Shown here piece after piece: positions 1 through 37,282 of a stretch of 37,282 nucleotides of DNA. The position numbers and the translations under genes are program-made. The stretch lies in assembly GCA_026387665.1 (NCBI GenBank), contig JAPLLG010000010.1, positions 1 through 37,282 on the forward strand, given 5' to 3'. The DNA is from Nitrospirota bacterium. Lineage in GTDB: Bacteria; Nitrospirota; Nitrospiria; Nitrospirales; Nitrospiraceae. Each line of letters starts with the position of its first letter. Position 1 is the stretch's first letter. The notes under the pieces were generated by a model, which was not told the DNA's origin, did no database searches, and was given only the letters and a program-made list of their open reading frames with translations.

Positions 1-1386
1 ATCACTCAAGGCGAGACCATCACGACGTTCGTCTATGACGGGGATGGGGGCCGAGTGAAGAAGATCGTCGGCAGCACCACGACGCGCTATATCAGCAAGC
101 TCTACGAGTGCGACAACACGAACTGCACGCGCTTTATCTGGACTGGGAGCACCCGCATTGCGACCATCGCCAGCAACGGTGCCGTTAACTACTGGCATGG
201 AGATCATCTGGGCTCCAGCAGTGTGATTACCGACGCAGCGGGTAACAAGGTGCAGACGATCACCTACTACCCCTACGGCGGGACCAACAGGAACGAGAGT
301 TCCAGCAACCCCGTCATTGATGTCCCCTACAAGTACACGGGCAAAGAACTCGATGTCAGCACCGGCCTCTATTACTACGAAGCCCGGTACTATGACCCGA
401 CGCTGGGCCGGTTCATCTCAGCGGATACCATCGTGCCGCATGCAAGCGATCCGCAAAGTTATAACCGGTACAGTTATGTGCGGAACAATCCACTGCTCTA
501 TATCGATCCGACCGGGCATAAATTCAAGTTCAGCAAGTTCCTCGGAAATCCCATCGTGCGCGGCGTTGGGTGGGCATTTGCGCCTGGCGCAATGGCATTT
601 CTCGACAAAACCACGCGTCCTTACGCCATTGCAACTGCTGCAGTGGTAGCCTCGATCTATACAGGAGGAGCTGCGGCGCCGGCGTTTGCCAGCTTGACCG
701 GTAGTGTATTCGCTGGAGCGGTGATTGGTGGCGCAGTCGGAGGAGCTGTCGGAGGCGTGGTCGGCTCTACTGGATCGGCATTGTCAGGCAATCACGTCAA
801 TTGGGGAACATCGATTCTTGCGGGAGCAGCTGGAGGAGCACTCGGAGGAGCAGTAGGATTGAGTCAGGATTCGTTTTTGACGTTAATGGGACGAGGTGTG
901 ACGGGAGGAGTGACCTCGGCCATTCGAGGAGGAAACTTTGGAATCGGCTTTGCCATTGGATTTGGAACAGCCACTGCCTTTGAGGCATACACTGCATTGA
1001 CGGGATTTGCAGGGGTTAACCCAGGTCCAGGAACGGGCAATGAAGTGAAAGGGGTAGGTGACCCTTCCGCCAAACAGTTTTTGGATAATGTCGGAGTTTC
1101 AAACCCTACAGAGCAAGCTCTCCAAGCGGCACAGCAAAGTTTTTGTTGCAACGAAGGCTCAACGTTGATGAGAGCCGCAGGGATGCTTCCATTTGTGAAC
1201 GCCATGGGGGGCGGACATGACTTTTTAACTGACTCAAGCCATCTCGGGATGAATGTTCTCACGAACATTCCCACAATGCTGCCCATGTATGGGTTGACGG
1301 TAGCGGCAGGAATTAACCAACTCACTGTTGATGGGCAAACGTTCTCGTTGACTGCCCCTTTGCTTACGCAGATAAGAGTCCGGTAA
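1..1386 (+). CDS. RHS/YD-repeat protein, 3' part only (5' end outside window)
   Basis: The frame is open from base 1, so the gene begins upstream; 461 residues are visible. The N-terminal part has YD-type repeats (FVYDGDGGRVKK) and then the conserved RHS core: LGSSSVITDAAGN, YKYTGKELD, GLYYYEARYYDPTLGRFIS, and the closing DPTG at 505-516. RHS proteins are large secreted or surface shells that usually carry a toxin or other variable domain after this core. The tail here is about 289 residues. It begins with alanine/glycine-rich hydrophobic stretches (about 660-785 and 814-860) resembling glycine-zipper membrane segments, and ends with a region containing GGGHDFLTDSSHLGMN. I recognise no catalytic toxin motif, so the tail's activity is unknown. 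A lipoprotein gene follows after 30 bp. The RHS core call is firm; the tail function is open. Confidence 0.9.
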   Translation: MTQGETITTFVYDGDGGRVKKIVGSTTTRYISKLYECDNTNCTRFIWTGSTRIATIASNGAVNYWHGDHLGSSSVITDAAGNKVQTITYYPYGGTNRNESSSNPVIDVPYKYTGKELDVSTGLYYYEARYYDPTLGRFISADTIVPHASDPQSYNRYSYVRNNPLLYIDPTGHKFKFSKFLGNPIVRGVGWAFAPGAMAFLDKTTRPYAIATAAVVASIYTGGAAAPAFASLTGSVFAGAVIGGAVGGAVGGVVGSTGSALSGNHVNWGTSILAGAAGGALGGAVGLSQDSFLTLMGRGVTGGVTSAIRGGNFGIGFAIGFGTATAFEAYTALTGFAGVNPGPGTGNEVKGVGDPSAKQFLDNVGVSNPTEQALQAAQQSFCCNEGSTLMRAAGMLPFVNAMGGGHDFLTDSSHLGMNVLTNIPTMLPMYGLTVAAGINQLTVDGQTFSLTAPLLTQIRVR

Positions 1387-1416
1387 GTTAATGAGGGCTG
1401 ATATGGAGAGAGCTGT

Positions 1417-2010
1417 TTGAGTATACTAAGTCTAGGTAAACATGTGGGGGTAGAATATATATCGTGGCTTGCGATAGTGAGCGGCTGTATATTTTTGTCA
1501 AGTTGCTACCCCTTGAGGGAGACATATTTTACGCCCACGGCTTCGACCGGGACAACTGTGCCGAACGAATGTCATCAACAATTGGGGCCTCGTGGAACAA
1601 TCAACATTCAACTGGACAATATCAATATGGCCGCCAGCATGCGTCCGGGGTCAGATGGTCTATCGCTAATCGTCTACGGGATCAGAGGAAATGAGCTATC
1701 GTTTGGAGGTGGGCAGTTTGTCGTTAGCTCGAAAAGCGGTGCTCAGGCAATCGCGCCTAAGAGAGTTATTGAAACTGAACACCATGCAGACAGATTGAAC
1801 AATACACGCGTTGTTCAATTTGAAGATGGTCTTAGGATGCTTTCCGGAAAAACCTACGATATTTTCTTCGACGGATTACCAACGAGGGATGATCAATTTA
1901 CTTTTTCTATGCCTTCCTTGGTAATGAAAAGCAGAGAGATTACGATTCCGACTATTACTTTTACCAAAATCACAGAGTGGCGCATTAATATGGTGGCTCT
2001 GAACTGTTAG
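1417..2010 (+). CDS. Predicted lipoprotein of unknown function, downstream of RHS gene
   Basis: A 197-residue protein that I do not recognise. The N-terminus has a hydrophobic segment ending in the lipobox LSSC (Cys30), the pattern of a type II signal peptide, so the mature protein is probably lipid-anchored in an envelope membrane. The chosen start is TTG at 1417, preceded by GGAGAG at 1405-1410; an in-frame GTG at 1444 would also keep the lipobox. The rest is polar and beta-rich in appearance without known motifs and ends in a cysteine. Base composition is more AT-rich than the rest of the window, which suggests recent acquisition along with the RHS tail. Its position right behind an RHS variable tail is where immunity genes usually lie, and some immunity proteins are lipoproteins; this role is an inference only. 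Confidence 0.7.
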   Translation: MSILSLGKHVGVEYISWLAIVSGCIFLSSCYPLRETYFTPTASTGTTVPNECHQQLGPRGTINIQLDNINMAASMRPGSDGLSLIVYGIRGNELSFGGGQFVVSSKSGAQAIAPKRVIETEHHADRLNNTRVVQFEDGLRMLSGKTYDIFFDGLPTRDDQFTFSMPSLVMKSREITIPTITFTKITEWRINMVALNC

Positions 2011-2431
2011 TGGAAGTAAATGGGCTGGGAGTCATTCCTGATCCCGCACGATGGCATGAGGCCGGGTCTCAGCTGGCGACTCGCGCGAAGATTCAAGTAT
2101 CTGATTTTGCGTTAATATACTCACCGCTCCCTTCATCTATATTCAGGGCTGTGTCGGTGGCTGAGCGCACGTTGCCGAAGGAGCGGGGTGCCCGCCGAAG
2201 CTTGGCCGAGAAGAAATTCTAGCGGAGGACTCAAAAAGTCCGTCTCTTTGTTCGTCGTTCGTGAAGCGTATCTGGTGGGGGAGAAGAGCGTCTGGCGAAT
2301 GGCTTATAGCTGATAGCAAAGACGCCCGCTCTCCATGTCTGACCATACGCTATTGGCTATATGCCATATGCTCTTTTCTTCCGACGCGATACGAACGGCG
2401 CAGGAATCTGGCGGACTTTTTCAGCAGCCTA
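2011..2431. other. Intergenic region between convergent genes
   Basis: This 421-bp stretch separates the lipoprotein gene and the HD-domain gene, which converge. Its right half (2226-2430) is a fold-back repeat described separately. The left half (2011-2225) has a short open frame of 70 codons from GTG at 2010, but it lacks a ribosome binding site and any recognisable protein features, so I do not call it a gene. I see no RNA gene here. Confidence 0.6.
2226..2430. repeat. 205-bp fold-back (inverted-repeat) element
   Basis: The ends are inverted: CAAAAAGTCCG near 2231 pairs with CGGACTTTTT near 2412. Inside, GTTCGT-N3-GCGT (about 2257) is matched in inverse by ACGC-N3-ACGAAC (about 2383). Further in, GAGAAGAGC...TGGC...ATAGC is matched by the complement of GCTAT...GCC...GCTCTTTTCTTCC. 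The whole element therefore reads as one long imperfect hairpin with its centre near 2325-2335. The innermost arms show 7-nt phasing (atggctt, atagctg, atagcaa). The right end lies one base after the stop codon of the HD-domain gene. The outer ends resemble those of the repeats at 11551 and 33151, so it may be a longer relative of that family. No coding potential is evident. Confidence 0.7.
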
Positions 2432-3850
2432 CTACTCGTTCGATTCGAGGCTCGACGGGGTCTTGTTCAGCACTGTCGCCGTGGCTCGCGAGAGGGCTTC
2501 GTCATAGGTATGGTCGAGGGTATAGACGCGGAATTGGACCAGGCGGGTGGGCAGCAGGTCGAGGAATTCCTCCAAGGGGTCGGTTGAAACGACTTTGGTG
2601 CTGGGGTCGTAGACGTAGAGGGGATTGCCGCGCCGGTCTTTCGGGTCAGGCCGAGGGTCAAGCGGCGCCATGTCGACGCGGAATTCCACTTTTTTCAGCT
2701 TCGCCGGTAATTCTTTTGTAATTTGCTCTTCGAAGTGCTTGTGGCTGGGAAAGTCCATGCCGCGCTCCTGGCCTTTTTCCTTGAGCACCGCGCTATAGGC
2801 CATCTTCCATTTGACGTCGCGCCCGAGAATCCTCTGCCATTCTGCACCCAGACGCCGCTCGGTGGCATGGCGCGAGGTCTTCCATCCCCGTACCTGTTCG
2901 AGCAGCGACCAATCCGTCAGCGCCAGGTATTCGCTCATCTTTTTGCGGGGATCGTGGGGAAAGAGGAGCTTCATGGTCTCGCCGAAGATGTCGCGGAGGT
3001 GGATGTCGATCGCGCGCGTAGTCCGGTGGTAGTAGACGTTGGAATAGAGATACATGCGGGTGTTGAGAAACATCTGCAGGGCCGGAAGGCCTGTCTTATG
3101 GATCGTGAATCCCTTGTCCGTGAGGATCGTGTAGTGGATGAGTCGGGAGAGATCGACCGGCCCCACTGCCACGCCGCACATATAGGAGTCGCGCAGGACA
3201 TAGTCGAGGTTGTCTGCGGTATAGCTGCCGGAAATGACCGGCTGGAGCATGTTGATCCATCGGGGAATGCGGGAGTTGTCTTTGCCTTTTTCCTTGAGGA
3301 TCACATGGGCGATCTGGTCGGGGTTGAGCTCCTCGCCTTTGTCGAAGGGGCCGGAGGGACTGCGTCTGATTTTACGGATGATGGGACCGAGATGGTCGCG
3401 GATAATGATCTGCCCGAGTTTTTCGTGACTGGCGCCGAAGGCGTGCAAATAGTTGTCGTCGAAGAAATGGCAGAAGGGGCCGTGGCCGATGTCGTGCGCG
3501 AGGGCGGTGACGCGAAGGAATTCTTCCACATAGTTCGCGGAGGGGATGTCTTTCACCGTTTTCTTGAGAAACGGATAGAGATGGCGCGCAAAACGGCCTG
3601 CCACATGCATCGTGCCGAGCGAATGGACGAAGCGAGTATGTTCCGCGGAGGGATAGACCCACCTGGCGCTCTGGAGCTGATAGATGTACCGGAGGCGCTG
3701 GACCCAGGGGGAGTCGATCAGGTCCTTTTCCGTCCGCTCGTGCTGGTCCGCAGCGGAGAAGGGCACGGTGAAGGAGACATATTGATGGATTGGATCGGCG
3801 ATCAGCGCCGATCCATCGTAGGGAGCATTGGATTGATGACCGTCTGACAT
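2432..3850 (-). CDS. HD-domain phosphohydrolase (COG1078/YdhJ-like, dNTPase-related)
   Basis: A 472-residue protein with the metal-binding HD signature: His in EHTRFVHSLGT, the HD pair in ALAHDIGHGPFCHFF, and a distal Asp in YTADNLDYVLRD. The opening IADPIHQYVSF matches the conserved start of the COG1078 group, relatives of dGTP triphosphohydrolases. Family members hydrolyse (d)NTPs or nucleotide-like phosphates in the cytoplasm; the exact substrate cannot be read from sequence. I chose ATG at 3850. An ATG at 3871 would add seven residues but lies inside the end of the upstream DUF2062 gene and lacks a Shine-Dalgarno sequence. It is the last gene of the galU-lon-thiL run, and a fold-back repeat follows its stop. 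Confidence 0.88.
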   Translation of the reverse strand: MSDGHQSNAPYDGSALIADPIHQYVSFTVPFSAADQHERTEKDLIDSPWVQRLRYIYQLQSARWVYPSAEHTRFVHSLGTMHVAGRFARHLYPFLKKTVKDIPSANYVEEFLRVTALAHDIGHGPFCHFFDDNYLHAFGASHEKLGQIIIRDHLGPIIRKIRRSPSGPFDKGEELNPDQIAHVILKEKGKDNSRIPRWINMLQPVISGSYTADNLDYVLRDSYMCGVAVGPVDLSRLIHYTILTDKGFTIHKTGLPALQMFLNTRMYLYSNVYYHRTTRAIDIHLRDIFGETMKLLFPHDPRKKMSEYLALTDWSLLEQVRGWKTSRHATERRLGAEWQRILGRDVKWKMAYSAVLKEKGQERGMDFPSHKHFEEQITKELPAKLKKVEFRVDMAPLDPRPDPKDRRGNPLYVYDPSTKVVSTDPLEEFLDLLPTRLVQFRVYTLDHTYDEALSRATATVLNKTPSSLESNE

Positions 3851-3860
3851 GAATCCGATC

Positions 3861-4349
3861 TTAGCGTACATCTTGAGGGGGCGGCAATGGCTTTGCCTGG
3901 TCCGGGGGATGAGGCTGCCGATGTTTGGTCAGGAAATAGTTGGCGAGCGGGTAGGTGAGCGCGGCACCGAGGAGACTCAGGACCAATCCTCCCAAAAAGA
4001 ATGGCACGGCGTAGGGCATGACCTGTTCGTAGATCGCGCCGAAGCTCAGGTCATGCCAATCGAAAGCAGGGCCGTCCGATCTGCCGAGCAAGAGCGCGCC
4101 CACCCAATAGGTGGCGCCGAGGATCGGGACGATGGTCCAGGGATTATTGAGGGAGGCGCCGACCATGAGGGCAAGAAAGTTCAGACCCAGGGCCCAGGCG
4201 CAGAAGAGCACCATGACGGTGTGGAGGCCATAGGTTGGGGAAAAGGCGATGAAGACTCCCATGGCGAAGGCTAGCGCCGTTCGCTGCGGTGATTCCTTGA
4301 GATGGAGGACCCGTTTTATCAGCGATCGGAATGAGGGGAGCATAGCCAT
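3861..4349 (-). CDS. DUF2062 domain membrane protein
   Basis: A 162-residue protein with the DUF2062 pattern: a basic N-terminus, then a helix with ALAFAMGVFIAFSP, then YGLHTVMVLFCAWALGLN and the conserved NNPWT motif. Three or four hydrophobic segments indicate an inner-membrane protein. The family's function is not established. A charged proline-rich tail (HPPDQAKPLPPP) ends the protein. The gene starts about 20 bp after thiL ends on the same strand, and its last bases lie next to or overlap the HD-domain gene, which suggests co-transcription. A second ATG six bases inside is an alternative start. Confidence 0.88.
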   Translation of the reverse strand: MAMLPSFRSLIKRVLHLKESPQRTALAFAMGVFIAFSPTYGLHTVMVLFCAWALGLNFLALMVGASLNNPWTIVPILGATYWVGALLLGRSDGPAFDWHDLSFGAIYEQVMPYAVPFFLGGLVLSLLGAALTYPLANYFLTKHRQPHPPDQAKPLPPPQDVR

Positions 4350-4369
4350 AGTTGCGGTGGATGCGCTGG

Positions 4370-5422
4370 TTATCTGAAATGCTCGTAACTGCTGTTCGGT
4401 AACGGACGTTTCGTCCCGTCCTGGTCGATCGCCTGGATGCCGTTGCGAGCCGGGCGAATGGCGCCGATGCAGGTCATGCGAAACTGGTGAAGCTTGGCGG
4501 CCCGCTCAACCTTGGCCTTGTGGTGCGGAGACAGGGTAAAGAGCAATTCATAATCTTCGCCTCCGGTCAGTGCCAGGGCCAATGGGTCGAGCTTCCTGGA
4601 TGCCGCATAGGCGCGGCAGGCAGGAGAGAGCGGGAGCGAATTCAGATCGAGATCCATGCCGACATGGCTTTCTTCGCAAATATGGCGGAGATCGCCGGAC
4701 AGGCCGTCCGACAGATCGATTGCAGCGGTTGCGACGCGATGGGTACTGAGCCATTGGCCTTCCGCGAGACGTGCTGTTGGATGCAGGTGCCTGTTGATCA
4801 GAAACTGTCTGTGTCTGGCCGAGAGCGCTGCCGTGCGGGGGCGGCGTGTCTTGCCGGGTTGTTCGTTCAAGAGCATCAATCCTGCTAAGGCATCGCCGAT
4901 CGTGCCGGTCACGTAGAGCAGATCTCCAACTTGCGCGCCGCTTCGGAGCAGAGCCTTGCGGGGCGGGACCATTCCGACCAGCGTGATGTTGATAAACCAT
5001 CCGTTGGCTGAGGCAGAAGTATCCCCGCCGATGAGTGTGACGTGATGCGGGCGGCAGGCTGTCATCATGCCCTTGTAGAGTTGAAGCACATGTTGTTTGG
5101 CGCCGGTGCGGGGAATGGCCAGGGACACGAGCAGATACTGAGGCGTCCCTCCCATTGCCGCAATGTCGCTGAGATTGGCCACTGCGGCGCGGAAGCCGAT
5201 ATCGGTCATCGTGGCGGTTCGGAGATCGAAATGGATGCCCTCTGCTAACAGGTCGGTGGTTAGGAGGCTCCATTTGCCGGCTCCTGAGGTCACGATGGCC
5301 GCATCGTCGCCGATCCCTCGAATCACCGAGGGATCGTTGCGATTATATTGTTGCTGGAGCGTGCGAATGAGATCGAATTCGTGAATCGCGCTGCGGGACT
5401 TCGAACGGGCTGTGGGCGCCAT
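4370..5422 (-). CDS. thiL: Thiamine-monophosphate kinase
   Basis: A 350-residue protein of the PurM/ThiL family. It phosphorylates thiamine monophosphate with ATP to give thiamine diphosphate, the last step of cofactor synthesis, in the cytoplasm. Visible motifs are the N-terminal EFDLIRTL, the metal/ATP-binding GIGDDAAIV, TTDLLAEGIHFD, GGDTSAS, the DLSDGLSGDL segment and TGGEDYELLFT near the C-terminus, in family order and at family length. I chose ATG at 5422, one base after the lon stop codon; a longer in-frame start at 5485 lies within lon and would add a low-complexity Arg/Pro-rich stretch that is not part of the family. The spacing suggests translational coupling with lon. Confidence 0.95.
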   Translation of the reverse strand: MAPTARSKSRSAIHEFDLIRTLQQQYNRNDPSVIRGIGDDAAIVTSGAGKWSLLTTDLLAEGIHFDLRTATMTDIGFRAAVANLSDIAAMGGTPQYLLVSLAIPRTGAKQHVLQLYKGMMTACRPHHVTLIGGDTSASANGWFINITLVGMVPPRKALLRSGAQVGDLLYVTGTIGDALAGLMLLNEQPGKTRRPRTAALSARHRQFLINRHLHPTARLAEGQWLSTHRVATAAIDLSDGLSGDLRHICEESHVGMDLDLNSLPLSPACRAYAASRKLDPLALALTGGEDYELLFTLSPHHKAKVERAAKLHQFRMTCIGAIRPARNGIQAIDQDGTKRPLPNSSYEHFR

Positions 5423-5423
5423 G

Positions 5424-7916
5424 TTAGCGGGGCGTCGAGGCCCTGGTGGTTGCCTGTGCCGGCTGTGAGCGAGAGGCCCGCCCAATCTTTGCGCGGGCAG
5501 TCTGTTTCTTCTGTGGCAGTTGCGTCTTGTGGGGCTTGCCGGCTGGCCTGGGCTTCGGGCCCCGTCGGAGCGCCACCTTCATCACATCGTCCATCGTGTC
5601 CGCAAAGACGAGGTGAATACCCTTTAAGATGTGTTTGGGAATCTCGTCGAGGTCCTTCTTGTTCCGCTTCGGCAGGATCACGGTGGTGAGCTTGGCCCGT
5701 TTTGCCGCCAACAGTTTTTCCTTCAATCCCCCGATGGGGAGCACCCGGCCCCGGAGCGTGATCTCGCCGGTCATCGCCAAGTCGCGGCGCACCGGGATCT
5801 GTGACAGGGTCGAGGCAATGGCCGTGGCCATGGTAATGCCGGCGGAGGGTCCGTCCTTGGGAATGGCTCCGGCCGGCACATGGATATGGAGATCCTGTGT
5901 GGTGAAGACATCGGGATTGATGCCGAGGGTGCGTTCGCGCGACCGGACATAGCTCAAGGCGGCCTGCGCCGATTCCTTCATCACGTCGCCCAGCTGGCCT
6001 GTGAGGGTCAATTGTCCCTTGCCCTTCATGGCCGTGGCTTCGATATAGAGCACGTCGCCGCCTGACTCAGTCCAGGCCAACCCTGTGGCTACGCCGATTT
6101 CGTCTATCTGTAATTCCTCTTCCGGCACGAACTTGGGGACCCCGAGATATTTGTGCAGGTTGGCCGGATTGACGGGGAATCCGACGCCTTTGCCCTCCGC
6201 CACTTTTTTGGCGACTTTGCGCATGACATTGGCGATTTCTCGTTCGAGGTTCCGGACGCCGGCTTCACGCGTATAGTTGCTGATGATTTGGCGCACGGCC
6301 GGTTCGGTGATACGGACATGTTTCTCGGTGATGCCATGTTCGTTCAGTTGCCGGGGGACCAGGTATTTCTGGGCGATGCCCAACTTTTCTTCTTCGGTAT
6401 AGCCGGGGATGCTGATGACTTCCATCCGGTCGCGCAGGGCCGGCAGGATGGGGTCGATCAGGTTCGCCGTGGCAATGAAGAGCACGTCGGTCAGGTCGAA
6501 GGGCACGCCCAGGTAATGGTCCGTGAACGAGTTGTTCTGTTCCGGGTCGAGCACTTCGAGCAGGGCCGCGGAGGGGTCGCCGCGAAAATCCATGCCGACC
6601 TTGTCGACTTCGTCCAGCATGAAGACCGGATTGTTGGTGCCGGCTTGTTTCATGCCTTGAATGATGCGGCCTGGAAGCGCGCCGACATAGGTGCGGCGAT
6701 GGCCGCGGATTTCGGCTTCGTCGCGGACGCCGCCGAGACTAATGCGCACGAACTCGCGGCCGAGCGCGCGGGCGATCGATTTGCCGAGCGAAGTCTTGCC
6801 GACGCCGGGCGGTCCGACGAAGCAGAGGATCGGGCCCTTCATTTTGTCTTTGAGTTTCCGCACGGCCAGATATTCGAGGATGCGCTCCTTCACCTTCTCC
6901 AGATCGTAGTGGTCCTCGTTGAGGACTTTGGAGGCGGCCTTGAGGTCGAGGTTGTCCTTCGACCGTTTGGACCAGGGCAGTTCCACGATCCACTCGATGT
7001 AGGTCCGGACGGTCGCGGATTCAGCGGTGTCCGGGTGCATTTTCTCCAGGCGCTTGAGCTGCTTTTCCGTTTCTTTCAGTACTTTTTCCGGCATCTTCAA
7101 TTCGGCGATCCGCTTGCGGAACTCGGTGATTTCCTCCGCCCGCTCGTCGAGCTCGCCCAGTTCTTTTTGAATGGCTTTGAGTTGCTCGCGCAGGAAGTAT
7201 TCGCGCTGGGTCTTGTCCATCTCCCCTTTGGCCTGCGCTTGAATCTTCTGCTGCATGGAGAGGACTTCGATCTCTTTGCCGAGGATGTCGCTGACATGCC
7301 GGAGGCGCTTGATCGGGTCGATGATTTCCAGGACAGCCTGAGTGATCTCGACTTTGAGCCCGAGGTTGGAGGCCACCATATCGGCGAGCCGGCCAGGGTC
7401 TTCGAGGTTTTCGATGACGACCATCACGTCCGGGATCAGGACCTTCCCGAGGCTCACGAGCCGTTCGATCTGTTCCTTTACTGTCCGCATGGTGGCTTCG
7501 GTTTCGAGGGCGGCGCCGACCGGCTTCTGTTCGGGGAACTTGCTGATCCGCACGGAGTAGTAGGGCTCTGTCTGGATATAGCCCGTGATCTTGGCTTTCG
7601 AGATCCCCTGCACGAGCACCTTGATGCGTTCGTCCGGCAGTTTCAGCATCCGCATGATGATGCCGACCGTGCCGACGGTATGGATGTCGTCCGCCGTCGG
7701 ATTTTCGACGTCCAGGGCCTTTTGCGTGGCGAGAAATATCATGCGGTTGCCGGCTAAGGCGGCTTCAATCGCTTTGATCGACATGTCCCGCCCGACGAAC
7801 AGGGGGAGGACCATATAGGGGAAGACTACGATGTCCCGGACCGGCAACAGGGGAAGGTGGTCCGGGATTTCAGCGTTTTGCGGTGGCTGTAAGTCTTGTT
7901 CGATCGAGTCGTTCAT
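5424..7916 (-). CDS. lon: ATP-dependent protease La (Lon)
   Basis: An 830-residue LonA-type protease. The order is an N-terminal substrate-binding domain (about residues 20-215, opening [17 protein letters not shown]), a coiled-coil region (about 220-320), an AAA+ module with Walker A GPPGVGKT at 368-375 and Walker [11 protein letters not shown], then the S16 protease domain with catalytic Ser691 in KDGPSAGIT and Lys734 in GGLKEKL. It degrades misfolded and regulatory proteins in the cytoplasm. The C-terminus has an unusual basic extension of about 45 residues rich in Lys, Arg, Gln and Ala, beyond the end of typical Lon. It lies 48 bp after galU and is followed directly by thiL. I see no clear heat-shock promoter in the 48-bp gap, so it is probably read from the galU promoter. 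Confidence 0.98.
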
Positions 7917-7964
7917 CTGTGTGGTCCCAGTGTTGTGTGCAGTCGTGAATGAGCGGCGCGGCGC

Positions 7965-8876
7965 CTAGGTTTTTCGTGATCGTGTCGTGCCGCGCTTCTT
8001 GAGAGACGTCAGGCGATTTCGCAGATACTCGCCGAAGTCCGGTCCCAGGGAGGGATTCTTGAGTGCGAACTCGACTGTGGCAATGAGAAACCCCAACTTG
8101 TCCCCTGCGTCGTACCGTTGTCCCTGGATCTCCAGAGCATACATCGGGAATTTCTTGGCCAATTCCCGGAGGGCGTCGGTTAATTGGATTTCGCCGTTTT
8201 TGCCGGGCGTGGTCTTTCGCAGGATGGAGAAAATCTCCGGCGGCAGGACGTAGCGGCCGATGACAGCGAGATTCGAAGGGGCTTCGTCCGGCGACGGCTT
8301 TTCAATGAGGCCCTCGACCCGATGGACTCCCGCGGCAATGGTTCGGGGCGACACAATTCCATAGCGGTTGACTTCGTGGTGGGGCACTTCCTGCACGCCG
8401 AGGATCGCGCCCTGTCGTTTTTTGTAGGCATGAATGAGTTGCGCGAGGCCTGGCACGGGGGCATCGATGATTTCGTCGCCGAGAATGACGGCAAAGGGTT
8501 CGTCGCCGATTAGCCGTTGGGCGCAGAGGACCGCATGGCCGAGTCCCAATGCTTCCGGCTGACGGACGTAACAGAAGTTCGCGAGGGTGGAGATATGCCG
8601 CATCTGGCTCAGGAGCTGCGCTTTGCCGCTGCCCTTGAGGTTTTCTTCCAGTTCGACGGAGCGGTCGAAATGGTCTTCGATCGCGCGTTTGCCGCGCCCC
8701 GTGATGATGATGATGTCTTCGATCCCGGAGGCGACCGCTTCTTCCACCGCATATTGAATGAGCGGTTTATCGACCAGCGGCAGCATTTCTTTGGGAGATG
8801 CTTTCGTCGCGGGAAGGAAGCGCGTACCCAGGCCTGCGGCGGGAATCACGGCTTTGCGGACTTCGACGCGTGACAT
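7965..8876 (-). CDS. galU: UTP-glucose-1-phosphate uridylyltransferase
   Basis: A 303-residue nucleotidyltransferase making UDP-glucose from UTP and glucose-1-phosphate; UDP-glucose feeds LPS and other glycan synthesis. The N-terminal signature AAGLGTRFLPATKASPKEM is complete, followed by PLVDKPLIQYAVEEA, GRGKRAIEDHFD, LGLGHAVLCA, the metal-site ILGDE, and GLIEKP. The length is typical. The ATG at 8876 is the only plausible start and no Shine-Dalgarno sequence precedes it; the -10 box of a strong promoter ends six bases upstream, so translation probably begins on a leaderless message. It is first in the leftward run with lon and thiL and is divergent from bamA. Confidence 0.96.
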   Translation of the reverse strand: MSRVEVRKAVIPAAGLGTRFLPATKASPKEMLPLVDKPLIQYAVEEAVASGIEDIIIITGRGKRAIEDHFDRSVELEENLKGSGKAQLLSQMRHISTLANFCYVRQPEALGLGHAVLCAQRLIGDEPFAVILGDEIIDAPVPGLAQLIHAYKKRQGAILGVQEVPHHEVNRYGIVSPRTIAAGVHRVEGLIEKPSPDEAPSNLAVIGRYVLPPEIFSILRKTTPGKNGEIQLTDALRELAKKFPMYALEIQGQRYDAGDKLGFLIATVEFALKNPSLGPDFGEYLRNRLTSLKKRGTTRSRKT

Positions 8877-8882
8877 GAATCG

Positions 8883-8911
8883 ATACTATGTGATGGGGTA
8901 GGGGATGTCAA
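8883..8911 (-). promoter_or_regulatory. Sigma70-type promoter of galU
   Basis: On the minus strand TTGACA (8911-8906) is followed after exactly 17 bp by TAGTAT (8888-8883). The -35 is a perfect consensus match and the -10 matches four of six. Six bases (CGATTC) separate the -10 from the galU ATG, so the expected start of transcription falls on or next to the A of ATG. Confidence 0.75.
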
Positions 8912-8937
8912 GGAATGCAGGAGCGCAGGTGGTCTGC

Positions 8938-8966
8938 TTTACATTCAAATACTTGCCCAATATAAT
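8938..8966 (+). promoter_or_regulatory. Sigma70-type promoter of the bamA operon
   Basis: TTTACA (8938-8943), a 17-bp spacer and a perfect TATAAT (8961-8966) form a near-consensus promoter. Transcription would start near 8973, giving a leader of about 170 nt before the bamA ATG. It is divergent from the galU promoter, with 26 bp between the two -35 boxes. It probably drives bamA and the following lipid A genes. Confidence 0.75.
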
Positions 8967-9066
8967 CCGGCAGTTTCGCACGCATGTTGCGGTGAGGGAG
9001 GGGTTTGCGCGGAGCTCGCAGAACTCTCGCGCCTATGAAGGCCGTGCTGACACCAGCGTCGGTTCA

Positions 9067-9080
9067 TGACTGTGCAGTCA
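9067..9080. promoter_or_regulatory. Palindrome in the bamA leader
   Basis: TGACTGTGCAGTCA is a 6+2+6 inverted repeat with perfect arms, about 95 nt downstream of the predicted bamA transcription start and 66 nt before the chosen start codon. It could be a small RNA hairpin or a protein binding site; no known operator consensus is recognised. Confidence 0.3.
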
Positions 9081-9145
9081 CGGCTAAATTTAGGATTATC
9101 CATGATGTCATTATTATCGTTCTCTATCTCCGGGGCTCAGATCCG

Positions 9146-11473
9146 ATGAGGATGACGTACGGCTCCTCAGGGCCTCGGTGGTTCCTCGTTTTATTACTCG
9201 TCACCTTGTCCTGCGGGGCGCTGCCGTTGTTTGCGGTCGCAGCGGAACAGGCCGGAGTGAAAGTCACGACGATCGAGATCCGGGGCAACAAGCGGATCGA
9301 GTTGCCGGCGATTGCCGGACGGTTGACCTTGAAGCCGGGCGACCCCTACACCCCTGAAAATGTCCGGGGCCAAATCAAAATTCTCTACGAGACAGGGTTC
9401 TTCGAAGACGTGCAGCTGGAGACGGAGCCGGGAGCGGGCGGGGTGGCTCTGGCCTTTCTGGTCCGCGAGAAACCGTTTATCACCGAGATCGTCTTCGACG
9501 GGAATCAAGAGCTGAGCGACGACAAGCTCAAAGAAAAGATCACGATCAAGAGCCAAGCCTTTCTCGATCAGCCGCAGGCCAAGGAAAGCGCGGAGAAGAT
9601 TCGTTTGGCCTATCAGGAGGACGGCTACTTCGATTGCCATGTGACCCCGATCGTGCAAACCTTGGACGAGGATCGGAAGCGACTGACGTTTTTCGTGAAA
9701 GAAGGAACCAAGGCGCGCGTCAAAAAGGTCAACTTTGACGGCCTGTTCGCGGCGACGAAAGACGAGCTGTTCAAGGTGATGGCGACGCGGGAATGGGTGC
9801 CCTGGCACGGTCCGTTCACACAGCTGAAGTTGCCGTCGCTGCTTTCGGATGCCGGCGTGTTGAAGCGGGAGGAAATGAATAACGACGCCGAGCGGATCAA
9901 AGAGATCTTGCTCAACAAAGGCTATCTGAACATCCAGGTCGGGTTGCCGACGGTGGAGCTCAGCGAGGACAAGAAATGGTTCGTCGTGACCTACACGGTG
10001 ATGGAGGGGGAGCCGTTCACCGTGGCCGAAGTCGGGTTCCGCGGGAATACGGTGTTCGAAGATCCGGAGCTGCGCGAGGGGCTCAAGATTAAGGACGGGG
10101 AGATCTTTCAGCGGCAGAAAATTCGTGACGAGATTACCCGGTTGAACGATCTCTATGGAGGCAAAGGCTATGCCTTTGCCGATGTCTCGCCTGCAGTGAC
10201 GCCGAATCCGGAGGACCGGACCGCCACCATCACCCTGACCATCAAGGAGGGGGAGATGATGCGGATCCGTCAGATCAACATCAATGGGAACGACAAGACC
10301 AAAGATAATGTGATTCGCCGGGAAGTCCGCGTCGATGAACAGGACGTGATCGATACCCCCGCGCTGAAGCGGAGCTTTCAGCGGCTCAACAACTTGAATT
10401 TCTTCGAGACAGTGGAAATCCTTCCTGCGCAGGTCGGTCCTGATAAGGTGGATCTCAATGTTCGTGTGAAAGAAAAGCCGACCGGCCAATTCAGTATCGG
10501 AGGTGGATTCAGCACCTTGGACAAGTTGGTCGCGATTGCCGATATTACGGAGGGGAACCTCGGCGGGAATGGCTGGATGGGACGAATCCGCGGTCAGTTG
10601 GGACAGCAGCGGACATTAGGGTTGATCACATTTCGCAATCCCTATCTGAACGATTCCTTGACGTCGATGCAGCTGGACGTTTACCGCAGTATGACCAACT
10701 ACATGACCTATTTTGAGAAAAAGTCCGGCGCCAGCGTGACGTTTTCTCGATGGCTCTCTGAGTACGCCACAGGCAGTGTGAGCTTGTTTGCGGAGCAGTT
10801 GAATTTCAGCGATCCGCAAGAGGGGATTTGCCCGGATGTATTTCCTATGGTCTGCCGCCAGCTCGGAAGTCAGACGACGACCGGGTTCCGGACCTCGCTG
10901 GCTCGCGACACTAGGGACTATTATTTGGATCCCCGCACCGGTTGGCGCACCTCCGTCGGCTTCGATTTGGGCACGCCCTATTTGGGGGGATCCAACGATT
11001 TTTATAAATATACCCTGGATGTCATCAAGTACACCCCGCTCCCGTTTGATACGCGGTTCTCAATCCATGCGCGCTACGGTGCGGCAGAGGGCATCAATGG
11101 GAAGGCAATTCCTCTGACCGAACGGTATTTTGTTGGAGGTATTAATACCATGCGCGGGTTCGTGTTCGGGCAGGCGGGACCTGTGACCACCGGTCGGACG
11201 TTGCTTGGCGCGACCAAAGAGCTGATTTTTAATAATGATTTCATCTTTACGATTTCCTCCGATGCGAAGTTGAACGGGGTGATCTTCTTCGACTATGGAA
11301 AGGGCTTCGACGACAACGAGTCCGTGTCGTTTAAGTTGCGGAAAACGGCAGGCATCGAAGGGCGATGGATTTCACCGTTCGGCCCCTTGCGGGCGGCCTA
11401 TGGGCTCAATTTGAGCCCGCGTGAAGGTGAGCGAGAAGGGGTGTTCGAGTTTACGATGGGCTCTCTGTTCTAG
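9146..11473 (+). CDS. bamA: Outer membrane protein assembly factor BamA
   Basis: A 775-residue Omp85-family protein that folds and inserts beta-barrel proteins in the outer membrane. From ATG 9146 there is a signal peptide (basic start, hydrophobic FLVLLLVTLSCGALPLFAVAA, cleavage near AA/EQA), then five POTRA repeats recognisable from repeated IRGNKRI-, FDGNQELSDDKL-, FDGLFAATKDEL-, FRGNTVFEDPEL- and INGNDKTKDNVI-type segments, then a C-terminal barrel with GGGFSTLDKL, ERYFVGGINTMRGF and a terminal FTMGSLF with the aromatic last residue typical of barrels. A TTG at 9005, preceded by GAGGGAGGGG, is in frame and would add 47 residues before the signal peptide; I judge this less likely. Two skp genes follow, as is common. 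Confidence 0.95.
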   Translation: MRMTYGSSGPRWFLVLLLVTLSCGALPLFAVAAEQAGVKVTTIEIRGNKRIELPAIAGRLTLKPGDPYTPENVRGQIKILYETGFFEDVQLETEPGAGGVALAFLVREKPFITEIVFDGNQELSDDKLKEKITIKSQAFLDQPQAKESAEKIRLAYQEDGYFDCHVTPIVQTLDEDRKRLTFFVKEGTKARVKKVNFDGLFAATKDELFKVMATREWVPWHGPFTQLKLPSLLSDAGVLKREEMNNDAERIKEILLNKGYLNIQVGLPTVELSEDKKWFVVTYTVMEGEPFTVAEVGFRGNTVFEDPELREGLKIKDGEIFQRQKIRDEITRLNDLYGGKGYAFADVSPAVTPNPEDRTATITLTIKEGEMMRIRQININGNDKTKDNVIRREVRVDEQDVIDTPALKRSFQRLNNLNFFETVEILPAQVGPDKVDLNVRVKEKPTGQFSIGGGFSTLDKLVAIADITEGNLGGNGWMGRIRGQLGQQRTLGLITFRNPYLNDSLTSMQLDVYRSMTNYMTYFEKKSGASVTFSRWLSEYATGSVSLFAEQLNFSDPQEGICPDVFPMVCRQLGSQTTTGFRTSLARDTRDYYLDPRTGWRTSVGFDLGTPYLGGSNDFYKYTLDVIKYTPLPFDTRFSIHARYGAAEGINGKAIPLTERYFVGGINTMRGFVFGQAGPVTTGRTLLGATKELIFNNDFIFTISSDAKLNGVIFFDYGKGFDDNESVSFKLRKTAGIEGRWISPFGPLRAAYGLNLSPREGEREGVFEFTMGSLF

Positions 11474-11540
11474 CAGGCCCGGGGGAAATCGGTTGATATG
11501 GAAAGCGTGGCTAAAATTTTCCGTATGGTGCCGGGGCCTG
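11474..11540 (+). other. Nested hairpin directly after bamA
   Basis: Outer arms CAGGCCCGGG (11474-11483) and CCGGGGCCTG (11531-11540) pair at nine of ten positions; inner arms ATATGGAAA (11496-11504) and TTTCCGTAT (11518-11526) pair at eight of nine. The hairpin begins at the base after the bamA stop codon. No T-run follows, so it may be an mRNA 3'-end stabiliser or processing site rather than a terminator. Confidence 0.4.
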
Positions 11541-11550
11541 AATAATCGCA

Positions 11551-11668
11551 GGATGCTCAAAAAGGCTGTCCAGCAAGGCCGCAGCAAGCGAAGAGGCGAG
11601 GCGTACGCTTCGGTACGTTGAGTCTCTGAGTGACGCGAGAACGCCGCTGGCGGACTTTTTCAGCATCC
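11551..11668. repeat. 118-bp MITE-like inverted-repeat element, copy A
   Basis: The ends are GGATGCTCAAAAAGG at left and CTTTTTCAGCATCC at right, a near-perfect inverted pair that continues into (T/G)CCAGC and GCTGG. In the middle is a small hairpin, CGTAC-GCTTCG-GTACG. The interior (GTCCAGCAAGGCCG, GAGGCGTAC, GGTACGTTGAG, GCGAGAACG, GCTGGCGG) is shared with the copy at 33151. No protein is encoded. The AAAAAG and CTTTTT ends mean the transcript would carry a GC stem plus a T-run, so it could weaken transcription between bamA and skp. Confidence 0.8.
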
Positions 11669-11712
11669 AAGGGGGACCAGTGTATGACCATGTGTGAGAG
11701 GTATGGGGTGTA

Positions 11713-12264
11713 ATGCGAGCTGATCATGTATTCAAAACCGTGCTGTCCCGGTCCTGCCTTGTCATGGGTCTCATTGTGATGGCCGGCTGTGCTGCAGGCG
11801 GGGCGAAGGTCGAGGGGACCGTGGGAGTCGTCGATCCGGCTCGTCTCCTGAGTGAGACGAGCGCCGGCAAAAAGGCCAAGGAGTCCTTGGGCGCGTTCTC
11901 CAAGAATCGTCAGGCCCTGATCGAGATAGAGGAAAAAGAGCTCCGCCGGATGGAAGAAGATTTTGGGAGGCAGGCCAGCGTGTTGAGTGCGCCTGCGAAA
12001 CGTGAGCGTGAAGAACTATTCCGGCGCCGGATGGCGGAGTACCAGCAGAAAGCGGGCGAAATGAACCGGGAGGTTCAGGAGAAGCAAAAAGACGTGCTTG
12101 AAGGGTTCCGTGAGAAGGTGGAGCTGGTCGTGGGGAAAGTGTCGAAGCGTCTCGGGTTGCAAATCGTTATGGATAAGGGGAAGGGCGGCCCTACCTTATA
12201 CAGCGAGGAGGGGCTCGACATCACCGGTCACGTGATCGAGGAATTTAACCGTGAATATCCCTAG
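11713..12264 (+). CDS. OmpH/Skp family periplasmic chaperone, predicted lipoprotein
   Basis: A 183-residue Skp/OmpH-family protein. Skp trimers hold unfolded outer-membrane proteins in the periplasm on the way to BamA. The N-terminus has a basic region, a hydrophobic stretch and a lipobox MAGC, so the mature protein is predicted to be lipid-anchored at about residue 26, unlike soluble E. coli Skp. The mature start VGVVDPARLLSETSAGKKAKESL matches the Skp body domain, followed by a long charged helix (about 60-140) that would form the coiled-coil tentacle, and a C-terminal strand near GLQIVMDKG. It lies after bamA and before a second, soluble paralogue. ATG at 11713 is chosen because it gives a complete signal peptide. 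Confidence 0.88.
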   Translation: MRADHVFKTVLSRSCLVMGLIVMAGCAAGGAKVEGTVGVVDPARLLSETSAGKKAKESLGAFSKNRQALIEIEEKELRRMEEDFGRQASVLSAPAKREREELFRRRMAEYQQKAGEMNREVQEKQKDVLEGFREKVELVVGKVSKRLGLQIVMDKGKGGPTLYSEEGLDITGHVIEEFNREYP

Positions 12265-12392
12265 CCGGTAGAGATGCTGAGAGACCATAATTGAAGCGGG
12301 CGCTCGGATCTGGCGGGTGAGGTGAGCGACGGTTTCAGTGTCCGGCCAAGTGTGAAATAGGATGTGGTGCTGGTAAAGAGGAGGAGGACTCG

Positions 12393-12929
12393 ATGGAACG
12401 AACGAGAGCGGCCTGTGTGATCGGTACCGTGGGATTGTGGCTGGCAATGGTTGTGCCGGGGCTGTCGGCTGAGACCTTCAAAGTCGGGGTGATGGATCAG
12501 CAAGTGGTGATCGAGCAGTCGAAGACCGGCAAACGGGCGTTGGAAGAGCTCAAGGCCTATTCCTCGACCAGGCAGAAGATCATCAATGCCGACGACCTGG
12601 AGTTGAAGGAATTGGAACAGAAGATCCAGGACGGGAAGTTGACTGATAGCGCGAGGCAGGAGAAACAAAATCAGTTCCAGTCCAAGCTGGAGGCCTACCA
12701 GCGACGGCTAGGAGATTTCAACCGCGAGATCCAGCAGAAACAACGTGAGATGGTGGCGGAGTACTCGAAGAAAGTGCATGCAGCGGCGCAAGTCGTGGCG
12801 GAAAAGAACGGCTATGTCGCGATCCTTGATAAGGGGAGCGAGGCGGCGATCAAGATTGTCCTCTATCATCAGCCTGCGTTGGATGTGACCGATCAGCTGG
12901 TGAAGGAGTTTGATCGACAGAATAAGTAG
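12393..12929 (+). CDS. OmpH/Skp family periplasmic chaperone, secreted form
   Basis: A 178-residue paralogue of the preceding gene. The signal peptide (MERTRAACVIGTVGLW... to LSA/ETF) is of the ordinary type I form with no lipobox, so the protein should be soluble in the periplasm. The mature part starts FKVGVMDQQVVIEQSKTGKRA, the Skp body motif, then shows a long charged helix (about 50-135) and a closing strand (GYVAILDKGS). A strong ribosome binding site GAGGAGGA precedes the ATG. Being one of a pair with a lipoprotein version suggests a division of labour, which is my inference. Confidence 0.9.
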   Translation: MERTRAACVIGTVGLWLAMVVPGLSAETFKVGVMDQQVVIEQSKTGKRALEELKAYSSTRQKIINADDLELKELEQKIQDGKLTDSARQEKQNQFQSKLEAYQRRLGDFNREIQQKQREMVAEYSKKVHAAAQVVAEKNGYVAILDKGSEAAIKIVLYHQPALDVTDQLVKEFDRQNK

Positions 12930-12960
12930 AAGAGAAGGGGATGGAGGCTGATGATCTTCT

Positions 12961-13007
12961 GTGCTCGCGCAACGCGCGGCCTCAGAAGGCCCTCGTTGGA
13001 CGCGCAC
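12961..13007. repeat. Strong palindromic hairpin upstream of fabZ
   Basis: GTGCTCGCGCAACG (12961-12974) pairs with CGTTGGACGCGCAC (12994-13007) with few mismatches, and an inner GGCC-TCAGAA-GGCC lies in the loop. It sits in the 237-bp gap between the second skp gene and fabZ. It lacks a following T-run. It looks like a REP-type intergenic palindrome; a genome search would show whether it recurs. Confidence 0.6.
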
Positions 13008-13166
13008 AATCGAGGATCGATCAGGCTGCCCTTGAACGCGAAGTGTGGGATTGGGATGACGCGTGCAGTGGAAGATCAGTCAGCCCCCATCCCTAAAAAG
13101 ATCACGAGCAAGCTCGGAAGGGTCATGTGACGTCTTGCCAATCTTGCCAATGAGGAGGTTCTGCCG

Positions 13167-13625
13167 ATGTCCGTGATGGAACAAGCCGAAATTCAAGCCC
13201 TCTTACCTCACCGGTATCCCTTTCTTCTGGTCGATCGCGTGCAGGAGTTGGATCCAGACAAGCGGATCGTCGGGATCAAGAACGTGACGATCAATGAACC
13301 CTTCTTTCAAGGGCATTTCCCCGGACGCCCGGTCATGCCGGGGGTGTTGATTCTTGAAGCCATGGCGCAAGTCGGTGCGCTGCTGGCGTTTAAGTCGATG
13401 GGAAATGCGACGCGTCCGGTCGTGTATCTGACCGGTATCGATGGCGCGAAGTTTCGAAAGCCGGTCGTGCCCGGTGATCGATTACGGTTTGAGATCGATG
13501 TCGTGAAGAAGCGGGCGCCATTTTGGAAGATGCAGGGCAAGGCTTTTGTCGAGGATGAACTGGTTTGTGAGGCCGAAGTGACGGCTATGGTGACAGAAGA
13601 AAAGACCGTGAAGAGTGATGCGTGA
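13167..13625 (+). CDS. fabZ: 3-hydroxyacyl-[acyl-carrier-protein] dehydratase
   Basis: A 152-residue hot-dog-fold enzyme that removes water from 3-hydroxyacyl-ACP in fatty acid elongation in the cytoplasm. Motifs are LLPHRYPFLLVDRV at the start and GHFPGRPVMPGVLILEAMAQ with catalytic His50 and Glu64. ATG 13167 follows GAGGAGG. It competes with LpxA for the same 3-hydroxyacyl-ACP pool, which explains its position beside lpxA in many Gram-negatives. In many genomes lpxD lies just before fabZ; here it does not. Confidence 0.97.
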   Translation: MSVMEQAEIQALLPHRYPFLLVDRVQELDPDKRIVGIKNVTINEPFFQGHFPGRPVMPGVLILEAMAQVGALLAFKSMGNATRPVVYLTGIDGAKFRKPVVPGDRLRFEIDVVKKRAPFWKMQGKAFVEDELVCEAEVTAMVTEEKTVKSDA

Positions 13626-13683
13626 CGACGGTTGACGGGAAAGCGGTCATCCTAAGCTCATCACCCATCACTGGAGGTTAAGC

Positions 13684-14490
13684 GTGCAGATTCATGCGAG
13701 TGCGGTCATTCACCCCAAAGCCACATTGGCCGACGATGCTGTCGTGGGCCCATTTTGTGTCGTCGGCGAACATGTGACGATCGGGCCAGGGACTCGTCTT
13801 GTCTCCCATGTCGCCGTCGATGGCTGGACGGAGATCGGCGCGCGGTGCGAGCTGCATCCCTTCGTCTCGATCGGCGCCCCGCCCCAACATCTCAATTACA
13901 AGGGCGAGCCGACTAAGGTGGTGATCGGCGATGACAATATTTTTCGGGAATATGTCACGGTCAACCGCGCGACGGTGCAAGGCGGCGGGACGACCAGCAT
14001 CGGTTCCAAGAACTTCTTGATGGCCTATGTTCACGTTGCCCATGACTGTTATCTCGGCAGCCATATCGTCATGGCCAATGCCTCCAGTTTAGCCGGCCAT
14101 ATCACCATCGGCGACCATGCCATCATCGGGGGATTGACCGGGATCCATCAACATGTGCGAATCGGGCCCTATTCCATGGTCGGCGGCTGTTGCGCCCTCG
14201 GGCAGGACCTTCCGCCTTTCATGCGGGCGGCTGGTGGCTATCGCGCGAGAATGTATGGCCTGAACTCGGTGGGGTTGCGCCGGCAGGGGTTTTCGAACGA
14301 TCGAATCTCGGTGCTGAGGCGGGCCTACGATATGATCTTCCGCTCGGGGCATCGCACCGCGGAAGCAGCCAAGCTGGCGAAGATTGAGTTTGCTGACCAA
14401 CCAGATGTCATGACGGTTGTGGCATTTCTGGAGGGGACGAAACGGGGTATTTGCCGCTCGGTCGGCAAAGATCAAGAGAATGAGGAGTAG
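13684..14490 (+). CDS. lpxA: Acyl-ACP--UDP-N-acetylglucosamine O-acyltransferase
   Basis: A 268-residue left-handed beta-helix enzyme, first step of lipid A synthesis: it transfers a 3-hydroxyacyl chain from ACP to the 3-OH of UDP-GlcNAc. The N-terminal two-thirds show hexapeptide repeats (IHPKATLADDAVVGPF, IGPGTRL, IGARCELHPFVSIG), the catalytic His120 in VHVAHDC, and GLNSVGLRRQGFS opening the C-terminal helical part. The start is GTG 13684, preceded by GGAGGTTAA. lpxI starts four bases after its stop. A relaxed or altered sugar substrate is possible given the neighbouring oxidoreductase (see findings). Confidence 0.97.
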   Translation: MQIHASAVIHPKATLADDAVVGPFCVVGEHVTIGPGTRLVSHVAVDGWTEIGARCELHPFVSIGAPPQHLNYKGEPTKVVIGDDNIFREYVTVNRATVQGGGTTSIGSKNFLMAYVHVAHDCYLGSHIVMANASSLAGHITIGDHAIIGGLTGIHQHVRIGPYSMVGGCCALGQDLPPFMRAAGGYRARMYGLNSVGLRRQGFSNDRISVLRRAYDMIFRSGHRTAEAAKLAKIEFADQPDVMTVVAFLEGTKRGICRSVGKDQENEE

Positions 14491-14493
14491 CGA

Positions 14494-15345
14494 GTGGCAT
14501 TACTGCCTCAGGTTGTCGATGGTGAGAGGATCGGTCTGATCGCCGGCAACGGCCGGTTTCCGATCATTTTCGCGGACAATGCCAGGAAACTCGGTTATCA
14601 CGTGTCGGCCGTGGCGCATGAGGGCGAGACGGAACCGGAGTTGGCTAGCCATGTGGATCGGATTCATTGGGTCAAGATCGGCCAGCTCAACAAGCTGATC
14701 AAGGCCTTCAAGGAAGATGGCGTCCATCAGGCCGTGATGCTGGGCGGGATCAAGAAGACCCATGTCTTTACCACCCTGCGCCCGGATTTTCGCACCCTGG
14801 CGTTGGCGACGAGGTTGGCGCTCTGGAAAGACGACGATATTCTGCGCGAACTGGCAAAGGAGCTTGAGCAGGAAGGGATCGTTATCTGCGAATCGACCTT
14901 CGGGCTTGAGGGGATTCTCGTAGAAGAAGGACCGCTGACGGCGCGCACTCCCTCGGAGAAAGAGTGGGAGGACATCCGGTACGGGTGGGACGTGGCAGAG
15001 GCCATCGGGCGTCTGGATATCGGGCAGTGCGTCGTGATCAAAGATCGCGTGGTCGTGGCGGTCGAAGCGGTCGAAGGCACTGACGAAGCTATTAAGCGCG
15101 GCGGCGATTTGGCCAAGGACGGGGCGGTGGTGGTCAAGCGGTCGAAGCCGCAGCAGGACATGCGATTCGATCTCCCGGCCGTGGGGCCCCGGACCATCGA
15201 GGTGATGGCGTCGGTCAAGGCCTCTGTGCTGGCCATCGAAGCAGGACGGACAATTCTGTTGGATCGCGAGATCATGCTGGAGAAGGCCAAGTCCGCCCGC
15301 ATCGCCATTGTCGGGATCGCAAAACTCGAACCGATCGTGACATGA
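14494..15345 (+). CDS. lpxI: UDP-2,3-diacylglucosamine pyrophosphatase LpxI
   Basis: A 283-residue LpxI (DUF1009) protein, which hydrolyses UDP-2,3-diacylglucosamine to lipid X and UMP in bacteria that lack LpxH. Motifs are GLIAGNGRFPIIFADNARK at the start, MLGGIKKTHVF in the middle, and VEGTDEAIKRGG and KRSKPQQDMRFDLP in the C-terminal catalytic domain. The GTG start follows GAGGAG and lies 3 bp after lpxA. The presence of LpxI rather than LpxH fits lineages outside gamma- and beta-Proteobacteria. Confidence 0.95.
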   Translation: MALLPQVVDGERIGLIAGNGRFPIIFADNARKLGYHVSAVAHEGETEPELASHVDRIHWVKIGQLNKLIKAFKEDGVHQAVMLGGIKKTHVFTTLRPDFRTLALATRLALWKDDDILRELAKELEQEGIVICESTFGLEGILVEEGPLTARTPSEKEWEDIRYGWDVAEAIGRLDIGQCVVIKDRVVVAVEAVEGTDEAIKRGGDLAKDGAVVVKRSKPQQDMRFDLPAVGPRTIEVMASVKASVLAIEAGRTILLDREIMLEKAKSARIAIVGIAKLEPIVT

Positions 15346-15355
15346 GCCTCAACCT

Positions 15356-16318
15356 ATGACAACGTTTAGGGCAGGCGTCATCGGCGTCGGACATCTGGGG
15401 CAGCACCATGCGCGCCTCTATGCCTCCTTGCCAGGGGCGCAGCTCGTCGGGGTATCGGACCAGTCGATCGAGCGAGCGAAAGTCGTCGCAGACCGGCACG
15501 GGGTACGGGTTTTTCATACGGTTGATGAACTATTGCAGCAGGTCGATATCGTGAGTGTGGCTGTGCCCACATCCGGCCACTATGCCGTTGCCAAGGCCTG
15601 CCTCTTAGCTGGCAAACATGTCCTGGTCGAAAAGCCGCTTGCCGTCACGCCGGCAGAGGCGCAGGAGTTGGTGCAGCTGGCCAAGCAGAGGGACTGTTGC
15701 CTGCAAGTAGGCCATAGCGAACGGTTCAATCCGATCATGGCGCTGATGCGACCCCATATCGGGCGGCCTGTGTTTATCGAATGTCATCGTCTCAGCAGCT
15801 TCAGTGAACGGGGCACGGATGTGGATGTGGTCTTAGACCTAATGATCCATGATTTGGACCTCGTGCTCTCCTTGAACCCCGGTCCCGTTGAAGAAGTGCG
15901 GGCCGCGGGGGTGACAGTCTTGTCCTCCTCGATCGATATCGCCAACGCCCGCATTCAGTTCACGAGCGGCTGCGTGGCCAATCTGACCTCCAGCCGCGTG
16001 TCGATGACGAAGATGCGCCGGTTGCGTCTCTTCCAAAAAGACAGTTACGTCTCGATCGATTTCCAGACACGCCACGGTACGATCTCTCGCCGTCAAGTCA
16101 AGGCGGGGGAGAAGCCGACGGTCGAGGTTGAGCAGTTGCAAGGGGGAGATGAAGAACCGTTGAAGCTGCAACTGGCATCGTTTCTTCATGCAGCCAGCAC
16201 CGGCACGAGGCCGGTGGTGTCGGGCGAGGATGGCGCGGCAGCCGTGGAGGTCGCGCATCAAGTCTTGCAGGCCATTGAAGCCTTTGCGGCCCGTCATGAA
16301 GAAGGGATAGCGGGATAG
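15356..16318 (+). CDS. Gfo/Idh/MocA family oxidoreductase in the lipid A operon
   Basis: A 320-residue NAD(P)-dependent sugar oxidoreductase. The N-terminal Rossmann fold has VIGVGHLGQHHARLY (GxGxxG), the EKPLAVT motif follows at about residue 90, and the second domain has the HDLDLVLSL signature. Substrate is unknown. It stands between lpxI and lpxB, so the substrate may be a UDP-amino sugar or lipid A intermediate. In Acidithiobacillus and Leptospira the related GnnA oxidises UDP-GlcNAc at C3 for amide-linked lipid A, with the aminotransferase GnnB. No GnnB-like gene is present in this window, so a GnnA role is only a possibility. It begins 10 bp after lpxI. Confidence 0.88.
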   Translation: MTTFRAGVIGVGHLGQHHARLYASLPGAQLVGVSDQSIERAKVVADRHGVRVFHTVDELLQQVDIVSVAVPTSGHYAVAKACLLAGKHVLVEKPLAVTPAEAQELVQLAKQRDCCLQVGHSERFNPIMALMRPHIGRPVFIECHRLSSFSERGTDVDVVLDLMIHDLDLVLSLNPGPVEEVRAAGVTVLSSSIDIANARIQFTSGCVANLTSSRVSMTKMRRLRLFQKDSYVSIDFQTRHGTISRRQVKAGEKPTVEVEQLQGGDEEPLKLQLASFLHAASTGTRPVVSGEDGAAAVEVAHQVLQAIEAFAARHEEGIAG

Positions 16319-16319
16319 T

Positions 16320-16379
16320 CGGGATATAGGGGTAACGGGAGCAAGCCACAGAGTCTTACCCCCTGACCCCTATACCCCG
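16320..16379. terminator. Terminator-like hairpin between oxidoreductase and lpxB
   Basis: CGGGATATAGGGGT (16320-16333) pairs with ACCCCTATACCCCG (16366-16379) with one mismatch, and TCTTTT follows at once. The sequence between the arms also has partial pairing (GGTAACGGG with TTACCCCC). This is the form of an intrinsic terminator, but it lies only 13 bp before the lpxB start, so it may act as an attenuator or be a repeat. Confidence 0.5.
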
Positions 16380-16392
16380 TCTTTTAAAACTT

Positions 16393-17520
16393 ATGCGAAT
16401 TTTAATTGTGACGGGCGAAGCCTCGGGTGATCTTCACGGGGCCAATTTGGCCAAAGCCATGATGGCGCTCGACCCACAGGCTGAGTTGGTGGGGATCGGC
16501 GGGGCTGCAATGCGTGCCGCTGGTGTCAAGCTTGTGCCGGGTGTTCCGCAGCTGGATGTGATGGGCTTGATCGGGTTTTCCGCCATCCGTGCCATGGTGC
16601 AGCGTGTGCTGGCCATCAGGCGGGTGTTGAAGTCGGAAGCCTGGGATCTTGTGGTGTTGATCGACAATCCAGGGCTGAATTTTCATTTCGCCCGGGTCGC
16701 CAAAGCCGCCGGTCGGCGCGTGCTCTACTACATTGCCCCGCAAGTATGGGCCTGGCGGCCAGGGCGGATGAAATGGATTCAGCGCCGGGTCGACCATGTC
16801 GTCGTGATCCTGCCCTTTGAGCTTGAGCTCTATCGCCGCGCCGGTGTCCGTTGCACGTTCGTTGGCCATCCCCTGCTCGATGTTGTCGCGCCGCAATACG
16901 ATCGTGTGAAGCTTCGCAGCCAGTTCGGCCTGGGCGAGTCTGCGCCGGTCGTCGGTTTGTTGCCTGGGAGTCGCGTGGGCGAAGTCGAAATGCTCCTGCC
17001 GGTGCTTCTCCAGGCTGCGGAACAACTGGTCGCCGCGGAACCTGGCACGCAATTTATCCTGGCGCAGGCTTCTTCAATCGACGATAATCTGATCCAGTCC
17101 CTGTTGCGGCACAGTCCTGTACCTGTGCGCGTGGCGCATGACCAGTCCAGCGAAGTGATGGCCCTGTCCGATGTGCTATTGATCGCGTCCGGGACTGCGA
17201 CCTTGCAAGCGGCGGTAGTGGGGACGCCTATGGTCCTTCTGTATAAGACCACGCCGGTGACCTATCGGCTGGCGCGGTGGCTGATCAATGTGAAATGGAT
17301 TGGGCTCGTCAATCTGGTGGCGGGCCGGTCGATCGTGCCGGAACTGATTCAGGATGAGGCGACGGCCGAGCGGTTGTGTCAGGAGGCGCTGCATCTCTTG
17401 CGCGATCAGTCGGCGTATAATGGCATGAAGGAAGGGCTGCGACAGGTTCGGGAATCATTGGGAGAGCCCGGTGCATCCCGCCGAGCTGCGCAGGTGGCAT
17501 TGTCCGAATGTCGACGCTAG
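16393..17520 (+). CDS. lpxB: Lipid-A-disaccharide synthase
   Basis: A 375-residue GT19 enzyme joining lipid X and UDP-2,3-diacylglucosamine into the lipid A disaccharide at the inner face of the inner membrane. Motifs are VTGEASGDLHGANL, GIGGAAMRAAG, VLIDNPGLNFHFA, YYIAPQVWAWRPGR, VGHPLLD, LLPGSRVGEVE and ASGTATLQAA. Length is typical. The ATG at 16393 follows a hairpin, with no obvious Shine-Dalgarno sequence. Its end overlaps msbA by 13 bp. Confidence 0.97.
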   Translation: MRILIVTGEASGDLHGANLAKAMMALDPQAELVGIGGAAMRAAGVKLVPGVPQLDVMGLIGFSAIRAMVQRVLAIRRVLKSEAWDLVVLIDNPGLNFHFARVAKAAGRRVLYYIAPQVWAWRPGRMKWIQRRVDHVVVILPFELELYRRAGVRCTFVGHPLLDVVAPQYDRVKLRSQFGLGESAPVVGLLPGSRVGEVEMLLPVLLQAAEQLVAAEPGTQFILAQASSIDDNLIQSLLRHSPVPVRVAHDQSSEVMALSDVLLIASGTATLQAAVVGTPMVLLYKTTPVTYRLARWLINVKWIGLVNLVAGRSIVPELIQDEATAERLCQEALHLLRDQSAYNGMKEGLRQVRESLGEPGASRRAAQVALSECRR

Positions 17521-19253
17521 ATCGTTTGACACGGTTGGTCCATTACCTGAAGCCCTATCAGGTTCGTCTGGGGGCGGCCTTCGTGTGCTCGGGGATGGTG
17601 GCGGCCTTCTCCGGCGCCTATGCCTGGCTTATCAAGCCGGTCCTCGACGAAATTTTCATCAATAAGAACGAAAGTCTTCTGGTCGTCCTCCCGCTCGCCC
17701 TCTTCGCTGTGTCGGTGTGCAAGAGCGTCTTCAATTACGGGCAAAACTATCTTATGAACTATGTCGGGAATCAGGTGATTACCGACGTGCGGCAGGAGTT
17801 GTTCGGGAAACTCATTCGCTTGCCTGTTCCCTATCACGATGTGAACACCTCGGGGCGGTTGGTGTCCCGGGTGGTGAGCGACGTCTCGATGATGGCGAAT
17901 GCGGTGGCCGGGGTGCTGAAGGATGTGTTCCAGCAGGGCCTTACTTTTCTGGCTATGATGGGCGTGGTGTTCTATCAGAATTGGCGGTTGGCCGGTCTTT
18001 CGGTGATTGTGATTCCCTTGTCCGTATTCACGATGGTGCGGATGGGGAAACGGCTGCGGGCCTTGGCGGCCAGCGGCCAGGAGCGGATGGGGGATATGGC
18101 CTCCACGCTTCAGGAAACGTTATCCGGCATTCGCATGGTGAAGGCCTATGGGCGCGAAGAGACCGAGGAGCTACGTTTCCAGGAGAGTAATCGCGCATTT
18201 CTCAATACGACAATGAAGGCGATTCAGGTTTCTTCCATCGGGTCGTCGCATATGGAAGTGATCGGTGTCGTGGGAGTCGCGGCGATTATTTGGTATGGCG
18301 GTTTTCTCGTGATCGCCGGTTCTATGACGCCGGGAGAGTTTTTCTCATTCCTGACGGCGATGTTCATGGCCTATACGCCGATTCGCCGGCTGTCCGGCTC
18401 CAATAACTCGATTCAACAGGCCTTGGCGGCGGCGGAACGAGTGTTCGATGTCTTGGATATCAAGACCGAGCAGGATGGGGATCGTGGCCGCTTGGAGCTG
18501 CCGCGGGTGGCCCAATCGGTGACGTTCGAGGACGTCACGTTTCACTATGAGAGTCAGGTGGTGCCGGCGCTCAATGAGATTAATCTGACGATTCGCGCTG
18601 GCGAAATGGTCGCGCTCGTGGGCAGCAGCGGAAGCGGCAAGACTACGTTGGTGAATCTCATCCCGCGTTTTTACGAGCCGACGGCAGGGCGCATTCTCAT
18701 TGACGGGGTCGATATTCAGTCCTATTCGCTCCGGTCGCTCCGGTCGCAGATCGGGATGGTCTCGCAGGATGTCGTGCTGTTCGACGACAGCATCCGCAAT
18801 AACATCGCCTTTGGGCGGCAGGACGCATCCGACGAAGAGATTCTCCGGGCGGCGCAGTTGGCCTATGCCCATGACTTTGTCGACCGTCTGCCTCAGGGGT
18901 ATCAAACGGTGGTGGGAGAAAAAGGGGTAAAGCTTTCAGGCGGGGAGCGGCAGCGTTTGGCCATTGCCCGTGCGATCCTGCGCGATCCCCCCTTGCTCAT
19001 CCTCGATGAAGCCACGTCGGCGTTGGACAGCGAGTCAGAACGGGTCGTGCAGCTGGCGCTCGCCAATTTGATGAAGAATCGGACGACCCTCGTCATCGCC
19101 CATCGATTGTCCACGATTCAACGGGCCGATCGGATCATGGTTTTGTCCAGAGGATCGATCGTTGAAGTGGGGACGCATGACGAGTTGCTTCGTCGCGGGG
19201 GACAGTATCAGAAGCTCCATGCCATGCAGTTTCAGGATGTGGCCGATGCGTAA
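17508..19253 (+). CDS. msbA: Lipid A export ABC transporter MsbA (permease-ATPase)
   Basis: A 581-residue half-transporter with an N-terminal six-helix membrane domain (about residues 15-315) and a C-terminal ATPase domain with Walker A GSSGSGKT (372-379), signature LSGGERQ (476-482), Walker B LLILDEATSALD (Asp500, Glu501) and the H-loop AHRLST. As a homodimer it flips core-lipid A across the inner membrane. Its place between lpxB and waaA supports MsbA over other exporters of this family. The start overlaps the lpxB stop, and the stop overlaps the next gene by 8 bp, a coupled arrangement. Confidence 0.94.
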   Translation: MSTLDRLTRLVHYLKPYQVRLGAAFVCSGMVAAFSGAYAWLIKPVLDEIFINKNESLLVVLPLALFAVSVCKSVFNYGQNYLMNYVGNQVITDVRQELFGKLIRLPVPYHDVNTSGRLVSRVVSDVSMMANAVAGVLKDVFQQGLTFLAMMGVVFYQNWRLAGLSVIVIPLSVFTMVRMGKRLRALAASGQERMGDMASTLQETLSGIRMVKAYGREETEELRFQESNRAFLNTTMKAIQVSSIGSSHMEVIGVVGVAAIIWYGGFLVIAGSMTPGEFFSFLTAMFMAYTPIRRLSGSNNSIQQALAAAERVFDVLDIKTEQDGDRGRLELPRVAQSVTFEDVTFHYESQVVPALNEINLTIRAGEMVALVGSSGSGKTTLVNLIPRFYEPTAGRILIDGVDIQSYSLRSLRSQIGMVSQDVVLFDDSIRNNIAFGRQDASDEEILRAAQLAYAHDFVDRLPQGYQTVVGEKGVKLSGGERQRLAIARAILRDPPLLILDEATSALDSESERVVQLALANLMKNRTTLVIAHRLSTIQRADRIMVLSRGSIVEVGTHDELLRRGGQYQKLHAMQFQDVADA

Positions 19254-19925
19254 TCCCGTGATCAAACGAATCGAGACGTGGCTAAAGCTCTCCGTGCTCC
19301 CTCCGATCGGGGCCGCGGTGATTCGAGGGTTGGGGCGGACGATGACGATCGATGCGCAGGGCTATGAGCCGATGGAGGCCTTGCGTCGTCAGGGGGGGCA
19401 TTTCATTCTTTCGTTCTGGCATGCGCAGCAGCTCATGGTCGCCTTAGAGCTGGAAAATCGCGGGATCGAGGTCGATGTGTTGATCAGCCAACATCAGGAT
19501 GGCGGGATCATCGCGCGTATCATTTCCCGATTTGGCCACAGGGCGGTTCGCGGATCGAGCACCAGGGGTGGAGCGCTGGCACTACGAGAATTAATCAGGC
19601 TTGGGAGATCTGGTGCGGACCTGGTGGTGACTCCCGATGGACCCAAGGGACCTCGGCAGGTGGTCAAGCTCGGGGTGGTGCAGTTGGCGAAAGCTACAGG
19701 GCTTCCGATTGTGCCGTTGGCCTTTCGCTGCTCAAAAAAAAACTCTTCGCGAGCTGGGATCGGTTCATGGTCCCATTCCTCTGGTCTCGCGGCCTCTATC
19801 TCTGGGGCGCCCCCATCTGGGTTCCGCGCGACGCCGACGAACAGACGTTGGAAGCGGCACGGCTCGAGCTTGAAACGGTCCTGAATCGACTGACGGATCA
19901 GGCGGAAGAGGCCGTGAAAACCTAG
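19246..19925 (+). CDS. DUF374 lysophospholipid acyltransferase-like protein, read through a -1 frameshift
   Basis: Read from ATG 19246 the protein begins as a DUF374 acyltransferase: SFWHAQQLMVALE (the H of the acyltransferase motif), SQHQDGGIIARI, RGSSTRGGALALRE, VTPDGPKGPRQVVK, GLPIVPLAFRCSKK. The zero frame then runs into non-family sequence and stops at 19884. The -1 frame after the nine-A run at 19734-19742 continues with the expected family sequence (LFASWDRFMVPFLWSRGLY, YLWGAPIWVPRD) to the stop at 19923-19925, giving 226 residues. This could be programmed frameshifting, polymerase slippage, a recent mutation, or a homopolymer sequencing error. Beside msbA and waaA it probably acylates lipid A or a related lipid at the inner membrane. 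Confidence 0.8.
19734..19791 (+). promoter_or_regulatory. Candidate -1 frameshift signal (A-run plus nested stem-loop)
   Basis: Zero-frame codons are TCA AAA AAA AAC, so both A-AAA-AAA and A-AAA-AAC slippery heptamers are present. Four bases downstream a nested hairpin starts: outer arms CGCGAG (19748-19753) and CTCGCG (19786-19791) pair perfectly, inner arms GGGATC (19756-19761) and GGTCCC (19769-19774) pair at five of six with a G-T at the sixth. This is the layout of known -1 frameshift sites. I see no Shine-Dalgarno-like stimulator upstream. Confidence 0.5.
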
Positions 19926-19927
19926 CC

Positions 19928-19955
19928 ATCAGCTGTCAGCGTTCAGCCGTCAGCT
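19928..19955 (+). repeat. Degenerate heptamer tandem repeat
   Basis: Four consecutive 7-nt units share TCAGC at the same phase: ATCAGCT, GTCAGCG, TTCAGCC, GTCAGCT. They fill the short gap between the DUF374 gene and waaA. Confidence 0.65.
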
Positions 19956-19985
19956 CTGCAAAAGACTGTGCTGATAGCTCATCAT

Positions 19986-21338
19986 ATGTGGCATCTCTTT
20001 TATAATATTGTGCTCCTGCTCCTGGCGCCGGTCATCCTGGCTGTCCTGCTGGTGAAACAGCGGTGTCGCCGAGGGTTGTTCCAACGGCTGGGACTCAAGA
20101 ATGGTCTGTTCGGTCTATCTGGCCGACCAGGCAGACCTGTTATCTGGATTCACGCGGTTTCTCTCGGGGAAGTGGTGGCGGTGACACCGCTCGTGAAGGA
20201 ACTGTCTCGCCGTCATCCCGACTGCCGTCTGGTGGTTTCGACTGTGACCGAGACCGGACGGGAAGCCGTGGAGCAGCGGTTGGCCGGCGTGGCCGACCAT
20301 TGTTACGCGCCGCTCGATTTTCCCTGGGTCGTCTCCCGCTTCATCGAACGATTGCAACCCCGCCTCTATATTTTTGCCGAGACCGAACTCTGGCCGAATC
20401 TCTTGTGGCAGCTGCGTCGTTGCGGAACGCCGACGGTCCTCGTGAATGGGCGGCTCTCGACCAGGTCTTTTGCCAGGCAACAATGGGCGCCCGTGCGATC
20501 GTTTTATCGGACGATGTTGCAGGGGCTCAGTCTCTGCTTGATGCAGTCGGATCGTGATGTCGATCGGATCGTAGCCTTGGGTGCGGAGGCGTCGCGAGTC
20601 AGGCGGACGGGGAATATTAAGTTCGATCAGCCGATACCGGTTGTTCTGGAGGATGGATCGACGAGGGTTCGTCTGGGTCTGCAAGAGACAGAACCGTTGT
20701 TTGTCGCAGGCAGCACCCATCCGGCAGAGGAAGAGATTCTGGTGGACTGCTATCATGTGCTTGCGGCCCGCTATCCCTCAGCGGTGTTATTGCTGGCCCC
20801 TCGGCATATTGAGCGGGCTGAGTCGGTGGAGGCGATGGTTCGGGCAAAAGGGCTGGTGGTGCAGCGATGCAGTACTATCGGGCAGGTTGGCGCGTTGCCG
20901 TCAACCGGTCCCCGCGTGTTGCTGCTCGATTCGCGAGGCGAATTGGCTGCGATCTACCGGGAAGCGGTGGTGGCGTTCGTCGGAGGCACGCTCGTTCCGG
21001 TGGGTGGACATAATTTGCTGGAGCCGGCTCAGTGGGCGAAGCCGGTCCTGTTCGGCCCCTACACAGACCATTGTGCGGAGATTGCAGAGCTCTTGATCCA
21101 GGCGGGAGGGGGGCGCCGCGTGTCCACTGCGGAGGATCTTACGCAACAAGTTATCGGCCTCTTTGCCAATCACGAGGAACGAGAGCGGATGGGCCGGTCG
21201 GCTCGTCAGATGTTGGAAGAGAATCAAGGAGCCTTGCAACGGACGTTGGAGGCCATTGAGCAGCTGCTGGTGCAACAACAGGGAGCCGGCGTGGCTCCCT
21301 TCGAAGGTCGGCCTGCTTCCCTCATGGGTGGACGATAA
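19986..21338 (+). CDS. waaA: 3-deoxy-D-manno-octulosonic acid (Kdo) transferase
   Basis: A 450-residue GT30 enzyme that attaches Kdo from CMP-Kdo to the lipid A precursor at the cytoplasmic side of the inner membrane. It has an N-terminal membrane anchor (LFYNIVLLLLAPVILAVLL), then IHAVSLGEVVAVTPL with catalytic Glu62, VVSTVTETGREA, FAETELWPNLLW, VNGRLSTRSF, FVAGSTHPAEEE and GGHNLLEPAQWAKPVLFGP. I chose ATG 19986; a GTG at 19968 would add six residues. No good ribosome binding site precedes either. Whether it adds one or more Kdo units cannot be read from sequence. Confidence 0.95.
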   Translation: MWHLFYNIVLLLLAPVILAVLLVKQRCRRGLFQRLGLKNGLFGLSGRPGRPVIWIHAVSLGEVVAVTPLVKELSRRHPDCRLVVSTVTETGREAVEQRLAGVADHCYAPLDFPWVVSRFIERLQPRLYIFAETELWPNLLWQLRRCGTPTVLVNGRLSTRSFARQQWAPVRSFYRTMLQGLSLCLMQSDRDVDRIVALGAEASRVRRTGNIKFDQPIPVVLEDGSTRVRLGLQETEPLFVAGSTHPAEEEILVDCYHVLAARYPSAVLLLAPRHIERAESVEAMVRAKGLVVQRCSTIGQVGALPSTGPRVLLLDSRGELAAIYREAVVAFVGGTLVPVGGHNLLEPAQWAKPVLFGPYTDHCAEIAELLIQAGGGRRVSTAEDLTQQVIGLFANHEERERMGRSARQMLEENQGALQRTLEAIEQLLVQQQGAGVAPFEGRPASLMGGR

Positions 21339-21343
21339 ACACG

Positions 21344-22423
21344 TTGTTACATCCTGGCACAAAGGTTAGATGGTGGCTCTTGTGGGCCGCAATTCCCTAT
21401 GGGGTGGTGGCGAGGTTGCGGTCGCTCCTGTACTCCTGGGGCTGGTTTGTGCAGCGGCGATTGCCGGTTCCCGTGCTGAGTGTCGGGAATCTCACGCTGG
21501 GCGGGACGGGGAAAACTCCGGTTGTCATTTTGCTCGTGGAGTGGCTCCTGGCGCAGGGGAAACGGGTGGCGATTCTGAGCCGGGGCTATCGGCGAACCAG
21601 TACGGATGAATATTTGCTGGTGTCGAACGGCGAGCGATTATTGATCGGCCCTGACGAGGCAGGCGATGAGCCATTTTTGATGGCGCAACGCTGCCCCAAA
21701 GCGATCGTGGCAGTCGGCGCCGATCGCTATGAGCTCGGGTATTGGGTCTTGGACCAATTTCCGATCGATTGCCTGGTCCTCGACGATGGATTTCAGCACC
21801 TGGGCCTCTACCGCGATGTGAATCTTTTGCTGGTCGATGCGACGGATGCAGGGGGGCTCGCGGCCCTGGTGCCGGCCGGCCGACTCAGGGAACCGCTTCA
21901 GGCTGCATTGCGCGCCACCGCAGTCGTGATTACGAGGGCGGAGGTGCCGGCTCAGGTGACCGGAGTCTGTCGCAGGCTGCAGTCAGCGCTTGGTCCGATG
22001 CAGGCCCCGATCCAGGTGGTCTTTCGACCAGAGAGTCTCTGGTCGGTGGTGACAGGATCGTCGCAGCCACTTTCCTGGGCTAAGGGAAAGACGGCATTGT
22101 TGTGTAGCGGTGTGGGCCATGCGGGCTCATTTCGCTCCCTCGTCGAGACTCTCGGGATCAGAATTGTCGATGAAGTGGCCTATGCCGATCATCATGCCTA
22201 TACGAGCAAGGATGTTGAGCGGCTACGGGCTAGAGCAACGGAGCTTCAGGCTGAATTGGTGGTGACGACGGAGAAAGATGCCTGTAAGTTGACCTCGCTT
22301 CTTCAGCAGACCGATAGTTGGTGGGCCGTCAGACTGGCTACGGATATCACGGTTGGGGAAGATCAGCTCAAACAAATCGTGTTGAATCAATTGAACCGTC
22401 TTTCGCCGGGGACTCGTGGATAA
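21344..22423 (+). CDS. lpxK: Tetraacyldisaccharide 4'-kinase
   Basis: A 359-residue P-loop kinase phosphorylating the 4' position of the lipid A disaccharide at the inner membrane. The Walker A region is SVGNLTLGGTGKTPV (about residues 46-60); SRGYRR, VGADRY and LDDGFQH follow, then VTTEKDACKL near the C-terminus. The N-terminus has a hydrophobic helix for membrane contact. The TTG at 21344 is the first usable start after the waaA stop; the exact start is uncertain. The end overlaps the following heptosyltransferase fusion by 8 bp. Confidence 0.94.
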   Translation: MLHPGTKVRWWLLWAAIPYGVVARLRSLLYSWGWFVQRRLPVPVLSVGNLTLGGTGKTPVVILLVEWLLAQGKRVAILSRGYRRTSTDEYLLVSNGERLLIGPDEAGDEPFLMAQRCPKAIVAVGADRYELGYWVLDQFPIDCLVLDDGFQHLGLYRDVNLLLVDATDAGGLAALVPAGRLREPLQAALRATAVVITRAEVPAQVTGVCRRLQSALGPMQAPIQVVFRPESLWSVVTGSSQPLSWAKGKTALLCSGVGHAGSFRSLVETLGIRIVDEVAYADHHAYTSKDVERLRARATELQAELVVTTEKDACKLTSLLQQTDSWWAVRLATDITVGEDQLKQIVLNQLNRLSPGTRG

Positions 22424-24116
22424 AAAATCGATTAAACGAATTCTGGTGCGCGGCCCTAATTGGCTGGGCGATGCCGTCATGTGTGAACCGGCTCTTCGCG
22501 GATTGCGGAGCCTGTTTCCTGACGCGCAGATTTCATTGCTGGTCAAGCCTGGCGTGGCAGATCTCTTTGCAGGCCATCCATCATTGACGCGCGTGTTGAC
22601 CTACGATGCCAAGGGACGGCATGCGGGGCTGTCCGGAAAGTGGGCGTTGGCCGGGCAGTTGCGGAGGCAAGGCTTCGATCTGGCGGTCTTGTTCCAGAAT
22701 GCGTTCGAGGCGGCGTTCCTGACGTTCTTGGCCGGGGTGCCCCAGCGCTACGGCTATGCGACAGATGGACGTAGCTTGTTGCTCTCCAATCCGATCGCTG
22801 CGCCAGATCGCCAGACGTCAGTCCATCAAGTTCGCTATTATTGGGATCTGTTAAAGCCTCTGGGCCTCACTGGCGATCCCTCAGCGCCTGGGCTTGCCGT
22901 TTTCCCCGAGGAGGAGCAGGCGATGGCGCGGCGATTTACTCAGGGCGGATTGGGCTCGTCTGATCTCGTTGTCGGGATCAATCCCGGTTCGACCTACGGC
23001 GGGGCTAAACGCTGGCTGCCAGAACGGTTTGCCGAGGTGACGGAGCGGCTCTGCCGCACGATTCGCGAGTCCCGTGGACAGCAAGTCAGTGTGGTCATTT
23101 TCGGGGCGAAGGGGGAAGAGCGGTTGGGCCAGGAGATTGCTGCGCGTCTGTCGTCTCGATCCCTCGTTTTGTCAGGGGAGACGACAATCCGTGAATTGAT
23201 GGCAGCGGTCAAACGCTGTGCGGTTCTGCTGACCAACGATACTGGTCCCATGCACATCGCTTCCTCGTTTCAGGTGCCGGTCGTGGCGATTTTCGGTCCG
23301 ACCGACTGGCGCACCACGTCGCCCTTTGGAAGCGCCCATGCCATCGTGCGGCAGCCGGTCGATTGCGCCCCCTGCCTGTTGCGTGAATGTCCCATTGACC
23401 ATCGGTGCATGACAGGGGTGACGGTCGAGCAGGTCTATGAAGCGGGGCTGTCTTGTCTACCTGGTCGAGGAGGTCTGTCTAGTCCATCTTGCTCAGACCA
23501 GCCAGACCAAACAGACCGGGTAGACCAGCGGAACCTTCTCGACGGAGTCACCGTTTTTCTGGACCGAGACGGGACATTGAACTATGACCCTGGTTATCTG
23601 AGCATCGCAGCTGACTTGAAATTGTTGGCGGGGGTTGGGCCGGCTCTGGCTAGATTGAAACGGGCTGGTGCGAAATTGGTGGTCGTGACCAACCAGTCCG
23701 GTGTCGGTCGCGGATTGTTTACCCTCAAGGATCTGGAAGCTATCCATGCCAGGCTGGAAGGGTTGTTGGAGCAGGAAGATGCGGCGCTCGACGCGATCTA
23801 TTTCTGCCCGCACCATCCTGACGATGGCTGCCACTGCCGCAAACCGAATGTCGGGATGGTGGAACGGGCTGTGTCAGAGCTGCAACTGGATCTCCGCCGC
23901 TCCTATTTGATCGGCGATCATGCGCGCGACATACAATTGGCGAAGAGGGTGGGAGCCAAGGCGGTTCTTCTCACCTCTGCATTGGTGGACGAGCAGGCGC
24001 TGGAGATGCTGCGGGCTGAACAGGCCATGCCAGATGCCGTGGCGCCGTCTATGACTGAGGCGGTGGACTGGATTCTGGAGGATGCAGCGAAGAGGGCTCA
24101 ACTCGCTAAGCGTTGA
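22416..24116 (+). CDS. Fusion of ADP-heptose:LPS heptosyltransferase II and GmhB-like HAD phosphatase
   Basis: A 566-residue two-domain protein. Residues 1 to about 345 form a GT9 heptosyltransferase II (WaaF-like): ILVRGPNWLGDAVMCEPAL, NPGSTYGGAKRWLPERFAEV, TNDTGPMHIASSF, FGPTDWRTTSP. Residues about 375-540 form a HAD phosphatase of the GmhB group: nucleophile FLDRDGTLN with Asp383 and Asp385, VTNQSGVGRG, the zinc ligand loop CPHHPDDGCHCRKP, and GDHARDIQLA. GmhB removes the 7-phosphate from heptose-1,7-bisphosphate on the way to ADP-heptose; the transferase uses ADP-heptose, so the fusion joins two steps of one pathway. The linker (about 346-371, DQP/DQT/DRV/DQR) is encoded by an inverted 9-nt-phased repeat. 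The start is GTG 22416, overlapping lpxK. Confidence 0.93.
   Translation: MDKKSIKRILVRGPNWLGDAVMCEPALRGLRSLFPDAQISLLVKPGVADLFAGHPSLTRVLTYDAKGRHAGLSGKWALAGQLRRQGFDLAVLFQNAFEAAFLTFLAGVPQRYGYATDGRSLLLSNPIAAPDRQTSVHQVRYYWDLLKPLGLTGDPSAPGLAVFPEEEQAMARRFTQGGLGSSDLVVGINPGSTYGGAKRWLPERFAEVTERLCRTIRESRGQQVSVVIFGAKGEERLGQEIAARLSSRSLVLSGETTIRELMAAVKRCAVLLTNDTGPMHIASSFQVPVVAIFGPTDWRTTSPFGSAHAIVRQPVDCAPCLLRECPIDHRCMTGVTVEQVYEAGLSCLPGRGGLSSPSCSDQPDQTDRVDQRNLLDGVTVFLDRDGTLNYDPGYLSIAADLKLLAGVGPALARLKRAGAKLVVVTNQSGVGRGLFTLKDLEAIHARLEGLLEQEDAALDAIYFCPHHPDDGCHCRKPNVGMVERAVSELQLDLRRSYLIGDHARDIQLAKRVGAKAVLLTSALVDEQALEMLRAEQAMPDAVAPSMTEAVDWILEDAAKRAQLAKR
23452..23528 (+). repeat. In-frame inverted repeat with 9-nt phasing in the fusion linker
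   Basis: The left arm 23452-23485 and right arm 23494-23528 are inverted and match at about 24 of 34 positions, with an 8-nt loop. GTC recurs through the left arm at 8-11 nt spacing (mostly 9) and GACC recurs at exact 9-nt spacing through the right arm (starting at 23497, 23506, 23515, 23524). Translated, the right arm gives a three-residue repeat DQP, DQT, DRV, DQR. Confidence 0.75.
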
Positions 24117-24125
24117 AGGTCGATT

Positions 24126-25160
24126 ATGCCTGATTATCGTCATATCTTATTGATCAAGCCGAGCTCGATGGGCGACATCGTACATGCGATGCCGACCTGT
24201 GCGGCCATTCGTCGGGCGTATCCCAAGGCGCGACTGACCTGGCTGGTGAAGCGGGAGTGGGCTAGTCTCGTCGAGCGGATCGAAGGAGTGGATCGGGTCT
24301 GGCCCGTGGACTCGACGCTGACGGGGTGGCTCTCCCAGGTGCCTTCTCTTCGTGCCGAGCATTTCGATCTTGTCGTCGATCTTCAAGGTTTGCTACGGAG
24401 CGCCACCATCGGCTGGCTCAGCGGATCCCCTCTGTTTGTGGGATTTGCCAATGGGCGAGAGGGAAGTCCCTGGTTCTATTCGAAGTCCGTGCCAGTTCCA
24501 TCATTGGAGATGCATGCGGTCGATCGCTATCTGCTTGTGGCCAAGGCTGTGGGGGCGGTGGCGTTCGATACGCCTGAGTTCCGTTTTCGTATCCCGCAAT
24601 CTGATCATGATGAAGTTGATCGTCTGTTGCTTCAATCCGGTGTGGTGCCTGGAACGAGTTGGGTGGCGATGAATGTGTCGGCCCGTTGGCCGACGAAACG
24701 GTGGCCTGCTGAGTCGTTCGCCGAAGTGGCGGATCGGCTCCAGCAGGAGGGCTATGGTTCGGTGGTGCTGATCGGAGGGCCTGACGAACGGGCGGAGGTC
24801 GCAGCGGTACGAGGAAAGATGAAAGTTCCCGCTATCGATCTGACAGGAGCCACGACTGTGGGGTTGTTGCCGGCACTTCTGAGCAAGGCGTCGCTGCTGA
24901 TTACGAACGATTCCGGTCCGATGCATATTGCGGCGGCGGTTGGCACCGCGGTCGTGGCTCTGTTTGGCCCGACGAGTGCGGTATTGACCGGCCCCTATGG
25001 GCTGGGGCATCACGTATTGACGGGAACTGTATCGTGCCGCCCCTGTTTCAGTCGGACCTGCCGCAATGCGCTGCCCTTGGAATGTTTGCGAGCAGTGTCG
25101 CCCGAACAGGTTTTGGCTGCGGCACGAGCACAGCGGTCCCTTCAGATGGTTCCTCAATGA
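24126..25160 (+). CDS. waaC: Lipopolysaccharide heptosyltransferase I (GT9)
   Basis: A 344-residue GT9 protein. The opening ILLIKPSSMGDIVHAMP with the following ARLTWLVKREWASLVE is characteristic of WaaC, which transfers the first heptose from ADP-heptose to Kdo. Further motifs are NVSARWPTKRWPAESFAEVA, the nucleotide-sugar-site TNDSGPMHIAAAVG and FGPTSAVLTGPYG. A Cys-containing C-terminal stretch (SCRPCFSRTCRN) is present, as in other GT9 genes here. It starts 9 bp after the fusion gene and its stop overlaps the next ATG. Confidence 0.92.
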   Translation: MPDYRHILLIKPSSMGDIVHAMPTCAAIRRAYPKARLTWLVKREWASLVERIEGVDRVWPVDSTLTGWLSQVPSLRAEHFDLVVDLQGLLRSATIGWLSGSPLFVGFANGREGSPWFYSKSVPVPSLEMHAVDRYLLVAKAVGAVAFDTPEFRFRIPQSDHDEVDRLLLQSGVVPGTSWVAMNVSARWPTKRWPAESFAEVADRLQQEGYGSVVLIGGPDERAEVAAVRGKMKVPAIDLTGATTVGLLPALLSKASLLITNDSGPMHIAAAVGTAVVALFGPTSAVLTGPYGLGHHVLTGTVSCRPCFSRTCRNALPLECLRAVSPEQVLAAARAQRSLQMVPQ

Positions 25161-26176
25161 AGGTTCTTTTGGTCCGGCCTGACGGGATCGGTGATGAAAT
25201 TCTCTGTCTGCCTGTTGCCTCCGCCCTGCGCCGGCTCCTGCCTGATGTGAAGATCGCCTTCCTGTCCAGCGACTACGCAGCCTCAGTTTTAGCGCACCAC
25301 CCTGATCTCGACGAAGTCTGGACGGTCACGGGCCGGGAATCCCTTGGCGAGTTGGTGTCGTTGTTTCGCCGGGATGTCGACGCCGTGGTATTTCTCAAAC
25401 CGTTTAAGCGGTTGATGTGGGCGGCATTTCTGGCGCGGGTTCCGATTCGAGTGGCAACGGGCTATCGCTGGTATAGTGTATTGGCGAATCGGCGGGTCTA
25501 TGAACATCGGAAAGATTTTTCCAAGCATGAAATCGCCTATAACGTCGGCATGCTGGCGGGGCTGGGCTTGCAGCCTGGCATCGTGGCTCCACCGAGCCTC
25601 GTCCTAACCGATGAAGAACGGACGAAGGGGCAAGAGCGGTTACGCGGTCTGCCGATACCCAGGGTGGTGCTCCACCCAGGTGGCTTTGCGGCCAGGCGTT
25701 GGCGCGTGGAGCACTATCATGCGCTTGCGCAGGAGTTGCATCGGAAGGGAGCGGGGGTGGTGTTGACCGGAAGCCAGGCGGAAGCAGAGATGTTCACGGA
25801 GCAAGTGACAAGTGCCGCGCCTCTTCCTGGGGCCGTCCTCAATCTCATGGGGCAGTTATCGGTGCGGGAGTTGATGGGAGTTATTGCAGCGAGTCACGCG
25901 GTGGTCTCAGGAGCCACTGGTCCGGCCCATATTGCCGCAGCCTGCGGTGTGCCGAATGTCAGCCTCTTCGATCCGCGGCGCAATAATCTTCCGACTCGGT
26001 GGCAGCCGCTCGGCAAGGGAGTCGTCTTGCGTCCCGATGTGCCGACTTGTGAAAAATGCATCTATGAAGCCTGCCCCTATTGGGACTGTCTCGACCGGCT
26101 GACGGTGGACAGGGTGGCGCAGCACGTGATCCAAGTAGCAGCAGATCCTTCACCATTGAAAGTGCTCCATGTCTAA
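25157..26176 (+). CDS. GT9 heptosyltransferase-family glycosyltransferase
   Basis: A 339-residue GT9 family member. The start VLLVRPDGIGDEILCLPVASALRRL, the middle LHPGGFAARRWRVEHYHAL and SGATGPAHIAAACGVP are the usual GT9 sites, and a cysteine cluster (CEKCIYEACPYWDC) lies near the C-terminus. It is likely to add heptose or another sugar to the LPS core, at the cytoplasmic face; the acceptor is unknown. I chose ATG 25157, which overlaps the waaC stop in ATGA, over a longer start at 25034 lying inside waaC. Confidence 0.9.
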   Translation: MKVLLVRPDGIGDEILCLPVASALRRLLPDVKIAFLSSDYAASVLAHHPDLDEVWTVTGRESLGELVSLFRRDVDAVVFLKPFKRLMWAAFLARVPIRVATGYRWYSVLANRRVYEHRKDFSKHEIAYNVGMLAGLGLQPGIVAPPSLVLTDEERTKGQERLRGLPIPRVVLHPGGFAARRWRVEHYHALAQELHRKGAGVVLTGSQAEAEMFTEQVTSAAPLPGAVLNLMGQLSVRELMGVIAASHAVVSGATGPAHIAAACGVPNVSLFDPRRNNLPTRWQPLGKGVVLRPDVPTCEKCIYEACPYWDCLDRLTVDRVAQHVIQVAADPSPLKVLHV

Positions 26177-26951
26177 ACTCTCAGTCTATGTCATTGCCTA
26201 TAACGACGAGCCCAATATGAAGGCCTGCCTCGAGTCTGTGGCTGGCTGGGGCGATGAGTTGATCGTGGTGGATTCCCACAGCACCGATCGGACCGCTGTC
26301 ATCAGTCGTGAGTACACGGACAAGGTCTATCAAGTCGACTTCAAGGGATTCGGCGATCTGCGTAATCAGGCGGTCGCACTCACGACCCATGAATGGGTCT
26401 TCAGTTTGGATAGCGATGAGAGGATGACGCCGGAGTTGAAAGACGAGATCCGGCTGCTGCTGGAGCGCGGGCCGGACGAAGATGCCTATTTCGTCCCGCG
26501 AAAGAACTACTTTTTAGGCCGCTGGATCAAACATTGCGGCTGGTATCCCGATTATCGGCAACCGCAGTTGTTTCGAAAGAGCCGGTTCCGGTATCGCGAA
26601 GAGCTGGTCCATGAGAGTTTCGATTGCGACGGGCCTGTCGGATTTCTCAAGAGCCCCGCGTTGCAATACCCCTTTCGTGATATCGATCACTACGTGGCGA
26701 AGCAGGATCGCTACTCGGACTTGATGGCTCGTCGCATGGTGGAGCAGGGCCGAAAGTTTTCCTTCCACCAGATGATCACCCATCCATTAGGTTCGTTCTT
26801 CAAGATGTATGTGCTGCGGGCCGGCTTCCTCGACGGCATGCCTGGCTTGATTCTTTCAGGACTCTATGCCTATTACACCTTCATGAAGTATGCGAAATTC
26901 TGGGAGTCGTCCTCAGCCGCGAAGGTTGGCGGTGAGGCAGTGAGGTCATGA
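26169..26951 (+). CDS. GT2 glycosyltransferase, WaaE/LpsC-like
   Basis: A 260-residue GT-A-fold enzyme: SVYVIAYNDEPNMKACLESV at the start, LIVVDSHSTDRT, and SLDSDERMTPEL holding the DxD metal motif. The sequence RKNYFLGRWIKHCGWYPDYRQPQLFRK and the C-terminal hydrophobic GLILSGLYAYYTFMKYAKFW match the WaaE/KdtX group, which adds beta-1,4-glucose to core heptose in enterobacteria. The substrate here is not certain. It is a paralogue of the gene at 28905. The start overlaps the previous stop by 8 bp. Confidence 0.9.
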   Translation: MSKLSVYVIAYNDEPNMKACLESVAGWGDELIVVDSHSTDRTAVISREYTDKVYQVDFKGFGDLRNQAVALTTHEWVFSLDSDERMTPELKDEIRLLLERGPDEDAYFVPRKNYFLGRWIKHCGWYPDYRQPQLFRKSRFRYREELVHESFDCDGPVGFLKSPALQYPFRDIDHYVAKQDRYSDLMARRMVEQGRKFSFHQMITHPLGSFFKMYVLRAGFLDGMPGLILSGLYAYYTFMKYAKFWESSSAAKVGGEAVRS

Positions 26952-26985
26952 GCCGAACGGAGCGGGAGAAGAGGGTGTTCGTCCA

Positions 26986-28026
26986 GTGAAAAAAATTCGT
27001 GTGCTCCAAGCATGCAATCAGTTGGCTATTGGAGGCACGGAGAAAACGCTCCAAGTCTTTTCGAAGTACCTGGATCGCTCCCGCTTCGAAGTCTATGCCT
27101 GCGGCTTGAAAAGCGGGGGGCTCCGCGTGCAGGCGTTGGAAGAGCTGGGCGTGCCAGTGATCGTGCAGCCTGCCGATCTCACCGCGCTGGTCCGTGAACT
27201 GAAGATCGACATCTATCATGTGCACCGGGCCGGAGACTCCGAGCCAGGGACTCTCCCGGAGAAGCAACAGGGCTGGCCCCGCATTGTCGAGACGAATGTC
27301 TTTGAAGCATTCGATCAGGTCCAGGATGAGTTGATCGATGCGCATATATTCGTCTCCAGGTTTTCGCGGGATCGGTATCTGAGCCGGAATCGACCGAAAG
27401 CGGACGTGCGCTATGAAGCGATTTATAATCCCGTAGACTTCGACGAATGTGCAGGGGGCCCCAGTAATTTCGGGAACACTATCGGCCGATGCAGCAGAGC
27501 GGATGATCAGAAATGGCACGATGTCTGTCTCAATAGTCTGCCGAAGATTTTCAGGAAAGTGTCCGGGGTGAAATGTGTGATCCAGGGAGCCACCGACCGG
27601 GTGAAGGGAAAACTGGAGAGGCTGGGGCTGGCGGGGCAGGTCACGCTGCTGGAGCCGTCCCTCGATGTCGCGAGTTTCTACCGGCAAATCGATGTCTTTA
27701 TCCATGGGTCTCGTGTGGGGGAGACTTTCGGCTGCGTGATCGCTGAGGCGATGTCGAATGGTATTCCGGTCGTCACGTTGAGTACTCCCCAGAGGGGGAA
27801 GTCGAATGCGCAGGCTGAGCTGGTTGAGCATAACGTCACGGGATTTGTCTGCCGGTGGCGATGGCAGTATGCCGGGGCGGTGATCGAGTTGCTGAAAAAC
27901 CACGAATTGCGTGAAACATTTGGAAGGCGGAGCCGGGAGAAGGCCCGTGAACAGTTTGAGGCATCGCGGCTGACGAAGGAATTGGAGCGGCTCTATGGGG
28001 CTGTGTTGGAGAACAGCCGAGGGTGA
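26986..28026 (+). CDS. GT4-type glycosyltransferase
   Basis: A 346-residue GT-B enzyme. The N-terminal part has LQACNQLAIGGTEKTLQVF, with the glycine loop that faces the acceptor, and the C-terminal part has HGSRVGETFGCVIAEAMSNGIPVV, the E-x7-E type sugar-nucleotide site. Members build LPS core or O-chain residues in the cytoplasm; the donor cannot be told. The start is GTG 26986, with GGGAGAAGAGGG upstream, after a 34-bp gap. The segment around residues 150-180 (FGNTIGRCSRADDQKW) is where the two domains meet. Confidence 0.85.
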   Translation: MKKIRVLQACNQLAIGGTEKTLQVFSKYLDRSRFEVYACGLKSGGLRVQALEELGVPVIVQPADLTALVRELKIDIYHVHRAGDSEPGTLPEKQQGWPRIVETNVFEAFDQVQDELIDAHIFVSRFSRDRYLSRNRPKADVRYEAIYNPVDFDECAGGPSNFGNTIGRCSRADDQKWHDVCLNSLPKIFRKVSGVKCVIQGATDRVKGKLERLGLAGQVTLLEPSLDVASFYRQIDVFIHGSRVGETFGCVIAEAMSNGIPVVTLSTPQRGKSNAQAELVEHNVTGFVCRWRWQYAGAVIELLKNHELRETFGRRSREKAREQFEASRLTKELERLYGAVLENSRG

Positions 28027-28081
28027 AGGACCATCAGCTTGGCAGCCAGGCATTCAACGGGTGCGGTGCAAGAGGGGGATT

Positions 28082-28921
28082 ATGAAGGTCAGCGGATTTA
28101 CCTTTATTCGCAACGCGGTCAAGTACGACTTCCCCATTATTGAAGTCATTACCTCCGCCTTGCCGATTGTGGATGAATTTGTCGTCAATGTCGGCAAGTC
28201 TGAAGACAGCACCTTGGAGCTGATCCGTTCGATCGGATCGCCCAAGATTAAGATTGTGGAGACAGTGTGGGACGACAAGCTGAAGGTGGACGGCCAGATC
28301 TTCGGGATTCAGCAGGATATCGCCCTCTCCCATTGCACGGGCGATTGGGCCTTGCTGCTGCAGGCGGACGAGGTGCTCCATGAAGACGACTTGCTCAAGA
28401 TTCAGCAGGCCATGCGCGAGCATCTGGACCGTCCCCAGATCCTCGGTCTCGTGTTTCGCATGAGACATTTTAAGGGGGACTACTGGTCCTTAGACCCTTG
28501 GATGTACCGGAAGGCGACACGCATCGTGCGGACGACCGGCACAGTACGGTCGACGACCGACTGTTGCGATTTCATGGCAGACGGCATTCCCGGCATGATC
28601 AAATCCGGGCCGCATGGAGCCTTGATCGATGCGCGCATTTTTCATTATGGCTGGGTGAAAGACCCGAAGGTTCTCAGGGAAAAGCTCCGGTTCCAGATCA
28701 GCCGTCATGATGGTGAACGGTGGTCGCAGTCCATGATCGACGAACAGGCTCTCATCCGGTCCGAGTACCCGACCTATGATATTTTGAAGGAGTTTCGCGG
28801 GACGCACCCGAAGGTCATGGAAGCCCGTATCAAGGATGCGCAGCGGCTGAGGCCTCGCTGGAATCGGTGGCTCAATCCACGGTTCTATCGAGAAGTGCTC
28901 TTGCATGGATTCAAAGGCTGA
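28082..28921 (+). CDS. GT2-like glycosyltransferase
   Basis: A 279-residue protein with a GT-A-like opening MKVSGFTFIRNAVKYDFPI, then DEFVVNVGKSEDSTLELI, and a metal-site-like WALLLQADEVLHEDDL around residue 95. The rest (FRMRHFKGDYWSLDPWMYRKA, FHYGWVKDPKVLREKL) is of a family seen in LPS and glycan clusters but without a defined reaction. ATG 28082 is chosen because AGAGGGGG precedes it; a start at 27995 lies in the previous gene. It overlaps the next gene by 17 bp. Confidence 0.82.
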   Translation: MKVSGFTFIRNAVKYDFPIIEVITSALPIVDEFVVNVGKSEDSTLELIRSIGSPKIKIVETVWDDKLKVDGQIFGIQQDIALSHCTGDWALLLQADEVLHEDDLLKIQQAMREHLDRPQILGLVFRMRHFKGDYWSLDPWMYRKATRIVRTTGTVRSTTDCCDFMADGIPGMIKSGPHGALIDARIFHYGWVKDPKVLREKLRFQISRHDGERWSQSMIDEQALIRSEYPTYDILKEFRGTHPKVMEARIKDAQRLRPRWNRWLNPRFYREVLLHGFKG

Positions 28922-29705
28922 GGCGATGCAACCGACGATCGCGTGCGTGGTCATCACGAAGAACGAGGAGCGGAATATTGCCGACTGTCTGGCCTCGGCT
29001 CGATGGGCTGATGAGTTGATCGTGGTCGATGCCGAAAGTGCTGATCAGACCCTTGAGCTGGCTCGTGCCTCAGGGGCAAAGGTATTCGTGCGACCCTGGC
29101 CCGGCTTCGGCTTGCAGAAGAATTTTGGGATGGCCCAGGCCTCGTCCGACTGGATCCTGATTCTCGATGCCGACGAACGGGTGACCGAGGAACTGCGTGG
29201 AGAGGTGCGAACCTGCCTCGGTCAATGGAAGCCTGGCGCTCCCGTGGCCTATCGGATTCCCCGGCGGAACTTCTTTTACGGGGCCTGGGTGCGAAGGGCC
29301 GGTGTCTATCCCGATTATCAGGTACGTTTGTTTCGGCGGGGGGCCGCTCAGTATAACGATGTTGCGGTGCATGAAAATCTCCTCGTCGAGGGAGAGATTG
29401 GGACCTTGGCCGGGCATCTCGATCATTACACGGAGCGGCGCATTCAGGATCACTTCAAGAAGTTCGGCCTCTATACCACGCTCGCGGCACAGGAAAAGGC
29501 GAAGAAGGTTCGGACGGTCGGCTGGATCGATCTGGTTTTCCGTCCCCTGGTGGTTTTTGGCAAAACCTATATCGTGAAACAGGGGTTTCGCGATGGAGTG
29601 CACGGGCTCATCGTCTGTGTCTTTGCCAGTATGTATACCTTTGTGAAATATGCCAAGCTGTGGGATGTTACGAGGCAAGCTGCGGCTCAATTGGATCGCC
29701 GGTAG
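28905..29705 (+). CDS. GT2 glycosyltransferase, WaaE/LpsC-like (second copy)
   Basis: A 266-residue GT-A enzyme like that at 26169: IACVVITKNEERNIADCL, LIVVDAESADQT, LILDADERVTEEL with the DxD site, RRNFFYGAWVRRAGVYPDYQ, and a C-terminal hydrophobic GLIVCVFASMYTFVKYAKLW. The paired copies probably add related sugars at different acceptor positions. ATG 28905 overlaps the previous gene; an ATG at 28926, seven residues in, is an alternative and would keep all motifs. Confidence 0.9.
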   Translation: MDSKAEAMQPTIACVVITKNEERNIADCLASARWADELIVVDAESADQTLELARASGAKVFVRPWPGFGLQKNFGMAQASSDWILILDADERVTEELRGEVRTCLGQWKPGAPVAYRIPRRNFFYGAWVRRAGVYPDYQVRLFRRGAAQYNDVAVHENLLVEGEIGTLAGHLDHYTERRIQDHFKKFGLYTTLAAQEKAKKVRTVGWIDLVFRPLVVFGKTYIVKQGFRDGVHGLIVCVFASMYTFVKYAKLWDVTRQAAAQLDRR

Positions 29706-30838
29706 TGGCCAGGCGGATCCTGTATGTGCATGGAATTGGCGCCATCGGAGGGGCGGAACGCGATCTGATCGCCTTGCTGAAGATGCTCGATCGCGACAAG
29801 TGGGAGCCTCATGTGGTCTGTCCAGGGACCGGCCCATTGCTGGGTCAGCTTCAAGCCCTCGCCGTTCCCACTCATGCGTTGACTCTTCCCCCTTGGAGAA
29901 AACTCTTCTCCTTCTTTCAGCGCCGATCGGCAGCCCGTCGTTTGGGAACCCTCGTGGGGCAACTCAAGCCTGCCATGATTCATGTGAACGATATCTGGTG
30001 GGTGCCCCATACCCTGAGAGCGGTACGGTATAATCCTACCTCCCTGCCGATCGTGGCCCATGTGAGACAGGAAATCGAACCGGCGAAGGTGCGGCGCTAT
30101 GAGCTGGATCGAGTCGATGCCGTGGTTGCGATCTCCCGGCAGATCGAACAGTCGTTGATTGCCGGAGGGGTATCGGTGAGCAGGGTCAGGACCCTCTATA
30201 GCGGTATCGATCTTTCAGGGAATCAGCCCACGGCAGACGGCCAGGCGATTTGTCAGATGATTGGAGCTCCGAACGGAGCCGTCCTTTTAGGCACCATCGC
30301 CAACTTGTTTCCACGAAAAGGCTACGAGGTCATGCTGCGGGCCCTTCCTGCAATCATCCGTGCGGTTCCCGCGGTGCATTACGTGATCGTGGGGAGTGAT
30401 GAGGGCGGCTATGCCGATCGATTGAAGAGGCTTGCGCAGGAGTTGAAGATTGCCGAGCATGTGCATATGGTCGGCTTCCAAGATCCGGTTCAGCCGTTTC
30501 TGGCTGTCCTTGATCTGTATGTGCACCCGGCATTGATGGAGGGGTTTGGGATTGCAGTGGTCGAAGCGATGGCCATGGGGAAGGCTGTGGTTGCGACTAC
30601 GACCGGGGGGCTTCCCGAAGTGGTGGCTGAAGGAGAGACCGGGTTGCTCGTGCCTCCGGGAGATGCCGAGTCATTGGCCGTCACTGTAGTTTCCCTCCTG
30701 GAAGACAAGGTGAGACGAGAGCAGATGGGCCGTAATGGAATGGTCCGTGCGCAGGAGCGATTTAGTCTTGCTGCATCCGTCATGCAGATGGAGCAGTTGT
30801 ACGGGGAAGTATTGGCAGTAGGGAAGGGGCGAGGATGA
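29705..30838 (+). CDS. GT4-type glycosyltransferase
   Basis: A 377-residue GT-B enzyme. The N-terminal acceptor loop is GIGAIGGAERDLI, and the C-terminal half has ANLFPRKGYEVML, VGSDEGGYADRL, and the donor site HPALMEGFGIAVVEAMAMGK followed by TTTGGLPEVVAEGETG. The GTG at 29705 shares its first base with the last base of the preceding TAG stop; a start at 29660 lies inside the previous gene and adds unrelated residues. The stop overlaps the next ATG in ATGA. Sugar and acceptor are unknown. Confidence 0.9.
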   Translation: MARRILYVHGIGAIGGAERDLIALLKMLDRDKWEPHVVCPGTGPLLGQLQALAVPTHALTLPPWRKLFSFFQRRSAARRLGTLVGQLKPAMIHVNDIWWVPHTLRAVRYNPTSLPIVAHVRQEIEPAKVRRYELDRVDAVVAISRQIEQSLIAGGVSVSRVRTLYSGIDLSGNQPTADGQAICQMIGAPNGAVLLGTIANLFPRKGYEVMLRALPAIIRAVPAVHYVIVGSDEGGYADRLKRLAQELKIAEHVHMVGFQDPVQPFLAVLDLYVHPALMEGFGIAVVEAMAMGKAVVATTTGGLPEVVAEGETGLLVPPGDAESLAVTVVSLLEDKVRREQMGRNGMVRAQERFSLAASVMQMEQLYGEVLAVGKGRG

Positions 30839-31965
30839 AAATCGGCTTTGATGCAAATCCGATGGTGGGAGATATGGGCGGGGTCGGATGGCACTGTTAC
30901 CATCTGCTCAGGACGATGCTGGCAAAGCAGGAAGGCATCGATTTTGTCGCCTATGCCAAGCCTGGCGCCGAGCGGCCTGATGCTGTGGGAGCATGGCCTG
31001 GCGTTGAGCGGCTTCAGTGGGTGAATTCAAGCCGCTGGGGAATGGGGAAGCAGGGTCCGTCCGATCAATTGGACCTGTACCATGGGACCAACTTCCGCAT
31101 GCAGACGGTCGGGCGCTTTGGCGGAGTCGTCACGATTCATGATTTGTGGCTGGATCGCCACCCTGAGTTCTCGAAGAAGATGTTGGGGCAATGGCCCTCG
31201 TCTTTCAAGACGAGACAGACTGCATTGCGAGCCAGAAAGACCATCACGGTATCCGAGTTTTCCGCCAGAGAGCTTGTGGAGCTCTATGGGTTGAAACGCG
31301 AACATATCAGGGTGATTCCCAACGGCGTGTCGGAGGACTTTGTGCCACGCCTGGATGAGCCGGCGATGGCGGAATTGCGGAAACGGATCGGGTTGAAGAC
31401 CGCTCGCTATGTCCTATTTATTGGAGGGGCAGACCCGCGCAAGAACCATCAGACCTTTCTTGAGGCGGCGGAGAAGGTGCGGAAGAAATTGGGACCCCGC
31501 ATGCTGGTCCTGGTCGGTTCGCCGATCCATCCGTTCGGGAACTATGAGGAGACGGCCCGCAGGCGCAGTTTGCAGGAGAAGGTGCTTTGCCCTGGGCGGT
31601 TGTCCACGAACGATTTGCAGTTACTGTATTCCTCGGCCGATCTGTTTGTTTTCCCTTCCCTCTATGAAGGATTCGGGATGCCGGTGTTGGAAGCGATGGC
31701 TTGCGGGGTGCCGGTGCTCACGTCCAATTCGACCGCGTTGGCGGAAGTGGCGGGCGATGCAGCGGTGTTGGCAGATCCTCAAGACGCGAAGGCGCTGGGA
31801 GAGGCCATGGTCCGTGTGCTGGACGATGAGCCGCTACGAGCTGCGTTGAGAGTCAAAGGCTTCGAGCGGGCCAAGCAGTTTTCCTGGGAACAGGTGGCGG
31901 CTAAGACCATCGAACTATATCGGGAAGTGTGTGGGGAAATGACAGTCGGAAAGTCGAAGGTCTGA
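30835..31965 (+). CDS. GT4-type glycosyltransferase (mannosyltransferase-like)
   Basis: A 376-residue GT-B enzyme of the group often annotated as mannosyltransferase: GVGWHCYHLLRTML near the N-terminus, LYHGTNFRMQ, VTIHDLWLDRHPEF, TVSEFSARELVELYG, IPNGVSEDFVPR, FIGGADPRKNHQTFL and the donor site FPSLYEGFGMPVLEAMACG. The last eight codons (MTVGKSKV) fall in a degenerate GTC-phased repeat that continues downstream, so the natural C-terminus may have been altered when the repeat arose. It overlaps the preceding gene by 4 bp. Confidence 0.9.
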   Translation: MKIGFDANPMVGDMGGVGWHCYHLLRTMLAKQEGIDFVAYAKPGAERPDAVGAWPGVERLQWVNSSRWGMGKQGPSDQLDLYHGTNFRMQTVGRFGGVVTIHDLWLDRHPEFSKKMLGQWPSSFKTRQTALRARKTITVSEFSARELVELYGLKREHIRVIPNGVSEDFVPRLDEPAMAELRKRIGLKTARYVLFIGGADPRKNHQTFLEAAEKVRKKLGPRMLVLVGSPIHPFGNYEETARRRSLQEKVLCPGRLSTNDLQLLYSSADLFVFPSLYEGFGMPVLEAMACGVPVLTSNSTALAEVAGDAAVLADPQDAKALGEAMVRVLDDEPLRAALRVKGFERAKQFSWEQVAAKTIELYREVCGEMTVGKSKV

Positions 31966-32031
31966 AAGTCTTCAAGTCGGGACCAAGACGTTCGACTGTA
32001 TGACGTGACGACTTGAAAGACGTTCGACGAC
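31944..32031. repeat. Degenerate GTC/GAC-phased fold-back repeat
   Basis: GTC occurs at 31945, 31953, 31960, 31968 and 31976, a spacing of 7-8 nt; the right half has GAC instead, in the opposite sense. CTTCAAGTCG (31970-31979) is inverted as CGACTTGAAAG (32009-32019), and GACGTTCGAC occurs twice (31987, 32019). It spans the end of one gene and the gap before the next. Confidence 0.65.
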
Positions 32032-32035
32032 TTTT

Positions 32036-33073
32036 ATGATGCGCAACATTCTGGTCATCAAGCTTCGCTATATCGGTGACGTCTTGTTGGCAACGCCAAC
32101 CCTGCGTGCCATCAAAGAGGCACGGCCGGCTGTTCGGGTCACGATGATGGTGAATCGCGGGACGGAAGGCGTGTTGTCTGGGAATCCTGACATCGACGAG
32201 ATCCTGGTTCTCGACAAAGGATCCCTGGCGGCGCAATGGAGGCTCATCGTGGAACTGCGCCGTTGGCGATTCGATACCGTGATCGATTTGACCGATGGAG
32301 ACCGCTCTGCGTTTTTGAGTTGGGTCAGCGGGGCATCGGTCCGGATTGGCTTCAACGACGAGCACCGTCGGCGAGGGATCTGTTACTCAGCAGTGGTCCC
32401 GCCTCAGCCTGGCATGCGGCATCGGATTAACCGGGACTTGGCTGCGTTGAAACCGTTGGGTATTCACGCAAGCGAGACGCCTCCCAGGCTGTGGCTGACA
32501 GGGGAGGATGACGCGGCGGCCGACCAGTTACTGAATCGACTCGGTATCAGACGAGATCAACCGATCATGATTATCCAGCCTGGCGCTCGTTATTGGTTCA
32601 AGGCCTGGCCTGCTGAACGATTTGCCGAACTGGCAGATCGTTTGGCGAGCGACTACGGATTTCAGGTCCTCATCGGTGGCAGCAGGGACGAAGAGGCGCT
32701 CGCGCAACGAATTCAGGCAACCGCGCGAACCCGCCCAGTCAGTATCGCTGGACTGACGACGCTCAAGCAGTTTGCCTCGATTGCGAAACGTGCGGCGCTG
32801 TTTGTTGGCAACGATAGCGGGGCTATGCATATGGCCGCGGCAGTGGGCGCGCCGATGGTGGCGTTATTCGGTCCTTCGAATCCCGATGAATGGGGGCCGC
32901 GTGGCGACAGGATGACGGTGTTGTATAAAGGGCTCGACTGCCGGGCCTGTTTTCATCCGACCTGTGAGCGTGGCGAGTTGAACTGCATGAAGCAGCTATC
33001 AGTGCAGGAGGTCTATGCTGCAACAGTCCAACTGTTGGGGGCCGGTAATCCACCAACCGCGCATGTGGGCTAG
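32036..33073 (+). CDS. GT9 heptosyltransferase-family glycosyltransferase
   Basis: A 345-residue GT9 protein: NILVIKLRYIGDVLLATPTLRAI at the start, PGARYWFKAWPAERFAELA in the middle, and VGNDSGAMHMAAAVGAPM with FGPSNPDEWGPRG at the donor site. The cysteine-rich C-terminal stretch (CRACFHPTCERGELNC) resembles those in the other GT9 genes of the window. It is likely to transfer a heptose to the outer part of the core. No good Shine-Dalgarno sequence precedes the tandem ATGATG; the repeat just before it may have replaced one. Confidence 0.9.
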   Translation: MMRNILVIKLRYIGDVLLATPTLRAIKEARPAVRVTMMVNRGTEGVLSGNPDIDEILVLDKGSLAAQWRLIVELRRWRFDTVIDLTDGDRSAFLSWVSGASVRIGFNDEHRRRGICYSAVVPPQPGMRHRINRDLAALKPLGIHASETPPRLWLTGEDDAAADQLLNRLGIRRDQPIMIIQPGARYWFKAWPAERFAELADRLASDYGFQVLIGGSRDEEALAQRIQATARTRPVSIAGLTTLKQFASIAKRAALFVGNDSGAMHMAAAVGAPMVALFGPSNPDEWGPRGDRMTVLYKGLDCRACFHPTCERGELNCMKQLSVQEVYAATVQLLGAGNPPTAHVG

Positions 33074-33150
33074 CAGGTTGTTGCCAAACTACCAGACCAC
33101 TGAGGTAATGCTCATGCCAGAACAATCTCGGCCGCTCTCAGAAGCAGTCG

Positions 33151-33273
33151 CAGGCTGTTCAGAAAGACCGTCCAGCAAGGCCGTAGCGAGTGAAGGGCCG
33201 AGGCGTACTCTTGGGGTACGTTGAGGGTCTGAACGATGCGAGAACGAAGCTGGCGGCCTTTATCAACAGCCTG
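33151..33273. repeat. 123-bp MITE-like inverted-repeat element, copy B
   Basis: The ends CAGGCTGTTCAGAAAGACCG and its inverse (GGCCTTTATCAACAGCCTG) match at most positions, and a central GTAC-TCTTGGG-GTAC hairpin corresponds to that of copy A at 11551. Shared interior blocks include GTCCAGCAAGGCCG, GAGGCGTAC, GGTACGTTGAG, GCGAGAACG and GCTGGCGG. It lies 77 bp after a GT9 gene, in a 264-bp gap that otherwise shows nothing coding. Confidence 0.8.
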
Positions 33274-33337
33274 CTAGAAGTCTGGGCAAGAGCGTTGTGA
33301 GTCGACAGTGGGCATGATGTTTCTCAAGGATGCATAG

Positions 33338-34423
33338 ATGCGGATTCTCTACCTGACCGACTCAGCGCCAGATTACCTCGCTGATTTGCTGTATGTGGGG
33401 CTCTGTCGGACTCTCGGGTCTGGCCAGGTCGTCGACTATCCCTATAAGGCCCTGTACCACGATCCCCTCCACCGTGTTCATTATGCTCCCCAGATTCCCG
33501 GGCGCCGATATCAAGAAGAGGAGGTTGCGGCCTTACTGCGTGAGAAGCAGTTCGATCTTGCCATCCTCTCGTCACCAAGGCGCGGAGCGACCACAGCATG
33601 GGAATCGCTTTCGCATTGCGTGGCCATGCCTCCGCTGGTCCTTCTTGATGGTGAGGATGATGCGACGATCCGGCAAGAGCTGTTTCATCGGTATCAATGT
33701 GCCCTCTACTTTAAACGGGAATATCGTCTCAACCGTGACGGAGGGCTCTGTGGCCTGGTTCGGCGGTTTAGCAGGAGTAGGGAGGATGTTGCGCTGGCTC
33801 AACGGACCTATCCTCTCCCTCTTGCTGTGGCGCTGGAGACGCTCCCAACGATTCCGATTGTTCCGCGGGATGTGGATGTGTCTTATGTTGCGAGGATTTC
33901 TCATCCTAAGCGTCGGCGGGCGGTTGAAATGCTGCGCCAGGCTCATGGGGTCGGATTTCAGGGTGGGGTCTACGCGGAAGCAGAAGATCGTCAGTCAAAG
34001 TTCTTGAGCGGTTTCTCTCGTGTTGTGATGAAGCTTACAGGAGATCCGGTTGTCACTGTGGCTCAACGGGGGACAAAACTATCGCAGGCCGAGTACTATG
34101 CATTGCTCAGCCGATCCAAGATGGCCTTGTCGATTCGAGGCGGGGGGTTCGATACGCTTCGGTATTGGGAGGTCGTGGCGTCCGGCGCGCTCCTTCTTTC
34201 TGAGCAGCCAGATATCGAGGTCCCGAACAATTTCGTGCATGGCAAGCAGGCCCTCTTTTTTCGGCCTGACTTAAGTGACTTAGTGGATCTTGTGCGGACT
34301 TACGCAAGCGATGCGCGGGCCTGTGCTGCCATGGCGTCAGAGGGGCATAAGCATTTGCTGCAGTACCATACCTGTGAACGACGGGCCGAACAGTTGCTGG
34401 CTGTGTGCGGGAAGACGTTGTGA
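33338..34423 (+). CDS. CgeB-like glycosyltransferase family protein
   Basis: A 361-residue protein with a GT-B-like pattern. The N-terminal half starts MRILYLTDSAPDYLADLLY and includes LLDGEDDATIRQELF; the C-terminal half has ALSIRGGGFDTLRYWEVVASGALLLSEQP and NNFVHGKQALFF, the conserved end domain of spore-maturation CgeB-type glycosyltransferases (Glyco_trans_1_2-like). Donor and acceptor are unknown. AAGGA lies 8 bp before the ATG. It follows repeat copy B and may begin a separate transcription unit. Confidence 0.78.
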   Translation: MRILYLTDSAPDYLADLLYVGLCRTLGSGQVVDYPYKALYHDPLHRVHYAPQIPGRRYQEEEVAALLREKQFDLAILSSPRRGATTAWESLSHCVAMPPLVLLDGEDDATIRQELFHRYQCALYFKREYRLNRDGGLCGLVRRFSRSREDVALAQRTYPLPLAVALETLPTIPIVPRDVDVSYVARISHPKRRRAVEMLRQAHGVGFQGGVYAEAEDRQSKFLSGFSRVVMKLTGDPVVTVAQRGTKLSQAEYYALLSRSKMALSIRGGGFDTLRYWEVVASGALLLSEQPDIEVPNNFVHGKQALFFRPDLSDLVDLVRTYASDARACAAMASEGHKHLLQYHTCERRAEQLLAVCGKTL

Positions 34424-34460
34424 TGGGACTTGGTTTTGAACGTGAGGGAGGGGGGGCAGC

Positions 34461-35276
34461 ATGAAGTTGCATGTCTTTGTCTGTGCCAGTCCATTGTACC
34501 CTCAGGATAAACAACGGGACGAGGCGCTGCACGTCGAGTATCTTGAGCAGCAAATCGGCCATTATCCAGAAGAGTGGGTCCGGTTGAGCGTGCTGCAGAA
34601 TGGCTGTGTGTTCCCCCATCGGCAGACAGGCCTTCTCCGCAACCCGTTTCCGAAGAACGTGTCCTACAATTGGCTGCTGTGCGATGCGAATTGTGAGGAA
34701 GATTATTGGCTGTTTTTGCCGGAAGACTGCCTGGTCTCTCAGCAAGGATGGGAGGCGATTCGCCAGCATATGGAAAAGGGGAAGGACTGTTTCGCCCTCT
34801 CCAAGGACCCGAAAGCCATCGTGTGCCGGCGGGGCATTTTTCAGGATATTTCCTCAGATATCCAGATACTGTGCGATATGAATGCGTTGGGGAAAGAGAT
34901 CGGTTGTGTGCTCTTGCGAGGAGAATTGGAGCGTAAGGGGTTTCATTGCATCTCGAAAAACTGGCAGAGGGTTTCAGAGGAGCCGAAGCGGTGGGGGAAT
35001 GAGCTCTATCAGGAAACGAATGCGAAGGATCACCCGGTCGATGTCAATAAGACGAGGGCGCTCCCGATCTTTCAGGACTATGGCATCGATGGGTGGAAGG
35101 CCTCGCGCGAAGTACTCGAGGCTACGTTCCTGAAAATTATCGAGAAGAATCTTGACCGGCAGCGGCAGGCGGCGGAGCAGATGAAAGGGGTCGTGTCTCA
35201 CTATGGCCCCTTGATCACGGAGGCGCCCTATAAGGGGCTGGCTCGAGAAATATGGGAGCGCATTGCCGGCTCTTAA
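34461..35276 (+). CDS. Unrecognised protein in glycosyltransferase cluster
   Basis: A 271-residue protein that I do not recognise. It starts MKLHVFVCASPLYPQDK, has no signal peptide or membrane segment, and contains DYWLFLPEDCLVSQQGWEAI at about residues 83-102, which resembles the acidic metal motif and the following helix of GT-A glycosyltransferases. It has ten cysteines. The C-terminal third is mostly charged helix. A strong ribosome binding site, GGGAGGGGGGG, precedes the ATG. Position between a CgeB-like glycosyltransferase and a methyltransferase suggests a role in glycan assembly. A diverged GT-A enzyme is my best guess, at low confidence. Confidence 0.75.
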   Translation: MKLHVFVCASPLYPQDKQRDEALHVEYLEQQIGHYPEEWVRLSVLQNGCVFPHRQTGLLRNPFPKNVSYNWLLCDANCEEDYWLFLPEDCLVSQQGWEAIRQHMEKGKDCFALSKDPKAIVCRRGIFQDISSDIQILCDMNALGKEIGCVLLRGELERKGFHCISKNWQRVSEEPKRWGNELYQETNAKDHPVDVNKTRALPIFQDYGIDGWKASREVLEATFLKIIEKNLDRQRQAAEQMKGVVSHYGPLITEAPYKGLAREIWERIAGS

Positions 35277-35302
35277 GCGTCAGACCACGAGGAGACTTGC
35301 TG

Positions 35303-36061
35303 ATGGGGCTGCTTTCTAAGTATCGATTTTTCTGGAAAACCGAGGCTCCTGCGAAACTGTACTGGCGGTATCCTCTGTTTTCCTTTAGGAGAAGGCTGTC
35401 CAAGAGAGTTGATCTTGAGATGAATTCAAAAATGTCGATGGAGTTGGATGGTCTTGGGCAATTCTCTTCGAGGTTTTTTGACGGGAACGCCGCTCAATGG
35501 ATCCAGGTCTTTGAACGCGAGCGGTTCTGCGGGAGAAAGCTGAACATCTTGGAGATCGGGTCATGGGAAGGAAGGTCAACGGTTTTCTTGATGCATTACT
35601 TTCCTAGTGCCGAAATCACTTGCGTCGATACGTGGAAGGGGAGCGACGAGCATGTTGGGGACGAGAGGCTAAAGAGTGTTGAGGAAAGGTTCGATTCGAA
35701 TGTTGCGCGGTTCGGGGGAAGGGTGCGGAAGTTTAAAGGGACATCGCTTCAGTTTTTTTCCGGCACGGACCTGACAGAAAAGTACGATCTTGTCTATGTG
35801 GATGGATCGCACCATGCGGATGACGTCATGTGCGATATCCTGAACGCATTTCGGTGCCTGAAATCGAACGGCCTCATGATTTGCGATGATTACTTGTGGG
35901 ATTGGTACCCTAACGTCCGGCACAATCCTGCCATGGCCATCAATTATCTCCTCAGGCAGAAGAAGGGTGAGTGCGAAATTCTCAATGTGACCGGTACGCA
36001 AATTACCGTCAAGAAGCTTGGCGTGGATAGGCACTCCATGGGGGCCGGGAGCATTGTATGA
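35303..36061 (+). CDS. Class I SAM-dependent methyltransferase
   Basis: A 252-residue methyltransferase of the Methyltransf_24-like type. The SAM-binding loop is ILEIGSWEGRSTVFL, motif II is ITCVDTWKGSDEH, and DLVYVDGSHHADDVMCDI and LMICDDYLWDWYPN follow. Such enzymes in glycan clusters methylate sugars or act on small precursors; the acceptor here is unknown. ATG 35303 has GAGGAG at a suitable distance; a longer start at 35252 lies in the previous gene. The stop overlaps the next ATG in ATGA. Confidence 0.88.
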   Translation: MGLLSKYRFFWKTEAPAKLYWRYPLFSFRRRLSKRVDLEMNSKMSMELDGLGQFSSRFFDGNAAQWIQVFERERFCGRKLNILEIGSWEGRSTVFLMHYFPSAEITCVDTWKGSDEHVGDERLKSVEERFDSNVARFGGRVRKFKGTSLQFFSGTDLTEKYDLVYVDGSHHADDVMCDILNAFRCLKSNGLMICDDYLWDWYPNVRHNPAMAINYLLRQKKGECEILNVTGTQITVKKLGVDRHSMGAGSIV

Positions 36062-36873
36062 GTCACACCAGGTCCGCAAAGTCAGTGAGTCTTGTGATTC
36101 CCGTCTATAACCAGCTGGACTATACGAAGCAGTGTCTCGAATCCATTGCCCGTTGCACCGATCAGCCCTATGAACTCATCATCGTGGATAATGCCTCGAG
36201 CGACGGGACGCAGGAGTTTTTGCGCGACGTGAAGGCGACTGTCATCACGAATCCACGTAACCTCGGCTGCGCCAAGGCCTGGAACCAGGGAGTGCGAGCC
36301 AGCCATGGGGATGTCATCGGCATTTTGAATAACGACATTATCGTGACGAAGGGCTGGATCGAAGGGTTGGTGAAGTTCATGGAGCAGGAGGGACACGGGA
36401 TTGTGAGCCCCGCTGCGCGCGAGGGATATTTAAATTACGATTTAGACGCCTATGCCGTTGAGTTTACGCAATCATGCAAGGATGCCACGAGGGCAGAGTT
36501 GTATGGAGCCTGTCTGGTGATCAATCGCGACGTGTTTGATCGTATTGGTTTGTTCGACGAAGCGTTTGCCTATGGGGGTTGCGAAGACATCGATTTTTTT
36601 TGGCGCGCAAAGGCAGCCGGGTTTTCCGCTGGCCTGACAGGATCGGTCCTCATTCACCATTTCAGCATGGTGACGCAGGATGCCATCAAGCGATCAGAAA
36701 CCAAGGTCTATCCCGCCGAGAATCTCGCCCATTTCAAAAAGAAGTGGAACCGAACCGTGCGAGGCAATTGGGCTGCCAGGCGCTGGGCCGACCTCAAGCA
36801 CAAATGGGTCAGACGGTATGAGCGATTGCGCTACGGGCATACGCTGATCGAGAAGTGTTACGGACAGGGATGA
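36058..36873 (+). CDS. GT2 glycosyltransferase (rhamnosyltransferase-like)
   Basis: A 271-residue GT-A enzyme: SLVIPVYNQLDYTKQCLESI, LIIVDNASSDGTQEFL, NPRNLGCAKAWNQGV, GILNNDIIVTKGWIEGL (metal site) and YGGCEDIDFFWRAKAAGF, which holds the ED-type catalytic region. This pattern is common in O-antigen and core rhamnosyl- or glucosyltransferases. No membrane segment is evident. It is the last gene of the rightward cluster, and no convincing terminator follows. Confidence 0.9.
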   Translation: MSHTRSAKSVSLVIPVYNQLDYTKQCLESIARCTDQPYELIIVDNASSDGTQEFLRDVKATVITNPRNLGCAKAWNQGVRASHGDVIGILNNDIIVTKGWIEGLVKFMEQEGHGIVSPAAREGYLNYDLDAYAVEFTQSCKDATRAELYGACLVINRDVFDRIGLFDEAFAYGGCEDIDFFWRAKAAGFSAGLTGSVLIHHFSMVTQDAIKRSETKVYPAENLAHFKKKWNRTVRGNWAARRWADLKHKWVRRYERLRYGHTLIEKCYGQG

Positions 36874-37052
36874 ATGTTAGGCGGTTGTAGACGGATGGGA
36901 TGCCTCCGAGCCGCCGATCGGGTGTCTTTGCTCCATGCACCCCTTTCAATGGGCTCCTCTTTTTTCTCCTCGTGCCAATCTATTGAAGTAGTCGCTCGAA
37001 GCCCCCTCATTCAACCCAGGGTCCCTTAGTTAGCGGTAGGCAATAATTGCGC

Positions 37053-37081
37053 TTGACTCACTAGGGCTAGTGTGTTCATAT
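37053..37081 (+). promoter_or_regulatory. Possible promoter of the winged-helix gene
   Basis: TTGACT (37053-37058) is a good -35 match; 17 bp on, TCATAT (37076-37081) is a weak -10 (three of six). Two palindromes overlap the spacer and the -10, as expected for a repressible promoter. The 36874-37052 stretch upstream holds nothing else that I recognise. Confidence 0.4.
37059..37072. promoter_or_regulatory. Palindrome 1, candidate operator
   Basis: CACTAGGGCTAGTG has perfect 6-bp arms around GG and lies between the -35 and -10 of the possible promoter. Confidence 0.45.
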
Positions 37082-37088
37082 CGTGAAC
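37074..37088. promoter_or_regulatory. Palindrome 2, candidate operator
   Basis: GTTCATATCGTGAAC has perfect 5-bp arms and covers the weak -10 box. It lies 25 bp before the ATG of the winged-helix gene and one base from palindrome 1. Confidence 0.45.
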
Positions 37089-37113
37089 GTAACGCTCTGT
37101 TGGGGCTATACCA

Positions 37114-37282
37114 ATGAACGTGCAGGGTCAACGGGATCTACTTTTGCTCTCCGCAGTTGAGCGCGATGCGGGTGTCACGCAGCGATCCCTCTCGACAAAG
37201 CTTGGTGTGGCGCTTGGCCTGACCAATTTGTATCTCAAACGCCTGGCCCGGAAGGGCTATATCAAAATCTCCACGATCCCAC
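37114..37282 (+). CDS. Winged helix-turn-helix transcriptional regulator, 5' part only
   Basis: Fifty-six codons are visible before the window ends. They read MNVQGQRDLLLLSAVERDAG, then a helix-turn-helix (VTQRSLSTKLGVALGLTNLY and LKRLARKGYI) and the beginning of a wing (KISTIP). This is a MarR-like small regulator of the kind often found first in exopolysaccharide or capsule clusters, including ones annotated as EPS-associated regulators. The rest of the protein is outside the window. It may bind the two palindromes just upstream of it, which is an inference. Confidence 0.8.
   Translation, partial: MNVQGQRDLLLLSAVERDAGVTQRSLSTKLGVALGLTNLYLKRLARKGYIKISTIP

Follow-up and report, generated by a model that had tools for sequence, protein, structure and literature searches.

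An RHS gene end with a candidate toxin tip and its probable lipoprotein immunity gene in a Nitrospirota genome

The window, by which we mean the whole stretch of DNA analysed (37,282 nucleotides, contig C10), comes from a Nitrospirota genome of 2.64 Mb in 14 contigs that is 99.8% complete; the named relatives among the matches are one Nitrospira record and one Nitrospiraceae record. It opens inside an RHS gene, whose frame is open from base 1, its 5' end cut by the contig start, and runs to a stop at 1384-1386. The RHS core precedes a variable tail and ends in DPTG at about 505-516; a lipoprotein gene follows 30 bp after the stop. The first-pass annotation had described this order of RHS tail and lipoprotein, and the core match and the position of the stop bear it out. 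Genes named below without a family search were recognised by eye from their translations. The features of the segment are as follows.

1-516, plus strand: 3' part of the RHS core with terminal DPTG (TIGR03696, RHS-associated core, E 2.1e-24, score 85.8 bits, cut-off 32.5; frame open from base 1)
511 or 517 to 1059, plus strand: pre-tip linker, glycine-rich and hydrophobic, with glycine zippers (zipper count against shuffles; phmmer)
1060-1386, plus strand: C-terminal tip of 108 aa plus stop, probable toxin domain (profile A2, alignment A6, relic at locus L006)
1417-2010, plus strand: lipoprotein of 197 aa with a predicted beta-sandwich fold, probable immunity protein (lipobox, homologues, AlphaFold2 model, GC content)

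The tail divides into two parts of unlike character. Its residues 1-183 are 23% glycine and contain 20 glycine-zipper motifs where shuffled sequences average 8.4 (p = 0.0005), whereas its last 108 residues (RHS residues 354-461), encoded by 1060-1383, contain none. When the linker was compared by phmmer with the 59 surveyed tails longer than 20 aa, five of the 58 other tails matched at E <= 0.01 (L004, 2e-11; G379, 9e-11; G060, 3e-6; G050, 0.001; G048, 0.002), and in three of these, L004, G060 and G050, the tip belongs to another family, family 2. In genome G257, the tip stands directly after the RHS core in a 98-aa tail that has no linker. Because the linker thus matches tails with unlike tips and the G257 tip occurs without it, we regard the linker as common property and the tip as the specific part. 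A reading in which the glycine zippers belong to the toxin was considered and rejected, as they sit in a linker found with other tips and are missing from the tip itself. The glycine-zipper stretches noted in the first-pass annotation are therefore real, but they belong to the linker. The tail may act on membranes, as that annotation proposed, but the zipper linker is common to other tips and missing in G257, and the tip is only moderately hydrophobic (best 19-residue mean hydropathy 1.11).

The tip defines a small family, here family 1. Profile A2, built from the tips of the window and of G051, matches five of the 235 genomes of the order (the source genome, G051, G291, G379 and G257), the match in G257 being weak (E 2.9e-4 over 47 positions). 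A frame break interrupts the G051 tail, and the tip is read in the following frame. Alignment A6 of the four readable tips has four invariant residues, H53, D54, N69 and P71 in window-tip numbering, forming an HD pair and an N-x-P motif. Among the 32 genomes of the genus, the whole tail was found in the source genome only (its second RHS gene included); the tip alone was found in two of 395 genomes of the phylum, the source genome among them, and the intact tip and lipoprotein pair occurs in the source genome only among the genomes searched. Searches of the tail, tip and lipoproteins with Pfam and NCBIfam gave nothing above cut-off except the RHS core, with weak, non-significant rows besides, in keeping with the earlier view that neither protein belongs to a known family. 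The tip had no Pfam match at E <= 10, profiles A2, A6 and A5 matched no PDB sequence up to E 10, and no IMG/VR match to A2 was confirmed. The plasmid search gave no match for the tips of the window, G051, G379 and G257 or for the window lipoprotein. A single-sequence model of the tip reached a pLDDT of 40, which is meaningless, and so no fold can be brought in support of a toxin.

The lipoprotein gene begins at a TTG codon with GGAG 8 nt upstream, by our own reading, and its predicted lipobox, LSSC, places the Cys at residue 30 (pattern match). The gene has a GC content of 44.8% against a contig mean of 57.4% (sd 2.9; 734 windows of its size); just one of the 734 is as low, and it overlaps the gene itself, so that the lipoprotein described from the outset as AT-richer is indeed the lowest stretch of the window. 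AlphaFold2 predicts a beta-sandwich with a mean pLDDT of 74. The best Foldseek match had an E value of 4.4e-3, and the best VIA-align match a Z score of 8.0 (PDIP38, followed by ApaG and adaptin-ear chains), which the tool classed as a common arrangement. None of these convinced us as a specific fold relative, and the fold searches support the description "beta-sandwich" alone. Homologues occur in three of the 235 genomes of the order, the window lipoprotein itself included. When the 84,980 genomes of genome_contigs were scanned by pattern, two loci turned up, L005 at 59% identity and L006 at 48%, which we take to be the other two of these three genomes. The many RHS-free lipoproteins that could have spoken against a pair were not found: the family is confined to these three of 235 genomes, and one of the three yielded no RHS core.

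On its 3' side the pair is followed by a gene that we take, from its translation, to be an HD-domain gene, present in 24 of the 32 genomes of the genus, the source genome included. None of the nine congener flanks fetched, of 23, contained a blastn match to window 1-2034 beside this gene, a search that a diverged RHS gene could escape; similarity in all nine stops near the end of the HD-domain gene, with short intergenic pieces in four. Pieces of an intergenic element at window 2035-2216 (74-96%) lie beside the same HD-domain gene in three of the nine congeners.

A second RHS gene of the source genome lies at the start of contig C3 (locus L004). C3 starts at the very point of a common RHS stretch at which the window contig, C10, also starts (window 1 and L004:1), so that both RHS genes are without their 5' ends in the assembly; upstream RHS sequence for the cut 5' end was not found elsewhere in it. 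The two cores share 90% identity over 479 bp, being identical over the first ~120 bp, and similarity falls off at about 480-510. Beyond this point L004 has a different tip, of family 2, and a different lipoprotein, which has no blastp match to that of the window. Genome G002, a congener, shares the flank of L004 (87% over 773 bp and 94% over 552 bp) and its core (82%) but has a third tail, followed by no lipoprotein under a PS51257-type rule and by a 70-aa frame, the only one found there. Tails have thus been exchanged on a conserved core both between the window and L004 and, at one locus, between L004 and G002.

At locus L006, from Nitrospira sp. Ga0074138 (taken as G291), tip and lipoprotein stand together without an RHS gene. 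The tip is a relic in two frames, with 54% identity over 55 aa and 68% over 47 aa, and is interrupted by an in-frame stop before its last residues; neither linker nor RHS core lies beside it. About 40 bp after the relic starts an intact lipoprotein frame, 48% identical to that of the window. The module occupies a different genus and a different chromosomal place, among genes that we take, by eye, to be flagellar. A single RHS core was found in G291, at a distance of 37 kb on that contig, and its tail is matched by neither profile. An inverted repeat of 89 nt, 75% complementary, flanks the module of tip relic and lipoprotein (L006:4534-4622 and 5744-5832). At locus L005 (taken as G458), the lipoprotein (59%) stands alone with no tail nearby, behind a gene that is presumably biotin-carboxylase-like; no RHS core was found in this genome, which is 77% complete. 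Both loci thus contain a homologue that has no intact toxin beside it, L005 being alone and L006 having a broken tip. Orphan immunity would be expected to leave this picture, in which the toxin is lost and the lipoprotein retained, and orphan immunity is documented in other systems, in the portions of the sources available (PMC12744356; PMC12247911).

Lipoproteins recur behind related tips. In family 1, lipoprotein genes follow the tips of G051 (ITGC, by eye) and G257, and behind the G379 tip comes a protein that bears a signal but has a non-standard box, QGGC, which fails the rule. By blastp and phmmer, the partners of these three tips are related neither to one another nor to that of the window; since the tips are related and the partners are not, tip and partner do not simply co-evolve. 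Family 2, defined by profile A4, occurs in three of the 235 genomes of the order (the C3 locus of the source genome, G060 and G050), and here the lipoproteins behind the tips of L004, G060 and G050 are related to each other (26-52%). Against plasmids, the G060 tip gave C-terminal matches in two Enterobacter records (E 2e-5 and 2e-4); it had no match among phages. In one record, L077 (2149-3246), a 365-aa hypothetical protein with a family-2-like C-terminus comes before a lipobox protein of 118 aa, and in the other, L076 (1-3243), a hemagglutinin-repeat protein with such a C-terminus is followed by a 100-aa protein related to the 118-aa one, with no signal sequence as annotated. An HD pair is present in both tip families. 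We rejected the union of families 1 and 2 in one superfamily (hhalign probabilities of 17% and 4%).

The association was also counted across RHS tails, which were delimited by the positions of core matches. Of 61 cores above cut-off, 46 came from 61 genomes and 15 from four genomes added because of their tip or lipoprotein, of which G458 gave no core; 58 tails were scored for a PS51257-type lipoprotein start within -75 to +300 bp of the RHS stop. A lipoprotein follows five of six tips of the two families against 12 of the 52 remaining RHS tails (one-sided Fisher p = 0.0066), a comparison that is post hoc and small, the tip classes having been picked after the lipoproteins were seen and G379 and G257 having entered because they carry the tip. 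Random points meet the rule in 4% of cases. Under a first, earlier lipoprotein rule the counts were 4/6 and 10/54 (two-sided p = 0.023), with G051:C164, whose tip is in the next frame, classed as "other"; this tail is left out of the 58. The HD of G044, which comes from a loose pattern and is unsupported by the profiles, was counted as "other". Because 12 of the 52 other tails also precede lipoprotein genes, lipoproteins are not specific to these tips. Genome G379 (L086, L129-L135) has nine RHS cores with unlike tails, four of them followed by lipoprotein-type genes under the rule. Another recurrent RHS tail type, at L037, L047 and L051, has lipobox-like proteins downstream by eye, and the rule is met in L037 and L047.

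How the RHS protein would leave the cell can be approached through the genus and through one relative. TssC (TIGR03355), the sole T6SS component sought, was found in 0/32 genomes of the genus, the source genome included, with a positive E. coli control; the candidate toxin is probably not delivered by a T6SS. The G379 carrier, a full-length relative of 2503 aa, has a signal-like N-terminus followed by SpvB, FG-GAP, TcdB_toxin_midN and RHS repeats. This single full-length relative, its signal sequence recognised by eye, suggests Sec export.

Among systems of known function, the Tse5 toxin invites comparison at the membrane, where its immunity protein, Tsi5, is a membrane protein and is not known as a lipoprotein. 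The likenesses and differences given here refer to those parts of each source that were available. Tse5 (RhsP1) of Pseudomonas aeruginosa is an Rhs pore-forming toxin delivered by a T6SS (PMC10684867), and the segment resembles it in joining an RHS carrier to a C-terminal fragment, which in Tse5 acts on membranes (PMC10684867). Two Asp residues, one within the terminal DPTG and another further upstream, are by our own reading likewise kept in the window core and may serve cleavage. In contrast to T6SS-delivered Tse5, the genus has TssC in 0/32 genomes, and the tip profiles match no PDB chain. Imm65, the immunity protein to Tox-JAB-1, is likewise a lipobox protein beside an RHS-type toxin (PMC3482391), but the window tip has no HxH and there is no match to a Pfam Imm family. 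The CDI ionophore toxins share a polymorphic tip behind a long carrier and a partner at the membrane; their CdiI proteins are very hydrophobic two-helix hairpins of 72-100 aa, unlike the 197-aa lipoprotein modelled as a beta-sandwich (PMC11630599). EsxX-ExiCD of Staphylococcus aureus likewise pairs a glycine-zipper toxin with immunity genes of the envelope, which are found as orphans too (PMC12744356), but there the zipper is in the toxin itself, secretion is by a T7SS and the immunity proteins are polytopic in the membrane, whereas the zippers of the window sit in the common linker. Immunity of the PA0261 type to VgrG2b C-ter is periplasm-exposed and, in Enterobacteriaceae, a predicted lipoprotein, although the VgrG2b C-ter toxin is a T6SS-delivered metallopeptidase (PMC6899460). 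The pore-former motifs given for Tox-WTIP in the available part of PMC3482391, RxxR and Wx[ST]IP, are absent from the tip, which has neither W nor RxxR, and the portion available of PMC12994826, on Salmonella T6SS effectors, showed no counterpart when read for lipid-targeting RHS tips. In literature on Rhs, Nitrospira toxins, CdiA-CT, Tse5, immunity lipoproteins and orphan immunity, taken by title or abstract opening, the pair was not found.

Based on these comparisons, we consider it likely that an RHS polymorphic-toxin gene with an envelope-acting tip ends in this segment and is followed there by its cognate lipoprotein immunity gene. The arrangement is of a known kind; both protein families are unnamed. 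The effector-immunity pair proposed in the first-pass annotation is supported in its layout, through the core-less tip and lipoprotein of L006 and the sister RHS gene with its other tip and other lipoprotein; its membrane action stays a proposal. We propose that the RHS core would serve as carrier of the C-terminal fragment, that the glycine-rich hydrophobic linker would lead to the ~108-aa tip, the putative toxin proper, and that this tip would be released in a neighbouring cell, presumably by cleavage. The released tip would most likely act in the envelope, probably at the membrane. There it would be bound and neutralised by the lipoprotein, which in the producer and its sister cells would be anchored in the envelope and face the periplasm. 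A lipoprotein partner would imply protection on the periplasmic side, and we therefore place the toxin in the envelope; it is mainly the lipoprotein nature of the partners that suggests this site. Toxicity, neutralisation, site of action and release by cleavage are what we infer from sequence. Tip and lipoprotein would form the exchanged unit, inserted behind RHS genes or landing elsewhere, where the toxin would decay and the lipoprotein would stay as orphan immunity.

The tip may be a pore or an HD-pair enzyme. That its invariant His-Asp acts on envelope lipid or peptidoglycan, with the lipoprotein covering the active site, is a reading compatible with the pair and one to which we would give somewhat less than an even chance. 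The HD pair is invariant in four otherwise divergent tips and recurs in the unlinked family 2, including the hemagglutinin-repeat and 365-aa proteins of Enterobacter plasmids, and the modest hydropathy of the tip also favours an enzyme. Few other polar residues are invariant, though, Pfam, NCBIfam and PDB sequences offer no match, and the Tox-PLA2 motif CxxHxxxYxN, as given in the available part of PMC3482391, is not matched by the window sequence GGGHDFLTD. A different role for the lipoprotein, in which it would help to anchor or export the RHS carrier in the manner of MafA and would not confer immunity, would suit two exported-type proteins in one unit and has a precedent in MafA, a lipobox protein upstream of MafB (PMC3482391, in part); we think it improbable, because the two RHS genes of the genome, which have the core and, more weakly, the linker in common, have unlike lipoproteins, and because the lipoprotein keeps with the tip in L006, which has no core beside it. 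Mere chance, by which an acquired lipoprotein gene came to lie behind an RHS relic, would fit the unlike composition of that gene, the incomplete RHS gene of the assembly and the lipoprotein genes behind 12 of 52 other RHS tails, but is very improbable given that both partners recur in this order at L006, in another genus and chromosomal place, and the lipoproteins behind related tips.

On the reading of a toxin tip with its cognate immunity gene, a wider picture can be drawn, tentatively and with the balance of probability against it in full: Nitrospirota would possess T6SS-independent, signal-peptide RHS weapons with HD envelope tips of ~110 aa, countered by a succession of unrelated lipoproteins, in which a mobile cassette of tip and lipoprotein, once within inverted repeats of ~89 nt (75% complementary), lands outside RHS genes and leaves orphan immunity behind. 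In their survey, Zhang et al. (2012) had Imm65 as the only apparent lipoprotein in their immunity collection, in the part of that source available (PMC3482391). With lipoprotein genes behind 17 of the 58 tails scored here, lipoprotein immunity behind RHS genes is suggested to be commoner than that early survey thought. The segment provides bounded, testable sequences for a candidate toxin tip and a lipoprotein family, both unnamed, in relatives of Nitrospira.
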